NCBI RefSeq assembly: GCF_003544855.1
Contig: NZ_CP032101.1
Location: 868,001-932,000, forward strand
Source of the DNA: Malaciobacter marinus
Lineage (GTDB): Bacteria; Campylobacterota; Campylobacteria; Campylobacterales; Arcobacteraceae
DNA length: 64,000 bases
Direction: 5' to 3'
The notes beneath the pieces were generated by a model that worked only from the letters and a program-made list of their open reading frames with translations, had not been told where the DNA came from and did no database searches. Below, in pieces: positions 1 to 64,000 of the stretch; position 1 is the stretch's first letter; each line of letters opens with the position of its first letter. The translations under genes and the position numbers were made by a program.

Positions 1-520
1 AAGCACCTAAAAACTTTCCATCATTAAATATTGGAGTTCTAGCTTTTATACTTAAATCAAATTTTCCAACACTAATTGAAGTAGTAATGTCTTGTTTTTT
101 TAACATCTTATTTAAATCTTTTCTAAATAATAAACTATCATTTGTTTTTTTTGTCCAAGATCTATATATTGAAGTTCCATTTTTATCAATGATTTGAATC
201 CAAACATTTTTGAATTTTGTGTATTTTCTCATTTGAGATGAGATTTTTTCATATTCAAAGTTTTTATAAGTTTTATTTTTCATATATGAATATAATCTAT
301 CATCTTTTGCAAGGGAAATAGCAATGGCCAATGTGGCATTTTGTTTATTCTCAATGAGATTTTTTATAAACTCTTTGGTATTTTTAGCACTCTCTTTGTA
401 TTTTGAATCAAGTAAATTTTTCTCTTTGTTATGGATGTATAAAGAAGTGAAAAGTACTACACTAAGTGCCAAAACTACAAAAAGTAGTAAAAATTTATAA
501 GCGTTTTGTCTATATAGCAT
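1..520 (-). CDS. membrane sensor protein, N-terminal part only
   Basis: This reverse-strand gene starts at the ATG at 520-518 and runs off the left edge of the window, leaving about 173 readable residues with no stop codon. The N-terminus is a short basic stretch followed by one hydrophobic helix (about residues 9-27). A charged, probably extracytoplasmic region follows, containing WIQIIDKNGTSIYRSW and ending near FDLSIKARTPIFNDGKFLGA. That pattern resembles the Cache/PAS-like ligand-binding domains in front of histidine kinases, diguanylate cyclases and chemoreceptors. The output domain lies outside the window, so the class cannot be decided. The gene is divergent from ispG. Confidence 0.7.
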   Translation of the reverse strand, partial: MLYRQNAYKFLLLFVVLALSVVLFTSLYIHNKEKNLLDSKYKESAKNTKEFIKNLIENKQNATLAIAISLAKDDRLYSYMKNKTYKNFEYEKISSQMRKYTKFKNVWIQIIDKNGTSIYRSWTKKTNDSLLFRKDLNKMLKKQDITTSISVGKFDLSIKARTPIFNDGKFLGA

Positions 521-675
521 TAATATGTCTTTTAATTAAAATATTAGTCATAATTATTATACATTTGTAAAACTTTCATATTATTAAAATGTTACAGTAT
601 AATTACACAATATTAAGAAAATCATCAATTGAAAATATTCATGAAAGATTAATAATAATTAGATAAAATTTTAAG

Positions 676-1734
676 ATGATAAAAAGATACCCAACAAAAA
701 AGATTTATGTAGGAAATGTTCCAATTGGTGGTGATGCACCAATTCCTGTACAATCTATGACTTATTCTAAAACATCAGATGTTCAAGCAACTGTTGAGCA
801 AATAAAAAGACTGCATTTTGCAGGTGCTGATATTGTAAGAGTAGCAGTACCAAATAAAGAAGCAGCTACTGCTTTAAAAAGTATAAAAGAGCAAGTGAGT
901 TTACCTATTGTTGCTGATATACATTTTCATTATAAGCTTGCATTAATTGCTGCTGAAGTTGTTGATTGTATTAGAATTAACCCTGGAAATATTGGGGATA
1001 AAAAAAGAGTAGAAGAGGTTGTAAAAGCTTGCAAAGAAAGAAATTTACCTATTAGAATTGGTGTAAACTGTGGTTCTTTGGAAAAAGAGTTTGAAAATAA
1101 ATATGGACAAACAGCACAAGGAATGATTGCAAGTGCTGATTACAATATCAAATATCTTGAAGATTTAGGTTTTACTGATATTAAAGTATCTTTAAAAGCA
1201 AGTGATGTTCAAAGAACAGTAGAAGCTTATAGAGGCTTAAGACCTATGAATAACTATCCTTTTCACTTAGGAGTTACAGAAGCTGGAACACAATTTCACT
1301 CAACAATCAAATCCTCAATTGCCTTAGGAAGTTTACTTCTTGATGGAATAGGAGATACTTTAAGAGTTTCAATGACAGGTGAACTTGAAAAAGAGATTGA
1401 AGTAGGGCGAGCTATATTAAAAGATGCAGGATTAGTAAAAGAGGGACTAAATATAATCTCTTGTCCAACTTGTGGAAGAATTGAAGCTGATTTAGTAAGT
1501 GCAGTAGCCCAAGTTGAAGAAAGAACTAAGCATATAAAAACCCCTTTAAATGTTTCAGTTATGGGATGTGTTGTAAATGCAATTGGTGAAGCAAAATCAG
1601 CAGATGTTGCAATAGCTTATGGAAAAGGAAGTGGATTAATCATCAAAAAAGGTGAAACAATAGCAAAACTTCCAACTGATAAACTACTTGATAGATTTTT
1701 ACAAGAAGTAGAAGAAGAAGCAAAGAAAAAATAA
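676..1734 (+). CDS. ispG: 4-hydroxy-3-methylbut-2-enyl diphosphate synthase IspG (GcpE)
   Basis: IspG is a cytoplasmic 4Fe-4S enzyme that reduces methylerythritol cyclodiphosphate to HMBPP, the penultimate step of the MEP isoprenoid pathway. The 352-residue protein has the usual bacterial two-domain length. The N-terminal TIM-barrel part begins with [16 protein letters not shown], and GVNCGSLE lies near residue 130. The C-terminal cluster ligands are visible as C263 and C266 (SCPTCGR) and C298 (MGCVVN), with the following glutamate E305 (GEA). The ATG at 676 is the first plausible start. The gene stands alone between a divergent sensor gene and dnaB, and a hairpin overlaps its stop codon. Identification is secure. 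Confidence 0.97.
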
Positions 1735-1753
1735 GTTTTATTTTTCTTTGCTT
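1718..1753 (+). terminator. hairpin terminator overlapping the ispG stop codon
   Basis: The last codons of ispG (AAGCAAAGAAAAAATAA) pair with a T-rich copy just downstream (TTATTTTTCTTTGCTT), with one unpaired base and a very short loop. The descending arm is itself U-rich, so it can act as the U tract. It lies about 17 bp before the -10 box proposed for dnaB. Confidence 0.5.
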
Positions 1754-1769
1754 GTTAGTTACTATTAGA

Positions 1770-1775
1770 TATAAT
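1770..1775 (+). promoter_or_regulatory. -10 box for dnaB
   Basis: A perfect TATAAT hexamer follows the ispG terminator, 28 bases before the dnaB ATG. No clear -35 box is visible, which is usual for sigma-70 promoters in this phylum. A ribosome binding site (GGAG, about 1795-1798) lies between it and the start codon. Confidence 0.5.
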
Positions 1776-1803
1776 AAAATCTTTATATAAATATGGAGAT
1801 TTT

Positions 1804-4269
1804 ATGGATAGTGTATATAGCATTAATATAGAAAGAGCAGTTTTAAGCTCAATACTTTTCAACCCTGATGAGATAGAAGAAATTCTATCAATGTTAAAAC
1901 CAAAAGATTTTTATCTACCTGCACATCAAAAAATATTTGAAGTTATGAGTAATCTTTATCGTGATGATATGCCAGTTGATGAAGATTTTATAAGAAAAAA
2001 AATCAGCACAAAAGATGTTGATGACTCAATACTAATAGAAATACTTTCAGCAAACCCTATAACAAATACAATAGCTTATGTAAAAGAGATAAAAGATGGA
2101 AGTGTTAAAAGAGAGCTAGCATCACTAGCAACTACTATAAAAAAAGTATCAATAGAAGAAGATATCCCAGCAAACGAAGCTTTAGATACAATTCAAGGTG
2201 CATTATACAAAATCTCAACAGATAGTGCTACATCTGAATTAAAAGATATGCAAGAGATCACAGGTGATACTTTAAGCTATATCAAAAAAATGAAAGAACT
2301 AGGAAACCAACACCTAATAGGTGAAACAACAGGTTTTCATGATTTAGATAAAAGAACAACAGGATTTAATGAAGGTGACCTAGTAATTATAGCAGCAAGG
2401 CCAGCCATGGGGAAATGCTTAGGGCGAGGTACAAAAGTTGTAATGTATGATGGTACTTTAAAAAATGTTGAAGATATAAAAGTTGGTGACCAACTTATGG
2501 GTGATGATTCAACACCAAGAAATGTTTTATCCACTACAAAAGGTGTAGAACAAATGTATTGGGTAAGACAAAATAAAGCAATAGATTATAGAGTAAATGA
2601 ATCTCATATTTTATCTTTAAAAAGAAGTAGAACTGAAGGTCCTCATAAAAATGGAGATATCTTAAATATAAATATTAAAGAGTATTTAGAAAAATCAGAA
2701 AAGTTTAAAAGTAACTATAAAGGCTATAAAGTTGCAGTTGAGTTTGAAAATAAAGAAACTTTAATTGAACCATATTTTTTAGGACTTTGGTTAGGTGATG
2801 GTGCGTCAAAAAAAGTATCAATTTATACAAAAGATAAAGAAGTAATTGAATATTTAAATAATTATTCTCTTAAACTAGGTCTTAGTTTAAGAGAATATAT
2901 TCATGAAGAAAAATGCCCAGAATATTCAATAACTAATCAAAAACAAGTTGATGGCAAAACAGCTTTTTCTTTACAGAAATACTTAAGAGATGAAAATTTA
3001 TTAGGTAATAAACATATTCCTCATAACTATTTAGTAAATTCACAAAAAAAGAGATTAGAGTTACTTGCAGGATTGATTGATAGTGATGGATATTTTGATA
3101 GTTCTTGTAATGGTTTTGAAATTACACAAAAAAATGAATTACTTGCAAAACAGATAAAATATTTATGTGATACTTTAGGATTTAGAACTTCATTAATAAA
3201 AAAAGAGGCTTCAATTAAAAAAATAGATTTTGTTTCTGATGTTTATAGAGTTAGGATTTTTGGCAATATTGATATTATTCCCACTAAAATTGAGAGAAAA
3301 AAAGCAAAACAGTGGAATTGTAATAGAACATGGAATCAAACAGGAATCAAAATTGAAAAAGATATAGTAGATGAATATTATGGTTTTGAAATAGATGGGA
3401 ATAGACTATTTTTATTAGAAGATATGACCGTAACTCATAATACTGCACTTGTGCTAAATATGGCTTTGTCAAATGTAGAAGCAGGAAAAGGTGTGGTGCT
3501 TTTTTCACTGGAAATGCCAGCAGAACAGCTTATGCTAAGAATGCTTGCTGCAAAAACTTCAATTCCTTTACAAAATTTAAGAAAAGGTGATATGGATGAT
3601 GATCAATGGAGTAATCTTTCAAGAGCTTTTGAAGATTTAAATCAAAAAAAACTTTTTGTTGATGATGGTGGAAGTGTTAATATCAACCAATTAAGAGCAA
3701 GAGTTAGAAAATTAGCTCAAAATGAAGACAATAATATATCAATGGTAGTTATTGACTACTTACAACTTATGCAAGGTACAGGAAATAAAGATAGGCATCA
3801 AGAGGTATCTGATATTTCAAGGGGACTTAAGATGTTAGCAAGGGAGATGAAAATCCCAATTATTGCACTTTCTCAGTTAAACAGAGGACTTGAAAATAGA
3901 CCTGATAAAAGACCAATGCTTAGTGACTTAAGAGAATCAGGAGCCATCGAGCAAGATGCGGATATCATAATGTTTGTATATAGAGATGATGTTTATAAAG
4001 AAAGAGATGAGGCAAGAAAAGAGAAAGAAGCAAAAGATAAAGGTGAAGAGTATAAATCTACTTTTGTTAACAAAGCAGTTGAAGAAGCAGAGATTATTAT
4101 AGGAAAACAAAGAAATGGGCCAATAGGAACAGTAAAATTAGAGTTCCAAAAACAGTATACAAGATTTGTTAATAAACAAAATAATTCAGAAGCACCAATT
4201 GAAGTTGTATTTGAAAGTGTGGCAGATACAAATAAAGAGACAAATATAGACGTACCTCAAATACTTTAA
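1804..4269 (+). CDS. dnaB: replicative DNA helicase DnaB, intein-containing precursor
   Basis: DnaB is the hexameric 5'-3' helicase that unwinds DNA ahead of the replisome. The N-terminal DnaB domain occupies roughly residues 1-110. The RecA-like helicase domain starts near residue 165 and contains the P-loop ARPAMGK, Walker B MVVIDYLQL and the motif SGAIEQDADI. The reading frame is 821 codons. Residues 205-546 are an intein placed inside the Walker A motif between GK and T. Removing its 342 residues gives a 479-residue helicase, the normal size for this phylum, with the P-loop restored as GKT. Splicing must therefore work for the cell to replicate. The second known DnaB intein site (SG|AIEQD) is empty. 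Confidence 0.97.
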   Translation: MDSVYSINIERAVLSSILFNPDEIEEILSMLKPKDFYLPAHQKIFEVMSNLYRDDMPVDEDFIRKKISTKDVDDSILIEILSANPITNTIAYVKEIKDGSVKRELASLATTIKKVSIEEDIPANEALDTIQGALYKISTDSATSELKDMQEITGDTLSYIKKMKELGNQHLIGETTGFHDLDKRTTGFNEGDLVIIAARPAMGKCLGRGTKVVMYDGTLKNVEDIKVGDQLMGDDSTPRNVLSTTKGVEQMYWVRQNKAIDYRVNESHILSLKRSRTEGPHKNGDILNINIKEYLEKSEKFKSNYKGYKVAVEFENKETLIEPYFLGLWLGDGASKKVSIYTKDKEVIEYLNNYSLKLGLSLREYIHEEKCPEYSITNQKQVDGKTAFSLQKYLRDENLLGNKHIPHNYLVNSQKKRLELLAGLIDSDGYFDSSCNGFEITQKNELLAKQIKYLCDTLGFRTSLIKKEASIKKIDFVSDVYRVRIFGNIDIIPTKIERKKAKQWNCNRTWNQTGIKIEKDIVDEYYGFEIDGNRLFLLEDMTVTHNTALVLNMALSNVEAGKGVVLFSLEMPAEQLMLRMLAAKTSIPLQNLRKGDMDDDQWSNLSRAFEDLNQKKLFVDDGGSVNINQLRARVRKLAQNEDNNISMVVIDYLQLMQGTGNKDRHQEVSDISRGLKMLAREMKIPIIALSQLNRGLENRPDKRPMLSDLRESGAIEQDADIIMFVYRDDVYKERDEARKEKEAKDKGEEYKSTFVNKAVEEAEIIIGKQRNGPIGTVKLEFQKQYTRFVNKQNNSEAPIEVVFESVADTNKETNIDVPQIL
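2416..3441 (+). mobile_element. intein with LAGLIDADG homing endonuclease in the DnaB P-loop
   Basis: This in-frame element covers dnaB codons 205-546. It begins with the splice-site cysteine (CLGRGTKVVMYDGT, block A) and ends with VTHN, the conserved His-Asn, followed by Thr547 as the +1 extein nucleophile. A block-B-like NESHILSL lies at 265-272. Two endonuclease dodecapeptides are present: LGLWLGDG (326-333) and LLAGLIDSDG (420-429), both with their acidic residues. Block F reads YYGFEIDGNRLFLLEDMTVTHN across residues 525-546. All splicing blocks look intact, so splicing is likely. Endonuclease activity is plausible but unproven. The insertion point matches the known P-loop intein site of DnaB proteins. 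Confidence 0.95.
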
Positions 4270-4280
4270 AAGTTTTTAGG

Positions 4281-4286
4281 TATAAT
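4281..4286 (+). promoter_or_regulatory. -10 box for galU
   Basis: A TATAAT hexamer lies 33 bases before the galU ATG, with an AGGA ribosome binding site near 4309-4312. No -35 match is clear. Confidence 0.4.
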
Positions 4287-4319
4287 TTTTTAATTAAAGA
4301 TGATTTTATAGGATTTTAG

Positions 4320-5135
4320 ATGATAAGAAAATGTTTATTTCCAGCAGCAGGCTATGGAACAAGATTTTTACCAGCAACAAAAGCAACACCAAAAGAGATG
4401 TTACCAGTACTTACAAAACCACTTATTCAATATGGGGTAGAAGAGGCTATTGACGCAGGTTGTAATACAATGGCAATAGTAACAGGAAGAGGAAAAAGAG
4501 CTATTGAAGACCACTTTGATATCTCATATGAATTAGAACATCAAATAAAAGGGTCAAGTAAAGAACACTATTTAACAGAAATTAGAGATGTGATAGAAAA
4601 CTGTACTTTTTCATATACTAGACAAACAAAGATGAAAGGTTTAGGACACGCAATCTTAACAGGACAAACCCTAATTGGAGATGAACCTTTTGCAGTGATT
4701 TTAGCAGATGATTTATGTGATAGTAAAACAGACGGTGTTTTAAAACAGATGGTAAATTTATATGAAAAATATCAGTGTTGTATAGTTGCTATTGAAGAAG
4801 TACCAAAAGAGCATACAAATAAATATGGAGTAATTTCAGGAAGAGAGATTGAATCAGGTATTTACATGATTGATAATATGGTGGAAAAACCAGAGCCAGA
4901 AAATGCGCCATCAAACCTTGCAATTATTGGAAGATATATCCTAACACCAGATATTTTTGAAATAATAGAAAACACAAAACCTGGAAAAGGTGGTGAGATA
5001 CAAATAACAGATGCCTTGCTAACTCAAGCAAAAAAAGGAATGGTCTTGGGATTTAAGTTTGATGGAGTTAGATTTGATTGTGGAAGTATAGATGGCTTTG
5101 TAGAAGCAACAAACCACTTTTATAAAAAAATTTAG
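4320..5135 (+). CDS. galU: UTP-glucose-1-phosphate uridylyltransferase GalU
   Basis: GalU makes UDP-glucose from UTP and glucose-1-phosphate, feeding LPS and capsule synthesis. The 271-residue protein has the nucleotidyltransferase signature FPAAGYGTRFLPATKATPKEMLPV at its N-terminus and the later motifs LADDLCD, VEKP and GGEIQITDAL. The length fits the bacterial GalU family. Its product is the substrate of the UDP-glucose dehydrogenase encoded at 17783. pgi follows on the same strand, an arrangement also known from Campylobacter. The last base of the stop codon is the first base of a single REP hairpin. Confidence 0.95.
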   Translation: MIRKCLFPAAGYGTRFLPATKATPKEMLPVLTKPLIQYGVEEAIDAGCNTMAIVTGRGKRAIEDHFDISYELEHQIKGSSKEHYLTEIRDVIENCTFSYTRQTKMKGLGHAILTGQTLIGDEPFAVILADDLCDSKTDGVLKQMVNLYEKYQCCIVAIEEVPKEHTNKYGVISGREIESGIYMIDNMVEKPEPENAPSNLAIIGRYILTPDIFEIIENTKPGKGGEIQITDALLTQAKKGMVLGFKFDGVRFDCGSIDGFVEATNHFYKKI

Positions 5136-5156
5136 GAAACTCGAATTTATTCGAGT
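5135..5156 (+). repeat. solitary REP-like hairpin after galU
   Basis: This single unit consists of the GGAA tag followed by the perfect stem CTCGAA/TTCGAG around a TTTA loop. It belongs to the same family as the large arrays elsewhere in the window and has the arm type seen at 43-56 kb. An A-rich rather than T-rich stretch follows, so it is a weak terminator candidate at best for galU. Confidence 0.8.
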
Positions 5157-5203
5157 AAAAAATAGCAGTTTTAAATTCATTAAATACAAATAAAAGGAAA
5201 TAG

Positions 5204-6412
5204 ATGCAATATAGTAAAAGTTTTTATCAAATAAAATCAAGTCAAACAATATTTGATTATGTAAAAGATGAAATAACAAAGATTGGTTATTATTCACTTC
5301 CTTTTCAAGATACTTCAAAAATAAAAGAGTATGCAAAACAAGTATCAAAAAAACATATTGCTATTGTTGGTATTGGTGGAAGTACTTTAGGTACATTTGC
5401 TATATATCAGTTTTTAAAAAGAACAAAAGAGTTTGATAAAAAACTTCATTTTTTTGAAACAACTGATCCTACTGATATTAAACAAAGAGTTAAAAAACTT
5501 GATTTAGAAGATACTTTATTTTTAATAATTAGTAAATCAGGAACAACTATAGAAACAATATCTATTTTTAAGTATTTAGCTTCTTTAGTGACAATAGATG
5601 CTAAAAATTGTGCAATCATAAGTGAAGAAGATAGTAAACTAACAAGCTTTGCAAAAAAACAAAATATGACAACTTTTGATATTCCTAAAAATGTAGGTGG
5701 AAGATTTTCTGTATTTTCAACAGTAGGACTTGTACCCTTAGCAATTTTGGGTGTAAATATAGATAATTTATTAAAAGGTGCTAAAGAAGTTCATAATAGT
5801 TTTTTTAATCAAAAAGGGTATTATGAAACAATCATGGAAAAAGCAAGATTTATGGTTGAAAATAAAAATAGATTCAATATAAATGTAGTTTTTTCATACT
5901 CTGCTAGTTTGGAAGGATTTAATAAGTGGTATATTCAACTTTGGGGTGAAAGCTTAGGAAAAATAAATATAAATGGCACAAAACAAGCTTTAACTCCAAT
6001 AGGCCTAATAGGACCTGTAGATCAACACTCATTTTTACAATTAATAGCAGAAGGAAAAAGAGATAAAACAGTTACTTTTATAAAAGTAGCAGACTTTCAA
6101 GATGAGACAAAAATACCCTCAAATACACTTAATGGATTTGAAGAATTAGAGTATGTTGATAATCTAACTTTTGCAAAATTAATAGATGAACAAGCAAATG
6201 CTACAATAGAGTCTTTAAAGAAATTAGGTGATATTCCACATGATGTAATAACAATAAATAGAGTGGATGAATACAACATAGCAAAACTAATGTATAGTTA
6301 TCAGCTTCTAACCTCAGTTGTTGGAAAGTTTGTACAAATAAACACTTATAATCAACCAGGAGTAGAATCTGGAAAACAAATCTTAAAAGAAAAACTAAAA
6401 AACAAGGGCTAA
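5204..6412 (+). CDS. pgi: glucose-6-phosphate isomerase Pgi
   Basis: Pgi interconverts glucose-6-phosphate and fructose-6-phosphate, supplying hexose phosphates to cell-wall and polysaccharide synthesis. At 402 residues this is the short form found in Campylobacterota, against about 550 in enterobacteria. Family segments visible are GIGGSTLG (sugar-phosphate binding), ISKSGTTIET, NVGGRFSVFSTVGLVPLAI and GPVDQHSFLQL. The ATG at 5204 has an AAAAGGA ribosome binding site. The next gene starts two bases after the stop codon, so the two are probably co-transcribed. Confidence 0.95.
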   Translation: MQYSKSFYQIKSSQTIFDYVKDEITKIGYYSLPFQDTSKIKEYAKQVSKKHIAIVGIGGSTLGTFAIYQFLKRTKEFDKKLHFFETTDPTDIKQRVKKLDLEDTLFLIISKSGTTIETISIFKYLASLVTIDAKNCAIISEEDSKLTSFAKKQNMTTFDIPKNVGGRFSVFSTVGLVPLAILGVNIDNLLKGAKEVHNSFFNQKGYYETIMEKARFMVENKNRFNINVVFSYSASLEGFNKWYIQLWGESLGKININGTKQALTPIGLIGPVDQHSFLQLIAEGKRDKTVTFIKVADFQDETKIPSNTLNGFEELEYVDNLTFAKLIDEQANATIESLKKLGDIPHDVITINRVDEYNIAKLMYSYQLLTSVVGKFVQINTYNQPGVESGKQILKEKLKNKG

Positions 6413-6414
6413 CT

Positions 6415-7155
6415 ATGATATATGAAAAACATTGGCAAAAATATGATGAGTTTATACCATATGAATTACAAATGAGTTTTGATATAAGACTTTGTAATGT
6501 AATAAATATTTTAAATTACTTTTTTCAAAATGTACTTGTAAGAAAGCCAAGTTTTTCAAAAGTCAATTTCTATTTAGCAGGTTCATGTATAAAAAAAGAT
6601 CTTTTTAGGGATTTGGATATGATTTTTCCATCAAAACAGATGATGGAAGAGCTAAACCAATGCTTGGATCAAAGCTTTTTTGAGTATGAAAATAACTCTT
6701 TAACTTATAAATTCCATGATGATATCTTTCAGTTTGTGTTTAGACCAAAGTTTGAAAATAAAACACTTGAGTTTACAATTGATGGCTTTGATTTTGATTC
6801 TACAAAAGTAGGATTTGAATGTGTTTTAGATGTGAATACAAAAGAAGTTACAGTTATAAAAAGTGATGTAAGAAAAGAGTTTATCTCATATATAAATACA
6901 AAAGTTAATAATCTTTCAAAAATAAGCGTAAATCCTTTTGTATCTTTGCAAAGAGCAATACATTTTTTAAAACGAGGAGATGAGGTTCCTTATAGTGTAT
7001 TTTTAGATATTTGTTCAAGTATTGCTGATATAAAAATCAAAGAGAATGAAGATATAAACAAGCACTTTGAAAGACTTCAAGGTAACCCCAAAAAACTAGA
7101 AAATATAAAAGATGCAATAAGTGAATATATAGAAGAAAAAAAAGATGAAATTTAA
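6415..7155 (+). CDS. nucleotidyltransferase-fold protein of unknown role
   Basis: No specific family is recognised for this 246-residue cytoplasmic protein. Residues 54-70 read LAGSCIKKDLFRDLDMI. The GS followed by D-L-D ten residues later (G56, S57, D66, D68) fits the metal-binding pattern of the polymerase-beta nucleotidyltransferase superfamily. A possible third carboxylate lies in FTIDGFDFD. The rest is mainly alpha-helical and charged, without membrane segments. It follows pgi directly and may share its transcript. The fold assignment is inferred from the motif alone, and the substrate is unknown. Confidence 0.6.
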   Translation: MIYEKHWQKYDEFIPYELQMSFDIRLCNVINILNYFFQNVLVRKPSFSKVNFYLAGSCIKKDLFRDLDMIFPSKQMMEELNQCLDQSFFEYENNSLTYKFHDDIFQFVFRPKFENKTLEFTIDGFDFDSTKVGFECVLDVNTKEVTVIKSDVRKEFISYINTKVNNLSKISVNPFVSLQRAIHFLKRGDEVPYSVFLDICSSIADIKIKENEDINKHFERLQGNPKKLENIKDAISEYIEEKKDEI

Positions 7156-7194
7156 TAAAAATAATAAATAATTTTATTTTTATTAAAAACCTAA

Positions 7195-7200
7195 TATAAT
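7195..7200 (+). promoter_or_regulatory. -10 box for the pseudopilin gene
   Basis: A TATAAT hexamer lies 24 bases before the start codon, with an AAAGG ribosome binding site at about 7215-7219 in between. Confidence 0.45.
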
Positions 7201-7224
7201 TAAAAAAATTATAAAAGGTTTATC

Positions 7225-7620
7225 ATGAAAAGTGCTTTTTCTTTACTAGAATTGATTTTTGTCTTGGTGCTATTAGCTTTAATAGGAAGTTATGCAATTC
7301 CTAAATATATGAATACAAAAAATGCAGCAGTTATTACAACAGTAAAAAGAGATATCTCTACAATAACTAGTTCCTTACAATCATATTTTTTATTACATGG
7401 AAAAATAGATGATTTAAATGAAGTTATAACTCTTGGAAGCGATGATTGGAGAATAGAAGAAAATACTATTACTTATAAAACAGCAAAAGGTGACTGCGTT
7501 TTTATTAAAGTAAATAATGAAGAAGAACAAATAGAATTGAATATTAATGAAACACTTGATAATATTTGTAAAAAATTAAATGAAGCAGGAGTTGTAAATA
7601 CTACAACCGCACTTTATTAA
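7225..7620 (+). CDS. type IV pilin-like (pseudopilin) protein
   Basis: The 131-residue protein begins MKSA followed by FSLLELIFVLVLLALIGSYAIP, a class III prepilin signal. Cleavage would fall between A4 and F5, and the conserved glutamate at mature position +5 is E9. An alanine rather than glycine precedes the cleavage site, which peptidases of this type tolerate. The hydrophobic helix is followed by a small hydrophilic domain with two cysteines (GDCVF and NICKK) that could form a disulfide. Such proteins are minor pilins or pseudopilins of type II secretion or DNA-uptake systems. No assembly genes are nearby, so the system it serves is unknown. Confidence 0.8.
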   Translation: MKSAFSLLELIFVLVLLALIGSYAIPKYMNTKNAAVITTVKRDISTITSSLQSYFLLHGKIDDLNEVITLGSDDWRIEENTITYKTAKGDCVFIKVNNEEEQIELNINETLDNICKKLNEAGVVNTTTALY

Positions 7621-7634
7621 GATTAGGAAGAAAT

Positions 7635-8156
7635 ATGCAAAAAGCCTTTTTTATAGATAGAGATGGCGTGATAAATACAGATAAAAACTATGTTTATAAA
7701 ATAGAAGACTTTGAGTTTATAGACGGAGTCATGGATGCTTTGTTGTATTTGCAAGAAAAAGAATTCAAACTATTTATAATAACAAATCAATCAGGAATAG
7801 GAAGAGCTTATTATCAAAAAGAGGATTTTGAAAAACTAACATCTTGGATGCTAAAAGAGTTTGAAAAAAACAGTATTAAAATCCATGAAGTAAAATATTG
7901 TCCCCATTCTCCTGAAGCAAACTGTAATTGTAGAAAACCAAAAACTGGTATGATAGATGAAATTTGTAAAGCATATGATATAGATTTAAAAAACTCATGG
8001 TTAATAGGAGATAAAGACTCAGACATAAAATGCGCCCAAAATGCAAAAATCAAAAATACAATACAAGTAAAATCAGGGCAAAAGTTTGATGAAACAAAAT
8101 CACAAGCAACATATGTACTTGATAGTATAAAAGATATAAAAAAAATAAAATTGTAA
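7635..8156 (+). CDS. gmhB: D-glycero-beta-D-manno-heptose 1,7-bisphosphate 7-phosphatase GmhB
   Basis: GmhB removes the 7-phosphate from heptose bisphosphate on the way to ADP-heptose for the LPS core. The HAD motif DRDGVIN starts at D8 (D8 and D10 catalytic), with TNQSG as motif II. The GmhB zinc loop is C89, H91, C97 and C99, followed by RKPKTGM, and the final HAD acidic motif is GDKDSD. The 173-residue length is typical. In relatives gmhB is followed by hldD; here a 2-kb segment with a RAYT gene, a ligase gene and REP arrays separates them. The first array unit after the stop is a hairpin with a T run and probably ends the transcript. Confidence 0.95.
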   Translation: MQKAFFIDRDGVINTDKNYVYKIEDFEFIDGVMDALLYLQEKEFKLFIITNQSGIGRAYYQKEDFEKLTSWMLKEFEKNSIKIHEVKYCPHSPEANCNCRKPKTGMIDEICKAYDIDLKNSWLIGDKDSDIKCAQNAKIKNTIQVKSGQKFDETKSQATYVLDSIKDIKKIKL

Positions 8157-8170
8157 TACTATCAGGTTTC

Positions 8171-8314
8171 GGAACCCCGAATTCATTCGGGGCTTTTTTG
8201 CACGGATAAATCTGCGCCTCCAATTTCACTTGCATTTTCGGGTCTTTTTTTGCACGAATAAATTCGAGCCTCCGACACATTGCCTCCCTTTGGAAACTCG
8301 AATTCATTCGAGTC
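8171..8314 (+). repeat. REP-like array 1 (gmhB - RAYT intergenic)
   Basis: Forward units (GGAA tag first) begin at 8171 and 8292. Reverse units (ending in CC of the tag complement) lie at 8200-8221 and 8252-8273. The 8171 unit has a perfect CCCCGAA/TTCGGGG stem followed by a T run, a good terminator for gmhB. Between the reverse units lies the spacer AATTTCACTTGCATTTTC, followed by a remnant (CGGGTC) where arrays 2 and 3 carry a complete forward unit. A frame across this array reads as a short protein but is only translated repeat. Confidence 0.9.
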
Positions 8315-8325
8315 CTTTTAAACCA

Positions 8326-8841
8326 CTACTCATACAAACTATAAACTCTTCTTTCCCAATCTTTTAACTTTGCTTTTATTGGATTATTGTATATGTAGTT
8401 GTAAACTTTTTCAAAATGTTTTTCATCTCTTATTACTTTATCATAATAACCTTTTTGCCAAAAACTTCCTTTTTTATTTAGCTTGGCATTTAATCTAAGT
8501 GCAGTTTTTGCTTTTATACATTTTATGATTTTATCAATGTCATCAAACTGCTTTATTAAAATATGAATATGATTTGGCATGATACATAATATTATGACTT
8601 CATAAAGATTACTTTGATTTTCCAATATAATATCTTTTACACTATCAATAAAATGACCATTTATATATGCACCCAACGAAGAGTTATCTAAGTAATTATC
8701 AATTTTATATTGTTTAATATGGTTACTCAATGATAAATCATTTTCAAGTTTTTTAAGATAAAAATCAATACTATTTTTTGTACGAAAAGTGATAAATTGA
8801 TAATGCTCTTTTAAGTTTATATGAGGAAGTTTTTTATACAT
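8326..8841 (-). CDS. REP-associated tyrosine transposase (RAYT, TnpA_REP family)
   Basis: This 171-residue protein of the Y1/HUH superfamily has the single-strand nuclease motif MPNHIHIL (H91 and H93) and the tyrosine region FWQKGYYDKVIRDEKHF (Y132 or Y133). YNYIYNNPIKAKL follows, the usual RAYT C-terminal signature. It lacks the IS200/IS605 companion tnpB and obvious element ends. Members of this family bind and cut REP hairpins through a 5' tetranucleotide tag. Here the gene is flanked on both sides by REP-like arrays, the layout expected of a REP system. It appears intact. A -10 box lies at 8855-8860, and the adjacent array covers its likely -35 region. Confidence 0.93.
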   Translation of the reverse strand: MYKKLPHINLKEHYQFITFRTKNSIDFYLKKLENDLSLSNHIKQYKIDNYLDNSSLGAYINGHFIDSVKDIILENQSNLYEVIILCIMPNHIHILIKQFDDIDKIIKCIKAKTALRLNAKLNKKGSFWQKGYYDKVIRDEKHFEKVYNYIYNNPIKAKLKDWERRVYSLYE

Positions 8842-8854
8842 AAATAACCCTTTT

Positions 8855-8860
8855 ATTATA
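8855..8860 (-). promoter_or_regulatory. -10 box for the RAYT gene
   Basis: On the minus strand this reads TATAAT, 13 bases before the RAYT start codon, with AAAAGGG between them as ribosome binding site. The position of a -35 box would fall inside the REP unit at 8864-8884. A protein bound to that hairpin could therefore block the promoter. That consequence is inference. Confidence 0.45.
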
Positions 8861-8863
8861 TCA

Positions 8864-9010
8864 GGAACCCAAATTCATTCGGGTCTTTTTTGCACGGATG
8901 AATCCGCGCTTCCAATTTCACTTGCATTTTCGGAACCCCGAATTCATTCGGGGCTTTTTGTACGGATAAATCCGCGCTTCCGACATTTGCACGAATAAAT
9001 TCGAGCTTCC
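8864..9010 (+). repeat. REP-like array 2 (RAYT - ligase intergenic)
   Basis: Forward units begin at 8864 and 8932. Reverse units lie at 8892-8913, 8960-8981 and 8989-9010. Order and spacers match arrays 1 and 3: forward, T run, reverse, the spacer AATTTCACTTGCATTTTC, forward, T run, reverse. One reverse unit begins GTAC instead of GCAC. Reverse units alternate between CGGAT/ATCCG and CGAAT/ATTCG arms, so pairing is kept by compensating changes. Confidence 0.92.
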
Positions 9011-9021
9011 GGTGAACTTTT

Positions 9022-9828
9022 TTACTCTTTTTTTCTTATTCTTAAAAAAGAAGCAAATTTTGGTTTATTGTATTTGGTAAATCCATAATACTTAAATGTC
9101 ACAATTTCACCTATTTTAGGTGGATTGTATCTTTGCTTATTTGTAAAACCTCCTCCTAGATTAAAAACTATATTATTTTGAAGTTTTATTACTAAGCTTT
9201 TCATTCTGTTTTTATCTTTTTTGTCATAATTTATATCTATGATTTTTCCTTCCATATCAAAAAATTTTTTTACTTTTAAGATATCTTGGCTTCTGCCTTG
9301 GAAGTAATGTTTATGGGGATTTTTTATTATTACGCCTTCTGCATTTTTAGATACTAGTTTTTCTAAAAATTCTTGAAGATGTTTTTTGTCTTTGCATTTT
9401 ATTTGAGGTACAAATTTGATATATTTATTTGGCTTATTTTTAAACCAATTTTTTACTTTGTTTAGTCTTGTTTGAAAATCACCTTTTGCGTTTGGTACCT
9501 CAAAGATATTATAAGTTATTTCACTCCATTTATTTGAGGCAATATCATCTAATACTATACTTTGTATGTTTTCAAAGTCACCTCTTTTAGTCCATAACTC
9601 TCCATCAAGTTCAAAACTTGGGAAATTTTTCGTGAACTCTTTTTTTGTATTTATTTTATTGCCATTTTTTGTAAGAAGTTGCTTCCCATTCCAATATGCA
9701 CGAATACCATCAAGCTTCTCACTCATGTACCAGCCTTTGATATTTTGCTTGTCATATGTCATGGGTTTTTGAAGATTGTTTGCAAAACAAGATATAAAAA
9801 AGAAAAATAGAAGAAGTGATTTTTTCAT
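9022..9828 (-). CDS. exported ATP-dependent DNA ligase (Lig E-like)
   Basis: This 268-residue minimal ATP-dependent ligase seals DNA nicks through a lysine-AMP intermediate. Motif I is KLDGIRA with K38 as nucleophile, motif III is FELDGELW (72-79), motif IV is EGVIIKNP and motif V is ILKVKKF. A short OB-fold tail ending FASFLRIRKKE completes the two-domain minimum. The N-terminus (MKKSLLLFFFFISCFANN) is a signal peptide with a likely cut after residue 17, which places the enzyme in the periplasm as described for the Lig E group. A TATAAT -10 box reads on the minus strand at 9860-9855. REP arrays bracket the gene. Confidence 0.9.
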   Translation of the reverse strand: MKKSLLLFFFFISCFANNLQKPMTYDKQNIKGWYMSEKLDGIRAYWNGKQLLTKNGNKINTKKEFTKNFPSFELDGELWTKRGDFENIQSIVLDDIASNKWSEITYNIFEVPNAKGDFQTRLNKVKNWFKNKPNKYIKFVPQIKCKDKKHLQEFLEKLVSKNAEGVIIKNPHKHYFQGRSQDILKVKKFFDMEGKIIDINYDKKDKNRMKSLVIKLQNNIVFNLGGGFTNKQRYNPPKIGEIVTFKYYGFTKYNKPKFASFLRIRKKE

Positions 9829-9903
9829 GAAAACTCTTTAAAATAATTTTAAAAATTATAATATTGTAAAGTTGAAAGATTGTTTAAGTGTTTTTTTAAT
9901 TAT

Positions 9904-10054
9904 GGAACCCCGAATTTATTCGGGGCAATTTGACACGGATGAATCCGCGCTTCCGATTTCACTTGCATTTTAGGAACTCCGAATTCATTCGGGGCTTTTT
10001 TGGCACGAATAAATTCGAGCTTCCAACACACTGCACGAATGAATCGGCGTTTCC
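9904..10054 (+). repeat. REP-like array 3 (ligase - hldD intergenic)
   Basis: Forward units begin at 9904 and 9973. Reverse units lie at 9933-9954, 10003-10024 and 10033-10054. It is the third direct copy of the composite seen at 8171 and 8864, with spacer GATTTCACTTGCATTTTA. With the promoters on either side it fills most of the roughly 300-bp gap between the ligase and hldD. No gene is seen in the gap. Confidence 0.92.
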
Positions 10055-10132
10055 GGTATTTGCTTGCAAAAACCTAATTTAATTGAATTTTAGTTAAAAT
10101 AGATGACTTTATAAACATAAGTGAGAGATATA

Positions 10133-11143
10133 ATGAAATATAATGATATAGATTTTAATAATAAAACGATTTTGATTACTGGAGCTGCTGGATTTATTGG
10201 TTCTAATTTGGCTTTTTATTTTCAAGAAAATTTTCCTGATGCAAATGTTATTGCTCTTGATTGCTTTAGATCTGGGCAGACTTTCTCAAATGGAAACTTG
10301 AAAAGTTTTGGGCATTTTAAAAACCTTATTGGATTTAAAGGTACTGTAATAAGTGGCGATATAAATGATACTGATCTTTTAAAAAGATTGGCTATACAGT
10401 ATAGCTTTGATTATATTTTTCATCAAGCAGCTATTTCAGATACAACTGTTAGTGAACAAGACTTGATGATAAAAACAAATGTAAATGCATATGAAGAGCT
10501 TTTAAAAATAGCTATAAACCACAATGCAAATATGGTTTATGCAAGTTCTGGTGCTACTTATGGAGATGCTTCTAGTCCACAAACAGTAGGAAAAGAGGCT
10601 CCAAGTAATGTTTATGGTTTTAGTAAACTAATGATGGATAATATCTCTTATTCTTATATAAACAAAAAACCAAATATCTCTATTGTTGGGCTTAGATACT
10701 TCAATGTTTATGGTCCAAGGGAGTTTTATAAAAATAAAACTGCTTCAACTGTTGTGCAGTTTGGACATCAGTTACTAAAAGGAAATGCTCCTAAACTATT
10801 TGAGGGAAGCGATAAAATACTTAGAGATTTTATATATATTGAAGATGTTATTCAAGCAAATATCAAAGCTTGCGCTCCTTTAAAAAGTGGAGTTTACAAT
10901 ATAGGTACTGGAAAAGCTAGATCATTTCAAGCAATAGCTGATATTTTACAAAAAGAGCTTGGAACAAACTTTGAAACACAATACATACCAAATCCATACA
11001 TAGGACAATATCAGTTTCATACAGAAGCAAATATGCAAGATAGTAAAGAAAATCTTGATTTTGAAGCAAGATATGAGCTAGAAGATGGAATAAAAGCTTA
11101 TATTCCAGAAATAAAAAGACTTTTCAATGATGAGGTAAAATAG
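10133..11143 (+). CDS. hldD: ADP-L-glycero-D-manno-heptose 6-epimerase HldD
   Basis: HldD is an extended short-chain dehydrogenase that inverts C6 of ADP-heptose to give the LPS-core precursor. The NAD-binding motif TGAAGFIGSN lies near the N-terminus, followed by SSGATYG and YGFSKLMMD (the YxxxK pair). ALDCFRSGQTFSNG lies near residue 45. A GTG at 10121 is in frame, but the ATG at 10133 is preferred because GAGAG precedes it and the protein then begins directly ahead of the Rossmann fold, giving 336 residues. The hldE ATG follows the stop codon without a gap. Confidence 0.93.
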   Translation: MKYNDIDFNNKTILITGAAGFIGSNLAFYFQENFPDANVIALDCFRSGQTFSNGNLKSFGHFKNLIGFKGTVISGDINDTDLLKRLAIQYSFDYIFHQAAISDTTVSEQDLMIKTNVNAYEELLKIAINHNANMVYASSGATYGDASSPQTVGKEAPSNVYGFSKLMMDNISYSYINKKPNISIVGLRYFNVYGPREFYKNKTASTVVQFGHQLLKGNAPKLFEGSDKILRDFIYIEDVIQANIKACAPLKSGVYNIGTGKARSFQAIADILQKELGTNFETQYIPNPYIGQYQFHTEANMQDSKENLDFEARYELEDGIKAYIPEIKRLFNDEVK

Positions 11144-12571
11144 ATGATTACATATGATAAAAAGCCAAATATTTTAGTGATTGGTGATCTTATGATTGAT
11201 CATTATTTATGGGGAAAATGCGATAGAATATCACCAGAAGCACCTGTACAAGTAATAGATATCAAAAAAGAGACAACTGTTTTAGGTGGAGCTGGCAATG
11301 TGATAAACAATCTTTTATCACTTGGTTCTGATGTGGGTGTTATATCTGTTGTAGGTGATGATGATACAGCAAAAGAGTTAAAATCTATGCTAGATAAAGA
11401 GGGTGCAAAATCTTTTTTGATAGAACAAAAAGGAAGAAAAACTTCTAAAAAATCAAGAATTATGGCTTCTCACTCACAAGTAGTAAGATATGACCATGAA
11501 AGTAAAAACTCTATTTCATTTGATAGTGAAAAGAAGATTTTTGATAAGTTTCAAGAACTAATAAATAGATATGATATTATCCTTTTTTCAGATTATGGTA
11601 AAGGTGTAATTACAAAAGAGCTATCAAAAAAGATAATTGAGTATGCAAAAAAATATGACAAAAAAGTAATAGTTGATCCAAAAGGTGAAGACTACTCAAT
11701 GTACAAAGGTGCATATTTTTTAACACCAAATAAAAAAGAAGCACAAATTGCTTCAAAAGTAGAAATAGAAAACGATGAGACTTTAAAACTAGCACTTGAG
11801 AAGCTAAAAGAACAAGCAGAACTGCATTATTCTATTATTACTTTAAGTGAGCAAGGAATTGCACTTTTAAAAGATGAAGAAGTTATTATTCGACCAACAG
11901 TAGCAAGGGAAGTGTTTGATGTAACGGGTGCTGGTGATACTGTACTTGCAGCGCTTGGATTTGCACTTAGTTTAAACAATAACATCGAAGATGCTTTAGA
12001 GTTTGCTAATTTAGCAGCTGGAGTTGTAGTAGGTAAAATAGGAAGTGCAACAGTTACACTTGATGAGATTGAAGAGTATAAATCAAGCTTAAATAAAAGC
12101 TCAATTGAATTACATATCAAAAGTTTTGAAAAGATTGAAAAAATAGTAAAAAGATTAAAAAAACAAAACAAAAAGATAGTATTTACAAATGGATGTTTTG
12201 ATATTTTACACAAAGGTCATGTAAGTTACTTAGATGTTGCAAAATCATTTGGTGATGTTTTGATTTTGGGATTAAACTCAGATGATAGTGTAAAAAGATT
12301 AAAAGGTGAAAACAGACCTATAAATACGCAAGATGACAGAGCTTATATAGTTTCTGCTTTAGAGTGTGTGGATTATGTAGTAATCTTTGATGAAGATACA
12401 CCTTATGAGCTTATTTCAAAAGTTCAACCAGATGTTTTAGTAAAAGGTGCTGATTATGAGGGCAAAGAAGTTGTAGGAAGTGACATAGCCCTTGAAACAA
12501 AACTAGTTGAGTTTGTAGATGGAAAAAGCACAACAAAAACTATAGAAAAAATCAAAAAAGTGATAAAGTAA
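11144..12571 (+). CDS. hldE: bifunctional heptose-7-phosphate kinase / heptose-1-phosphate adenylyltransferase HldE
   Basis: This cytoplasmic enzyme phosphorylates heptose-7-phosphate at C1 and, after GmhB acts, transfers AMP to give ADP-heptose. The PfkB-type kinase domain covers about residues 1-315, with [17 protein letters not shown] and the ATP/anion-hole motif VTGAGDT. The nucleotidyltransferase domain follows, with [17 protein letters not shown] near residue 345. The full 475-residue fused form is present. The gene directly abuts hldD, and its stop codon overlaps the apt start. gmhA, the isomerase that starts this pathway, is not in the window. Confidence 0.96.
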
Positions 12572-13119
12572 TGAGCGAATTAACACAAGAAGAGAAACAA
12601 ATATTATTAAATGCCATAAGAGATGTACAAGATTTTCCAAAAGAGGGTATAGTATTTAAAGATATTACAACACTTTTAAATGATAAAAAAGCTTTTAATC
12701 TTTTGATGAGTCATCTTGAAAAAAGATATAAAGAGTATAATTTAGATTATGTTGCAGGTATTGATAGTAGAGGATTTATCTTTGGTGCAGCACTTGCTGA
12801 TAGATTAAATATAGGTTTTGTTCCAGTTAGAAAAAAAGGAAAGTTACCAAGTACAACTGTATGTGAAAAGTATGAGTTGGAGTATGGTTTTGATGAAGTT
12901 GAGATTCATCTTGATGCTTTTCATGGAAAAACAAATGCAAGAGTTCTTTTGATTGATGATTTGCTTGCTACTGGTGGCACTGCAAATGCATCTGCAAAAC
13001 TAATAAAAAATGTAAAAGCAGATTTAGTTGAAGCTTGTTTTTTACTAAATCTTACATTTTTAAATGGAAAACAAAGAGTAGAGCAACACACACCTGTATA
13101 TACAATACTTGATGTATAA
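12571..13119 (+). CDS. apt: adenine phosphoribosyltransferase Apt
   Basis: Apt salvages adenine to AMP using PRPP. The 182-residue protein shows [12 protein letters not shown] near residue 25, [10 protein letters not shown], and the PRPP-binding loop [15 protein letters not shown] cap segment [10 protein letters not shown] covers the active site. The start codon overlaps the hldE stop (TAATG), so translation is probably coupled. It has no functional link to heptose synthesis. In Campylobacter relatives apt lies near dedA and pepA, which follow here after wzz and trpB. Confidence 0.95.
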
Positions 13120-13140
13120 AACAAATCTGGGGAGAAAAAG

Positions 13141-14256
13141 TTGGAAAAAGAGATACTAGCTATACAAGAAGATGAGATTGATTTAAAAGAGTTATTTAAA
13201 ACACTATGGCAAAAAAGAGTTTTTATAGTAGTCTTTACTTTTGTAATAACAGTTTTAGCAGGTGTTTATTCTTTTACAAGAACACCTATTTATGAAATTG
13301 ACTCAACTTATAGAATAGGATTTATTGGAGATGAACTTATAGAAAAACCAAATGTTTTAGAACAAAAGTTAAGACTTATTTATAATGTAGATAATCCAGA
13401 TAAAAAGATAGAAAAAAACAATCCAAAAATCACTGAGATAAAAATAGTCAAAGGTGTTGAAAATTTCTTAAAGATAGAAATACAAGGTTTTTCAAATAAA
13501 GAACTTTTAAATAAAAACAAAGAGATTTTAGATTTTATAAATAACGAATATAAATACAAATATGAAGAGTTTTTGATAAATACAAAAAATAAAATTAAAG
13601 ATTTACAGTATAATTTAAACTATGCTGAAAAAATAGAAAAAAGAAAAATAGAAAAAGAAATAGAAAAAATAGAAAAAGAATTAACTTTAAAAGTAGAAAA
13701 TAAAATAAATTTTCTCAAAAAAGTAAAACTTAATACAATAAGTAATAAAATTGAATTTTATGAAAAGAAATTAAAAGAGTATGAAAAAAATATAATAAAA
13801 ATAAATAAAAATAAAACTGCAAATAAAACCGAAGGTATTTTAGTAGCTACACAACTTCAAACTAGTCAGACTCTTATTATGTCTGTAAAAAATAAACTTG
13901 AAGATTTAAAGCAATTAAAACAAGATATTTTAATACTACAAATAGAAGAGTTAGAGTTTGAAAAAAATAATCTAATAAATGAAGATTTAAAAAAGTTGCA
14001 AGTCAACTTAGATATAGAACTTCCAAAAAAGATTTATGATTTAAATCAAAAGTTATTAAAAGAAAAAAGAAAACTAAAAACAAATTATTTTAAAAGGACT
14101 TATGCAGAAGGAGAAGTTCTTAAGCATAAAAATCCTATCAAACCAAAGAAAAAACTAATAGTTGTAGTATCTTTTGTTACTGGATTTATTTTATCTATTT
14201 TCTTAGTGTTTTTCATGCAGTTTATAAAAAGTTTTAAAGAGGATGAAAATGAGTGA
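13141..14256 (+). CDS. wzz: polysaccharide chain-length determinant (Wzz family)
   Basis: Wzz proteins sit in the inner membrane and set the modal length of polymers made by Wzy. This 371-residue protein has the family architecture. A short cytoplasmic N-terminus carries [16 protein letters not shown], followed by a first membrane helix (about 28-47). A long periplasmic coiled-coil-rich region follows, extremely rich in Lys and Glu. The protein ends with the [10 protein letters not shown] segment and a second membrane helix. Translation starts at TTG, preceded by GGGGAG six bases upstream. It lies about 19-20 kb from the wzx and wzy genes it presumably works with, wedged between apt and trpB. 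Its stop overlaps the trpB start. Confidence 0.85.
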
Positions 14257-15457
14257 TTATATCCCAAAAAAGAGTAAATTTGACCCTGATGAAAATGGTC
14301 ATTTTGGTATATTTGGTGGAAGATATGTTCCTGAAACATTGATGCCAATACTTGAAGAGTTAGAAAAAGAGTATAAAAAATATAGATTTGATAAAGAGTT
14401 TTGGAGTGAAGTAAATGAACTTTTGGAAGATTATGTAGGAAGAGAAAATCCTTTATATCTTGCAAAAAATATAAGTAAAGAAGTAGGGGCTAAAGTTTAT
14501 TTAAAAAGAGAAGATTTAAATCATACAGGTGCTCATAAAATAAACAATGTAATAGCCCAAGGTTTACTTGCAAAAAAACTTGGTAAAACGAAAATAATAG
14601 CAGAAACAGGTGCAGGACAACATGGAGTTGCAAGTGCGACAATCGCAGCTCTTTTAGGTTTGGAGTGTACTGTTTTTATGGGTGCAAAAGATGTACAAAG
14701 ACAAGAGTTAAATGTATTTAGGATGAAACTTCTAGGTGCAAAGGTTGTAGCTGTACAAAGTGGTAGTAAAACACTAAAAGATGCTATGAATGATGCAATT
14801 AGATATTGGGTAACAAACGCAAGGGATACTTTTTATATAATAGGAACTGTTGCAGGTCCACATCCATATCCTATGATGGTTAGAGATTTTCAAGCGGTTA
14901 TAGGATATGAAGCAAGAAAACAGATACTAAAAAAGGAAAATAGACTTCCTGATTATGTTATAGCTTGTATTGGTGGTGGTTCAAATGCTATTGGTATGTT
15001 TTCACACTTTTTAGAAGATGAAGAGGTGACATGTATTGGTATTGAAGCTGGTGGCTTAGGACTTGATACAAATAAACACGGATGTAGCTTAGAAAAAGGA
15101 ACACCTGGTATTGTTCATGGACAATGCTCTTATCTTTTACAAGATGATAATGGACAAGTAATCGAAGCTCACTCTTTTAGTGCTGGACTTGATTATCCAG
15201 GTATTGGACCTGAACACTCTTTTCATAAAGATAATAAAACAGTTGAGTATGACTCAATCACAGATAAAGAAGCACTAGATGCTTTTGTGTGGTTAAGTCA
15301 AAAAGAGGGAATAATTCCAGCATTTGAAAGTGCCCATGCTATTGCTTATTTGAAAAAAGCAAAAGAAAAATTTAAAGATAAGATTATAATAGTTAGTTTA
15401 TCTGGTCGTGGAGACAAAGATATGATACAAGCAAAAAGCTTACTTAGTTTTGACTAA
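14249..15457 (+). CDS. trpB: tryptophan synthase beta chain TrpB
   Basis: TrpB is the PLP enzyme that joins indole and serine to make tryptophan. The protein has [12 protein letters not shown] near its N-terminus, the PLP-lysine motif [10 protein letters not shown], the phosphate loop [10 protein letters not shown] and the TrpB1-type segment [10 protein letters not shown]. An ATG at 14243 is in frame, but AGAGG ends right against it. The ATG at 14249 has the proper spacing and gives 402 residues. No trpA is adjacent, so the alpha subunit must be encoded elsewhere. The gene overlaps the end of wzz. Confidence 0.95.
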
Positions 15458-15462
15458 GGAAA

Positions 15463-16170
15463 ATGATGGAAAAATTTTTTAAAAAAATACAACCACACTC
15501 TGGGAAAATTTTAACTTTTATAGTGCTTATTTTTTTCTCATATCTAGCATATAATTTATATCATGCTCCTGTAAGTGGTTTTGAAAATAAGTTTGTTTAT
15601 TTGCTTAAAGAGCATGGTTATATCATACTTTTTGCTTGGGGTATGTTAGAGGGAGAAGCAGGTCTTGTAATGGCTGGACTTTTATCTCACACAGGCGATA
15701 TGAATCTATATTTTGCTATTTTTGTAGCAGGTCTTGGTGGATTTGCTGGTGACCAAGTATATTTTTATATAGGAAGATTTAACAAAGGTTATGTTCATAG
15801 AAAGTTTAAAGGACAAAGACGAAAGTTTGCCCTTGCACATTTGCTTTTAAAAAAACATGGTTGGCCAATAATCTTTATGCAAAGATATATGTATGGTATG
15901 AGAACAATCATACCAATTTCAATAGGTCTTACAAGATATAGTGCAAAAATGTTTGCTTTTATAAATCTGCTTTCTGCTTGGCTTTGGGCTGCTATTACTA
16001 TCGTGCCTGTTTGGTATTTTGGTGAAGAGATTTTGAAAGTATTACATTTTTTAAAAGAGCATTGGTATTTTGCCTTACCATTTGCAATAATCTTTGGTGG
16101 AAGTATAATTTACTATTTTAATAAAGCTACTAAAAAAAAGGATAAATATGTTGAAAATAAACTTAGTTGA
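15463..16170 (+). CDS. DedA family membrane protein
   Basis: DedA/SNARE-associated proteins are inner-membrane proteins, some of which act as lipid flippases including for undecaprenyl phosphate. The family core is visible: FAWGMLEGEAGLVMAGLLSHTG, GGFAGDQVYFYIGRF and the basic segment MQRYMYGMRTIIPISIGLTR with its conserved arginines. There are about five hydrophobic segments in 235 residues. A second ATG at 15466 has slightly better spacing from AAGGA. pepA begins inside the 3' end of this gene. The dedA-pepA order is also known from Campylobacter. Confidence 0.88.
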   Translation: MMEKFFKKIQPHSGKILTFIVLIFFSYLAYNLYHAPVSGFENKFVYLLKEHGYIILFAWGMLEGEAGLVMAGLLSHTGDMNLYFAIFVAGLGGFAGDQVYFYIGRFNKGYVHRKFKGQRRKFALAHLLLKKHGWPIIFMQRYMYGMRTIIPISIGLTRYSAKMFAFINLLSAWLWAAITIVPVWYFGEEILKVLHFLKEHWYFALPFAIIFGGSIIYYFNKATKKKDKYVENKLS

Positions 16171-17557
16171 TAAAGAAAAAAAACTAAAATCAGGTTTAGA
16201 GATAATCATCTTAGATGACTTAAACAATACAAAAGATAAAAAAGTATTAAAAACACTAAACTTTGAAGCAAAAGATGAGTGTTGTGAGCTTTTATTACAA
16301 AGCTCAAAAATATATGTAGGATGCGAAGCAAATGACTATGATAGCATAGCAATAGCTGTTGCAACTGCTATAAAAAAGTTTACTTCAACTACACTTAAAA
16401 GTGCAAAGATTCACTTAAAAGATACAAAAAATTTAAAAGCAGTAGTTGAGGGTGCTCTTTTGGCTGATTATAAGTTTACAAACTACAAATCAGAACAAAA
16501 GAAGATTAAAAAACAAGAGTTTAATATAGTTGTTGATGAAGTAAATAAAAAATTAGAAGATACTTTAAATGAGTCAATAATCATAAGTGAGGCTGTAAAT
16601 AAAGTAAGAGATATGGTAAATACTACACCTGGTGATTTTTACCCTGAAATCATGGCAGAAACAGCAAAAGATATCGCAATGGAAACTGAACTAGAGTGTA
16701 AAATATTAGATGAAAAATATTTAGAAGAAAACTCTATGAATGCAATGTTTAGTGTGGGTATCGCATCAGTACATGAATCAAAACTTATTCATTTAGCACA
16801 CAAACCAAAAAATGCCAAGAAAAAAATAGTGCTTGTAGGTAAAGGTCTTACTTATGATTCAGGAGGATTATCTTTAAAACCAGCTGATTTTATGACAACT
16901 ATGAAATCAGATAAATCAGGAGGTTGTGCAGTACTTGGTATCGCTTATGCAGTTGCTAAGTTAAACCTACCAATTGAACTACATGCAATAGTAGGTGCTG
17001 TTGAAAATATGATAGGTGGAAATGCATATAAACCAGATGATGTTTTAACTGCAAAAAATGGTAAAACAATAGAAGTTAAAAACACAGATGCAGAGGGAAG
17101 ACTTGTACTTGCTGATTGCTTATGTTATGCACAAGATGAGATAGAAGATATTGACTATATTTTTGATTATGCAACACTTACAGGTGCTTGTGTAGTAGGA
17201 GTTGGTGAATATACAACTGGAATCATGGGAAATAATCAAAAACTAAAACAAGAAGCAGTAAAACATGCCTTAGCTTCTGGAGAGTACGCAACATCACTTG
17301 ATTTTAATAGATTTTTAAGAAAAACAATAAAATCAGATGTTGCAGATATAAATAACATAGCAAGCACAAGATATGGAGGAGCAATCACAGCTGGGATTTT
17401 CCTTGATAACTTTATAAAAGAAGAAAACAAAGACAAATGGATACACTTTGACATAGCAGGACCTGCATATGTTGAAAAAGCATGGGGATATAACCCTTTT
17501 GGAGCAAGTGGAGCTGGTGTAAGAATGACACTAGAGTTTTTCAAAAACCTAAAATAA
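16148..17557 (+). CDS. pepA: leucyl aminopeptidase PepA
   Basis: PepA is an M17 dizinc aminopeptidase that removes N-terminal residues from peptides in the cytoplasm. Metal-binding and catalytic segments are clear: GKGLTYDSGGLSLKP, MKSDKSGGCAV and NTDAEGRLVLADCL. The C-terminal domain of the 469-residue protein carries these, and the N-terminal part is the variable oligomerisation domain. The start overlaps dedA by 23 bases, with AAGGA upstream. In Campylobacter relatives ychF follows pepA; here the whole polysaccharide locus lies between them. A REP array follows the stop codon. Confidence 0.96.
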   Translation: MLKINLVDKEKKLKSGLEIIILDDLNNTKDKKVLKTLNFEAKDECCELLLQSSKIYVGCEANDYDSIAIAVATAIKKFTSTTLKSAKIHLKDTKNLKAVVEGALLADYKFTNYKSEQKKIKKQEFNIVVDEVNKKLEDTLNESIIISEAVNKVRDMVNTTPGDFYPEIMAETAKDIAMETELECKILDEKYLEENSMNAMFSVGIASVHESKLIHLAHKPKNAKKKIVLVGKGLTYDSGGLSLKPADFMTTMKSDKSGGCAVLGIAYAVAKLNLPIELHAIVGAVENMIGGNAYKPDDVLTAKNGKTIEVKNTDAEGRLVLADCLCYAQDEIEDIDYIFDYATLTGACVVGVGEYTTGIMGNNQKLKQEAVKHALASGEYATSLDFNRFLRKTIKSDVADINNIASTRYGGAITAGIFLDNFIKEENKDKWIHFDIAGPAYVEKAWGYNPFGASGAGVRMTLEFFKNLK

Positions 17558-17573
17558 AGAAACCCCAAATCTC

Positions 17574-17699
17574 GGAAACCCGAATTCATTCGGGTTTTAT
17601 CTTTGCACATTTTTTGCACGGATGAATCCGCGCCTCCAAAACACCATGCACGAATAAATTCGAGCCTCCAAACTCTGGAACCTCGAATTCATTCGAGGC
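17574..17699 (+). repeat. REP-like array 4 (pepA - ugd intergenic)
   Basis: Forward units begin at 17574 and 17677. Reverse units lie at 17616-17637 and 17648-17669. Arms are of the CCCGAA/TTCGGG and CTCGAA/TTCGAG types. The stretch from the forward unit through TTTGCACA to the two reverse units separated by AAAACACCAT is repeated nearly identically in array 5, beyond ugd. The first hairpin and its T-rich tail may terminate pepA transcription. The array marks the left edge of the polysaccharide region. Confidence 0.92.
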
Positions 17700-17782
17700 A
17701 CTATTCCCCTTTCTACTTACCTAACCAACTATTAACCACTTTTTATATACAATAAAAACAAAAAATCAAGGTATAAACTATC

Positions 17783-18991
17783 ATGCAAAATAAAAATTAT
17801 AAAATAGCAATAGCAGGTACTGGATATGTAGGACTATCAAACGGAGTTTTACTTTCTCAATACAATGAAGTTGTTGCTCTTGACATTATCCCTGAAAAAG
17901 TAGAACTATTAAACAATAAAAAATCACCAATAGAAGATAAAGAGATTGAAGAGTATTTACAAACAAAAGATTTAAACTTTAAAGCAACTTTAGATAAAAA
18001 CGAAGCATATAAAGATGCTGATTTTGTAATCATTGCAACACCTACAGATTATGACCCTAAAACAAACTATTTTAATACAAAAAGTGTAGAATCTGTAATA
18101 AGCGATGTTTTAAGTATCAATCCAGAAACTTTGATGATTATTAAATCAACTGTTCCAGTTGGATATACAAAATCTTTGGAAGAAAAGTTTGACACACAAA
18201 ATATCATCTTTAGTCCAGAGTTTTTAAGAGAAGGATTAGCTTTATATGACAACTTATATCCAAGTAGAATAATAATAGGTGAACAAAGTAAAAGAGCTGA
18301 AATCTTTGCAACACTTCTAAATCAAGCAGCAATAAAAGAAGATATAAACATACTTTATACAAACTCAACAGAAGCAGAAGCAATCAAACTTTTTTCAAAT
18401 ACATATCTTGCTATGAGAGTAGCTTTTTTCAATGAACTTGATTCTTATGCACAAACTCATAACCTAAGTACAAAACAGATAATTGAGGGTGTAGGCTTAG
18501 ATCCAAGAATAGGAAGTCACTATAACAACCCAAGTTTTGGATATGGAGGATATTGTCTTCCAAAAGATACAAAACAACTAAGAGCAAACTACCAAGATGT
18601 ACCAAATAACCTAATAAGCGCAATAGTAGATGCAAACAGTACAAGAAAAGATTTTATCTCTGATAGTATCATAAAAAAAGCAAGAGAACTATCAAGTGAT
18701 ACAAAAGAGATCAAAGTAGGTATATACAGACTAGTGATGAAATCAGGAAGTGATAACTTTAGAGCAAGCGCTATTCAAGGAATCATGAAAAGAATCAAAG
18801 CAAAAGGTATAGAAGTAGTAGTATATGAACCAGTACTAGAAGAAGAAGACTTCTTTAACTCAAAAGTTATAAAAAACTTAGAAGAGTTCAAAAAAACAAG
18901 TGATGTAATAGTAGCAAACAGAATCTCAGAAGATATAAAAGATGTAGAAAACAAAGTCTACACAAGAGACATCTTCAACAGCGATAGCTAA
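17783..18991 (+). CDS. ugd: UDP-glucose 6-dehydrogenase
   Basis: This enzyme oxidises UDP-glucose twice with NAD to UDP-glucuronate. The N-terminal Rossmann motif is [13 protein letters not shown], the middle motif is STVPVGYT, and the catalytic cysteine is in [14 protein letters not shown]. The 402-residue length and the C-terminal [19 protein letters not shown] segment fit the short Ugd forms of enteric polysaccharide loci. Its substrate comes from GalU (4320). Its product can be used by the GalE-like epimerase at 19427. REP arrays lie directly on both sides, so it is separated from the long operon. Confidence 0.94.
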
Positions 18992-18992
18992 A

Positions 18993-19320
18993 GGAATCTT
19001 GAATAAATTCGGGGCATTTTTTGCACGAATAAATTCGAGCCTCCAAATCTCGGACACCCGAATTCATTCGGGTCTTTCCACTTTGCACACTTTTTGCACG
19101 GATAAATCCGCGCCTCCAAAACACTCTCATTTCCGGAACCCCGAATTCATTCGGGGCATTGCACGGATAAATCCGCGCCTCCAAAACACCATGCACGAAT
19201 AAATTCGAGCTTCCAAAACTCGGACACCCGAATTCATTCGGGTCTTTCTTTACACACTTTTCACACGAATAAATCCGCGCTTCCAAAATAGCTAAATGGA
19301 ACCTCTAATTCATTCGAGCC
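18993..19320 (+). repeat. REP-like array 5 (ugd - epimerase intergenic), the largest array
   Basis: Ten units are recognisable. Forward units begin at 18993, 19052, 19135, 19222 and 19298. Reverse units lie at 19023-19044, 19096-19117, 19161-19182, 19193-19214 and 19263-19284. Apart from one doubled reverse unit they alternate, as expected of BIME-like structures. The 18993 and 19298 units are worn. It fills most of the roughly 430-bp gap. A -10 box for the next gene follows at 19390. Frames through this region encode only repeat-derived peptides. Confidence 0.93.
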
Positions 19321-19389
19321 ACTACAAAAAATCACAAAAAAGTTTCAAAAATGTCACCTAGATTAACCAAAATTAAAACATAGTTTAAA

Positions 19390-19395
19390 TATAAT
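19390..19395 (+). promoter_or_regulatory. -10 box for the polysaccharide operon
   Basis: A TATAAT hexamer lies between array 5 and the TTG start at 19427, with AAAAGG at 19411-19416 as ribosome binding site. The 22 genes from here to 43148 are separated by at most 32 bases or overlap, so this is the probable main promoter of the whole run. Confidence 0.5.
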
Positions 19396-19426
19396 ATTAG
19401 CCATAAAAATAAAAGGTAATAAAGAT

Positions 19427-20518
19427 TTGAAGATACTAGTAACAGGAACAGCAGGATTTATAGGTTATCATCTAACTAAAAAACTTCTGCAAAGAGGAGA
19501 TGAAGTAGTAGGACTTGATAATATCAATGATTATTATGACCAAAACTTAAAATATGCAAGATTAAATGAACTAGGAATAAACAAAGAAGATATAGAAGCT
19601 GAACTTTTATCTTCATCTACAATAAATAGTACAAAATATTCAAATCATAAATTTATAAAAGCAAACCTTGAAGATACAGAAACTATAAATAGAATTTTTC
19701 AAGAAGAAAAATTTGATGCAGTATGTAATCTTGCAGCACAAGCTGGAGTTAGATACTCACTTGAAAATCCACATGCATATATCCAAAGTAATATAGTGGG
19801 ATTTTTAAATATCCTTGAAGCTTGTAGAAATTTTGATGTTAAAAACTTATCATTTGCAAGTAGTTCATCTGTTTATGGATTAAATAAATCACAACCTTTT
19901 AAAACTATAGACCATACAGACCATCCTGTGTCTCTTTATGCTGCTACAAAAAAATCAAATGAAATGATGGCACATTCTTATGCCCATCTTTATGGTATAT
20001 GTACTACAGGTCTTCGGTTTTTTACTGTTTATGGTCCATATGGAAGACCAGATATGGCACCTATGCTTTTTACAGACGCAATACTAAATAATAGAGAAAT
20101 AAAAGTTTTTAATCATGGTGATATGAGCAGGGATTTTACTTATATAGATGACATAGTAGATGGCGTTATAAAAGTAATAGATAATCCAGCTAAGCCAATA
20201 GAAACTTCAAGTTCATTGAATGCTGATTTTGATAAAAATCTTCCATTAGATAAGTCAACAGCTTCTTATAAAATATATAATATAGGAAATAATGCTCCTA
20301 TAAAACTAATGGATTTTATAAATACTCTAGAAAAAGCCATAGGTAAAGAAGCTAAAAAGAACTTTTTGCCAATGCAAGATGGAGATGTAAAAAGTACCTA
20401 TGCAGATGTAAGTGATTTGATAAATGATTTTGAATATAAACCAAATACAATACTTGAAAATGGTATTAAAAAGTTTGTAAAATGGTATAAAGAATTTTAT
20501 GAAATTAAAGGGAAATAA
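19427..20518 (+). CDS. GalE-like epimerase, probable UDP-glucuronate 4-epimerase
   Basis: This extended SDR protein of 363 residues has NAD motif [10 protein letters not shown], substrate-region SSSSVYG and the catalytic YAATK. The segments [18 protein letters not shown] and [14 protein letters not shown] are typical of the UDP-glucuronate 4-epimerase group (LpsL/Cap1J-like), which makes UDP-galacturonate. A 15-20 residue insert rich in serine and threonine lies near residue 65. Initiation is at TTG, chosen because the NAD fold begins immediately ([10 protein letters not shown]). It is the first gene of the long operon, and its proposed substrate is the product of the neighbouring ugd. The exact sugar specificity is inferred. 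Confidence 0.8.
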
Positions 20519-20523
20519 ATTTA

Positions 20524-21693
20524 ATGCAAAAACAAAGTAAAATAATTTCTGAAATGAAAAAAGTATTATTAGTATTTGGAACAAGACCAGAAGCTATAAA
20601 AATGGCTCCACTAGTAAAAGCATTTGAAAATGAATCTAATATTGAAGTAAAGGTATGTGTAACAGCACAACATAGAGAAATGCTTGATCAAGTACTAGAA
20701 TTGTTTGACATTAAACCTGATTATGATTTGAATCTTATGAAACCAGGACAAGATTTATATGATATTACATCAAATGTACTTTTAGGATTAAAAGGTGTAT
20801 TAAGTGAATTTAAACCTGACATAATGCTTGTACATGGTGATACTACAACTACAAGTTCAGCTAGTTTAGCTGCATTTTATCAACAAATAAAAGTAGGTCA
20901 TGTAGAAGCAGGACTTCGAACAGGGGATATATATAGCCCATGGCCAGAAGAAGCTAACAGACAAATTACTGGTGTATTAGCTAATTATCATTTTGCACCT
21001 ACTTCTGCAAGTAAAAACAATCTTTTAAAAGAAAACAAAGACCCTAAAAATATTATCGTAACAGGAAATACAGTAATAGATGCACTATTTTTAGCATTAG
21101 AAAAAATAAAAAACAATAGTGAACTAAAAAACAAAATCCACCAATCACTAATTACTAATCACTATTCACTACAAGATAATCGTAAGATTATCTTGGTAAC
21201 AGGTCATAGAAGAGAAAATCACGGTGAAGGTTTTATAAATATATGTGAAGCATTAAAAACTATTGCAGTAAATAATCCTAACATAGATATAGTTTACCCA
21301 GTACATTTAAATCCAAATGTTCAAAAACCAGTAAAAGAGATACTATCAAACACTTCAAATGTATATTTGATAAATCCACTTCAATATGAACAGTTTATTT
21401 ATATGATGGACAAATCATATTTTATCATAACTGATAGTGGAGGAGTGCAAGAAGAAGCACCATCTTTAGGTAAACCAGTATTAGTTATGAGAGAAACAAC
21501 AGAAAGACCAGAAGCAGTTGAAGCTGAAACAGTTAAGTTAGTAGGAACTAATAAAATAATAATTATAGAAGAAGCACAAAAGCTTATAGATGATAAAGCA
21601 GAATATGAAAAAATGAGTAAAGCACATAATCCTTATGGAGATGGTAAAGCTTGTGAAAGAATTGTAGAATTTATAAAGGGAGTAGAATTTTAA
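20524..21693 (+). CDS. UDP-HexNAc 2-epimerase (WecB/WbpI type)
   Basis: The non-hydrolysing UDP-N-acetylglucosamine 2-epimerase signatures are present: [44 protein letters not shown] and [17 protein letters not shown]. Either the ATG at 20524 (389 residues) or the one at 20554 (379 residues, starting [14 protein letters not shown]) may be used. With the dehydrogenase that follows, the pair could make UDP-ManNAcA (WecBC). Given the amination genes next door, a WbpI role, epimerising UDP-GlcNAc(3NAc)A, is equally possible. A run of four heptamers lies inside the gene at 21143-21170. Confidence 0.9.
21143..21170 (+). repeat. four tandem heptamers of consensus AATCACT inside the 2-epimerase gene
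   Basis: Four consecutive 7-base units differ from AATCACT by at most one or two bases each. They encode part of the linker [11 protein letters not shown] just before [13 protein letters not shown], between the two halves of the enzyme. The total of 28 bases is not a multiple of three, so a gain or loss of one unit would shift the frame. The repeat may be chance or an inserted short tandem repeat. Confidence 0.6.
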
Positions 21694-22886
21694 TGACTAA
21701 TAAAAAAATATGTGTGATAGGACTTGGATATATAGGACTTCCAACAGCAGCACTTCTAGCAAACAGGGGATATGAAGTACATGGTGTAGATGTAGTACAA
21801 AGTACAGTTGACACTATAAATCAAGGTAAAATCCATATTGTGGAACCTGAACTTGATACCTTTGTAAAAAGTGCAGTAAATAGTAATAAGTTAAAAGCAA
21901 GTTTAAAGCCTGATGTTGCTGATGTTTTTATAATAGCAGTACCTACTCCTTTTCATAAAGGCTATGTTCCAAACACTGATTATATTATAAGTGCAACAAA
22001 AGCAATAGCACCATATGTAAAAGAAAATAATATAGTAATATTAGAATCAACTTCTCCTGTGGGAACTACAGAACTTGTCGAAAAAACTTTAAAAGAAGAA
22101 AATGTAAATACATCTAAGCTTTATATATCACATTGTCCAGAGAGAGTTTTACCAGGCCATATCATGAGAGAATTGGTAGAAAATGATAGAATAGTAGGTG
22201 GTCTTACACAAGAAGCTACAGAAAAAACTGTAGAATTTTATAAAACTTTTGTAAGTGGAGATGTACTAAGTACAGATGCAAGAACAGCTGAGATGGCAAA
22301 ACTAACTGAAAACTCTTTTAGAGATACAAATATAGCCTTTGCAAATGAACTTAGTATGCTTTGTGATAAGTTTGATATAAATGTATGGGAATTGATAGAA
22401 CTTGCAAATAGACATCCAAGAGTAAATATCCTTCAACCAGGAGCTGGTGTTGGAGGTCATTGTATAGCAGTTGACCCGTGGTTTATAGTACATGCAGGTG
22501 GAAAAACAGCTAAGATGATAAAAACAGCAAGAGAAGTAAACACATACAAAACAGAGTGGGCTATAGAAAAGATAAAAAATGCAGCATTAGAATTTAAAAA
22601 TGCAAATGGAAGAAAAGCAAAAGTAGCTTGTATGGGATTGTCTTTCAAGCCAGATATTGATGACTTAAGAGAATCACCTGCTCTTTATATAGCAAGAAGA
22701 CTTAAAGCTGATGGTTTAGATATATTAGCAGTAGAACCAAATATAGAAAGTCATGAAGAATTAGAAATTATTGATTATAGAAAAGCTTTAGAAGAAGCAG
22801 ATATAATTACTTTTCTAGTAGCTCATAAAGAATTTAAAAATATTAATATTAAAACTGATTTAGATTTTTGTGGAATAATTAAATAG
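21693..22886 (+). CDS. UDP-HexNAc 6-dehydrogenase (WecC/WbpA type)
   Basis: This 397-residue NAD-dependent nucleotide-sugar dehydrogenase has the Rossmann motif IGLGYIGLPTAALLANRGYEV, ESTSPVGTTE, and the catalytic cysteine in GVGGHCIAVDPWFIV. The GHCIAVDPWF form is that of WecC/WbpA proteins rather than of UDP-glucose dehydrogenases. It would oxidise C6 of UDP-GlcNAc (WbpA) or UDP-ManNAc (WecC) to the uronic acid. The start overlaps the epimerase stop. The following genes match the later steps of the WbpA route, which favours that assignment. Confidence 0.9.
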   Translation: MTNKKICVIGLGYIGLPTAALLANRGYEVHGVDVVQSTVDTINQGKIHIVEPELDTFVKSAVNSNKLKASLKPDVADVFIIAVPTPFHKGYVPNTDYIISATKAIAPYVKENNIVILESTSPVGTTELVEKTLKEENVNTSKLYISHCPERVLPGHIMRELVENDRIVGGLTQEATEKTVEFYKTFVSGDVLSTDARTAEMAKLTENSFRDTNIAFANELSMLCDKFDINVWELIELANRHPRVNILQPGAGVGGHCIAVDPWFIVHAGGKTAKMIKTAREVNTYKTEWAIEKIKNAALEFKNANGRKAKVACMGLSFKPDIDDLRESPALYIARRLKADGLDILAVEPNIESHEELEIIDYRKALEEADIITFLVAHKEFKNINIKTDLDFCGIIK

Positions 22887-22895
22887 GAAGAAAAA

Positions 22896-23978
22896 ATGAA
22901 AATAAATTTTATAGATTTACAGGGACAATATCAAAAGTATAAAAAGGAAATTGATAAAGAAATACAAGAAGTATTAGATACATCTATGTATATTGGTGGA
23001 AAAGTTAAAGAACTTGAAGAAAATTTAGCAAATTTTGTAGGTTGTAAACATGCAATAGCTTGTAGTAGTGGAACAGATGCTTTACTTTTGGCATTGATGG
23101 CTTTAGATATAAAAGCAGGTGATGAAGTTATAACTACACCATTTACATTTATTGCTACAGCTGAAATGATAGCATTTATAGGAGCAATTCCAGTTTTTGT
23201 TGATATTGATGAAAAAACATATAATATTGATGTAACGCAAATAGAAGAGAAAATTACAGCTAAGACAAAAGCTATCATGCCAGTATCTCTTTTTGGTCAA
23301 ATATCTAATATGGATGTAATTAATAAAATTGCAAAAAAACATAATATTAAAGTTATTGAAGATGCTGCTCAAAGTTTTGGTGCTACTTATAAAGGTATAA
23401 AATCTTGTAATCTTTCAGATATAGGTACGACATCATTTTTCCCCGCAAAACCACTTGGATGTTATGGTGATGGAGGAGCTGTATTTACAAACAATGATGA
23501 GCTTGCTTCTAAAATAAGAATTTTTTTAAACCATGGGCAAACTCAAAGATATAAACATAGTCATATTGGTATCAATGGAAGACTTGATGCTATGCAAGCT
23601 GGTGTTTTAAATATTAAGTTAAAATATTTTGATAAAGAAATTGCACAAAGAGGAATAGTTGCTAAAAAATATAATGAAAATCTAAAAGATATAATTATTC
23701 CATTTGTGGAAGAAGATAATTTATCTGTTTGGGCTCAATATTGTATAAGAGTAAAAGATAGAGATGCAATGCTGAAAAAATGTGCAGATAAAGGCGTTCC
23801 AACTGGAGTGTATTATCCAATACCTTTACACCTTCAAGAAGTATTTCAGTATTTGGGATATAAAAATGGAGATTTCCCTATTACTGAAAAAGTTTCACTA
23901 GATATAATGGCACTCCCAATGTCTGCATTTTTAACAAAAGAAGAACAAGATTATATTATCGAGGTAGTAAATGGCTAA
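22896..23978 (+). CDS. DegT-family sugar aminotransferase (WbpE-like)
   Basis: This 360-residue PLP aminotransferase carries out amination of a keto-sugar nucleotide. Family segments are FIDLQGQYQKYKKEIDKEI at the start, CSSGTDALLLALMAL, EDAAQSFGATYKG and TSFFPAKPLGCYGDGGA, whose lysine is the PLP ligand. The opening and the FFPAKPLG form resemble WbpE, which aminates C3 of UDP-2-acetamido-3-keto-glucuronate. The next two genes look like WbpD and WbpB and overlap each other or this gene, which supports the role. Confidence 0.87.
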   Translation: MKINFIDLQGQYQKYKKEIDKEIQEVLDTSMYIGGKVKELEENLANFVGCKHAIACSSGTDALLLALMALDIKAGDEVITTPFTFIATAEMIAFIGAIPVFVDIDEKTYNIDVTQIEEKITAKTKAIMPVSLFGQISNMDVINKIAKKHNIKVIEDAAQSFGATYKGIKSCNLSDIGTTSFFPAKPLGCYGDGGAVFTNNDELASKIRIFLNHGQTQRYKHSHIGINGRLDAMQAGVLNIKLKYFDKEIAQRGIVAKKYNENLKDIIIPFVEEDNLSVWAQYCIRVKDRDAMLKKCADKGVPTGVYYPIPLHLQEVFQYLGYKNGDFPITEKVSLDIMALPMSAFLTKEEQDYIIEVVNG

Positions 23979-24480
23979 TAATATTTATATTCATTCAACT
24001 GCAAATGTTTCCGAACAAGCAAAAATAGGTGAGGGTACAAAAATATGGATTAATTCTCAAATTAGAGAAAAAAGTGAAATTGGAAGTAATTGTATTATTT
24101 CAAAAGATACATATATTGATACAGAAGTAAAAATAGGAAATAATTGTAAAATTCAAAATAGTGTATCAGTTTATCATGGTGTAACCATAGAAAATGATGT
24201 TTTTGTAGGGCCAAATGCTTGTTTTACAAATGATAAAGTTCCAAGAGCATTTGACCTTGAGTGGAAAATTACTCCCACATTAGTAAAAAAAGGTGTTAGT
24301 ATAGGTGCAAATGCAACTATAGTATGTGGTATAACTTTAGGTGAATATTGTATGGTGGCTGCTGGTAGCGTAGTGACAAAAGATGTAGAACCGTATAGTT
24401 TAGTGATGGGAAATCCAGCTAAACATTATAGTTACGTAGACAAAATGGGAAATAAAATAGAAGGTAAGCCAAATGAGTAG
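23971..24480 (+). CDS. hexapeptide N-acetyltransferase (WbpD-like)
   Basis: This 169-residue left-handed beta-helix acyltransferase has many hexapeptide repeats, among them IGEGTKIWI, IGNNCKIQNSVSVYHGV, NDVFVGPNACFTND and IGANATIVCGITLGEYCMVAAGSVVTKDV. The GPNACFTNDKVPRAF segment is characteristic of enzymes that acetylate UDP-3-amino-sugars. WbpD acetylates the 3-amino group of UDP-GlcNAc3NA. The gene overlaps the aminotransferase upstream by 8 bases and the oxidoreductase downstream by 8 bases. Confidence 0.87.
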   Translation: MANNIYIHSTANVSEQAKIGEGTKIWINSQIREKSEIGSNCIISKDTYIDTEVKIGNNCKIQNSVSVYHGVTIENDVFVGPNACFTNDKVPRAFDLEWKITPTLVKKGVSIGANATIVCGITLGEYCMVAAGSVVTKDVEPYSLVMGNPAKHYSYVDKMGNKIEGKPNE

Positions 24481-25429
24481 TAATGTTGTAAAAATAGGGC
24501 TTTTAGGTGTTGGTAAGATGGGACAAAACCATCTTAGAAATCTTGCTATGTTAAAGCAATTAGAAATAGCTTTTATATTTGACTTTGATAAAGAGGTTTG
24601 TGAAAAAATGTCTAAACTATATAATGTACCTATTTCACAAAACCTTGATGAAGATTTGCAAAAAGTAGATGGGGTAGTTATAGTTACTCCTACTTTTACA
24701 CATGCAGATTATATAAAACAAGTATCAAAATACGTAAAAAATATATTTGTAGAAAAACCATTAACTGATACTCTTGAATCTAGTAAAGAAATTGTAGAAC
24801 TTACGAAAAAATTAAATCTTAATATACAAGTTGGATTTATAGAAAGATATAATTCTGCAGTTGTTGCTCTTGAAAAAGTAATAAAAAATAGTAATAACAT
24901 TATAAATATAGATTTTTCTAGAACTAATAAAGTTAGTTCTAGAATTACAGATGTTGATGTAATAATTGATTTAATGATTCATGATATTGATTTAGCACTT
25001 ACTTTTAATGGAAAACCTAAAAAAGTTGAGGCTCATGGATATGTAAAAGATGGTATGGCTGAATATGCAAGAGCTATAATAACACATGAAAATGGTTCAT
25101 TTTCTAATGTTGTAGCAAGCAGAATTACTGAAAAAAGAATAAGACATATAAGTGCTACTTGTGATGATATGTATATTGATTGTAATTTACTTAGTAAAGA
25201 AGTTCATGTAAATAAACAATCAATAGAACAATATCTTGATAATGTATCAATTTCTTCAAAATCTGAAACAGTTGATGTTAGACCGCAAGAAGGACTATTA
25301 CTTGAACTTATGGATTTTGTAAAAATTTGTCAAGGTGAAAATGTAAAAGTAGCTAATGAAGATGATGGATTACTTGCTATGGAAGTAGCCAATGAAGTAC
25401 AAAAACAAATTATGGAAGCAAATAAATGA
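24473..25429 (+). CDS. Gfo/Idh/MocA sugar-nucleotide oxidoreductase (WbpB-like)
   Basis: This 318-residue NAD(P)-dependent oxidoreductase has the dinucleotide motif GLLGVGKMGQNHLRNL, the signature FVEKPLTDT and the substrate-domain segment IDLMIHDIDLAL. In the WbpA-B-E-D route a protein of this family oxidises C3 of UDP-GlcNAcA before transamination. Position between a WbpD-like and an SDR gene, with overlaps on both sides, supports a WbpB role. The family has many substrates, so the specific reaction rests on context. Confidence 0.83.
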   Translation: MSSNVVKIGLLGVGKMGQNHLRNLAMLKQLEIAFIFDFDKEVCEKMSKLYNVPISQNLDEDLQKVDGVVIVTPTFTHADYIKQVSKYVKNIFVEKPLTDTLESSKEIVELTKKLNLNIQVGFIERYNSAVVALEKVIKNSNNIINIDFSRTNKVSSRITDVDVIIDLMIHDIDLALTFNGKPKKVEAHGYVKDGMAEYARAIITHENGSFSNVVASRITEKRIRHISATCDDMYIDCNLLSKEVHVNKQSIEQYLDNVSISSKSETVDVRPQEGLLLELMDFVKICQGENVKVANEDDGLLAMEVANEVQKQIMEANK

Positions 25430-26385
25430 GACCAAATATAAAAAATAGCACTATTCTTGTAACAGGTGGAGCAGGATTTATAGGAAGTCACTTAGTTGAT
25501 AGGCTTATCAATGAAGGTGCGAGTGAAGTAATTGTAGTAGATAATCTTTTTGTTGGAAGTGAAGACAATTTAAAAGATGCTATTTCAAAAGGAGCTATAC
25601 TTTATAAAGATGATATTGAGATAACTTCATCACTAGATTATATTTTTGAAAAGCATGATATTGATATTGTATTTAATTGTGCTACAAAAGCTTTAAATTA
25701 CTCTTTTGTAAATCCTAAAAATGCATTTGATACAAATGTGAATGGTGTATTAAATATTTTAGAACACCAAAGAAAAGGACATTTTAAAACACTTGTCCAT
25801 TTTTCTACTTCTGAAGTGTATGGAAGTGCCGTATATGAGCCAATGGATGAAAAACATCCTGTAAAGCCAACTACAACATATGCAGCAGGAAAAGCAGCAG
25901 CTGATATTGCTATTCATAGCTGGGTAAATATGTTTGATTTAGATGTTTTTATAGTAAGGCCTTTTAATAATTATGGTCCAAGACAAAATTATAAAGGTTA
26001 TTTAGCAGGAGTTATTCCTATTACAGCATATAGAATATTAAAAGGAATAAGTCCTGAAATACATGGTAGTGGATTACAAACAAGAGATTTTATATATGTA
26101 GAAGATACTGTAGATGCTATTATAAAGCTTTATCCACTTATGGAAAAAGCAGATAGTATAAATATATCAACTGATGGTCAAATTTCAATGAAAGAAGTAA
26201 TTTATAATATAGCTGATATTATGAATTTTAAAGGTGATATTATTAATAAACCTGAAAGAGGTGCAGATGTAAAATCACATAATGCAAGTAATAAAAAAGT
26301 GAAATCTATGATTGATTACCAATTAACGCCATTTGACGAAGGACTTAAAAAAACAATTGAATGGTATAAGGAAAATATAAAATGA
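25426..26385 (+). CDS. SDR nucleotide-sugar 4,6-dehydratase or epimerase
   Basis: This 319-residue extended SDR has the NAD motif VTGGAGFIGSHLVDRL, the active-site strand HFSTSEVYGSA and the catalytic YAAGK. RPFNNYGPRQNYKG and TRDFIYVEDTVDAI follow. STSEVYG with a following PxDEKHP is the pattern of LegB-type retaining UDP-HexNAc 4,6-dehydratases, while related epimerases and decarboxylases share parts of it. Next to an aminotransferase and a formyltransferase, a 4,6-dehydratase fits best. It overlaps both neighbours by 4 bases. Confidence 0.75.
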   Translation: MRPNIKNSTILVTGGAGFIGSHLVDRLINEGASEVIVVDNLFVGSEDNLKDAISKGAILYKDDIEITSSLDYIFEKHDIDIVFNCATKALNYSFVNPKNAFDTNVNGVLNILEHQRKGHFKTLVHFSTSEVYGSAVYEPMDEKHPVKPTTTYAAGKAAADIAIHSWVNMFDLDVFIVRPFNNYGPRQNYKGYLAGVIPITAYRILKGISPEIHGSGLQTRDFIYVEDTVDAIIKLYPLMEKADSINISTDGQISMKEVIYNIADIMNFKGDIINKPERGADVKSHNASNKKVKSMIDYQLTPFDEGLKKTIEWYKENIK

Positions 26386-27461
26386 TAAAGCTTATAAAAC
26401 CTTATATATCTTTTGAAGAAGTTCAAAATGAATTTAAGCAAATCTTCGATAGTGGGTGGTTTACAAAAGGTAAATTTGTAGAAGAATTTAGAAATGAAAT
26501 TAAATATTACACAAGAGCTGAGTATTGTTATCTTACAACTTCTGCTACTACAGCTCTTACTATGGCTCTTAAAGCCATTGATGTAAAGGCTGGTGATGAA
26601 ATAATATTATCAGATTTTTCTTTTCCTGCAACATCAAATGTAGTAGAAGATATTGGTGCAACACCAATTTTTGCAGATGTTGATTTGAATACTTTTAATA
26701 TGCTTCCAAAACAATTGGAATGTAAAATTACTTCAAAAACAAAAGCAGTTATATTTGTAGATGCTCTTGGAAATCCTAGTGGAATTCATGAGATTAAAAA
26801 GATATGTGAAAAATATAATTTACCACTTATAGAAGATGGAGCTTGTGCGATAGGAAGTAGTGAGTTTGGTGTGAGATGTGGAAATATAGCAGATATTACC
26901 TGCTTTAGTTTTCATCCTAGAAAATTACTTACTACTGGCGAAGGTGGAGCTATAACTTTCAATGACTCAAAATTTGTAGATTTTTTCGAAATCAAATTAA
27001 ATCATGGTGCAAAAGTTGTGAATGGTAAGTTTGATTTTGTAGATTATGGATACAACTATAGAGTACCAGAACTTCAATGTGTAATGGGAATAAAACAAGT
27101 TAAAAAACTAGATAAGATAGTAAAATCAAGAAATTTGATAAGAGAACAATATATTCAATTACTAGAGCCGTTAGGTTTTCAAGTACAACAAATATCTCGT
27201 GATGTAGTTTACAATGTCCAATCTTTAGTCTTTAAAGTACCAGAAAATATAAATAGAGATGAATTGATTAAATACTTAAAACAACAAAATATTGAAAGTA
27301 CTATTGGTACTTATTGTTTAAGTCGAGGAACTTACTATGCTAAAAAATATAACGATGTTCAACCAAATGCAAAATATTTAGAGGAGAATACTATTACATT
27401 ACCTTGTTATGATGAGGTAGATATAAAGTATATTTCTGAAAAAATCAAAGAGTTTGTATGA
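26382..27461 (+). CDS. DegT-family sugar aminotransferase
   Basis: This second PLP aminotransferase of 359 residues differs from the WbpE-like one. Segments include YCYLTTSATTALTMALKAI, SDFSFPATSNVVEDIG, EDGACAIGSSEFG and CFSFHPRKLLTTGEGG, whose lysine binds PLP. The SFHPRK form is common in enzymes aminating C4 of 4-keto-6-deoxy sugars. It overlaps the dehydratase-like gene upstream and the formyltransferase downstream, suggesting a three-step module giving a 4-formamido sugar. The sugar and stereochemistry cannot be told from sequence. Confidence 0.82.
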   Translation: MIKLIKPYISFEEVQNEFKQIFDSGWFTKGKFVEEFRNEIKYYTRAEYCYLTTSATTALTMALKAIDVKAGDEIILSDFSFPATSNVVEDIGATPIFADVDLNTFNMLPKQLECKITSKTKAVIFVDALGNPSGIHEIKKICEKYNLPLIEDGACAIGSSEFGVRCGNIADITCFSFHPRKLLTTGEGGAITFNDSKFVDFFEIKLNHGAKVVNGKFDFVDYGYNYRVPELQCVMGIKQVKKLDKIVKSRNLIREQYIQLLEPLGFQVQQISRDVVYNVQSLVFKVPENINRDELIKYLKQQNIESTIGTYCLSRGTYYAKKYNDVQPNAKYLEENTITLPCYDEVDIKYISEKIKEFV

Positions 27462-28402
27462 AAATAGTTTTTTTAGGTTGTACAAAGTTTAGTGAAGAAT
27501 TATTAAATTCATTAATAGATAATAATATTAATATTTCTGCAATATTTACTATACCACAAGAATTTACTATAAGAAATAATGAAAAAGTAATAAATAGAAA
27601 TTATGTAGATATGTCTTCAATATCAAAAAGTAATAATATCCCACTTTATTTTGTTGATGAAAATAATAAACTATCTTCTTATGAAAATATTATTAGAGAT
27701 ATTAATCCTGATATAATATTAGTATTGGGATGGTATTATATAGTTCCAAAAGTAATTAGAGAGATTCCAAAATATGGTGCATGTGGTATTCATGCTTCAT
27801 TGTTACCAAAGTATGCAGGTTGGGCTCCTCTTGTGTGGGCAATAATAAATGGAGAAAAAAAAACTGGAGTTACATTTTTTCAATTTGATGATAGTGTTGA
27901 TGGTGGAGATATAATTTCACAAGAAAGCTTTGATATTAATATTGAAGATACAATTAAAGAAGTATATGCAAAAGCAACTAAAAAGTCTGCTGAAATATTA
28001 AATAGAACACTTCCTATTATGGAAGAGATTAAGTTTAAGAAGCAAAATAAATCTAAATTAGAGATATGGGATAAAAGAAGTCCAAAAGATGGAATATTAG
28101 ATTTTAATAAAACTTGTATTGAGATTTATAATTTTATTAGAGCTCAAACTATTCCTTACCCTTGTGCTTTTACTTATTTAGGAAAAAACAAATTTAAGAT
28201 TATTAGTGCAAAAATGTCAAATATTGATAGTAGTATGTATAAAAATGGTAGTATCGTTTTTATAAATAATACTTATTCTGTAAGTACAGAAGATTATTTT
28301 ATTGAATTTGATAAGATAGAAATAAATAATGTAAGGTATAATTTTAAAGATTATGTTATTGATAATGGATTAGAAGGTGAAGTTTTTTCTAATATTGAAT
28401 AA
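27458..28402 (+). CDS. sugar N-formyltransferase (methionyl-tRNA formyltransferase-like)
   Basis: This 314-residue protein has the formyltransferase core used by enzymes that transfer a formyl group from N10-formyl-THF to amino sugars. The active-site segment is YGACGIHASLLPKYAGWAPL with H112, followed by TGVTFFQFDDSVDGGDII with the likely catalytic D148. The position usually held by asparagine in N-x-H is glycine (G110). A C-terminal domain of about 100 residues resembles the Fmt C-terminal fold. It is too divergent, and in the wrong context, to be the housekeeping Fmt. It probably formylates the amino sugar made by the two genes before it. Confidence 0.8.
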   Translation: MKIVFLGCTKFSEELLNSLIDNNINISAIFTIPQEFTIRNNEKVINRNYVDMSSISKSNNIPLYFVDENNKLSSYENIIRDINPDIILVLGWYYIVPKVIREIPKYGACGIHASLLPKYAGWAPLVWAIINGEKKTGVTFFQFDDSVDGGDIISQESFDINIEDTIKEVYAKATKKSAEILNRTLPIMEEIKFKKQNKSKLEIWDKRSPKDGILDFNKTCIEIYNFIRAQTIPYPCAFTYLGKNKFKIISAKMSNIDSSMYKNGSIVFINNTYSVSTEDYFIEFDKIEINNVRYNFKDYVIDNGLEGEVFSNIE

Positions 28403-28434
28403 ATAAAAATTATTAAGTTAAAAGAAGGATAATA

Positions 28435-29613
28435 TTGTCTACTGAAACTGATTTAAAAACTGATTTAAAAGTTTGTTCTAAATGTATATACGATGAAAGA
28501 GTTTCATATATTACTTTTGATGATAAAGGTGTTTGTAAATATTGTCATCAATTAGAAAGTTTAAAAGAAGAATATGGAACTGGAACAAAAAAAGGTGAAG
28601 AAAAATTTTTTCAGATAATTGAAGAGATAAAAAAAGCAGGAAAAGGTAAAAAATATGACTGTATTATTGGTGTAAGTGGTGGAACAGATTCATCATATAT
28701 GTTATACTTAACAAAAAAATGGGGATTAAGACCTTTAGCAGTACATTATGATAATACATGGAATAGTGCGATTGCAACAGAAAATATAAGAAAAGTTTTA
28801 ACTGCATTAGATATTGATTTATATACTCATGTAACTGATAATAAAGAAGCAGATGATATATTCCGCTCATTTTTTTATGCAGATGTCGCTGAAATTGAAG
28901 CTTCAACTGATTTAGCACTTGCAGAAGTAATGTATAGAGTTGCTTGGAAGTATAAAGTAAAATATGTTTTGGAAGGTCATTCTTTTATGGAAGAAGGTAT
29001 TACTCCTGTTGGTAGAAATTATTTTGATGGTAAATATATAAAATCAATACATAATAAGTTTGGGAAGTTACCTATGAAATCATATCCATTAATGACTTTT
29101 TCAAGATTCTTATTTTCAACAATGTTTGCAAAAATTCAAAAGATTAGACCTTTTTGGTATATTGATTATAATAAAGAAGACGCAAAAAAATTTTTACAAA
29201 AAGAATATAATTGGAAATATTATGGAGGACATCACCTTGAAAATAGAATGACTGCATTTTTTCATAGTGTATACTTACCTCAAAAATTTCATACTGATAT
29301 GAGAAATAATACACTTGCTGCAATGGTAAGAAATGGAAAAATGAGTAGAGTTGATGCTTGGAATGAATATAATGAACCTCCTCATTTAGAAAAAGATTTG
29401 GTTGAATATTTTAAAAAAAGACTTGAACTTAGTGATGAAGAGTATGAAGAAATTATGAATAGAGAACCAAAGTCGTGGAGAGAATATCCTACATATAAAA
29501 AAAGATTCGAATTATTAAGACCTTTATTTAAAGTATTAGCAAAGGCAAATCTTGTGCCAATGAGTTTTTATCTAAAATACTGCTTTCCAATGCCTAAGGA
29601 TGAGAAAAAATGA
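28435..29613 (+). CDS. N-acetyl sugar amidotransferase (WbpG/PseA family)
   Basis: This 392-residue PP-loop ATPase has a zinc-binding N-terminus (C14, C17, C34, C37) and the pyrophosphate loop SGGTDSS at 81-87. Family members adenylate an acetamido group and replace its oxygen with ammonia, giving an acetamidino sugar. WbpG does this to UDP-ManNAc(3NAc)A in P. aeruginosa, and PseA to a pseudaminic acid precursor. The hisH- and hisF-like genes that follow are the known ammonia-supplying partners of WbpG. Translation starts at TTG with AGAAGGA upstream. Confidence 0.9.
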   Translation: MSTETDLKTDLKVCSKCIYDERVSYITFDDKGVCKYCHQLESLKEEYGTGTKKGEEKFFQIIEEIKKAGKGKKYDCIIGVSGGTDSSYMLYLTKKWGLRPLAVHYDNTWNSAIATENIRKVLTALDIDLYTHVTDNKEADDIFRSFFYADVAEIEASTDLALAEVMYRVAWKYKVKYVLEGHSFMEEGITPVGRNYFDGKYIKSIHNKFGKLPMKSYPLMTFSRFLFSTMFAKIQKIRPFWYIDYNKEDAKKFLQKEYNWKYYGGHHLENRMTAFFHSVYLPQKFHTDMRNNTLAAMVRNGKMSRVDAWNEYNEPPHLEKDLVEYFKKRLELSDEEYEEIMNREPKSWREYPTYKKRFELLRPLFKVLAKANLVPMSFYLKYCFPMPKDEKK

Positions 29614-30227
29614 TTACTATAGTAGATTATGGAATGGGAAACCTAGGTTCTATAAAAAATATGTTTAAATATATTGGAGTAGAATCAACTATTGAAAATG
29701 ATGTAGATAAAATAAAAAATGCTTCAAAGATACTTTTACCTGGAGTTGGTTCATTTGATACTGCTATGAAAAAGATAAATGAAAAAGATTTAAAAGAAGT
29801 ATTAAATGAAAAAGCATTAAAGGAACAAGTGCCAGTTTTAGGTATTTGCCTTGGTATGCAACTTTTAACTAATTCAAGTGAAGAGGGAAGTTTATCAGGA
29901 CTTGGGTGGATACCTGCTAAAACAATGAGCTTTAAAAATAGAATTGATAAAGAATATAAAATTCCTCATATGGGTTGGAATATAGTAAATAAATCTAATG
30001 AAAGTTTATTAATTCATGGATTTGAAGAGTTTGATGAGACAAGGTTTTATTTTGTACATTCATATTTTGTAAAAGTTGAAAATGAAAAAAATTCTATACT
30101 TAAAACAGATTATGGTGTAGAGTTTGATAGTGCTATTCAAAAAGATAATATCTTTGGTGCTCAGTTTCACCCTGAAAAGAGTCATAAGTTTGGTATGAAA
30201 CTTTTTGAAAATTTTGCAAGGATATAA
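29610..30227 (+). CDS. HisH-like glutamine amidotransferase subunit of the acetamidino pathway
   Basis: This 205-residue class I glutaminase has DYGMGNLGSI at its start, nucleophile C80 in GICLGMQLL and the catalytic H187/E189 in QFHPEKS. It releases ammonia from glutamine. Although it looks like histidine-biosynthesis HisH, its place between a WbpG-like enzyme and a HisF paralogue lacking Asp11 points to the HisH2 role in converting an N-acetyl group to acetamidino. It overlaps the amidotransferase gene by 4 bases and abuts hisF. Confidence 0.88.
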   Translation: MITIVDYGMGNLGSIKNMFKYIGVESTIENDVDKIKNASKILLPGVGSFDTAMKKINEKDLKEVLNEKALKEQVPVLGICLGMQLLTNSSEEGSLSGLGWIPAKTMSFKNRIDKEYKIPHMGWNIVNKSNESLLIHGFEEFDETRFYFVHSYFVKVENEKNSILKTDYGVEFDSAIQKDNIFGAQFHPEKSHKFGMKLFENFARI

Positions 30228-30228
30228 A

Positions 30229-30990
30229 ATGTTAAGAACAAGAGTAATACCATGTCTATTATTAAAAAATGAGAGCCTTGTAAAAACAGTGAAATTTAAA
30301 GAGTATAATTACATTGGTGACCCTGTAAATACTGTTAGAATATTTAATGAATTAGAAGTAGATGAATTGATGTTTTTAGATATTTTTGCTTCAAAAGAAA
30401 ATAGAAATATAAATTTTAAAATTTTAACTGACATTGCAAATGAATGTTTTATGCCTCTTAGTTATGGTGGAAATATAAAAAGTTTGGATGATGCAAAAAA
30501 AATATTTGAAATAGGATTTGAAAAGGTTGTGATAAATTCCAATGCTTTTAATAATATTAAACTTATAGAAGAAATATCAAAATACTTTGGAAATCAAAGT
30601 GTAGTAGGCTCAATAGATATAAAAAAGTCATTTTTTGGAAGTCAAAAAATTTACTCTCATCATGGGAAGTATAAACAAAGTATAGAGGTACTAGAGTGGG
30701 TGAAAGAGCTTGAAAAAGCTGGTGTAGGTGAACTATTAGTTACTTCTATTGATAAAGAAGGAACATGGGATGGTTATGATTTAGACTTAATAGAAAGTAT
30801 AACTAGTAATGTTCAAATACCTGTTGTTGCAAATGGTGGTTGTGGAAAAATTGAACATTTAGGTGAAGTTGTAAAAAAAGCTAAAGCATCAGCTTGTGCA
30901 GTTGGTAGTATGGTTGTTTATCAGAAAAAAGATATGGGAGTTTTGGTAAATTTTCCAGATAGAAAAAATTTGGAAAAATACTTAAATTAA
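30229..30990 (+). CDS. AglZ/HisF2-type acetamidino modification protein
   Basis: This HisF-like TIM barrel is 253 residues from the ATG at 30229, which has AAGGA six bases upstream. An in-frame start at 30205 lies inside hisH and is less likely. The N-terminus reads RVIPCLLLKNESLVKTVKF: position 11 is leucine where true HisF has the catalytic aspartate. D130 is kept (GSIDIKK). Loss of Asp11 is expected of paralogues that channel ammonia from HisH to WbpG rather than make imidazole glycerol phosphate. Confidence 0.87.
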   Translation: MLRTRVIPCLLLKNESLVKTVKFKEYNYIGDPVNTVRIFNELEVDELMFLDIFASKENRNINFKILTDIANECFMPLSYGGNIKSLDDAKKIFEIGFEKVVINSNAFNNIKLIEEISKYFGNQSVVGSIDIKKSFFGSQKIYSHHGKYKQSIEVLEWVKELEKAGVGELLVTSIDKEGTWDGYDLDLIESITSNVQIPVVANGGCGKIEHLGEVVKKAKASACAVGSMVVYQKKDMGVLVNFPDRKNLEKYLN

Positions 30991-31010
30991 TATGGCAGTA
31001 AAGATTTTTA

Positions 31011-32066
31011 ATGGTTAAAGATGGTCAAAGAATTTATTTTTGTGATGAATTAAGAGGTTTCGCTGCTTTCATAGTTATGCTAGCACACTTTACAGTTGGA
31101 TTTAATGCTTTAAATGGGTATTTGTACAATCCCAAAGAGGGAGAGATTTTTCCAAGTTGGTTTATAAACTTATTGCCAATAGATGGTGCCTTCGGCGTAG
31201 CTATTTTCTTTTTAATAAGTGGTTTTGTAATACCTTTATCTTTGTCAAATAGGACATCAATTAAATTTATTCAAGCTAGGGTAATTAGAATTTATCCTTT
31301 ATATATAATAAGTGCTTTAATTTCCGTTTTATTTATATATATTTTTAATTTATATGTAGGTGATTTCTCAGATACTTTTGAAATCTACTTAAAAAGTGTT
31401 ACTCTTTTTCGAGACTGGATTGGTGGAGTTGCTATTGATGGAGTTGTTTGGACTTTAGAAATTGAAATGAAATTTTATTTATACGTTGCATTGTTTTTAT
31501 TTGTATTAAGGAGATACCCTGAATATTTCGTTTTAGCTCCAGCTGTTGTGACTATAGTGTGTATTTTATTATTTAAGTTTGATATAAACTACCCATTATT
31601 AGGCTTATCAATAAATACTATAATTTATAATCTTGGATATATAACTTATATGAATATAGGCGTAGTCCTTTTTTTATTATATAAGAATAAGTTTTCAATT
31701 AAAAAGTCAATTATAATTATAACTTTTTTATTTTTTGTATCTCTATTTTTTTTATATGAAAGATATAATGTAAACTTTTTGGTGATTAAACTGTATGTTT
31801 TAGCATTTATTATCTTTATTTATCTTTTTAAGTTTAGATCAGATAAAAAAGGTATTTTTTCAGGTTTTTGGGCAAATATCAGTTACCCTTTATATGCAGT
31901 ACATTCCACTGTCGGATTTAGTTTATTGAGCTTTTTTACTTATAAAATTAGAATTAATATTTTTGTATCATTGTTTTTAGTAATTATTATTGTGATTTTT
32001 TTATCGTGGATTCTTCATAAATATGTAGAGTTACCATCTTTAAAGAAGAGTCAGAAAATAAAATAG
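31011..32066 (+). CDS. membrane O-acyltransferase (acyltransferase family 3)
   Basis: This 351-residue integral membrane protein has about ten hydrophobic segments and the family motif CDELRGFAAFIVMLAHFTVG near residue 11, including the conserved Arg-Gly and His. Such proteins acetylate sugars of O-antigen or capsule, usually using acetyl-CoA from the cytoplasm. No SGNH domain follows, so it is the short form. The ribosome binding site is weak. A membrane acyltransferase (wbpC) is also found in the P. aeruginosa locus that shares the acetamidino genes. Confidence 0.85.
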   Translation: MVKDGQRIYFCDELRGFAAFIVMLAHFTVGFNALNGYLYNPKEGEIFPSWFINLLPIDGAFGVAIFFLISGFVIPLSLSNRTSIKFIQARVIRIYPLYIISALISVLFIYIFNLYVGDFSDTFEIYLKSVTLFRDWIGGVAIDGVVWTLEIEMKFYLYVALFLFVLRRYPEYFVLAPAVVTIVCILLFKFDINYPLLGLSINTIIYNLGYITYMNIGVVLFLLYKNKFSIKKSIIIITFLFFVSLFFLYERYNVNFLVIKLYVLAFIIFIYLFKFRSDKKGIFSGFWANISYPLYAVHSTVGFSLLSFFTYKIRINIFVSLFLVIIIVIFLSWILHKYVELPSLKKSQKIK

Positions 32067-32079
32067 AAGGAAGTTTATA

Positions 32080-33138
32080 GTGGAAGATAAATATATATTG
32101 CAATTTGGAAGTTTAGCTGGCTGGCCTTATAAAATAGCAAAAGAATTAAGGAATAGAAGTATAAATAGCAAAAATGTTATTTACTTAGATAGTGAGTGGA
32201 AAGATTTAAATAGAAGATTAAAATTTGATAGAGCGTTATATAAAAAAAGTGATAATATTTTTATAAAAATTTATAATTTACTTAAGTATCTACATGATGT
32301 ACCTAAAGAAGTGTCACTAGTACATTATCATAGTTCAAATATTTTTTTTAGAGAATTACATTGGTTATATGAAGGAAGATTATATAAAAAACATAATATA
32401 CCAATGATTATAACTTTTGGTGGAGGAGATGTTAGAGAGATTAAATTAGCTAATGAATTAAATGAGCACTTTTTCTTAAAAAATTCATTTTCTACATTTA
32501 TAAGGGATATAAAAACAAAAATTAGATTTTGGTCATGGAGTAAAAGACTTGATTATGTAGTAACTGATCCTGAATTTATAGACTATGCTAAGCCATATTT
32601 TAAAAAGGTTTTTTTATTCAGACAACCTGTTGATTTATCACTTATTGATTGTATATATCCAGATGAAAATAATGATATACCTAGAATATTGCATATTCCT
32701 ACTGAACCAATAGTAAAAGGTACAGTATATATAAAAGAAGCAGTAAAAAGACTTGAGGAAGAAGGTTATAAATTTGAATTTGTTTTAAAAAGACAAATAA
32801 CACAAGAGGAAATGTATAAAGAAATAACTAATTGCGATATATATGTTGATGAATTGAGATGTGGTTCTCATGGTGTTACTGCAGTTGAGACTATGGCAGC
32901 AGGTAAACCAACTATAACATACATAAGAGATGATTTAAAATCTAAGTTTCCTCCTGAACTACCTCTTGTTATTGCCAATCCTGATACTATATATGATGTA
33001 TTAAAAGGCCTTATTTTAGATTCTAAAAAAAGATATGAAATAGGAAAAAATAGTAGGACATATGTTGAAAAATATCATGATGTAAAAGTAGTAGTTGATG
33101 ATTTATTAAAAATATATGAAGAGATTTCAAATAAATGA
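32080..33138 (+). CDS. glycosyltransferase, GT-B fold
   Basis: This 352-residue cytoplasmic protein has features of retaining GT4-like glycosyltransferases. An N-terminal domain contains VHYHSSN and IITFGGGDVR. The C-terminal domain contains LHIPTEPIVKGTVYIKEAV and the donor-binding region DELRCGSHGVTAVETMAAGKPTI, where the E and following G positions match the EX7E-like motif. It has no membrane segments. Translation starts at GTG after AGAAGGA. It would add one sugar of the repeat unit, but neither donor nor linkage can be inferred. Confidence 0.78.
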   Translation: MEDKYILQFGSLAGWPYKIAKELRNRSINSKNVIYLDSEWKDLNRRLKFDRALYKKSDNIFIKIYNLLKYLHDVPKEVSLVHYHSSNIFFRELHWLYEGRLYKKHNIPMIITFGGGDVREIKLANELNEHFFLKNSFSTFIRDIKTKIRFWSWSKRLDYVVTDPEFIDYAKPYFKKVFLFRQPVDLSLIDCIYPDENNDIPRILHIPTEPIVKGTVYIKEAVKRLEEEGYKFEFVLKRQITQEEMYKEITNCDIYVDELRCGSHGVTAVETMAAGKPTITYIRDDLKSKFPPELPLVIANPDTIYDVLKGLILDSKKRYEIGKNSRTYVEKYHDVKVVVDDLLKIYEEISNK

Positions 33139-34397
33139 TAAAAAATTTTCTTGAAAATATTTATAATAAGGGTTTTTTTCACTTACTTGGCTCAAACTTT
33201 TTAGTTCAGTTTTTTGGTTTTGGTTTAGTATTATTTTTAGGAAAGATTCTTTCAGCTGAAGAGATTGGAAATATTAAAATAATTCAATCATATAGTTTAT
33301 TTTTTATAACATTTGCAACTTTTGGTGTAAATGTTGCATTATTAAAAACTGCATCTGAGAAAAGACCAAAATTTGAGAAGAAAGCTATTTTAAAGAAGAG
33401 TATTGTAATAGTGCTTTTCTTTAGTATCATTTCTATTTTTTTACTATTTACTTTATTAAAACTTGGATTACTAACAAAAAATGAAGATATTGAGTATTGG
33501 CTATATAGATATTCAATAGTAATACCTTTTGCTGCATTAGGTTATTTGTTCCTTGCATATTTTCAAGCATTAAAAGAAATAAAAAATGTTGCAAAGTTTC
33601 AAGTCTTAATTAGGTTAATTTTTATTGTATTAATTTTTATATTTACTTATTTATATGGTTTTAGTGGTTTGATTTATTCAACTATTATTTCATACATACT
33701 TGGTACTATTATTTTTTTCAAACATCTAGATAGAAATTTATTTAAGTTTAATATTGACAATTCTAAAATTAAGAAATTTAATAGCTATGCCTTCTTTTCA
33801 TTTATTGGTATGATAATTACAGTTGTGGGAAAGAATTCAGATATTTATTTATTAGATTATTTAGAAGCTGTTAAGGATGAAATAGGGTATTATTCAATTG
33901 CCATAATATTTTTTATGGCAGGTAATGTTATAAATGGAACAGCACAATCTATTATCACACCTCATTTTAGTGAAAATGAAAATAATTATACTTGGCTGAA
34001 AAATAATTTACTTAAGTATCAAATATTAATGATTCCTTTTTCTATTGTAGTGTCTTTATGTTTATATCTATTAGCTTATATTGTAGTTAATTACTATTAT
34101 GGTCAAGAGTATAGTCAAGTGCTTGATATTCTTATCTATTTACTAGTGAACTATTTAATTATATCTACATATACTATCACAGGTGGTGCATTAGTTGGTT
34201 TAGGAGTTATACATAGTAGTATATATATAGTTTTAATTTCTACATTTAGTAGTTTGTTAATAGGATATTATTTGTTTTTTTCTTGGGGAGTTTACGGTGT
34301 TGCAATTGGACAAATTATAGGTTCAATTGTCAATTTTATATTAATCACATTACTTTTTATTTATCATATTAAAAAGATAAAAAGGAATTATATTTGA
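33135..34397 (+). CDS. wzx: Wzx-type oligosaccharide flippase
   Basis: This 420-residue, very hydrophobic protein has about 12 predicted membrane helices. The N-terminal segment LGSNFLVQFFGFGLVLFLGKILSAEEIGNIKIIQSY is typical of polysaccharide biosynthesis (MATE-like/MVF) exporters. It would flip the undecaprenyl-linked repeat unit from the cytoplasmic to the periplasmic face. It overlaps the glycosyltransferase before it and the polymerase-like gene after it. Base composition is among the lowest in GC in the window, as is common for wzx genes. Confidence 0.87.
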   Translation: MIKNFLENIYNKGFFHLLGSNFLVQFFGFGLVLFLGKILSAEEIGNIKIIQSYSLFFITFATFGVNVALLKTASEKRPKFEKKAILKKSIVIVLFFSIISIFLLFTLLKLGLLTKNEDIEYWLYRYSIVIPFAALGYLFLAYFQALKEIKNVAKFQVLIRLIFIVLIFIFTYLYGFSGLIYSTIISYILGTIIFFKHLDRNLFKFNIDNSKIKKFNSYAFFSFIGMIITVVGKNSDIYLLDYLEAVKDEIGYYSIAIIFFMAGNVINGTAQSIITPHFSENENNYTWLKNNLLKYQILMIPFSIVVSLCLYLLAYIVVNYYYGQEYSQVLDILIYLLVNYLIISTYTITGGALVGLGVIHSSIYIVLISTFSSLLIGYYLFFSWGVYGVAIGQIIGSIVNFILITLLFIYHIKKIKRNYI

Positions 34398-35599
34398 TTT
34401 TAAATATAACAACAATATATTTAATACTGATTATTGTACCAATATATTTCTATTTAAATGGTACTGTATATAATACTTCTGGATTTGAAAGTGCAAAAGT
34501 ATTACCCTTATCATATTACATAACGTTTTTAATTGGATTATATGTATTAATAACTAAAAAATATAAAATTAGTTTTATTGATATATTCATTTTATTAAGT
34601 TTGATTATAGCTATAGCTACTCTAACTTTCTCTATATTAATTCTTGATTTAAAAACAGTTAATTTAAATCTTTTTCTATTGTACTTTATTCCCCAAGTTT
34701 TTTCTTATATTATAGGAAAAGAAATATCAAAGAACTACAATCTTGACTCCACGATTAAAATATTATCAATATCACTATGTACATTTATTTCAATTCATTT
34801 TTTAGATACGTTATTGAATAAAAATATTTATGATGCAATTATTAATAGAGGAACTGATAATATTTTCTATTTTATGACAATTTATCAAAAACTTGTTTCT
34901 TATCCATTGGTATTATCAATAATATTATTTTTAACATTATTTAGTAATATAAAATATAAATATATCTATTCATCTCTTATATTTTTTGAAATAGTTGTTA
35001 GTGCAGCTAGAGAACCACTTGCAATGTTGCTATTTATGTTTTTATTATTTTTTCTACTAAATATTAAAAATATTTCAATATTAAAAATATTAAAAGTCAT
35101 ATCTCTATTATTTTTTAGTTTGGTTTTAATTGTTCTTTTTCTTGATATAGAAGATTTATATATTTATAATAAACTTATGTTAATATTTGATTCTTCGATG
35201 GAGGGATATGATTTATCAGGAGGTCGAATAGAACAAATCTTAAGATTTTTAGAATACTTACCAAACTTAAATATAATTATTGGTGAAGGTTTTTTAATTT
35301 CAGAATATTTTCCAGAAGGTACGTTTCATAATCAATGGATAGAATATTTTGTAAAAGGTGGATTGTTTTTTTTCTTGAGTATGCTTTTTATTTTTATTTT
35401 TGCAATAAAAAAAGCTTTAGTATTATCAAAGTATGATAGAAAATTTCAACTAGTTGCAATAATATTAATTACATTATTATTAGTGAGTTTTAATATAAAC
35501 ACACCTATGAGAACACCTTATTCATCAATTATAATTTGGTTAATAATAGGTTATGTGTCAAACGGAATTAATTACAAAAAGGATAAAATAAGATTATGA
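34394..35599 (+). CDS. O-antigen polymerase/ligase-like membrane protein (probable Wzy)
   Basis: This 401-residue protein has ten or more membrane helices and one larger extracytoplasmic loop near residues 255-320, containing SGGRIEQILRFLEYL and GTFHNQWIEYFVKGG. The HN within that loop matches the Wzy_C/O-antigen ligase family. Next to wzx, and with wzz elsewhere, a polymerase role is most likely. A ligase cannot be ruled out. Initiation appears to be at TTG overlapping the wzx stop, with AAAGGA upstream. Confidence 0.75.
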   Translation: MILNITTIYLILIIVPIYFYLNGTVYNTSGFESAKVLPLSYYITFLIGLYVLITKKYKISFIDIFILLSLIIAIATLTFSILILDLKTVNLNLFLLYFIPQVFSYIIGKEISKNYNLDSTIKILSISLCTFISIHFLDTLLNKNIYDAIINRGTDNIFYFMTIYQKLVSYPLVLSIILFLTLFSNIKYKYIYSSLIFFEIVVSAAREPLAMLLFMFLLFFLLNIKNISILKILKVISLLFFSLVLIVLFLDIEDLYIYNKLMLIFDSSMEGYDLSGGRIEQILRFLEYLPNLNIIIGEGFLISEYFPEGTFHNQWIEYFVKGGLFFFLSMLFIFIFAIKKALVLSKYDRKFQLVAIILITLLLVSFNINTPMRTPYSSIIIWLIIGYVSNGINYKKDKIRL

Positions 35600-37779
35600 A
35601 ACAACTACTACAAGACCTTAAAAAGGGTGAAATATTATTAGAAGAGATACCTCTTCCAAACTGTGGAGCAAATGAAGTACTTATAAAAAGTGAGCGAAGT
35701 TTAATCTCTCCAGGTACAGAGCGAATGCTTTTAGAGTTTGGTAGAGGGTCTTACATACAAAAAGCAAAAGCTCAACCAGACAAAGTAAAGATGGTACTAG
35801 ATAAGATAAAAACAGATGGACTTGTCCCTACACTTGAAACTGTATTTGCAAAACTGGGAGAGCCTATGCCTTTGGGGTACTGTAATGCAGGGACTGTTAT
35901 AGAAGTAGGTCGTAATGTCACTGAGTTTAAAGCTGGTGATAGAGTAGTATCTAATGGGGCTCATAGTGAGATAGTAGCCGTAGGTAAAAATCTTGTGGCA
36001 AAGATACCTGATGGTGTATCTTTTGAACAAGCTTCATTTACTGTCATAGCATCTATTGCCTTACAAGGTATAAGACTATTTCAACCTACGCTTGGTGAAA
36101 AAGTAGTTGTGATAGGTCTTGGGCTTATAGGTCAGATCACTATGGAGTTTTTAAAAGCAAATGGATGTGAAGCAATAGGGGTAGATATAGATAATGGCAA
36201 AGTGGAACTTGCAAGGTCAAATGGCTTTATAGCATTAAACCCAGCAAATGGAGAAGACCCTATATCTTTTGTGGCAAACCATACAGATGAGATAGGAGTG
36301 GATGGTGTGATTATCACAGCTGCTACAAAGTCAAATGGACCACTAGAACAAGCAGCAGAGATCACAAGAAGAAAAGGTCGTATCGTAGCAGTGGGTGCAA
36401 TTGGTATGAACATACCACGACCACCTTTTTATGAAAAAGAGATAGCTTTTCATATTTCTAGTTCTTATGGTCCTGGAAGATATGATGACAAGTATGAGGT
36501 AGAGGGGATAGACTACCCAGTAGGATATGTAAGATGGACTGAAAATAGAAACTTTCAAGCTATACTACAACTTCTTTCAAGTGGTGGACTAAACTTTGAT
36601 TATCTCGTAACACATAAGTATAAGTTCATAGAAGCTCCAAAAGCTTACAATGAGATACTAAACAATCGAGATGCATTGGGTGTAGTACTAGAGTATGAAA
36701 CAAAAGAGAATGTAAAAGTAGAGAAAAAAGTAAATCTTGTAGCTTCAAATAGCAGTATTACTTCAAGTAAAGTTGGAATTGGTGTTATAGGTGCTGGAAA
36801 CTTTACAAAACTGATAGTTCTTCCTATACTTAAAGATTCAACTGCAAAGCTTGTAGGGATATCTAGTAGTAAAGGACTCTCTAGTTCACTTGCAGCTAAA
36901 AAGTTTAGCTTTGAGTACAGTACTACCGACTACAAAGAGCTTTTAAAAGATGAAAAAATTAATACTATCTTTATAACTACTAGACACAACAATCATGCTA
37001 GTTTAGTTATAGAATCACTTGAAGCTGGAAAAAATGTATTTGTAGAAAAACCACTTGCTGTTGATATGGAACAGTTAGCAGAGGTAGTGAAATGTTGTAA
37101 TAGATTAGCAAGTGAAAGCAGACTTCCAAAACTGATGGTAGGGTTTAATAGAAGATTTTCACCATTTATCCAAGATATACATAAAAAAACAAAAGGTAGA
37201 AGTAGCGGACTTGCTATGAATATGACTATAAATGCAGGAGCCTTACCAAAAGATCTTTGGGTGCATGACCCTATTGTAGGTGGTGGTCGTATTATTGGTG
37301 AGGGTTGTCACTTTATAGATACTATGAGCTTTTTAGCAAATAGTGAAGTTGAGTCTGTAAGTAGTGTAGCACTAAATAGCCAAAAAGAGTTAGCTATAAA
37401 AAATGATAATGTGATATTAAATCTTAGATTTAGAGATGGCTCAATAGGAACTCTTAGTTATCTTGCAAATGGAAATAAATCATATCCAAAAGAGCAGATG
37501 AATCTGTTTTGTGAAGGGAAAGTTTTTGAGCTAGATAATTATAAAAAAGTAGATGCATACGGTGCTAGTGGTATGAAAAAATGGAATCAAGATAAAGGAC
37601 ACAAAGATGAGATGGTAGGATTTGTACAGAGTATCAAATCTTCAAAAGAAAATCTTATATCTTTTGAGTCATTAGTAAATACTACACTTGCAACATTTGC
37701 ACATGTAAGATCACTTGAAGAAAACAGAGTAGTTCAAATAAGTGAATTAGAAGATGAGTTAAATGAGCTTATTAAATAA
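35596..37779 (+). CDS. bi-domain oxidoreductase (alcohol dehydrogenase-like + Gfo/Idh)
   Basis: This 727-residue fusion has an N-terminal medium-chain dehydrogenase-like half (about 1-370) with GTERMLLEFGRGS and VVIGLGLIGQITMEF. The C-terminal Gfo/Idh/MocA half (from about 385) has IGVIGAGNFTKLIVLPIL and FVEKPLAVD. Such fusions are regularly found in exopolysaccharide loci beside a heparinase II/III-like gene, as here. The reaction of the family is not known to me. Arginine codons CGA and CGT appear more often than in the flanking wzx/wzy region, suggesting a different origin for this part of the locus. Confidence 0.85.
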   Translation: MKQLLQDLKKGEILLEEIPLPNCGANEVLIKSERSLISPGTERMLLEFGRGSYIQKAKAQPDKVKMVLDKIKTDGLVPTLETVFAKLGEPMPLGYCNAGTVIEVGRNVTEFKAGDRVVSNGAHSEIVAVGKNLVAKIPDGVSFEQASFTVIASIALQGIRLFQPTLGEKVVVIGLGLIGQITMEFLKANGCEAIGVDIDNGKVELARSNGFIALNPANGEDPISFVANHTDEIGVDGVIITAATKSNGPLEQAAEITRRKGRIVAVGAIGMNIPRPPFYEKEIAFHISSSYGPGRYDDKYEVEGIDYPVGYVRWTENRNFQAILQLLSSGGLNFDYLVTHKYKFIEAPKAYNEILNNRDALGVVLEYETKENVKVEKKVNLVASNSSITSSKVGIGVIGAGNFTKLIVLPILKDSTAKLVGISSSKGLSSSLAAKKFSFEYSTTDYKELLKDEKINTIFITTRHNNHASLVIESLEAGKNVFVEKPLAVDMEQLAEVVKCCNRLASESRLPKLMVGFNRRFSPFIQDIHKKTKGRSSGLAMNMTINAGALPKDLWVHDPIVGGGRIIGEGCHFIDTMSFLANSEVESVSSVALNSQKELAIKNDNVILNLRFRDGSIGTLSYLANGNKSYPKEQMNLFCEGKVFELDNYKKVDAYGASGMKKWNQDKGHKDEMVGFVQSIKSSKENLISFESLVNTTLATFAHVRSLEENRVVQISELEDELNELIK

Positions 37780-39625
37780 AGCCAAACCAATATATGAGTA
37801 CATCAAGCTTATGGGGTTTGATTGGTTCGTATTTAGAGTAAAGTATGAGCTACTTAAAAAGATAAACTATTTTGATAAGGTCAATAACAAAATACTTAAA
37901 AAAGTCTCTAGTTATGATGTGAAAAATTTTTATTATAAAAAAATTGACTTAGTAAATAAAGACTTTATTGGAAGTAAGTCATTTATAGAAAAAGCTGATA
38001 ATGCTTTGAGTGGTAAAATATTTGCTTTTTCAAATGAGTATTTTGATTATAATGAAGATGGAAGTATCAATTGGCAGATGAATCCTATCTCAAAAGTTAA
38101 GGCAGACAGTGCAATAGCATGGAATAGATTGCCAGACTTTGGAGAGTATGGAGATATAAAGCTTATATGGGAGGCTTCTAGGTTTCCTCAAGTGTATTAC
38201 TTTATAAATGCTTATAGCATTACAAAAGATGAAAAGTATGCTAAAGAATGTATAGCTCAGATGTTGGAATGGATAGAGAAAAATCCATACCCGCTAGGAG
38301 TAAACTATAAGTGTGGTCAGGAGATAAGTTTTCGAATCTTTGCTTGGATAAATGCACTTGAATATTTTAGAGAGTTTTTTACTAAAGAAGATGAGCAAAA
38401 GATAGTACAGAATATTTATACTTCACTTCTAAGAGTAGATGCAAATATAGATTATGCAGCTAAATCAGTTAAAAACAATCACTCTATAAGCGAAGCTGCT
38501 GGACTTTTTATAGGTGGACTTTTATTTCCTCAGTTTAAAGAGTCAAAATATTTTGTAGAAAAAGGTTTGAATTATTTACTAAAAGAGACATCATATCAGG
38601 TATATAGTAATGGTTCATATATTCAACACTCTTTTACTTATCAACGACTTGCTTTAGATGTACTTTCTTTTGTGATGGTTGTATCAAAAGAGATGAACTA
38701 TAACTTACCGATAGAACTAGAGCAACGACATCAAAAAATGATAGAGTTTTTAAACTCTTTTGTACAACAAAATGGATGGCTTCCAAATTATGGCTCAAAT
38801 GATGGGGCAAACTTATTCCCACTAACAGGTGATAACTATAGAGACTTTAGAAGTAGTTTAAACTTTGCTAGCGTAGTAAATAGGGCTTATAGTCTGTTTG
38901 AAGGACATAAAAAGTTAGTAGAGTTTTTTTCTTTAGAAGATAAAGAAACTAGAGAGTTAGATAAAAAAATAAAATTTAATGATGGTGGATACTATATATT
39001 AAAAAACAAAAACTTTTTTAGCTTTCTTAGATGCCATAGCTACAAAGATAGACCAGCTTCAAATGACATGTTTCATCTTGATATTTGGAGTGATAATAAG
39101 AATATATTTTGTGATGCAGGGTCGTATTCATACAACACTGACAAAAAGTTTAAAAACAATTTCATAGGTGTCATTGGACATAACACTGTGATGATAAATA
39201 ATTCAAATCAGATGGCTCAAGTATTGAACTTTGGATACTCAAACTGGACGAAAGCAAAATGTATTGATTTTGATGAAAATCATTTTTTAGGTGAGAACTA
39301 CGCATACAAAAAAGAGTTTGGAGTAGTTCACGAAAGAGATATAAAACTAGAAGATGATAAAATAATAGTAATAGATAATATAAAAAATATTAAAGAAGAT
39401 ACAAATATAAAACAAATTTGGAATACAAAGTTTGATATAGATAAAATAGATGAATATAGCTTGAAAGTTGATGAGTTTATTATCTCTTCAAATATAAGAC
39501 ATAAAGTAGAGACTAGTTATATATCTGATTATTATAACTTTTATGATGAGGGTATTAGAATAGTTTTTGAGATTGATACTCCTAAAGACTTTGAGATAAA
39601 AACAATAATAGAAAAAAAGGACTGA
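37763..39625 (+). CDS. heparinase II/III-like (alginate lyase fold) protein
   Basis: This 620-residue protein has an N-terminal alpha/alpha toroid (NYKCGQEISFRIFAWI, VKNNHSISEAAGLFIGGL, YIQHSFTYQRLALDV) and a C-terminal beta-sandwich of the Heparinase_II_III family (SFLRCHSYKDRPASNDMFHLDIW, GHNTVMINN). Lyases of this fold cleave uronic-acid-containing polysaccharides. No signal peptide is visible, which is odd for an extracellular lyase. In synthesis loci its homologues may modify or trim the growing polymer. It overlaps the bi-domain oxidoreductase gene by 17 bases. Confidence 0.85.
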   Translation: MSLLNKAKPIYEYIKLMGFDWFVFRVKYELLKKINYFDKVNNKILKKVSSYDVKNFYYKKIDLVNKDFIGSKSFIEKADNALSGKIFAFSNEYFDYNEDGSINWQMNPISKVKADSAIAWNRLPDFGEYGDIKLIWEASRFPQVYYFINAYSITKDEKYAKECIAQMLEWIEKNPYPLGVNYKCGQEISFRIFAWINALEYFREFFTKEDEQKIVQNIYTSLLRVDANIDYAAKSVKNNHSISEAAGLFIGGLLFPQFKESKYFVEKGLNYLLKETSYQVYSNGSYIQHSFTYQRLALDVLSFVMVVSKEMNYNLPIELEQRHQKMIEFLNSFVQQNGWLPNYGSNDGANLFPLTGDNYRDFRSSLNFASVVNRAYSLFEGHKKLVEFFSLEDKETRELDKKIKFNDGGYYILKNKNFFSFLRCHSYKDRPASNDMFHLDIWSDNKNIFCDAGSYSYNTDKKFKNNFIGVIGHNTVMINNSNQMAQVLNFGYSNWTKAKCIDFDENHFLGENYAYKKEFGVVHERDIKLEDDKIIVIDNIKNIKEDTNIKQIWNTKFDIDKIDEYSLKVDEFIISSNIRHKVETSYISDYYNFYDEGIRIVFEIDTPKDFEIKTIIEKKD

Positions 39626-39631
39626 TACTAT

Positions 39632-40861
39632 ATGCGAATAACACTTTTTCATCAATATTTTTTAGGTAAAAACGACCCAGGTGGTTCAAGATGGAATGAA
39701 TTTACATCTTTTTTTAGTAAAAAAGCAGGATTTATAACTGATGTTATAGCGGGAAATATCCACTATGCTACAGGAAAAAAGATACTTCCAAACACTTGGT
39801 CAAATACTGAAAAAGTAGATGAAGATATCACTCTGTATCGTACTTGGACTTATTCTGGGTACAATAGTAACTTTGTAGGTAGAGTGATAGGATATCTTTC
39901 CTATACATTTTCATCTTTACTTAAAGCACTATTTCTAAAAAAACCTGATGTGTATATAGTAACTTCACCTTCTATTTTTGTAGGGATTAGTGCAATAATA
40001 GTTTCGAAACTAAAAAGAGTACCCTTTATCTTTGAAGTAAGAGACTTGTGGCCAGAATCAGCTGTAGCAACTGGTGTGTTAAATAATAAGATTTTATTAA
40101 AAATTTTATATTGGTTAGAACATAGACTTTATAAATATAGTAAAAAAATAGTTGTACTCACACCTGCTTTTAAAGAAAATATAGAAAAAAGATATCCAGA
40201 GTTTATAGATAAAATAGAGATTATTACAAATGGTGCTGATTTTTCTATAATGGGGGAAGAACATAAAGGAAGTGAGTTAAGAAAAAAATTTGCTTGGGGT
40301 GACAAAAAAGTATTTACTTATCTTGGAGCCCATGGTGTAGCAAATGACCTTATGCAAGTAGTAGAAGCTGCAAAGGCTTTTAAAGAATATGATAATATTC
40401 ACTTTGTACTTATTGGTGATGGTATGCAAAAAAAACTTTTAAAACAAAAAGCTAGTGAGTATAATCTTAAAAACATAGAGTTTATAGACTCAGTACCTAA
40501 GCATGAAGTAGTGGACTATGTAAATGCAAGTGATGTATGTATGGCAATACTCAAAAAGACTGATACTTTTAAGACAGTATATCCCAACAAAGTATTTGAC
40601 TATATGAGCTGTAAAAAGCCAGTATTTGTAACTATAGATGGTATAACAAGAGATTTAATAAATGAAGCAAAGTGTGGGCTCTATGCAGAACCTGAAAACC
40701 TAGAAGAGTTTAAAAAAGTAGTTGATAAGTTTTTAAATATGAGTGATATAGAACTAAAAGCTTTTGGAGAAAATGGCTACAAATTAGTAAAAGAAAAATT
40801 TGATAGAGAGAAATTAGCTGAACGGTATATTGAGCTAATAAAAGAGGTTTCAAATGCTTAA
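39632..40861 (+). CDS. glycosyltransferase family 4 protein (WbuB-like)
   Basis: This 409-residue GT-B enzyme has the N-terminal motif [20 protein letters not shown]. The middle strand [18 protein letters not shown] and the C-terminal [18 protein letters not shown], donor-site region, follow. This type is widespread in O-antigen and colanic-acid-like loci and often transfers the second sugar onto the lipid-linked HexNAc. It overlaps the initiating phosphoglycosyltransferase gene that follows, in keeping with consecutive action. The precise donor is unknown. Confidence 0.86.
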
Positions 40862-41447
40862 ATCACTATTTGACAAAACCTTAGCGCTATTTTTAATAAT
40901 TCTTTTTTCACCTATTTATATAGTAGTGAGTTTACTTATACTTTGGAAGATGGGAAGTCCTATACTTTTTAGACAAAAGCGACCAGGATATAAAGAAAAG
41001 ATATTTGGTATATATAAATTTAGAACTATGACAAATGAAAAAGATAAAGAGGGGAATTTGCTTCCAGATGAGCAAAGACTAGTAGGAGTTGGAAAGTTTA
41101 TTAGAAGTACAAGTTTAGATGAACTTCCTCAGTTGTTTAATGTACTTAAGGGAGAGATGAGCTTTGTCGGTCCTAGACCATTACTTATTGAATATCTAAA
41201 ACTTTACACTGATAAACAAAAAAGAAGGCACGATGTAAAGCCAGGTATCACAGGATGGGCTCAAGTAAATGGAAGAAATGCTATTTCTTGGGAACAAAAA
41301 TTTGATTATGATGTTTGGTATGTTGATAATCAATCTTTTCTATTAGATATGAAAATACTTTGGTTAACTTTTTTAAAAGTTGTAAAAAGAAGTGATATTA
41401 GTTCTTCTAGCAGTGCTACAATGGAAAAATTTACTGGGACAAAGTAA
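40854..41447 (+). CDS. pglC: PglC-like phosphoglycosyl transferase (initiating enzyme)
   Basis: This 197-residue monotopic membrane enzyme transfers a sugar phosphate, typically diNAcBac-1-P, to undecaprenyl phosphate. It has one N-terminal hydrophobic hairpin (about 10-32). [24 protein letters not shown] follows, then the catalytic Asp-Glu dyad in [34 protein letters not shown] segment lies near residue 140. The small size matches PglC/WcaJ catalytic domains without the four-helix N-terminal extension. pglD and pglE follow, so UDP-diNAcBac is the expected donor. Confidence 0.9.
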
Positions 41448-41448
41448 G

Positions 41449-43148
<1,700 letters not shown>

Positions 43149-43152
43149 TATT

Positions 43153-43251
43153 TTGTATTTTATAGCAAATGTATTTGTAGCATTTTTCGTGTCGATGGTT
43201 TTGATGGCTTTTGTCATGAGGTTTGTAGATGGAAAGAAAAGCTTTGATTAG
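43153..43251 (+). CDS. possible short membrane peptide after pglE
   Basis: An open frame from a TTG at 43153 to a TAG at 43249-43251 gives about 32 residues with one hydrophobic helix (roughly FIANVFVAFFVSMVLMAFVM) and a charged tail RFVDGKKSFD. No ribosome binding site is seen. It may be a real small membrane protein, the remnant of a larger gene, or chance. Confidence 0.25.
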   Translation: MYFIANVFVAFFVSMVLMAFVMRFVDGKKSFD

Positions 43252-43268
43252 ATAAGGATTGCCTTTTT

Positions 43269-43492
43269 GGAAACTCGAGTTTATTCGAGTCTTTTGTGAG
43301 GTGGGCTTTGCACGAATGAATTCGCGCTTCCGAATGTGATGGATGAATTTTGCCTTTTCGGAAACTCGAATTTATTCGAGTCTTTTGTGAGGTGGGCTTT
43401 GCACGAATGAATTTGCGCTTCCGTTTGGAGACTCGAATTTATTCGAGTATGATGGAGCTTGTTGAAAATGGCACGAATAAATTCGCGCTTCC
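43269..43492 (+). repeat. REP-like array 6 (pglE - pglF intergenic)
   Basis: Forward units begin at 43269, 43360 and 43427. Reverse units lie at 43310-43331, 43401-43422 and 43471-43492. The first two forward/reverse pairs form a 91-base tandem duplication including the loop CTTTTGTGAGGTGGGCTTT. The arms are the CTCGAA/TTCGAG and GCACGAA/TTCGCGC types seen in arrays 7-9. Apart from a possible 32-residue frame at its left end, the roughly 370-bp gap holds nothing else. Confidence 0.92.
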
Positions 43493-43521
43493 GTGAAAAA
43501 TAAATATTAGGATAAAGATAG

Positions 43522-45252
43522 ATGCTAAGACTTGATAAACGAATACTTAATTTTGTAGTGATAATTGCTCTTACGATTATTACTTTTTGGTGGACTTTTT
43601 TTATATTTCATATGGAGTTTGAGATAAGATTTGTTTTAGGAGTGATAGCTATAAGAATGCTGGCTTCTCTTTTGATTTTCAAAGATTTTAGTTTGAGTTG
43701 GTCAAAGGCTACTCAAAAAACTTTTATTATGAAAAGTATTGTTTATATCATAGCTTTTTGTATCTATATGCCTTTTTATTATGGGGAACTTAGATTTGCT
43801 TTTATGGCCTCTGAGCTTGCTTTTTATTTGTTTGCTATAAATTTTTCTATGTACTCTTATCATTATTTGATAAATAGAAGCAAGGTTGCAAAGACTAAAG
43901 AGTTAGTTATTTATGGTGCTGGAAAAGCTGGGATGAAGCTAGAAGAAGAGTTTCGAGAGAGTAAATATAAAGTAAAGTACTTTGTAGATGATGATAAAAT
44001 TTTACAAAAAAGATCAATTGATGCTATTCATATCTTGTCAAAAAAGAGACTAAAAGAGAGATTAGCAGGGCAAAAACTTGATCTTTTGATTATTGCTATG
44101 CCAAGTGTAAAGAAAAGTAGAATAAAACATATATATGAGGAACTTGGAGAGTATTTTAAAGAGATTAGAATTCTTCCATCACTTGAAGAGATACTTGAAC
44201 ACAAAGATTTTACAACGCAACTTAAAAATATATCTGTTGAAGATTTACTTGCAAGGCATCCTCAAGATTTGGATAAACATAAAATCGAAAGCTTTATAAA
44301 AGATAAAATAGTACTTATTACTGGTGCTGGTGGAAGTATTGGAAGTGAAATAAGTAGACAGTGTAAAAAATTTGGTGCAAAACAGCTTGTTTTACTTGAT
44401 CATAGTGAGTATAATCTATATAAAATAACAGAAGAACTACACTCCCCAAATATCGTCTCAGTGATGCAAAATGTAAGAAACTATGACTTTATAGAAAAGA
44501 CCTTTAAAAAATACAAACCCCAAATAGTAATACATGCAGCTGCATATAAGCATGTGCCTTTAGTAGAAGATAATATACTTGAGGGTATTTCAAACAACAT
44601 ACTTGGAACAAAAAACTGTATAGATTTATCTATAAAATACGAAGCTGAAAAGTTTGTATTAATCTCAACAGATAAAGCAGTAAGACCTACAAATGTCATG
44701 GGTACAACAAAACGAATATGTGAATTGTATGCGCAAAATGCAAATACAAAAGAAAACACAGAGATAGTAGCTGTAAGATTTGGAAATGTACTTGGAAGTA
44801 GTGGAAGCGTAATACCAAAGTTTAAATCACAAATTGAAGCTGGAGGACCTATTACAGTAACTCATCCAGATATTACAAGATATTTTATGCTTATACCAGA
44901 AGCTTGTGAGCTTGTACTACAAGCTGCAAGTATTGGAAAAGGTGGAGAGTTATTTATACTTGATATGGGAGAACCTGTAAAAATCGTAGATTTAGCTAAA
45001 AAGATGTGTGAGTTAAGTGGACAAGAAGATATAAAAATAGAGTTTTGTGGATTAAGACCAGGAGAAAAACTTTATGAAGAACTACTTATAAATGATAGTG
45101 ATAAAAAAACAGACTATGACTCAATCATGGTAGCAAGCTCTACAAAATATGATATAGATAAACTAAACAAGGATATTCAAGAACTTCTAGTTTGTGAAGA
45201 TAAAATCAAGAAGTTAAAAGAGATAGTTCCAGAGTTTGAACACAATAAGTAA
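43522..45252 (+). CDS. pglF: PglF-like UDP-GlcNAc 4,6-dehydratase
   Basis: This 576-residue membrane-anchored SDR of the WbpM/PglF family starts bacillosamine synthesis. Four N-terminal membrane helices span about residues 10-115. A first Rossmann domain (LVIYGAGKAGMKLEEEF, near 130) is followed by the catalytic domain with ITGAGGSIGSEISRQ, AAAYKHVPLVEDN and STDKAVRPTNVMGTTKR. The product feeds PglE and PglD. It is read in the same direction as the long operon but is cut off from it by array 6, and array 7 follows its stop codon. Confidence 0.93.
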   Translation: MLRLDKRILNFVVIIALTIITFWWTFFIFHMEFEIRFVLGVIAIRMLASLLIFKDFSLSWSKATQKTFIMKSIVYIIAFCIYMPFYYGELRFAFMASELAFYLFAINFSMYSYHYLINRSKVAKTKELVIYGAGKAGMKLEEEFRESKYKVKYFVDDDKILQKRSIDAIHILSKKRLKERLAGQKLDLLIIAMPSVKKSRIKHIYEELGEYFKEIRILPSLEEILEHKDFTTQLKNISVEDLLARHPQDLDKHKIESFIKDKIVLITGAGGSIGSEISRQCKKFGAKQLVLLDHSEYNLYKITEELHSPNIVSVMQNVRNYDFIEKTFKKYKPQIVIHAAAYKHVPLVEDNILEGISNNILGTKNCIDLSIKYEAEKFVLISTDKAVRPTNVMGTTKRICELYAQNANTKENTEIVAVRFGNVLGSSGSVIPKFKSQIEAGGPITVTHPDITRYFMLIPEACELVLQAASIGKGGELFILDMGEPVKIVDLAKKMCELSGQEDIKIEFCGLRPGEKLYEELLINDSDKKTDYDSIMVASSTKYDIDKLNKDIQELLVCEDKIKKLKEIVPEFEHNK

Positions 45253-45256
45253 TATG

Positions 45257-45303
45257 GCACGGAATGAATTCGCGCTTCCGTGGAGACTCGAATTTATTCG
45301 AGT
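45257..45303 (+). repeat. REP-like pair 7 (pglF - ychF intergenic)
   Basis: One reverse unit (45257-45279, with an extra G in the arm) is followed two bases later by a forward unit (45282-45303) with tag GGAG. The tags face each other, the opposite order to a forward-loop-reverse element. It marks the right edge of the polysaccharide region. Confidence 0.85.
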
Positions 45304-45405
45304 AGGGTGGAACTAATTAATTTTGTGGCTTTTGCTGGTATTTCAGGCTTGAAAAAGTGATTTTTGGATAAAATGGGCTATATTTATATAAAACAAAGGA
45401 AACTA

Positions 45406-46509
45406 ATGGGTTTAGGTGTAGGTATCGTAGGACTTCCAAATGTAGGTAAAAGTACAACATTTAATGCTTTGACAAAAGCACAAAATGCAGAGGCGCAAAA
45501 CTATCCTTTTTGTACTATTGAGCCAAATAAAGCGATTGTTCCAGTACCAGATAAGAGATTAGATGAATTAGCAAAGATTGTTATTCCAGATAAAATTCAA
45601 CATTCAACTATTGATTTTGTTGATATTGCTGGGCTTGTTAGAGGTGCTAGTAAGGGTGAGGGTCTTGGTAATCAGTTTTTATCAAATATTAGAGAAGTTG
45701 AAGTAATCTTACATATGGTTAGATGTTTTGATGATGGTAATATCACTCATGTTGAGGGTGATGTAAATCCTTTAAGAGATATTGAGATTATTGAAACAGA
45801 ATTAATTTATGCAGATATTACTCAAGTTGAAAAGAAAATTGATAGACTTAAAAAACAATCAAAAGGGTCAAAAGATGCAGCAGCTCAACTTGTAGTTGCA
45901 CAAGCTTTACTTGACCATTTAGCTGAGTTAGAGCCTGTAAAAACTTTTGAAGATAGTGAAAATGAACTTTTTATTGCCCTTGATAAAGAGCTTAGGTTTT
46001 TATCAAATAAAGATGTGATTTATGGTGCAAATGTTGATGAGGATTCACTAGCTGATGGTGGAAATAATTATGTTGATGTATTAAAAGATCATGCACAAGA
46101 AGTAAATGCAGATGTTATTATGCTTTGTGCAAAAATAGAAGAAGAACTTGTTGGTTTAGAAGATGATGAAGCAAGAGAGTTTTTAACTGATTTAGGTGTA
46201 CAAGAATCAGGTTTGGAGCAAATCATTCACACAGCATTTGATAAACTTGGACTTCAGTCATACTTTACTGCTGGTAAAGTTGAGGTTAGAGCATGGACTA
46301 TCAAGAAAAATACAAAAGCACCACAAGCAGCTGCTGTTATTCACAATGATTTTGAAAAAGGTTTTATCAAAGCTGAAGTTATTTCTTATGAAGATTTTGT
46401 TAGTCTTGGTGGAGAAGCTAAATGTAAAGAAGCAGGTAAACTAAGACTTGAAGGTAAAGATTATGTTGTTCAAGATGGTGATGTTATGCACTTTAGGTTC
46501 AACGTTTAA
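45406..46509 (+). CDS. ychF: redox-regulated ATPase/GTPase YchF (OLA1 type)
   Basis: YchF is a universal ribosome-associated P-loop NTPase that prefers ATP. Residues read GIVGLPNVGKST (G1), DIAGLVRGASKGEGLGNQFL (G3) and YGANVDED, the altered G4 that explains relaxed base specificity, followed by a C-terminal TGS domain ending DVMHFRFNV. The ATG at 45406 is chosen because AAAGGA lies five bases upstream and the family begins MG(L/F)xxGIVG; an earlier in-frame start at 45364 is unlikely. Length is 367 residues. In Campylobacter relatives it directly follows pepA. Confidence 0.95.
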   Translation: MGLGVGIVGLPNVGKSTTFNALTKAQNAEAQNYPFCTIEPNKAIVPVPDKRLDELAKIVIPDKIQHSTIDFVDIAGLVRGASKGEGLGNQFLSNIREVEVILHMVRCFDDGNITHVEGDVNPLRDIEIIETELIYADITQVEKKIDRLKKQSKGSKDAAAQLVVAQALLDHLAELEPVKTFEDSENELFIALDKELRFLSNKDVIYGANVDEDSLADGGNNYVDVLKDHAQEVNADVIMLCAKIEEELVGLEDDEAREFLTDLGVQESGLEQIIHTAFDKLGLQSYFTAGKVEVRAWTIKKNTKAPQAAAVIHNDFEKGFIKAEVISYEDFVSLGGEAKCKEAGKLRLEGKDYVVQDGDVMHFRFNV

Positions 46510-46532
46510 TTTTATGTAGATGAAAGATTAGT

Positions 46533-46538
46533 TATAAT
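46533..46538 (+). promoter_or_regulatory. -10 box for the HDOD gene
   Basis: A TATAAT hexamer lies 33 bases before the GTG start, with AGGAG at 46561-46565 between them. Confidence 0.45.
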
Positions 46539-46571
46539 CTAGCTAATTTAAACTTAAGTTAGGAGTTTTAA

Positions 46572-47396
46572 GTGCCAGAAAATATTTTAGAAAAAATTGA
46601 GTCATTACCTCCTCTTCCTAAAACAATTGCAGAGATTGAAGAGTATAGACAAAAAAGAGATAAAGAAGCTTTTGAGTTATTAAAGATAATTGAGAAAGAT
46701 GCCTTGATAATTTCAACATTATTAAAGGTTTCAAATTCAGCGATGTTTGGATTTAGAAGCAAGGTTGAAACTCCAAGTAGAGCTATTAATTTACTTGGGA
46801 TTAACTTTACAATTTCTATTGCAATTGGCGGTACTGTACAAAACTTGCTAAAGGCAAATTTATCTGCTTATGGAATCAATAGTGATGATTTTATGAGAGT
46901 TTCAAATATGGCAACTACCTTAACTAATCTTTGGTTATCAAAAGTCTCTTTTGATTTAAAAGAAGAGCTTATCTTACCTTCTTTACTTCAAGAAGCAGGA
47001 AAGTTTATTGTTGCTGATATTTTAGAGCTTGAGGGTAAAACAAATGAATTCAAAGCTTTATTAAGACAAGGTAAGTCAACAGCACAAGCAGAAAAAGAGA
47101 TTTTAGGATTAAGTACTTCAGAGATTACTGCTAGAATTTTTAGGCATTGGAAGCTAAGTGATACTTTGATTAATTCAATCGAGTTTGTAGATGATGTAAG
47201 CAAAGCTGATGAAGCTTATAAACAAAGAGCACAAATCCTTGATGTTGTAAAAACAGCTTGTGAAGTTACAGCTCCTTTAAGTGATGATAATGTAAATAAA
47301 GCTATTGAGAAAGCAAAAGCTTATAATCTTGATATAAAATCACTTGAAAATGCTATTGAAAAACTAGAAGATAGACTTTTAGACGAACAAGTATAA
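46572..47396 (+). CDS. HDOD domain signalling protein
   Basis: This 274-residue soluble protein covers one HDOD domain, an HD-related fold without phosphohydrolase activity found in bacterial signalling. Typical parts are LPPLPKTIAEIEEYRQ at the N-terminus, IIEKDALIISTLLKVSNSAMFGFRSKVETPSRAINLLGI and LLQEAGKFIVADI. The characteristic HD residues are not conserved. Translation starts at GTG with AGGAG six bases upstream. It faces a convergent gene with a degenerate GGDEF domain across a shared terminator. A regulatory link between them is only suggested by position. Confidence 0.88.
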   Translation: MPENILEKIESLPPLPKTIAEIEEYRQKRDKEAFELLKIIEKDALIISTLLKVSNSAMFGFRSKVETPSRAINLLGINFTISIAIGGTVQNLLKANLSAYGINSDDFMRVSNMATTLTNLWLSKVSFDLKEELILPSLLQEAGKFIVADILELEGKTNEFKALLRQGKSTAQAEKEILGLSTSEITARIFRHWKLSDTLINSIEFVDDVSKADEAYKQRAQILDVVKTACEVTAPLSDDNVNKAIEKAKAYNLDIKSLENAIEKLEDRLLDEQV

Positions 47397-47397
47397 T

Positions 47398-47416
47398 TAA
47401 GGCTATAAAAGCCTTA
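47398..47416. terminator. bidirectional terminator between convergent genes
   Basis: A perfect 7-bp stem TAAGGCT/AGCCTTA with an ATAAA loop lies between the HDOD stop codon and the stop of the reverse-strand gene. It is symmetrical and could serve both directions. Confidence 0.55.
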
Positions 47417-47417
47417 G

Positions 47418-49811
47418 TTATTTAAACTCATAATATTTTTCTTTTGACTTTCTTGCCAAAGTGATGCAGTGTGCTGATTTTTCTAGTATATTTTCACTAT
47501 TTCCCCATGATACTGCAAATGTTAAATCAAAATTTATCTGATTTTCTTGATAAATAATTTTTGTTTTTTGAATCTTTTGTATATAACTATCCATATTTGA
47601 ATTTAGAGGTAATATTGCTCCAAATTTTGGTCCTGATAGTCTGTAAATATTTAAAAAACTTTCAAGTTCTTTAGCATAGTTCCTTAGTATAATATCTGTT
47701 TTTGCATAACTTAATTTTTCATTGTATTCATCTATATTATTTATATAAAACTCTATAAAAATAAATTCATTTTTGATATCATTTAAATCTTTTTGAAGTC
47801 TATTTACATTTCTAAGACCTGTTATTTTATCAAAAAACATTGGAATTGTTTTTTGGTAGCTTATGATTATATTTGATACATTTTTCTTCATGTATTCTTT
47901 ATTATTTATAAATAGATGTTGGAATACTTCTTTATATACTGTTGAGTAAATTATTTTTAATTCAAAGTTTGAAAATAAAGGTATTTTTACCGTTTCATAT
48001 CCCAAATCAAGTATCGTACAATCTTTTTGACAAAGTCCATCTACAACTGCAAAAGCTAGTCCATAAAATACTTCTTTTGAGATAAACTCTTCTATATATT
48101 TATTTACTTTTTCATCATCAAGATTTTTTTCATTTAAGATATTAGTTATCACATCAGATAGTTTTTGATTCATATAGTATGTTTTATTGATTTTATTTTG
48201 ATTTATATGTTTAAGTACGCTTTTTTTACCAAGTTCATAATACTTTTCATCTTCTATATATTCATAATCTAAATCAAGCTCTTTTATAAGCCTTTTCCCA
48301 TAATTGGTAAATATTTTATCATTTATAGTTTTGTACTCATTTTCAAGTAAAGTGTTTCCATTTATATTTTTGTATATTGCAAAGTAGTTTTTTGATAGTT
48401 CTATACTTTTTGTTTCATAGCTATATGAATAGTACAAGCTAAGTGATAAAAATATTTTTGTATAAACACTTATTAGATGTGAAGCAACACTATTTTTGTT
48501 TACATAATCAACTACAATTCTAGCTAATTCATCATCAATTATAAAGCTATTTTGTCTAATAAATCTATGTATGATAACATCACAAATATTTATTTTATAA
48601 AACTCTAAATAATCATTGTCAAACTTCTCCATTGCAAGAAATTTTTTGATTATATCTATTAAGATGTCATTTTTTATTTGTGTTGAATATAGTGTGATTG
48701 CATATATGATTTGAATCGTAGAGTTATCAAAATTTTTATTTTTAAAGAAATCATCAATTATTAAAAATATATCATCTTCACAATTGCTACTATATATGAA
48801 AATATAATTATTTATAAGATGATTTTTGAACTCGCTTATTGTTTTGAATTTTTGAACATATGTATGAATGATAGTCTCTTCATACAAATCTAAGATATTT
48901 TTGAAATTGATAAGATCTTTGTACTCATTATAATCATACTCTGTTTCAAGTTTATATATCATATTTGAAAGTAGGGTTGTTATAGTATTTAGATATATTT
49001 TGTACTCATTTAATTCATTTGAGTTACCAAAATGTGTACTTTTTGAAAGTTCATACCCATCATTTGATTTCTCAAAGTTGAAAAAGAATTCATCAACAAG
49101 TTCTTTTACACTTTTGTTTTTTATATTAATATAAGGAATATGTGCATAGTAAAATAGAAGTTTTCCTAATATATTATTTAATATATTTATTCTCTCTTCA
49201 TTTAAATCTATTTTAAACTTTAAGATATTTATTGTTTCTGTTAGTATTTCAAGTATTGCATTTATACTTTTTTTTCTTTGCACATCAGTTGAGTTTACTT
49301 TGCAAAGTACATTTACAGTCTCAATTAACAAAGTATAGTGAGAGAAAAGAATTTCAAAATGTTCATCATTGTTTTTGTTTTCTTCAAGTTTTGTTTCATA
49401 GTCTCTAAAAAGCTCTGAGAGATTATCTGTATTATATGAAATATAGTTTTCAAATATTTTATAATCTTTACCAAAAGATAATAAGTTTATTATCACAACT
49501 ATTTCTTTAAAAACAACTGTTCTTTTATCAAAAAAGATATTTTGTAGTTTCTGTTTGATTGCTTTAATCAAAAATTTTCTAAAATTTATATTGTTATTTA
49601 ATTCATGACTTATCTCAGCAGGAAGAGTTTCATTTTTGATATATAACTTGGCTATATATTGCATAAGTTGCTTATAATCATCATCGATATCAAATAAAAA
49701 TGAGCTATTATGTTGATTTGAAAGTTTATATTTTTCCAAAATATTTGTAACAGCAATATCCTCATCTTCTAAATCTAAATATGATGTTGCATTATTTTGT
49801 TCATCTAACAT
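47418..49811 (-). CDS. large helical protein with a degenerate C-terminal GGDEF-like domain
   Basis: This 797-residue protein is unfamiliar over its first 640 residues, which are mostly helical, charged and lack membrane segments. The C-terminus has the shape of a GGDEF domain. FFDKITGLRNVNRLQKDL lies at about 659-676, IEFYINNIDEYNEKLSYAKTD follows, and the signature position reads YRLSGPKFGAIL, with SGPKF at 726-730 in place of GGDEF. The normal trailer (VSWGNSENILEKSAHCITLARKSKEKYYEF) is kept. Loss of both glycine and acidic residues makes diguanylate cyclase activity very unlikely. It may act as a scaffold or receptor. recO lies upstream on the same strand. Confidence 0.8.
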   Translation of the reverse strand: MLDEQNNATSYLDLEDEDIAVTNILEKYKLSNQHNSSFLFDIDDDYKQLMQYIAKLYIKNETLPAEISHELNNNINFRKFLIKAIKQKLQNIFFDKRTVVFKEIVVIINLLSFGKDYKIFENYISYNTDNLSELFRDYETKLEENKNNDEHFEILFSHYTLLIETVNVLCKVNSTDVQRKKSINAILEILTETINILKFKIDLNEERINILNNILGKLLFYYAHIPYINIKNKSVKELVDEFFFNFEKSNDGYELSKSTHFGNSNELNEYKIYLNTITTLLSNMIYKLETEYDYNEYKDLINFKNILDLYEETIIHTYVQKFKTISEFKNHLINNYIFIYSSNCEDDIFLIIDDFFKNKNFDNSTIQIIYAITLYSTQIKNDILIDIIKKFLAMEKFDNDYLEFYKINICDVIIHRFIRQNSFIIDDELARIVVDYVNKNSVASHLISVYTKIFLSLSLYYSYSYETKSIELSKNYFAIYKNINGNTLLENEYKTINDKIFTNYGKRLIKELDLDYEYIEDEKYYELGKKSVLKHINQNKINKTYYMNQKLSDVITNILNEKNLDDEKVNKYIEEFISKEVFYGLAFAVVDGLCQKDCTILDLGYETVKIPLFSNFELKIIYSTVYKEVFQHLFINNKEYMKKNVSNIIISYQKTIPMFFDKITGLRNVNRLQKDLNDIKNEFIFIEFYINNIDEYNEKLSYAKTDIILRNYAKELESFLNIYRLSGPKFGAILPLNSNMDSYIQKIQKTKIIYQENQINFDLTFAVSWGNSENILEKSAHCITLARKSKEKYYEFK

Positions 49812-49853
49812 CTAATTCTCCTGCAAATTTACAATATTATATAATCTTTTAAC

Positions 49854-50471
49854 TTACAATCCTTGAAGTAAAATATGCCAAAGATATTTTATTTCATCAT
49901 CACTGAAATTTATAAGTGAATTTTGCTCAAACATCTCTTTTATTTTGCTAAGTTTAAACTTTCTTGCAAAGGTGCATTGTGGGTGAGCAGGTACAAAACT
50001 TCTCACAAGTGAAATCTCATCTTCAATTTCTATGTCACATAAAAAACATGTGTAATCCACATGAAGTCTTCCCTCATGTTCTAAGAGTTTTAAATATGCT
50101 TGTATGATAGCTCTTTTTTCATTTTGTTTTATCATCAAGTGTGATAGGGCATTTAGTAAATCAAAGTAAAATTCATCTAATTCTTCTATATCTTTAAAGT
50201 GATAATAAAACAGTTTTATAAATCTTTGCCAAGCATACATTTTTTTTCCATCTAATATCCACTCATAATTTAACTGCATTACATCTCTTAATCTTCCAAT
50301 ATCACTTCTTAGATTATGTTCAATCTCAAAATCTATTTTATATCCTACATTTATATTTGAGTGTCTTGCTCCATAAAATCTATATGTTGTATAAACTCTT
50401 GTAGGCGTAAGTATTGTAACTATTAGATCATCATCTTTTACAGGTTTTACGTCTAAAATGTATCCTTGCAT
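49854..50471 (-). CDS. recO: DNA repair protein RecO
   Basis: RecO helps RecR load RecA on SSB-coated single-stranded DNA. The 205-residue protein is the short form typical of Campylobacterota. It opens MQGYILDVKPVKDDDLIVTILT (OB-fold), then TYRFYGARHSNINVGYKIDFEIE, followed by a helical domain with a four-cysteine-like remnant (TCFLCDIEI and HPQCTF). The ATG at 50471 has the conserved start. The long degenerate-GGDEF gene follows about 40 bases downstream, so they may share a transcript. Confidence 0.9.
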   Translation of the reverse strand: MQGYILDVKPVKDDDLIVTILTPTRVYTTYRFYGARHSNINVGYKIDFEIEHNLRSDIGRLRDVMQLNYEWILDGKKMYAWQRFIKLFYYHFKDIEELDEFYFDLLNALSHLMIKQNEKRAIIQAYLKLLEHEGRLHVDYTCFLCDIEIEDEISLVRSFVPAHPQCTFARKFKLSKIKEMFEQNSLINFSDDEIKYLWHILLQGL

Positions 50472-50601
50472 ATATAAAAACTCTTTTTTTGTGTTTATTT
50501 GTAATACTTTTTTATTAAAAAAATTATAACAAAACTAAAATAGATATATGCTTCAAATAAATTTATGGTATCATATATATAAAACAAGAAAGGACAAATT
50601 A

Positions 50602-50913
50602 ATGGCAGAATTCGAAAATGTAAATATTGCAAAAGCTGCAAATGTATTTTTTGATGGAAGTATAACAAGTAGATCTATTGAATTTAAAGATGGTACAAGG
50701 AAAACTTTAGGAATTATGCTACCTGGTGAGTATGAATTAAATACTGTAAATAAAGAGATTATGGATATTCAAACTGGTGAACTAGAAGTTATGCTACCAG
50801 CTGAAGATTGGATGGAAGTAAAAGCTCCTGGAAGTTTTGAAATACCTGCAAACTCAAAATTTAAATTAAGAGTAAAAAGTTTAGTTGATTATTGTTGTTC
50901 ATTTATTAAATAG
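50602..50913 (+). CDS. ppnP: pyrimidine/purine nucleoside phosphorylase PpnP
   Basis: PpnP is a small cupin (formerly DUF1255) that phosphorolyses several nucleosides. From the ATG at 50602 it has 103 residues, the usual length: FENVNIAKAANVFFDGSITSRSI, KTLGIMLPGEYELNT, DIQTGELEVMLP and PGSFEIPANSKFKLRV. AAAGGA lies upstream at suitable spacing. A longer in-frame start at 50548 adds residues that do not belong to the family. A strong symmetrical hairpin follows. Confidence 0.93.
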   Translation: MAEFENVNIAKAANVFFDGSITSRSIEFKDGTRKTLGIMLPGEYELNTVNKEIMDIQTGELEVMLPAEDWMEVKAPGSFEIPANSKFKLRVKSLVDYCCSFIK

Positions 50914-50923
50914 TTGTCATTAA

Positions 50924-50946
50924 ACAATGCGATATAATCGCATTGT
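50924..50946. terminator. bidirectional terminator after ppnP
   Basis: A perfect 10-bp stem ACAATGCGAT/ATCGCATTGT closes on an ATA loop between ppnP and the convergent NosL-like gene. A T run follows at 50954-50959, and the flanks are A/T-rich on both strands. Confidence 0.8.
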
Positions 50947-50958
50947 AAAATGGCTTTT

Positions 50959-52056
50959 TTAGTATAAAATACTCTCTTTTACCTCTTCAAATTTCAATAT
51001 TTTTTTACCATAATGACTATTTTTAAATGCATTAGCTGATTTTTTATCTTTAAATGGAATTAACTCTTCTCCCATTGGACCATATACATTTGAACCTACT
51101 ACATAAAATGCACTTTTACCATCAATAGTTTCAAGAGTATAATAATCAGTAACAGTTATATTTTTCATCTGTTCTTTTGTATGAGTATGAGCGTATTTTT
51201 TTGGATTAAAATAGAATTTAAACATATCTTTTGTTCCATCAAAATAGTGAGTGTGAGTTTTATTTACTTCTATTTTTGCAGCCCATTTTGGATATTTTGC
51301 AACATACATTCCACAAACTGGACACTTCGCATCTTTTGGAACACTTAGTTTTTTATTTTGGTTTGTAGCAAGTGAGGGGTCATATTTGTAAATAGCAGCA
51401 GCTTGAAGCATATTTGGTTTTATATTTTTACAAATTTTGTTATCAATTAGATATTTTTTAGCTTCACCTATTGAGTTAAAATCTGGAAGTTGTGCTTTAT
51501 TATCACACAATGCTTCATATATCTTTTTACCTTTTTTAGCTACCTTTGCTCTTTTTTTATCTATTTTTTTATTGTCATTTGTCAAATCAGCAGTGGCAAT
51601 CTTCAAAGCTTCATCAAAAGTCTTTATTTCGCCACCATGCTCTTTTTGAAACTTTAAAGCATCTTTTTTACTCAAAAATGCATATTTACTCGTCATACTC
51701 ATAGTTCCTTTTACAGAACTTCCTACTACATAAAAAGCTTTTTTTGCATCTATTAACTCTAAAGTTTTAGTATTAACTACTTGAACTTTTTTTATAAGCT
51801 TTCCAAACTTTTTATTAATATTTGCAAAACAGTGAAGTGAACAGTACTGTTCTTTATGACCATTTTTAAACTCAACTGCATGTGATGTTTTATAAAATTT
51901 TACAAGATCCATTCCACAAACATTACAAAAATGTTTGCTAGTATCAGTTTTAACTAAAGTAGCTTGATTTTCATCTACTGTTTGAAACATTTTATTTTGA
52001 CTAGCAAATAGACTTATACTAATAAGCAATAAAAAAAGAGAAATTCTTTTTAACAT
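50959..52056 (-). CDS. periplasmic protein with two NosL-like domains
   Basis: NosL proteins are copper-binding accessory proteins linked to nitrous oxide reductase. This 365-residue protein has a signal peptide (MLKRISLFLLLISISLFAS) without a lipobox cysteine. The first NosL-like domain has CNVCGMD at C44/C47/M49, plus YCSLHC. The second has CPVCGMY at C245/C248/M250, plus THTHYF. Both halves carry the family pattern AFYVVGS and FKDKKSANAF or its equivalent. Between them, GKKIYEALCDNKAQLPDF to KNICK-like residues (about 176-225) resembles a cytochrome c domain that has lost CxxCH. No nos operon is in the window, so the metal partner is uncertain. Confidence 0.85.
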   Translation of the reverse strand: MLKRISLFLLLISISLFASQNKMFQTVDENQATLVKTDTSKHFCNVCGMDLVKFYKTSHAVEFKNGHKEQYCSLHCFANINKKFGKLIKKVQVVNTKTLELIDAKKAFYVVGSSVKGTMSMTSKYAFLSKKDALKFQKEHGGEIKTFDEALKIATADLTNDNKKIDKKRAKVAKKGKKIYEALCDNKAQLPDFNSIGEAKKYLIDNKICKNIKPNMLQAAAIYKYDPSLATNQNKKLSVPKDAKCPVCGMYVAKYPKWAAKIEVNKTHTHYFDGTKDMFKFYFNPKKYAHTHTKEQMKNITVTDYYTLETIDGKSAFYVVGSNVYGPMGEELIPFKDKKSANAFKNSHYGKKILKFEEVKESILY

Positions 52057-52123
52057 GTAACTCTCCTAAGGTTTTTGTTGATTTTATACTAAAAGAGTTA
52101 ATTATGTGTTAAATTAATAAGAG

Positions 52124-52239
52124 GCACGAATAAATTCGCGCTTCCATTGGAAACTCGAATTTATTCGAGTAGTGTGGAATGGTTGAAAACAGGCACGAAT
52201 GAATTCGAGCTTCCGTTGGAGACTCGAATTTATTCGAAT
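52124..52239 (+). repeat. REP-like array 8 (NosL-like gene - DUF364 gene intergenic)
   Basis: Reverse units lie at 52124-52145 and 52193-52214. Forward units lie at 52149-52170 and 52218-52239. Each reverse unit is followed three bases later by a forward unit. The linker between the two pairs (GTGTGGAATGGTTGAAAACA and neighbours) resembles linkers in arrays 6 and 9. A short reverse-strand frame here is repeat-derived and not counted as a gene. Confidence 0.92.
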
Positions 52240-52250
52240 CTATTCTTGTG

Positions 52251-53000
52251 TTATGTTTTTTGTAAATAACAGCTATTTTCAAAGATATCTTCAAAAGGGT
52301 TTTTTTCTATTTTCTCTTTTGAACAATCTTTTAAGTATAAGCTAGCAACATGGGTTACATTACTGTTTTTTAACCAAATTGGATTTAATCCAGCAGAAAA
52401 TCCTGATACCATAATAATTTTTGCTTTTGTTGCGAACTTTAGCAATGCATCAAAAGTTGAACCAATAAGTGCCGCACCTGTGATTACTACAATATCTGCT
52501 TTACTTACAGCTTCATACTCAAAGATATCATTATAAACTTCATTATTTAACTCTTTTTTTCTTCTACAAAAAACTGCTACATCTCTTGAGTTTTCTTTTA
52601 GTTTTTTTATTACAGGTTTTAAGTTTCCAATGAAAACTATTTTATCTTCTTTGGTACTATTTTCAAGTAAAAACTCACAGCTTTCAACTCTTAGATTCTT
52701 TTTTAATAAAGGTGGATTTTCTTGTAATTCATATTGTCCTATTGCATTTATTGTTGCAAGTATAATTGCTCTTGAGGCTAAATTAAAACTATCATCTTCT
52801 AAAATATCTTCAATACTTTTAAAGTTGTTATTTTTTAAATCTCCCTCATCACTTGGACTTAAAGCTACTCCAATAGAAGTTTTAGTTTTATTTGTAACTT
52901 CAACATAAGTAAATGGCTCACAAATTTTAAAACTTTTTAAAGTCAAAGAGTTTTTTTTAGCACTTTGAAGTGCTTGTTGTTTTAATATATCAAGTATCAT
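52251..53000 (-). CDS. DUF364-type protein, putative heavy-metal chelation domain
   Basis: This 249-residue soluble protein has the DUF364 layout. The N-terminal half contains YVEVTNKTKTSIGVALSPSDEG. The Rossmann-like C-terminal half contains VFIGNLKPVIKKLKE, ADIVVITGAALIGSTFDALLKFA and VMVSGFSAGLNPIWLKN-like sequence. The family is associated with metal ABC importers and proposed to bind metal. Here it is the last gene of such an operon, overlapping the ATPase gene by 11 bases. The biochemical function is unknown. Confidence 0.8.
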   Translation of the reverse strand: MILDILKQQALQSAKKNSLTLKSFKICEPFTYVEVTNKTKTSIGVALSPSDEGDLKNNNFKSIEDILEDDSFNLASRAIILATINAIGQYELQENPPLLKKNLRVESCEFLLENSTKEDKIVFIGNLKPVIKKLKENSRDVAVFCRRKKELNNEVYNDIFEYEAVSKADIVVITGAALIGSTFDALLKFATKAKIIMVSGFSAGLNPIWLKNSNVTHVASLYLKDCSKEKIEKNPFEDIFENSCYLQKT

Positions 53001-53796
53001 TAGTTTCCTTTTTATGTGAATGATTATGTGTGTTATTATGATGAGAGTGTCCTAAAAATAAAAAAGGATGTCCCTCTTGCCAAAATAGTTTACAAGTTGT
53101 ATCAAAAAGTTTAGAAATCATCTTTTGTGTAATATTTAAACTATTTTCAAAATATAAAATCTCTTTATTTTTAAGCATTATTATTTTATCAGCATAATGT
53201 AATGCATTTTGCAAATCATGCAATACAGTTATTGTAATAAACTCTTTTTCTTTCGTTTTGTTTCTTATTAGTTCAAGCATCTCTATTTGATTTTTAGGGT
53301 CAAGGTGAGATATTGGCTCATCTAAAAGTAAGATTTTAGGCTCTTGTAAAATTGCAGCTGCTAAAAAAATCTTTTGCCTTTCTCCTCCACTTAAAGTATC
53401 AATATCTCTATTTAAAAACTTTTGTAAGGCAAACTCATTTATACTATCTTCAATTAATTTATGATCATGTTTACTTAAAGAAAAACCACTATATTTTCTC
53501 CTTGAAATCTCTAATACATCAAGAGTAGTAAGGTTTGAATTTTGATTGAATTGTGCCATATAAGCAATATATTTTGATACACTATTTATTGAAGCAGTTG
53601 TAAACTCTATCTCATCTAAACTAATGTTTCCTTTGTGTATATCTATGACTTTTACAAGTGATTTTAGTAAAGTACTTTTACCTGCACCATTTGGTCCAAT
53701 TATAATATTTAAATCTTTTGGTTTTAGCTCTAAATTTATATTTGTAAGTAGAGTTTTTTTCTTTACTTTAACATGTAAATTAGTTATTTTTAGCAT
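52990..53796 (-). CDS. FecE/BtuD-type ABC transporter ATPase with histidine-rich tail
   Basis: This 268-residue ATPase energises the importer formed with the next two genes. Walker A is GPNGAGKSTLL, the signature is LSGGERQKIFLA, Walker B is ILLLDEPISHLD, and the switch histidine is in VLHDLQ. The C-terminus carries an unusual tail after residue 245 with GHSHHNNTHNHSH, seven histidines in 13 residues. Such a tail suggests binding of nickel, cobalt, zinc or copper. The start overlaps the permease stop. Confidence 0.92.
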   Translation of the reverse strand: MLKITNLHVKVKKKTLLTNINLELKPKDLNIIIGPNGAGKSTLLKSLVKVIDIHKGNISLDEIEFTTASINSVSKYIAYMAQFNQNSNLTTLDVLEISRRKYSGFSLSKHDHKLIEDSINEFALQKFLNRDIDTLSGGERQKIFLAAAILQEPKILLLDEPISHLDPKNQIEMLELIRNKTKEKEFITITVLHDLQNALHYADKIIMLKNKEILYFENSLNITQKMISKLFDTTCKLFWQEGHPFLFLGHSHHNNTHNHSHKKETNDT

Positions 53797-54812
53797 CTTG
53801 AACTTCTTTTATATAAAAAGTATAAAAATAGTGGAGCTCCAAGCATTGAAGTTATAATTCCCACAGGTATAGTAATAGGAAGTAAGATAGTTCTTGAAAC
53901 AATATCTGCAAGTAAAAGAAGAATTGCACCACTTAGTGCTGATAAAGGTAAAACATATTTATGTGAACTTCCTATAAAAAGTCTTACAATATGTGGTGCA
54001 ATAAGTCCTACAAATCCTATAATTCCAAAAAAACAAACACTAATAGCACTTAAAAATGATGCTACAATCATAGAGCCTAATCTAAGATTTTGAGTATTTA
54101 TTCCTAATGATTTTGCACTATCTTCACCTAACATCAAAGCATCGAACTTCCAAAAAATCTTAAAATAAGAAAATAGGCATATTAGTAAAACTAATCCAAT
54201 TGCTAAAATAGTACTCATACTAGCTTTAGACAAATCACCAAAAGTCCAAAATAGTGTAGCTGCTGCGTCAATATCATCTGCAAAATATTGAAGTAACATA
54301 GTAAATGCAGAAAAAAACGCACCTAAAGCTACCCCAAATAATATAAGTGATTCAGCTGACATATTTGCTCTTTTTCCTAAAGATACTATTAAAAGTGTAC
54401 ATATCATACTTGAAGCAAAAGCAAAGAGTGCAGTTATAAAACCTGCTTCATATGATGATGTGCTTGAGTATGATTGAAAGACTATTATTGCAAAACTTGC
54501 CCCAAAAGCACTTGCTTGAGATATCCCTAAAGTAAAAGGAGAAGCTAAAGGATTTTTTAGTACTGCTTGCATCATAGCTCCTGACAATCCAAGGGAAGCT
54601 CCTACTACAAATGCTGCTAAAGTTCTTGGTACTCTTATTTCAAAAACTATTATAGAAAAACTACCCTTTGCTTCTAAAAGTTTAAAAGTATCTGAAAAAA
54701 CAATCCCATTGTTTCCACTTATTAAAGAAATCCATATTAAACTTATTGTTATAAATAGTAATAAAATAGCAATAAAAAATCTTTTTTTTGAGTATAAATG
54801 TTTACTGTACAT
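53790..54812 (-). CDS. FecCD-type ABC transporter permease
   Basis: This 340-residue inner-membrane permease has about ten helices. Family landmarks are RVPRTLAAFVVGASLGLSGAMMQAVLKNPLASPFTLGIS (coupling region), GIIGFVGLIAPHIVRLFIG and VPVGIITSMLGAPLFLYFL. Transporters of this class import siderophores, haem, cobalamin or, in the MolBC branch, molybdate. It overlaps the ATPase by 7 and the binding protein by 11 bases, so the four genes form one operon. Confidence 0.93.
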   Translation of the reverse strand: MYSKHLYSKKRFFIAILLLFITISLIWISLISGNNGIVFSDTFKLLEAKGSFSIIVFEIRVPRTLAAFVVGASLGLSGAMMQAVLKNPLASPFTLGISQASAFGASFAIIVFQSYSSTSSYEAGFITALFAFASSMICTLLIVSLGKRANMSAESLILFGVALGAFFSAFTMLLQYFADDIDAAATLFWTFGDLSKASMSTILAIGLVLLICLFSYFKIFWKFDALMLGEDSAKSLGINTQNLRLGSMIVASFLSAISVCFFGIIGFVGLIAPHIVRLFIGSSHKYVLPLSALSGAILLLLADIVSRTILLPITIPVGIITSMLGAPLFLYFLYKRSSRC

Positions 54813-55803
54813 TAGTATTGATATCTTTTCCTAAAAATTTTTTATAAACTCTTTCTTTTACTTTTTTTATATCTATATCTTTTCCAAAATGTGAAGCAAT
54901 TAACCAACTGTTTATATAAATATTTTCTATATTTGTATTGTAAAAATTACTTGGATATAACCAATAAATATTACTGTTTTTAAAAGCTTGAATATGTTTA
55001 TAAATTGCTTTGTCTTTTTCTATCTCTTCTAAAATTATTTTTCTACTAACTAAGTCTAAAAAAACAACTTCAGGATTGAAACTTAAAAGTGTTTCTTTAT
55101 TTACAAATGCATGACCAATATGATTTTGTAAGATTGGATTTTTTATATTTAGAAGTTTAAATGCAGGATAATCACTCTCTGTACTTGTAATACCATGAAG
55201 TCCTTTATATGCAACTCCACCAACATATATGGCTTTATCATCAATCGTTATTTTTTTTAAAGCTTCTTTTTGCTTATTCATAAAAGTGATTAGTTCATCT
55301 GCTCTATTTTGTTTGTCCATGATTTGTGCTATTATCAACATAGATTTTTTTACAGCTTCGATTTTGTCTTCTTTATTGTTTTTGCCACCATAATTTGAGC
55401 CATAACTTAGTGCTATAACTGGAGTTTTAGTTTTTTCTTGAATTAAAGCTACTTGTTTAGGTGAAAGTATAGATGTAAAAATCACATCAGGTTTTAAACT
55501 TATTAATGTTTCTAAATTTGGCATTTTCCCAGGTCCACCTTGACCTACAATAGGAAGTGATTTGATAAACTTTTTATCAAGTACTAAACTATAAGCCGAA
55601 TTAGGACTAAATCTTAACTCTTTTTTTTCAATACCTATAAGTTTTTTTTCAAGTTGCATATAAGTTATAAGTCTTAATGTTCCAGGACCTAAACACACTA
55701 TTTTATTATTATCTGTAATTTCTACTTCTCTATCATACATATCAACAAAAATCTTTGCATTAAGTGTAAGTGCTATAAATATTATAAGAAAAAGTAATCT
55801 CAT
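54802..55803 (-). CDS. periplasmic metal/chelate-binding protein of the ABC importer
   Basis: This 333-residue binding protein begins at the ATG at 55803, which has GGAG six bases upstream; an earlier in-frame TTG at 55815 is unlikely because it contains that site. The signal peptide is MRLLFLIIFIALTLNA. The mature part has the class III fold with ITDNNKIVCLGPGTLRLITYMQL, the central segment GQGGPGKMPNLETLISLKPDVIFTS and NPEVVFLDL. The ligand cannot be identified. The histidine-rich ATPase and DUF364 neighbour favour a metal or metallophore. Confidence 0.88.
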   Translation of the reverse strand: MRLLFLIIFIALTLNAKIFVDMYDREVEITDNNKIVCLGPGTLRLITYMQLEKKLIGIEKKELRFSPNSAYSLVLDKKFIKSLPIVGQGGPGKMPNLETLISLKPDVIFTSILSPKQVALIQEKTKTPVIALSYGSNYGGKNNKEDKIEAVKKSMLIIAQIMDKQNRADELITFMNKQKEALKKITIDDKAIYVGGVAYKGLHGITSTESDYPAFKLLNIKNPILQNHIGHAFVNKETLLSFNPEVVFLDLVSRKIILEEIEKDKAIYKHIQAFKNSNIYWLYPSNFYNTNIENIYINSWLIASHFGKDIDIKKVKERVYKKFLGKDINTNVQ

Positions 55804-55907
55804 TGTACTCTCCAAAATTTCTTAAGAGTGTAATTTAATATATATAAATAAGTAATAAAAAAGCAAACTGCTTATGTAGTTTTGGAACTAAATTGTCTTG
55901 AAAAGAT

Positions 55908-56108
55908 GCACGAATGAATTCGAGCTTCCTGTTTGCAAACTCTTCAGAAACTTGAATTTATTCGAGTATGGTGGAATTGAGTTGAAAGAGGCACGAATAA
56001 ATTCGCGCGTCCAGTGTTGGAAACTCGAATTTATTCTAATCTTTTGTGAGCTGAGATTTTGCACGAATGAATTCGCGCTTCCTTTTGGAAACTCGAATTT
56101 ATTCGAGT
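55908..56108 (+). repeat. REP-like array 9 (ABC operon - superoxide reductase intergenic)
   Basis: Reverse units lie at 55908-55929, 55991-56012 and 56061-56082. Forward units begin at 55946 (worn tag AGAA), 56019 and 56087. The loop CTTTTGTGAGCTGAGATTTT at 56041 matches the loop of array 6. The last hairpin lies 16 bases from the stop codon of the reverse-strand superoxide reductase gene. The roughly 320-bp gap holds no gene; a 70-codon frame through it is translated repeat. Confidence 0.92.
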
Positions 56109-56123
56109 AGTATTAATAAGCTT

Positions 56124-56510
56124 TTATGCTTCTACTTCAACAACCACGGGCGTTGATTCCCAAATTCCGTGTTTTGTACAGTATCCGTGTGCAACTAGGT
56201 TTAATTTTTTTGTTGTTGGAATAATAGTAAATGTAGTTGTATTATGAGCTTTTACATTTCCTAGTGTTCCTGGAACATATGTAGCTTTTGCTAATAGTGT
56301 TTCTTTATTATATAACGCAACAGACTCAATATAGTGATCAAAATCATCTGGATGTGTATATTCATTTCCCATTTTTACAGTTACTTCAAATGGCTCTCCT
56401 GCTTTTGCAGTTTCCTTACAGTGAATAAATGGCGAGTGTCTATCTATTAAGTCTTTTTTTGCTTCTCTTTCTACTGTATCAATATCTACGTATTTGTTAA
56501 TCTTTGGCAT
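56124..56510 (-). CDS. class II superoxide reductase-like protein (neelaredoxin type)
   Basis: This 128-residue protein corresponds to the Fe(His)4Cys domain that reduces superoxide to hydrogen peroxide. Expected ligands are H25 (DRHSPFI), H53 and H59 (YTHPDDFDHYI), and C111 with H114 (GYCTKHGIWE). No rubredoxin-like N-terminal iron site is present, so it is the one-iron class. The usual Glu-Lys before the first histidine reads D23-R24. AGGAG and a TATAAT -10 box lie upstream. It is a single-gene unit near the REP array and divergent from thiL. Confidence 0.9.
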   Translation of the reverse strand: MPKINKYVDIDTVEREAKKDLIDRHSPFIHCKETAKAGEPFEVTVKMGNEYTHPDDFDHYIESVALYNKETLLAKATYVPGTLGNVKAHNTTTFTIIPTTKKLNLVAHGYCTKHGIWESTPVVVEVEA

Positions 56511-56535
56511 TAATTCTCCTTGTTAAAATTGTATT

Positions 56536-56541
56536 ATTATA
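56536..56541 (-). promoter_or_regulatory. -10 box for the superoxide reductase gene
   Basis: On the minus strand this reads TATAAT, 25 bases before the start codon, followed by AGGAG (CTCCT on the plus strand at 56516-56520). Confidence 0.5.
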
Positions 56542-56625
56542 TAATAAAAATTATTAATCAATAAGAATATATTTTACCAAGAAAATAATTTAAGTAAAAA
56601 ATTAGATTTTAGAGGATTATTTTGA

Positions 56626-56631
56626 TATAAT
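56626..56631 (+). promoter_or_regulatory. -10 box placed six bases before the thiL start codon
   Basis: A perfect TATAAT ends six bases before the thiL ATG. Transcription normally begins about seven bases after a -10 box, so the mRNA would start at or next to the start codon. The nearest purine-rich site (AGAGGA, 56611-56616) is too far away for translation. Confidence 0.5.
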
Positions 56632-56637
56632 TGCGTC

Positions 56638-57462
56638 ATGAATAAAGAAGACTATTTTATACAACAATTTACTAATCAAACAAAACTTATAGGTGATGAT
56701 GCAGCAGTAGTTGGAAATATGGTTTATTCTCAAGATGCTTTTTTTGAAAATGTACATTTTCAAAGGGAGTGGATGAGTTTAAAACAGATTGCTACTAAAT
56801 CTATGCTTGTTAATATTTCAGATGCTATTGCTATGAATGCAAAGCCACTTTATGCACTTTTAACTGTTGCAATTCCTAAAGATTTTTCTACAAGTGATTT
56901 AAGAAAACTTGCCAATGGTTTTAAAAAAGTTGCAAAAGATTATGGTATTAAAATTATTGGTGGAGATACAATAAGCAATGAAAAACTTGATATTTCAATA
57001 ACTATTATTTCAAAAAGCCAAAATCCAATATATAGAAGTGGAGTAAAGATTGATGATTTAGTATGTTATACAGGAGATCTTGGTAGTTGCAAGAAGGATT
57101 TGAAAAAAGCTTTAAAGGGCAAAAAAATAGCTTCAAAATCAAAACTTATAAAGCCAAAATTAAAAGGTGATTTTTTTTATGATATTTCAAAATATGTAAA
57201 TGCTTCTTTAGATATATCAGATGGATTATTTTTTGAGTTAGAAAGATTATCAAAAGCAAGTAAGGTAGATTTTGAATTTTTTGATAAAATATCATCTGAT
57301 ATAGGTACATCAGGTGAAGAGTATGAAATGCTTTTTACTTTTTCTAAAAAGAATCTTGAAAAGATTATGCAAAGTGCTAAAAAACATAATGTGTCTTTAA
57401 ATATATTTGCAAAAGCAATAAAAGGCAGCTATAAAACAGATGCAAAAAATCATCACTTTTAA
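56638..57462 (+). CDS. thiL: thiamine-monophosphate kinase ThiL
   Basis: ThiL phosphorylates thiamine monophosphate to the active cofactor thiamine diphosphate. The 274-residue protein shows IGDDAAVV at residues 18-25, MLVNISDAIAMNAKPLYALL, IGGDTISNEKL and a later LDISDGLFFELERL, all metal/ATP-binding parts of the PurM-like fold. It is shorter than enterobacterial ThiL, mainly in the C-terminal domain, as in other Campylobacterota. No alternative start exists upstream in frame, because a TGA lies 15 bases before the ATG. Confidence 0.9.
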   Translation: MNKEDYFIQQFTNQTKLIGDDAAVVGNMVYSQDAFFENVHFQREWMSLKQIATKSMLVNISDAIAMNAKPLYALLTVAIPKDFSTSDLRKLANGFKKVAKDYGIKIIGGDTISNEKLDISITIISKSQNPIYRSGVKIDDLVCYTGDLGSCKKDLKKALKGKKIASKSKLIKPKLKGDFFYDISKYVNASLDISDGLFFELERLSKASKVDFEFFDKISSDIGTSGEEYEMLFTFSKKNLEKIMQSAKKHNVSLNIFAKAIKGSYKTDAKNHHF

Positions 57463-57497
57463 TACAATACAAAAAACAATCAAAATGAGGAATAAAA

Positions 57498-58565
57498 TTG
57501 ACTAATATACAAAGATACTTAAATCATGCAAAAATAAATGTTGTTTTCAAACAAAGTAAAGATGACTTTGTTGTAACAGAAGAGCCTTTATATGAGTTTT
57601 CAAAGGAGGGTGAGCATCTAATTATAAAGTTTAGAAAAAAAGAGCTGACAACGTGGGATGCAGTTTCTATATTTGCTAATCACTTTGGATGTAAACATAG
57701 AGATATTGGTTATGCAGGCTTAAAAGATAAAAATGCAATGACAATTCAATCTATATCTGTACATAAAAAATATGAAGATAAACTAAGTAGTTTTAATCAT
57801 GAAAAAATAAAAATATTAGAAACTACTTATCATAATAATAAAATAAAAATAGGGCATTTAAAAGGAAATAAGTTTTTTATTAGATTAAAAAGAGTTAGTC
57901 CTGTTGATGCTAGAATTATAGAGCAAGTTTTAGCTCAAATTGCTGCTTTTGGAATACCAAACTATTTTGGTTTTCAAAGATTCGGAATTGAGGGAGATAA
58001 TTATAAAAAAGGTGAAGCAATAATAAATGGAACTTTAAAAGAAAAAGATAGAAAACTAAGACAAATGTTTATTAACTCTTATCAAAGTTATCTTTTTAAT
58101 AATTGGCTTTCAAAAAGAATAGAAATTTCAAAACTAATTGAATCTTTTGAACCAAAAGAGATTTATGAAAAATTAAATCTTCCTTTAGATTTAGTAAAAC
58201 AGATGAAAAGTCAAGAACATCCTTTTAAAATAATGCATGGAGATTTAATGTCACATTATCCTTTTGGTAAGATTTTTTATGTTGAAGATATACAAAGTGA
58301 AGCTTCAAAATTTTATGCAAAAGATAGAGTTCCAACTGGACTTTTATGCGGTAAAAAGATTAAAAAAGCTCAAGGTGAAGCATTGAGTATTGAGGAAGAT
58401 TTTACAAAAGAAGTTCTTCAAGAAGATGGTGCAAGAAGATTTGCTTGGATATTCCCTTCTGATATTGAAAGTAATTATAAAGAAGATAAAAACTGGATGG
58501 AGTTATCTTTTTATCTTCCAAAAGGCTCATATGCTACTGAATTAATTGCAGAACTTATTCATTAA
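57498..58565 (+). CDS. truD: tRNA pseudouridine(13) synthase TruD
   Basis: TruD isomerises U13 of tRNA-Glu. The 355-residue protein contains the catalytic aspartate in GYAGLKDKNAMTIQ, the segment NYFGFQRFGIEGDNY, the conserved FINSYQSYLFNNWLSKRI, and the C-terminal region FAWIFPSDIESNY with LPKGSYATELIAELI. Initiation is at TTG with GAGGA upstream. The gene starts 35 bases after thiL, and the two could be co-transcribed. Confidence 0.94.
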   Translation: MTNIQRYLNHAKINVVFKQSKDDFVVTEEPLYEFSKEGEHLIIKFRKKELTTWDAVSIFANHFGCKHRDIGYAGLKDKNAMTIQSISVHKKYEDKLSSFNHEKIKILETTYHNNKIKIGHLKGNKFFIRLKRVSPVDARIIEQVLAQIAAFGIPNYFGFQRFGIEGDNYKKGEAIINGTLKEKDRKLRQMFINSYQSYLFNNWLSKRIEISKLIESFEPKEIYEKLNLPLDLVKQMKSQEHPFKIMHGDLMSHYPFGKIFYVEDIQSEASKFYAKDRVPTGLLCGKKIKKAQGEALSIEEDFTKEVLQEDGARRFAWIFPSDIESNYKEDKNWMELSFYLPKGSYATELIAELIH

Positions 58566-58648
58566 ATATAAAAAAAATGACTCTTTTGTTTATATAGTTA
58601 AGTTAAAAAAAGATAGACTTATAATATAAAAGTTTATAAAGGCTGTAT

Positions 58649-59002
58649 ATGAAATATGAAGAGTTAATTAAAGAACTTTGTGATGTGATTAAAGAGTCCG
58701 AAATTCATGCTTGTAAGATATATGAAGATTTTGAATTTTTACAAGAAAGTATTGAAAATATGGATCTTTCTATAAGAGAAAAAGAGAAGCTAGATGATAA
58801 AATTTCCAATTCACTTGGGCTTTTACAGCATCAAGATTTACATAGACAAAGAATAGAAAGAGTCGTAAATTTTGTTTGTGAGAAAAATAATATCGATAAA
58901 TCTCAATATAATCTAGCTGATTCTGCTAAAAATATTGATAATAGTGAAGACAATATGTCAGAAGAGGATTTGGAAGCTTTGATTAAACAAATGCAAGGTT
59001 GA
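58649..59002 (+). CDS. small CheZ-like protein, putative chemotaxis phosphatase
   Basis: This 117-residue, fully helical protein has the segment LGLLQHQDLHRQRIERVVNF. Aspartate D63 and glutamine Q67 are spaced like the D143/Q147 pair of CheZ (QDLTGQ), which dephosphorylates CheY. An acidic linker (NIDNSEDNMSEEDLEALIKQ) ends in a short amphipathic C-terminal helix, as in CheZ, where that end binds CheY. It is much shorter than the roughly 210-250 residue CheZ proteins, lacking most of the N-terminal helix. A chemoreceptor gene is convergent immediately downstream, which fits a chemotaxis role. The assignment is motif-based. Confidence 0.65.
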   Translation: MKYEELIKELCDVIKESEIHACKIYEDFEFLQESIENMDLSIREKEKLDDKISNSLGLLQHQDLHRQRIERVVNFVCEKNNIDKSQYNLADSAKNIDNSEDNMSEEDLEALIKQMQG

Positions 59003-59032
59003 GAAAAGAAGAAAGTTTATTTCTTCTTTTCT
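59002..59032. terminator. bidirectional terminator between CheZ-like and chemoreceptor genes
   Basis: A 13-bp perfect stem (AGAAAAGAAGAAA pairing with TTTCTTCTTTTCT) closes on GTTTA. It begins in the stop codon of the forward gene and ends next to the stop of the reverse gene, with T-rich sequence after it. Confidence 0.8.
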
Positions 59033-61228
59033 TTACTTTTTCATATTCCTACAAACATCTTTTTTTAAGGCATTTAATTCCCCAAAGATTCTTAAAGCTT
59101 CTATTTCTACTTCTCTTGCTTGTTCATTTAATAAAACATTATCTTGTTTATTTGCATTTGAAGTAACAAGTGTTTGAAGTTTTGTACTTAAGTTTTTGTT
59201 TAACTTTCTTAATTTTTCAATGGCATTTGTATCAACATTTGTTGTTGAGTTTTCATAGTTTTTAATCCACTCTTCAAGTGAATTAGTCTCTTTAACATCC
59301 CAAGTGTTATATTTGCCAAGTTGTGAATATACTTTATCTTTTAGTTTTAATACATCAACTTTTAATTTTGCTGTATCATAAACTAAATCAACATTTGCAA
59401 CTCCATCTCTTGCTTCTTCTAAGAAATTTGCTCTTGAAGCTGCTGTTACAAGTGAATCTGACATAAATGCAATTTGCGCAGACATTTTTGATATATCATC
59501 TGCAACTGTAGCATTTCTTTGTGTTGAGTGATCTAGGTTATTTACTGCATCATTTATTTGAACGATTCCTTTTTCTTGTTCTTTAGATGCAGTTGCAACA
59601 CTATCAATCATCTCTATTGTATTTGATATATGACTATTTAATTCATTATATCCTTCTATCATATTAGTTGAAATACTTTTACCTTTTGTTGCTTTATCAC
59701 TTGCATCTTCAACTAGTTCTTTAATCTCTCTTGCTGCTTGGGCACTTCTACTTGCAAGATTTCTAACTTCACCTGCAACAACTGCGAAACCTTTTCCAGC
59801 TTCACCTGCAGTTGCTGCTTCAACTGCTGCATTTAATGAAAGAATATTTGTTTGGAATGCTATTTGGTCAATTACTTCAATTGCTTCATTTATTGCTGTA
59901 ACTTTTGAATTTATCTCTTCCATTGATATTGCTGTTGTATTTGCAAGATCAAGACCTTTTTTAGCTGAACCTGTTACATTTTGAGCTAAGCTAGCCATCC
60001 TAACTGTAGCTTCTGTATTTCCTTTTATATTAGAAGTGATTTGCTCTAATGCAGCAGCTGTTTCTTCTAAACTTGATGCTTGTTCATTTGATGAAGCAGA
60101 TAAGTTCTCAGAAGCAGTTGAAAGTAAATGAGTATTTTTACTAAGCTCATCACCTGTGTTCATAATCATTGCTAATATTTCAGAAGTGTTATTTCCCACA
60201 AGTTTAATTCCAGCAGCTAAAGAACCTAAGTCTCCATAAATGCCTTTGTCATCAATTTTGTAATCAAAGTTTGATTCTGAATAGTTTCTTAATGTATCAT
60301 TGATTTTATCTAAAGTCTCTTTTGTACTTAAAATCATCAAATTAAGTTTATTTTTCAAATCTTCCACATATGGGTTTGCTGCTTTTGATTGTACACTGTA
60401 AACGAAGAAACCATTTCCAGTTTTTTCTAAAATATCATTTGCTTCTTCTATTACTAACTCATCTTGCTTTAAGCCATCTCTTACTTTATCCATATAAGCA
60501 TTGAATAAGTTTGCAACTTCTCCAACTTCGTCTTTTGAATCAACTTCTAATTTTATATTTGTATCATTTGAGTTTAAAAGGTTTTGAAATCCCTCTTTAA
60601 GTTTCCCTATAGGATTTGTAGCTTTTTTTACTACTAATAAAACTAAACCAATTGTAATCCATCCAAGTATTGTTGAAATAATTAAAATTTCAACTATCAA
60701 ATCATAAATTCTTCCATCAGCTTCATCTAAAGAGAATGTTAAATCCATAATTCCTATTACATCACCTTCTTGTTGATTTGCATGACACATCAAACACTCT
60801 TGTGCTGCAATCATAGGCTTAATCATTCTTAAGTTATGATTTTCACCTTCTCTTACTTCAAGAATTTGTGACTTTTTCGTTTCAAATGATTTAAGAATAT
60901 CTTTATCTTTTGTAAATTCTGCTCCTGGATGGTACATCTCAATTAGTGGTTTACTCTTTGCTACCACTAATTCTCTTACACCTTTTATCTGTCTTGCTTC
61001 TTCTTCAGCTTTTGCAATTTGTACAGGATCACCTGTATTCATAGCATACCTTAGACTTTGAAACATAGCACTATTTAACATTGCAAGGTTCTCTTTTGTT
61101 ACGGCAATAGAGTCCTCTTTTACGCTTTTTGTTGTAAAATAAACGATAGTTAAACTACTAATGGTCATCAATATCAGTAAAGAAAATATTATTTTATTAC
61201 TTATCTTTTTTGTTACGATATCGAGCAT
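59033..61228 (-). CDS. methyl-accepting chemotaxis protein with CxxCH-containing sensor domain
   Basis: This 731-residue inner-membrane chemoreceptor has TM1 at about 13-32 and a periplasmic domain at 33-177. In that domain C145-L-M-C148-H149 forms a c-type haem attachment motif (ECLMCHANQ), as in the DUF3365/Tll0287-like sensors. TM2 (178-200), a HAMP region and a linker follow. The signalling domain carries the hairpin tip [20 protein letters not shown]-type sequence and [20 protein letters not shown]-terminal helical extension of about 100 residues follows. A redox or gas ligand is likely but inferred. AAGGGGCG precedes the ATG. Confidence 0.92.
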
Positions 61229-61377
61229 TATAACGCCCCTTTTTTTTAAGTTTATTTATTATATAATGAAATTCATTTAGATATGGTTATCTAGGTGTAA
61301 AAAAGTATTATTTCGGTAGAAAAGTAACACTTTTTTTAAGGAAATTAATTAAAAATAATTTTAAAGAGATTCAAAGA

Positions 61378-61941
61378 ATGATAGTTGGTATTGAAGGAAA
61401 AATAGAAAAAAAAGAGCCTACTTTTTTACATATAAATGCAAATGGACTTATTTATGAAGTATTTGTTTCTATTAATTGTAGTTCAAAAATAACGAAAAAT
61501 GAAGTCAAGCTTTATACTACTCATATTATTAGAGAAGATGCACAAAATTTATATGGTTTTTTAGATTTAAATGAAAAAAAACTTTTTGATACAGTAATTA
61601 AAATAAATGGTGTTGGACCAAAAGTTGCACTTGCAATTTGTTCTACTTTTACTCCTTCATCTTTTTCACAAATTGTTAGCTCAAATGATATATCTATGCT
61701 TAAAAGAGTTCCAGGAATTGGACCAAAAGGTGCTAGTAGAATTTTAGTAGAGCTTTCTGGGTTTGTTATTGATGGTGAAAGTGATGATGAGTCTTCAAAT
61801 GCAACAAATGCTTTAGAAGCTGCTCTTGCTTTGGAATCATTAGGTTTCAAAAAAGATGTAGTTTCAAAAGTGCTTAAAACTTGTGTTAGTACAAATACAG
61901 GTGAACTTGTAAAAGAAGCTTTAAAAAAGCTTCAAAAATAA
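61378..61941 (+). CDS. ruvA: Holliday junction DNA helicase subunit RuvA
   Basis: RuvA binds four-way DNA junctions and recruits the RuvB motor. The 187-residue protein has the OB-fold start [19 protein letters not shown], the helix-hairpin-helix motifs [19 protein letters not shown] and [19 protein letters not shown], and the C-terminal RuvB-binding domain ALAALESLGF-like. It is a little shorter than the 200-residue norm because the linker is short. ddl follows 14 bases later, the order also seen in Campylobacter. Confidence 0.95.
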
Positions 61942-61955
61942 CTTAGGAGTTAAGA

Positions 61956-62996
61956 TTGAAATTAGGGATTATTTTTGGTGGGGTTTCTTATGAACATGAA
62001 ATCTCTATTGTATCTGCAATAGCCATGAAAGATGTTATAAATGTTCAAATAGAGTATATATTTTTAGATGAAAATAGAGATTTTTATCATATTCCAACAG
62101 ATACAATAAAATCTAAACTTTTTAGTTCTAGTGAGTATAAAAAATGCCAAAAACTTTTATTGCAAAAAGATGGTTTTTTTACACAAGCTGGATTTTTATC
62201 AAAACCTAAAAAGTTAGAAGCAGATGTTTATTTAAATATGATGCATGGTGGTGATGGCGAAGATGGTGTAATTGCTTCACTTTTAGAGTTTAATAATCTT
62301 GATTTTATAGGTCCAAGAAAAGAAGCTTGTACTGTTAGTTTTAATAAATTTTTAACAAAAGGTTATGCTCATAGTGTAAATGTAAAAACTATTGATTATA
62401 AATATTTTACAAAAGATGATGAGATTTTAATTGAAGATTTCCCTGTAATAATTAAGCCAGTAAGACTTGGTAGTTCTATTGGTGTATCAGTTGTAAAATC
62501 AAAAGAAGAGTTAGAGTATGCTCTTGATGTGGCTTTTGAATTTGATGATGCGATAATAATAGAGCCTTTTGTAAATGGAATAAAAGAGTATAACCTAGCA
62601 GCTTGTAAAATAGCTGGTGAGTTTGAGTTTTCTATTATTGAAGAGCCTCAAAAAGCAGAGTTTTTGGATTTTGATAAAAAATATTTAGATTTTGCTAGAA
62701 CTAGTACTGCTTTAAAAGCTGATATATCAAAAGAGCTAGAAGAAAAAATAAAAGAAAAATTTAAAGCTATTTATAATACACAATTTGAGGGAGCACTTAT
62801 TAGGTGTGATTTTTTTGTTAAAGATGATGAAGTATATTTAAATGAAATAAACCCAGTTCCAGGAAGTATGGCAAACTATCTTTTCTCAAATTTTGATGAA
62901 GTTATAAAAAAACTTTCTAAATCATTGCCAAAAACAAGAAAGATTTTAATAAACTATGAGTATGTAAATAAGATTCAAGCAAGTAAAGGGAAATAA
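61956..62996 (+). CDS. ddl: D-alanine--D-alanine ligase Ddl
   Basis: Ddl makes the D-Ala-D-Ala dipeptide for peptidoglycan. The 346-residue ATP-grasp protein has IIFGGVSYEHEISIVSA at its start, LNMMHGGDGEDGVIASLLE, PVIIKPVRLGSSIGVSVVKS and the metal-binding RCDFFVKDDEVYLNEINPVPGSM. Initiation is at TTG with AGGAG six bases upstream. It directly precedes a hydrolase gene and a murF-like gene, whose product would use the dipeptide. Confidence 0.96.
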   Translation: MKLGIIFGGVSYEHEISIVSAIAMKDVINVQIEYIFLDENRDFYHIPTDTIKSKLFSSSEYKKCQKLLLQKDGFFTQAGFLSKPKKLEADVYLNMMHGGDGEDGVIASLLEFNNLDFIGPRKEACTVSFNKFLTKGYAHSVNVKTIDYKYFTKDDEILIEDFPVIIKPVRLGSSIGVSVVKSKEELEYALDVAFEFDDAIIIEPFVNGIKEYNLAACKIAGEFEFSIIEEPQKAEFLDFDKKYLDFARTSTALKADISKELEEKIKEKFKAIYNTQFEGALIRCDFFVKDDEVYLNEINPVPGSMANYLFSNFDEVIKKLSKSLPKTRKILINYEYVNKIQASKGK

Positions 62997-63716
62997 TTGG
63001 CAGTTAAGAATATAGCAGTTTTTGAAAAAGAGTTTGATGTATCTTATGAAATAGTAAATGCAAATGCAAAACAAGATATAGTTTTCTTGCATGGTTGGGG
63101 AAGTAATAAGCAAATTATGAAAAATGCTTTTGAACATTGCTTGGAAGACTTTAGACATATTTATATTGATATGCCAGGTTTTGGAAAAACATCAAATAGT
63201 TATATTTTGCATACAAATGATTATGCTTTAATAGTTGAAAAACTACTTTATGCTATAAAATCAGAACCAGTTGCGATTGTAGGACACTCATATGGTGGAA
63301 AAGTTGCAACTTTATTAAAACCAAAAAATCTTGTTTTATTAAGTAGTGCTGGTATAGTTGAGAAAAAAAGTTTAGATGTAAAACTAAAAATTTTTCTTGC
63401 CAAAATATTTAATAAATTGGGTTTTTTAAAACTAACTAAAATTTTTAGAAGTAAAGATGTAGATTCAATGAGTGAAAATATGTATGAAACTTTTAAAAAT
63501 GTAGTAAATGAAGATTTTAGCAAACAGTTTTCAAACTTTCCAAATAATGCACTTATTTTTTGGGGAGAAGAAGATAAAGCAACTTCACTTGAGTCAGGGA
63601 AGAAATTATCACAGTTAATTAAAAAATCAAAATTCAAATCATACAAAGCAGATCACTTTTTTTTCTGTATTCATGCAGAAGATATAGCAAAGGAAATAAA
63701 GAATGGAATACTTTAA
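62997..63716 (+). CDS. alpha/beta hydrolase
   Basis: This 239-residue alpha/beta-hydrolase has FLHGWGSNKQIM (oxyanion region), the nucleophile elbow GHSYGGKVA with the catalytic serine, a likely acid in WGEEDKATS and a final histidine in ADHFFF. The substrate is unknown. Initiation is at TTG, one base after the ddl stop codon, with AAAGGG upstream. A hydrolase gene between ddl and murF is conserved in Campylobacter, which hints at a cell-envelope role but does not prove it. Confidence 0.85.
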   Translation: MAVKNIAVFEKEFDVSYEIVNANAKQDIVFLHGWGSNKQIMKNAFEHCLEDFRHIYIDMPGFGKTSNSYILHTNDYALIVEKLLYAIKSEPVAIVGHSYGGKVATLLKPKNLVLLSSAGIVEKKSLDVKLKIFLAKIFNKLGFLKLTKIFRSKDVDSMSENMYETFKNVVNEDFSKQFSNFPNNALIFWGEEDKATSLESGKKLSQLIKKSKFKSYKADHFFFCIHAEDIAKEIKNGIL

Positions 63717-64000
63717 TTTATTTACTGAAATAGTTTTCATAATGGCACTTGGTTGGTATATGATTACTAATTTGCAGTGGTATAATTATAAGCTAGAAAG
63801 AGTTATATTAAAGCATCATAAACAAGAATGGCATTTTACATATTTTGTTTTTCCTATTGTTATTTTTTATGTATTAAATGATATAGCTTTTGCTATATTC
63901 TTTTATGTATTTTATGCAGGTTTATTTTATCTTTGGAATAAAAAACTTGATAGACCACTTGTTCTTACTTCAAGAGTAAAAAGATTTTTGGCAATTTTAT
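63703..64000 (+). CDS. murF: membrane N-terminus of a probable MurF, truncated by the window
   Basis: An ATG at 63703, overlapping the hydrolase by 14 bases, opens a frame of 99 residues to the window edge without a stop codon. It holds about three hydrophobic segments (EIVFIMALGWYMI, FTYFVFPIVIFYVL, DIAFAIFFYVFYAGLFYL) and ends KKLDRPLVLTSRVKRFLAIL. In Campylobacterota, murF (D-Ala-D-Ala-adding ligase) lies at this place after ddl and the hydrolase and can carry a membrane N-terminal extension. The catalytic domain is outside the window, so the call rests on context. Confidence 0.5.
   Translation, partial: MEYFNLFTEIVFIMALGWYMITNLQWYNYKLERVILKHHKQEWHFTYFVFPIVIFYVLNDIAFAIFFYVFYAGLFYLWNKKLDRPLVLTSRVKRFLAIL

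Follow-up and report, generated by a model that had tools for sequence, protein, structure and literature searches.

A RAYT gene and its local family of GGAA/GGAG-tagged hairpins as a probable REPtron in Malaciobacter

Introduction

Arrays of short hairpin repeats flank a small transposase-like gene in the window (the whole stretch of DNA that was analyzed, 64,000 nucleotides, positions 868001-932000 of a 2.917-Mb contig), and the locus raises the question of whether this gene spread the repeats. REP accumulation near rayt genes is already known and was in print in 2010 and 2021. In Marinomonas REPtrons the REPs are concentrated near tnpA, which was read as local multiplication after a recent arrival (PMC8266576), and local REPs in three marine gammaproteobacteria and Thauera, in regions of up to 200 kb, were read as multiplication nearby (PMC2817692). 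Those repeats are piled near the gene as in the window, although they come from another phylum and carry a GT(A/G)G-type tag. On the basis of sequence comparison, we consider with good confidence that the window gene and its flanking hairpins represent a REPtron, in which a Y1 HUH transposase of the RAYT/TnpAREP type, present as a single copy, is accompanied by its cognate REP family, and that the local hairpin repeats were very probably spread by this RAYT.

Results

The RAYT gene and its neighborhood

In the list of open reading frames of the window the gene is complete from ATG to stop and encodes 171 amino acids. The protein matched Y1_Tnp (PF01797) with an E value of 9.7e-12 and 45.5 bits against a cut-off of 23, and it scored 70.5 bits with the NCBI REP-associated transposase model NF047646, which is under the cut-off of 80, a naming threshold. 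The locus is as follows (strand given where one applies).

8326-8841, minus strand: predicted RAYT/TnpAREP-like Y1 HUH endonuclease, 171 aa, with H91, H93, W128, Q129, R138 and Y149 (catalytic by alignment)
8157-9021: RAYT and its arrays between convergent GmhB-type and DNA ligase genes; the corresponding junction is a short gap in the congeners G079, G081 and G082
8171-8313: REP array downstream of the RAYT, units 8171(+), 8221(-), 8273(-) and 8292(+)
8863-9010: REP array upstream of the RAYT, units 8863(+), 8913(-), 8932(+), 8981(-) and 9010(-)

The original prediction of an intact RAYT between two REP arrays, placed at 8171-8314 and 8864-9010, therefore stands, with four and five listed units on the two sides. 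Its statement that tnpB is missing also agrees with the neighbors, one of which encodes a GmhB-type phosphatase and the other a small ATP-dependent DNA ligase. The labels galU, LigE, hldD and PglF for window genes are ones we take to be appropriate, and the families behind them come from profile matches. No excess of promoter-like sites was found in front of the RAYT (15 compared with 15.2 in shuffled sequences), and no Rfam family matched the window at gathering thresholds.

The genome of the window (G000) contains one such gene. The sole other PF01797 match in the genome is an unlike Y1 HUH protein near 1.883 Mb (L001, 1099-1872), which is longer (257 aa), of a different kind and carries an NHYH motif; the 3.3 kb surrounding it contained no TTYA unit. 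The closest named relative found was Malaciobacter halophilus DSM 18005, whose RAYT is 96% identical, and the genome G078 was taken as M. halophilus. Between G000 and M. halophilus the RAYT has a dN of 0.017, a dS of 0.193 and a dN/dS of 0.09; the gene is conserved and under purifying selection.

Active site and protein family

The histidines proposed earlier for the HUH motif, H91 and H93, proved correct and are invariant in 51/51 aligned homologues. The tyrosines proposed with them, Y132 and Y133, did not hold up, since in a phmmer alignment both fall on the non-Tyr 'FW' of E. coli TnpAREP (4er8). In the same alignment Y149 (nYIYNNP, 21 residues after W128) aligned with the Tyr of dYIYiNP in 4er8. 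Y149 is invariant in all 51 homologues, and Phe replaces Y132 in 1 of them and Y133 in 17. The Tyr of YIYINP is the catalytic residue of E. coli TnpAREP, in line with the Y-motif column in PMC6006769. Hence, the predicted catalytic tyrosine of the window RAYT is Y149, not Y132 or Y133. An AlphaFold model built from four sequences was weak (mean pLDDT of 63); a Foldseek search with this weak model placed an IS200/IS605 transposase at the top, followed by 4er8, and these were the sole two matches with E <0.001.

The HUH Y1 core and the Tyr in YIxxNP are common to the window RAYT and the E. coli-type REPtron (4er8; PMC8266576; PMC2817692). The motifs of TnpAY1 subclass 2.4 of Quentin et al. 2018, which equals Bertels group 4 (PMC6006769), namely NH[IFV]H, WQ and YIxNNP, are also present in the window protein as NHIH, WQ and YIxNNP, a likeness judged on motifs by eye. 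The window protein differs from this subclass in the spacing of H91 and Y149, which is 58 compared with a subclass median of 88, a median being no rule. The subclass has WQ, whereas the residue following the Trp is Gln in just 7/51 aligned rows here, and its tag is GT(A/G)G (PMC6006769), from which the window tag differs. In class 1 IS200/IS605 transposases the Y motif has a Gln five residues after the Tyr (PMC6006769); in the window protein Y149 is followed by IYNNP without that Gln.

In E. coli TnpAREP, Q95, D/E100 and R104 take part in tag recognition, and the role of W94 is given as unclear (PMC6006769, PMC8266576). The position aligned to Q95 is Gln in just 7/51 homologues, but the window protein retains it, so that a simple rule linking residue and tag cannot be drawn from this position. 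One candidate rule, that an acidic residue following W128 reads a G in the fourth tag position, was set as a hypothesis beforehand and examined on 21 new loci. All 5 acidic loci had G at this position, with 2 of the 5 needing their tag re-registered by eye; among the non-acidic loci 9 did not have G, 2 did (L094 and L106) and 1 was a tie (L101), and 4 loci gave no residue call. Since all acidic rows fall in a single clade of the tree, they represent one event and no independent evidence, and the candidate was rejected.

The repeat units

The window holds 47 listed units, assembled by hand from pattern matches; two overlapping matches were omitted, and the units at 8863 and 18993 were added by eye. 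They occupy 10 intergenic gaps and overlap any listed gene by no more than 1 nt. The two flanking arrays described originally are therefore real but belong to a larger family, whose other members are the following.

5135-5156, plus strand: single REP unit, starting on the last stop-codon base of a nucleotidyltransferase gene that we take to be galU-like
9904-10054: REP array of 5 units in the gap that separates the ligase gene from an epimerase-family gene
17574-17698: REP array of 4 units in the gap between leucyl aminopeptidase and UDP-glucose dehydrogenase
18993-19319: REP array of 10 listed units in the gap between UDP-glucose dehydrogenase and an epimerase; the gap is 436 bp, and about half of that in M. 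halophilus
43269-43492: REP array of 6 units in an insertion of about 350 bp, absent at the same M. halophilus junction
45259-45303: REP pair in the gap between a Polysacc_synt_2 gene and ychF
52124-52239: REP array of 4 units on one side of a cassette of 4 genes that includes a BtuC-like permease
55908-56108: REP array of 6 units on the other side of the BtuC-like permease cassette

The core pattern matched the window 74 times compared with 2.2 expected (it is palindromic, and many sites were counted on both strands), and the longer pattern 47 times compared with 0.08 expected. The tags of the 47 units are GGAA in 32, GGAG in 10, GGAC in 3 and others in 2; the loops are TTTA in 25, TTCA in 21 and TAAA in 1. 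The 5' GT[AG]G tetranucleotide of canonical REPs is not what these units carry.

The 23 plus-strand units have stems such as ACTCGAA and CCCCGAA, mostly fully paired, with pair 3 paired in all 23. The 24 minus-strand units have GCGC or GCTC stems, and their pair 3 on the tagged strand is G.T in 15, T.T in 8 and G.G in 1. The A-C stem mismatch originally described for the reverse units thus exists on the untagged strand, and on the tagged strand it reads G.T, T.T or G.G. The proposal that this mismatch is recognized found no support, as mismatched and perfect units coexist and perfect stems occur in many relatives. When four units were folded as single-stranded DNA, the tagged strand was more stable than its complement in 4/4 cases (a GCGC unit gave -6.0 compared with -3.7 kcal/mol, a GCTC unit -3.8 compared with -3.1, and two perfect units -7.4 compared with -6.8 and -5.6 compared with -5.3).

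Opposed unit types are often paired at about 50-66 nt with the tags on the outside, and such pairs are repeated in arrays, as in REPINs or BIMEs. For REPINs the pair is a mobile element, whereas the window pairs are known from their arrangement. The outermost units around the RAYT, 8171(+) and 9010(-), have their tags outward, so that the gene is flanked by inverted units.

As a side observation, orientation between 5135 and 56108 is strict: every one of the 23 plus-strand units has one stem type and every one of the 24 minus-strand units has the other, regardless of the direction of the neighboring gene. With respect to a replication-strand rule, the GC skew sampled in G102, G226 and G535 was mixed, and the lone G000 unit at 2.28 Mb has a local GC skew of the opposite sign.

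Distribution of the repeats in the genome

The window-derived pattern found 53 units genome-wide, 45 of them in the window between 873,135 and 924,108 (51 kb), 7 at 331-336 kb and 1 at 2.280 Mb. Since this strict pattern was derived from the window, the distribution was rechecked with a wider model that drew on 84 units from many genera. It gave 43 matches in the G000 window, 6 in the 330-345 kb stretch and 0 in the 19 others of 20 evenly spread 15-kb stretches. In G078, all 29 strict-pattern matches are on the RAYT contig. The repeats are thus concentrated around the RAYT gene and a surface-polysaccharide region. Of the matches in five other genomes, 8/27 (G102, strict pattern), 2/28 (G352), 19/43 (G226), 17/31 (G396) and 6/9 (G414) were located no more than 60 kb from the RAYT, which indicates that spread and local populations both exist.

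Co-occurrence of RAYT and repeats

RAYT matches at E<=1e-20 were present in 4/104 genomes of the own family (17/104 at E 1e-5, the remainder being short or weak), 15/397 of a class sample, 26/228 and 23/175 of two other families and 1/21 of a third; these genome sets overlap. Among six genomes of the genus, the strict pattern matched 53 times in G000 and 29 times in G078, which have the RAYT, and 0 times in each of G079-G082, which lack it and where the wider model gave 0, 1, 3 and 0 matches. In the own family, 13/104 genomes had a strict-pattern match, mostly few.

The wider model was applied to 36 hand-picked genomes, with up to 150 candidates scored in each. The 16 genomes with a RAYT gave 41, 21, 3, 23, 43, 113, 134, 1, 3, 3, 1, 31, 9, 28, 15 and 13 matches, several of these genomes having supplied units to the model. 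The 20 genomes without one gave 0, 1, 3, 0, 2, 76, 3, 3, 1, 2, 4, 1, 1, 2 and six zeros; four of these (G036, G041, G057 and G091) have a weakly matching protein of the longer Y1 type. The median was 18 in the first group and 1 in the second (one-sided Mann-Whitney P of 6e-5, relatedness ignored). Five of the 16 RAYT genomes gave just 1-3 matches, which may reflect units with other loops or with bulges.

The expectation that repeats track the RAYT was thus borne out in the genus (2/2 genomes with the gene, 4/4 without) and in the medians, with one exception. Abundant repeats without a RAYT, the finding that the original proposal named as speaking against it, were seen once, in G101, a 220-contig assembly with 76 model matches and no PF01797 match. 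Since the assembly is in 220 contigs, the RAYT may be missing from it, or it may have been lost. The repeats of G101, a genome of the own family (L192-L201), are genuine GGAA/GGAG TTYA units, and their inner stems show compensating changes.

The tag across related RAYT loci

In related families, homologues with 37-59% identity also have such tagged hairpins beside them. In a scan of 57 RAYT loci that left the tag open, with loops restricted to TTYA, CTTG and GTTC, 202 of 227 hairpins had a GGRN tag (GGAA 105, GGAG 33, GGAT 32, GGGG 28, GGAC 3 and one other). A control of 474 kb gave 9 hairpins, none with GGRN, the control being from G000 and three other Malaciobacter genomes and the scanned loci from many genera. 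The 57 loci omit L078, L079 and L003-L008; L003 and L004, judging by length, share contigs with L010 and L011. By script, at least two GGRN hairpins were found at 33/57 loci, and at 45/57 with a one-base bulge allowed. Eight further loci showed GGAA/GGAG by eye or in earlier scans (L035, L039, L040, L069, L070, L077, L093 and L102), so that GG(A/G)N-tagged hairpins are present at 53/57 homologous loci. Loops in the bulge-tolerant scan were TTTA in 183, TTCA in 114, CTTG in 7 and GTTC in 5. The four loci without a GGRN unit are L072, which has GTAA, and L075, L107 and L108, which have none. At L072 there are 11 hairpins with GTAA, a tag intermediate between the canonical GTAG and GGAA.

When the tag class (fourth base) of 50 labelled loci was placed on the RAYT tree, 5 changes were required compared with a mean of 15.6 in 2000 shuffles (minimum 10); tag and RAYT are inherited together. 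The tree with the single acidic clade excludes L078 (same protein as L071) and L069, L076, L104, L107, L108 and L109 (fragments or no W motif), L079 was not entered, and for 9 loci the tag was added manually. Units gathered across genera showed strong pair covariation, which is inflated by the pairing filter used in their collection.

Four papers (PMC6006769, PMC2817692, PMC3733652, PMC8266576) describe the tags GT(A/G)G and CGTC, with CnGA in class 3, and "GGAA" is absent from their main text as searched. Within the literature searched, no paper contains both RAYT and Campylobacterota as whole words, and for REPs with Sulfurimonas the one result was a paper on a survey tool that does not mention RAYT. 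Epsilonproteobacteria are reported to contain GTAG repeats, and Sulfurovum carries GTAG as well as CGTC repeats (PMC3733652), so the phylum has other tags too. Hence, the GGRN tag (once GTAA) departs from the textbook GT(A/G)G, and no description of it was found within the literature searched.

Empty sites in congeners

The empty-site comparison used G079, G081 and G082; in G080 the ligase by which the locus was located had no match. Besides the short gap in place of the RAYT, no clear unit was found at the other junctions compared in these three genomes. The best model matches in 189 kb of their sequence had E values of 0.13 and weaker, and some of those matches are terminator-like hairpins at junctions that hold arrays in G000. 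A REP-like stretch after UDP-glucose dehydrogenase in G079 and G081, picked by eye as a possible decayed REP, was not reported by the model and was discarded. Most arrays lie among genes whose orthologs keep their order in the repeat-free congeners; therefore, the units were gained in, or lost from, resident gaps. At matching junctions the arrays differ between G000 and G078.

Across the window genes (676-63716), dS against M. halophilus ranges from 0.03 to 1.03, a sign of mosaic recombination. The RAYT has a dS of 0.19, whereas its neighbors have 0.95 and 0.60, so the RAYT tract probably has a different recombination history.

Discussion

The repeats could have arrived with imported or recombined DNA of the surface-polysaccharide region, with the clustering being a trace of that history and not of local spread by the RAYT now. 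The dS mosaic, including the low value of the RAYT beside its neighbors, fits such an import, as does the cassette at 20.5-40.9 kb, which is almost wholly different between G000 and M. halophilus. However, the genes around most of the arrays have orthologs in the same order in repeat-free congeners, which places the repeats in resident gaps, the arrays are unlike at the same junctions of the two species, and the RAYT itself is conserved at a dN/dS of 0.09. We consider this explanation unlikely.

We regard it as very unlikely that a role in transcription termination or regulation maintains the hairpins, with the RAYT as a bystander. The plus-strand units at 8175-8200, 8936-8960 and 9977-10001 do end in T-runs and score as intrinsic terminators, the first of them lying directly behind the GmhB-type gene, and the region 7600-10200 has 5 terminator-like sites compared with 1.4 in shuffles. 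At least four T follow the unit in 12/47 cases; the other 35/47 have no T-run. Moreover, both strands are used, arrays of 10 units go beyond what termination needs, and units of this kind are rare without a RAYT, except in G101. That the 257-aa Y1 protein near 1.883 Mb works the repeats is hardly credible: being the only other PF01797 match in the genome speaks for it, but its 3.3-kb surroundings are free of TTYA units, and genomes with only such weak matches (G036, G041, G057 and G091) have 1-3 model matches.

The reading that we prefer is a REPtron whose own RAYT spread the local repeats. The original view of this RAYT as the likely driver is well supported by the comparisons, namely the co-presence in the genus, the tagged hairpins at the loci of relatives and the tag on the tree. 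We infer that the RAYT may be active at present, may transpose units and may read tag and loop. The protein would bind the folded single strand of a unit, with its 5' tag GGAA/GGAG, 7-bp stem and TTYA loop. Y149 would then cut beside the unit via a 5'-phosphotyrosine, and the unit end would be rejoined elsewhere, by which REPs or inverted REP pairs would be copied or moved, mostly near the gene. The E. coli-type REPtron is like the window in having tagged hairpins inverted around the gene, copies between other genes and co-presence of gene and repeats. It differs in its GT(A/G)G tag, compared with GGAA/GGAG and perfect stems beside mismatched ones in the window, and in its genome-wide repeats, whereas those of the Malaciobacter host are local. 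The window system thus departs from the textbook in its tag and its tight locality.

We tentatively suggest, as a joint reading that we consider somewhat unlikely, that a Campylobacterota RAYT lineage reads GG(A/G)N and is so local in Malaciobacter that the arrays became borders of exchangeable cassettes. The cassettes that this reading would include are the RAYT itself, the four-gene transport cassette and the surface-polysaccharide block. The evidence for the arrays as borders is purely positional. At 52124-56108, four genes, one of which encodes a BtuC-like permease, have an array on each side, and ATTAATAAG occurs beside both outer ends. The place of these genes (52.25-55.82 kb) is a short gap between the same neighbors in G082, and in G079 the neighbors are >8 kb apart with other content. 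From 20524 to 40861, M. halophilus has at the corresponding position almost nothing that matches about 20 kb of the surface-polysaccharide block, and both sides are orthologous. The block (20.5-40.9 kb) lies between the arrays at 19.3 and 43.3 kb, with one gene intervening on the left and three on the right, and G078 lacks the right-hand array.

The lineage extends REPtrons to another tag. Its natural series of RAYTs and tags (GGAA, GGAG, GGAT, GGGG and GTAA) makes tag reading testable residue by residue, and the small local repeat population, together with closely related repeat-free species, provides empty-site controls for how REPs spread.
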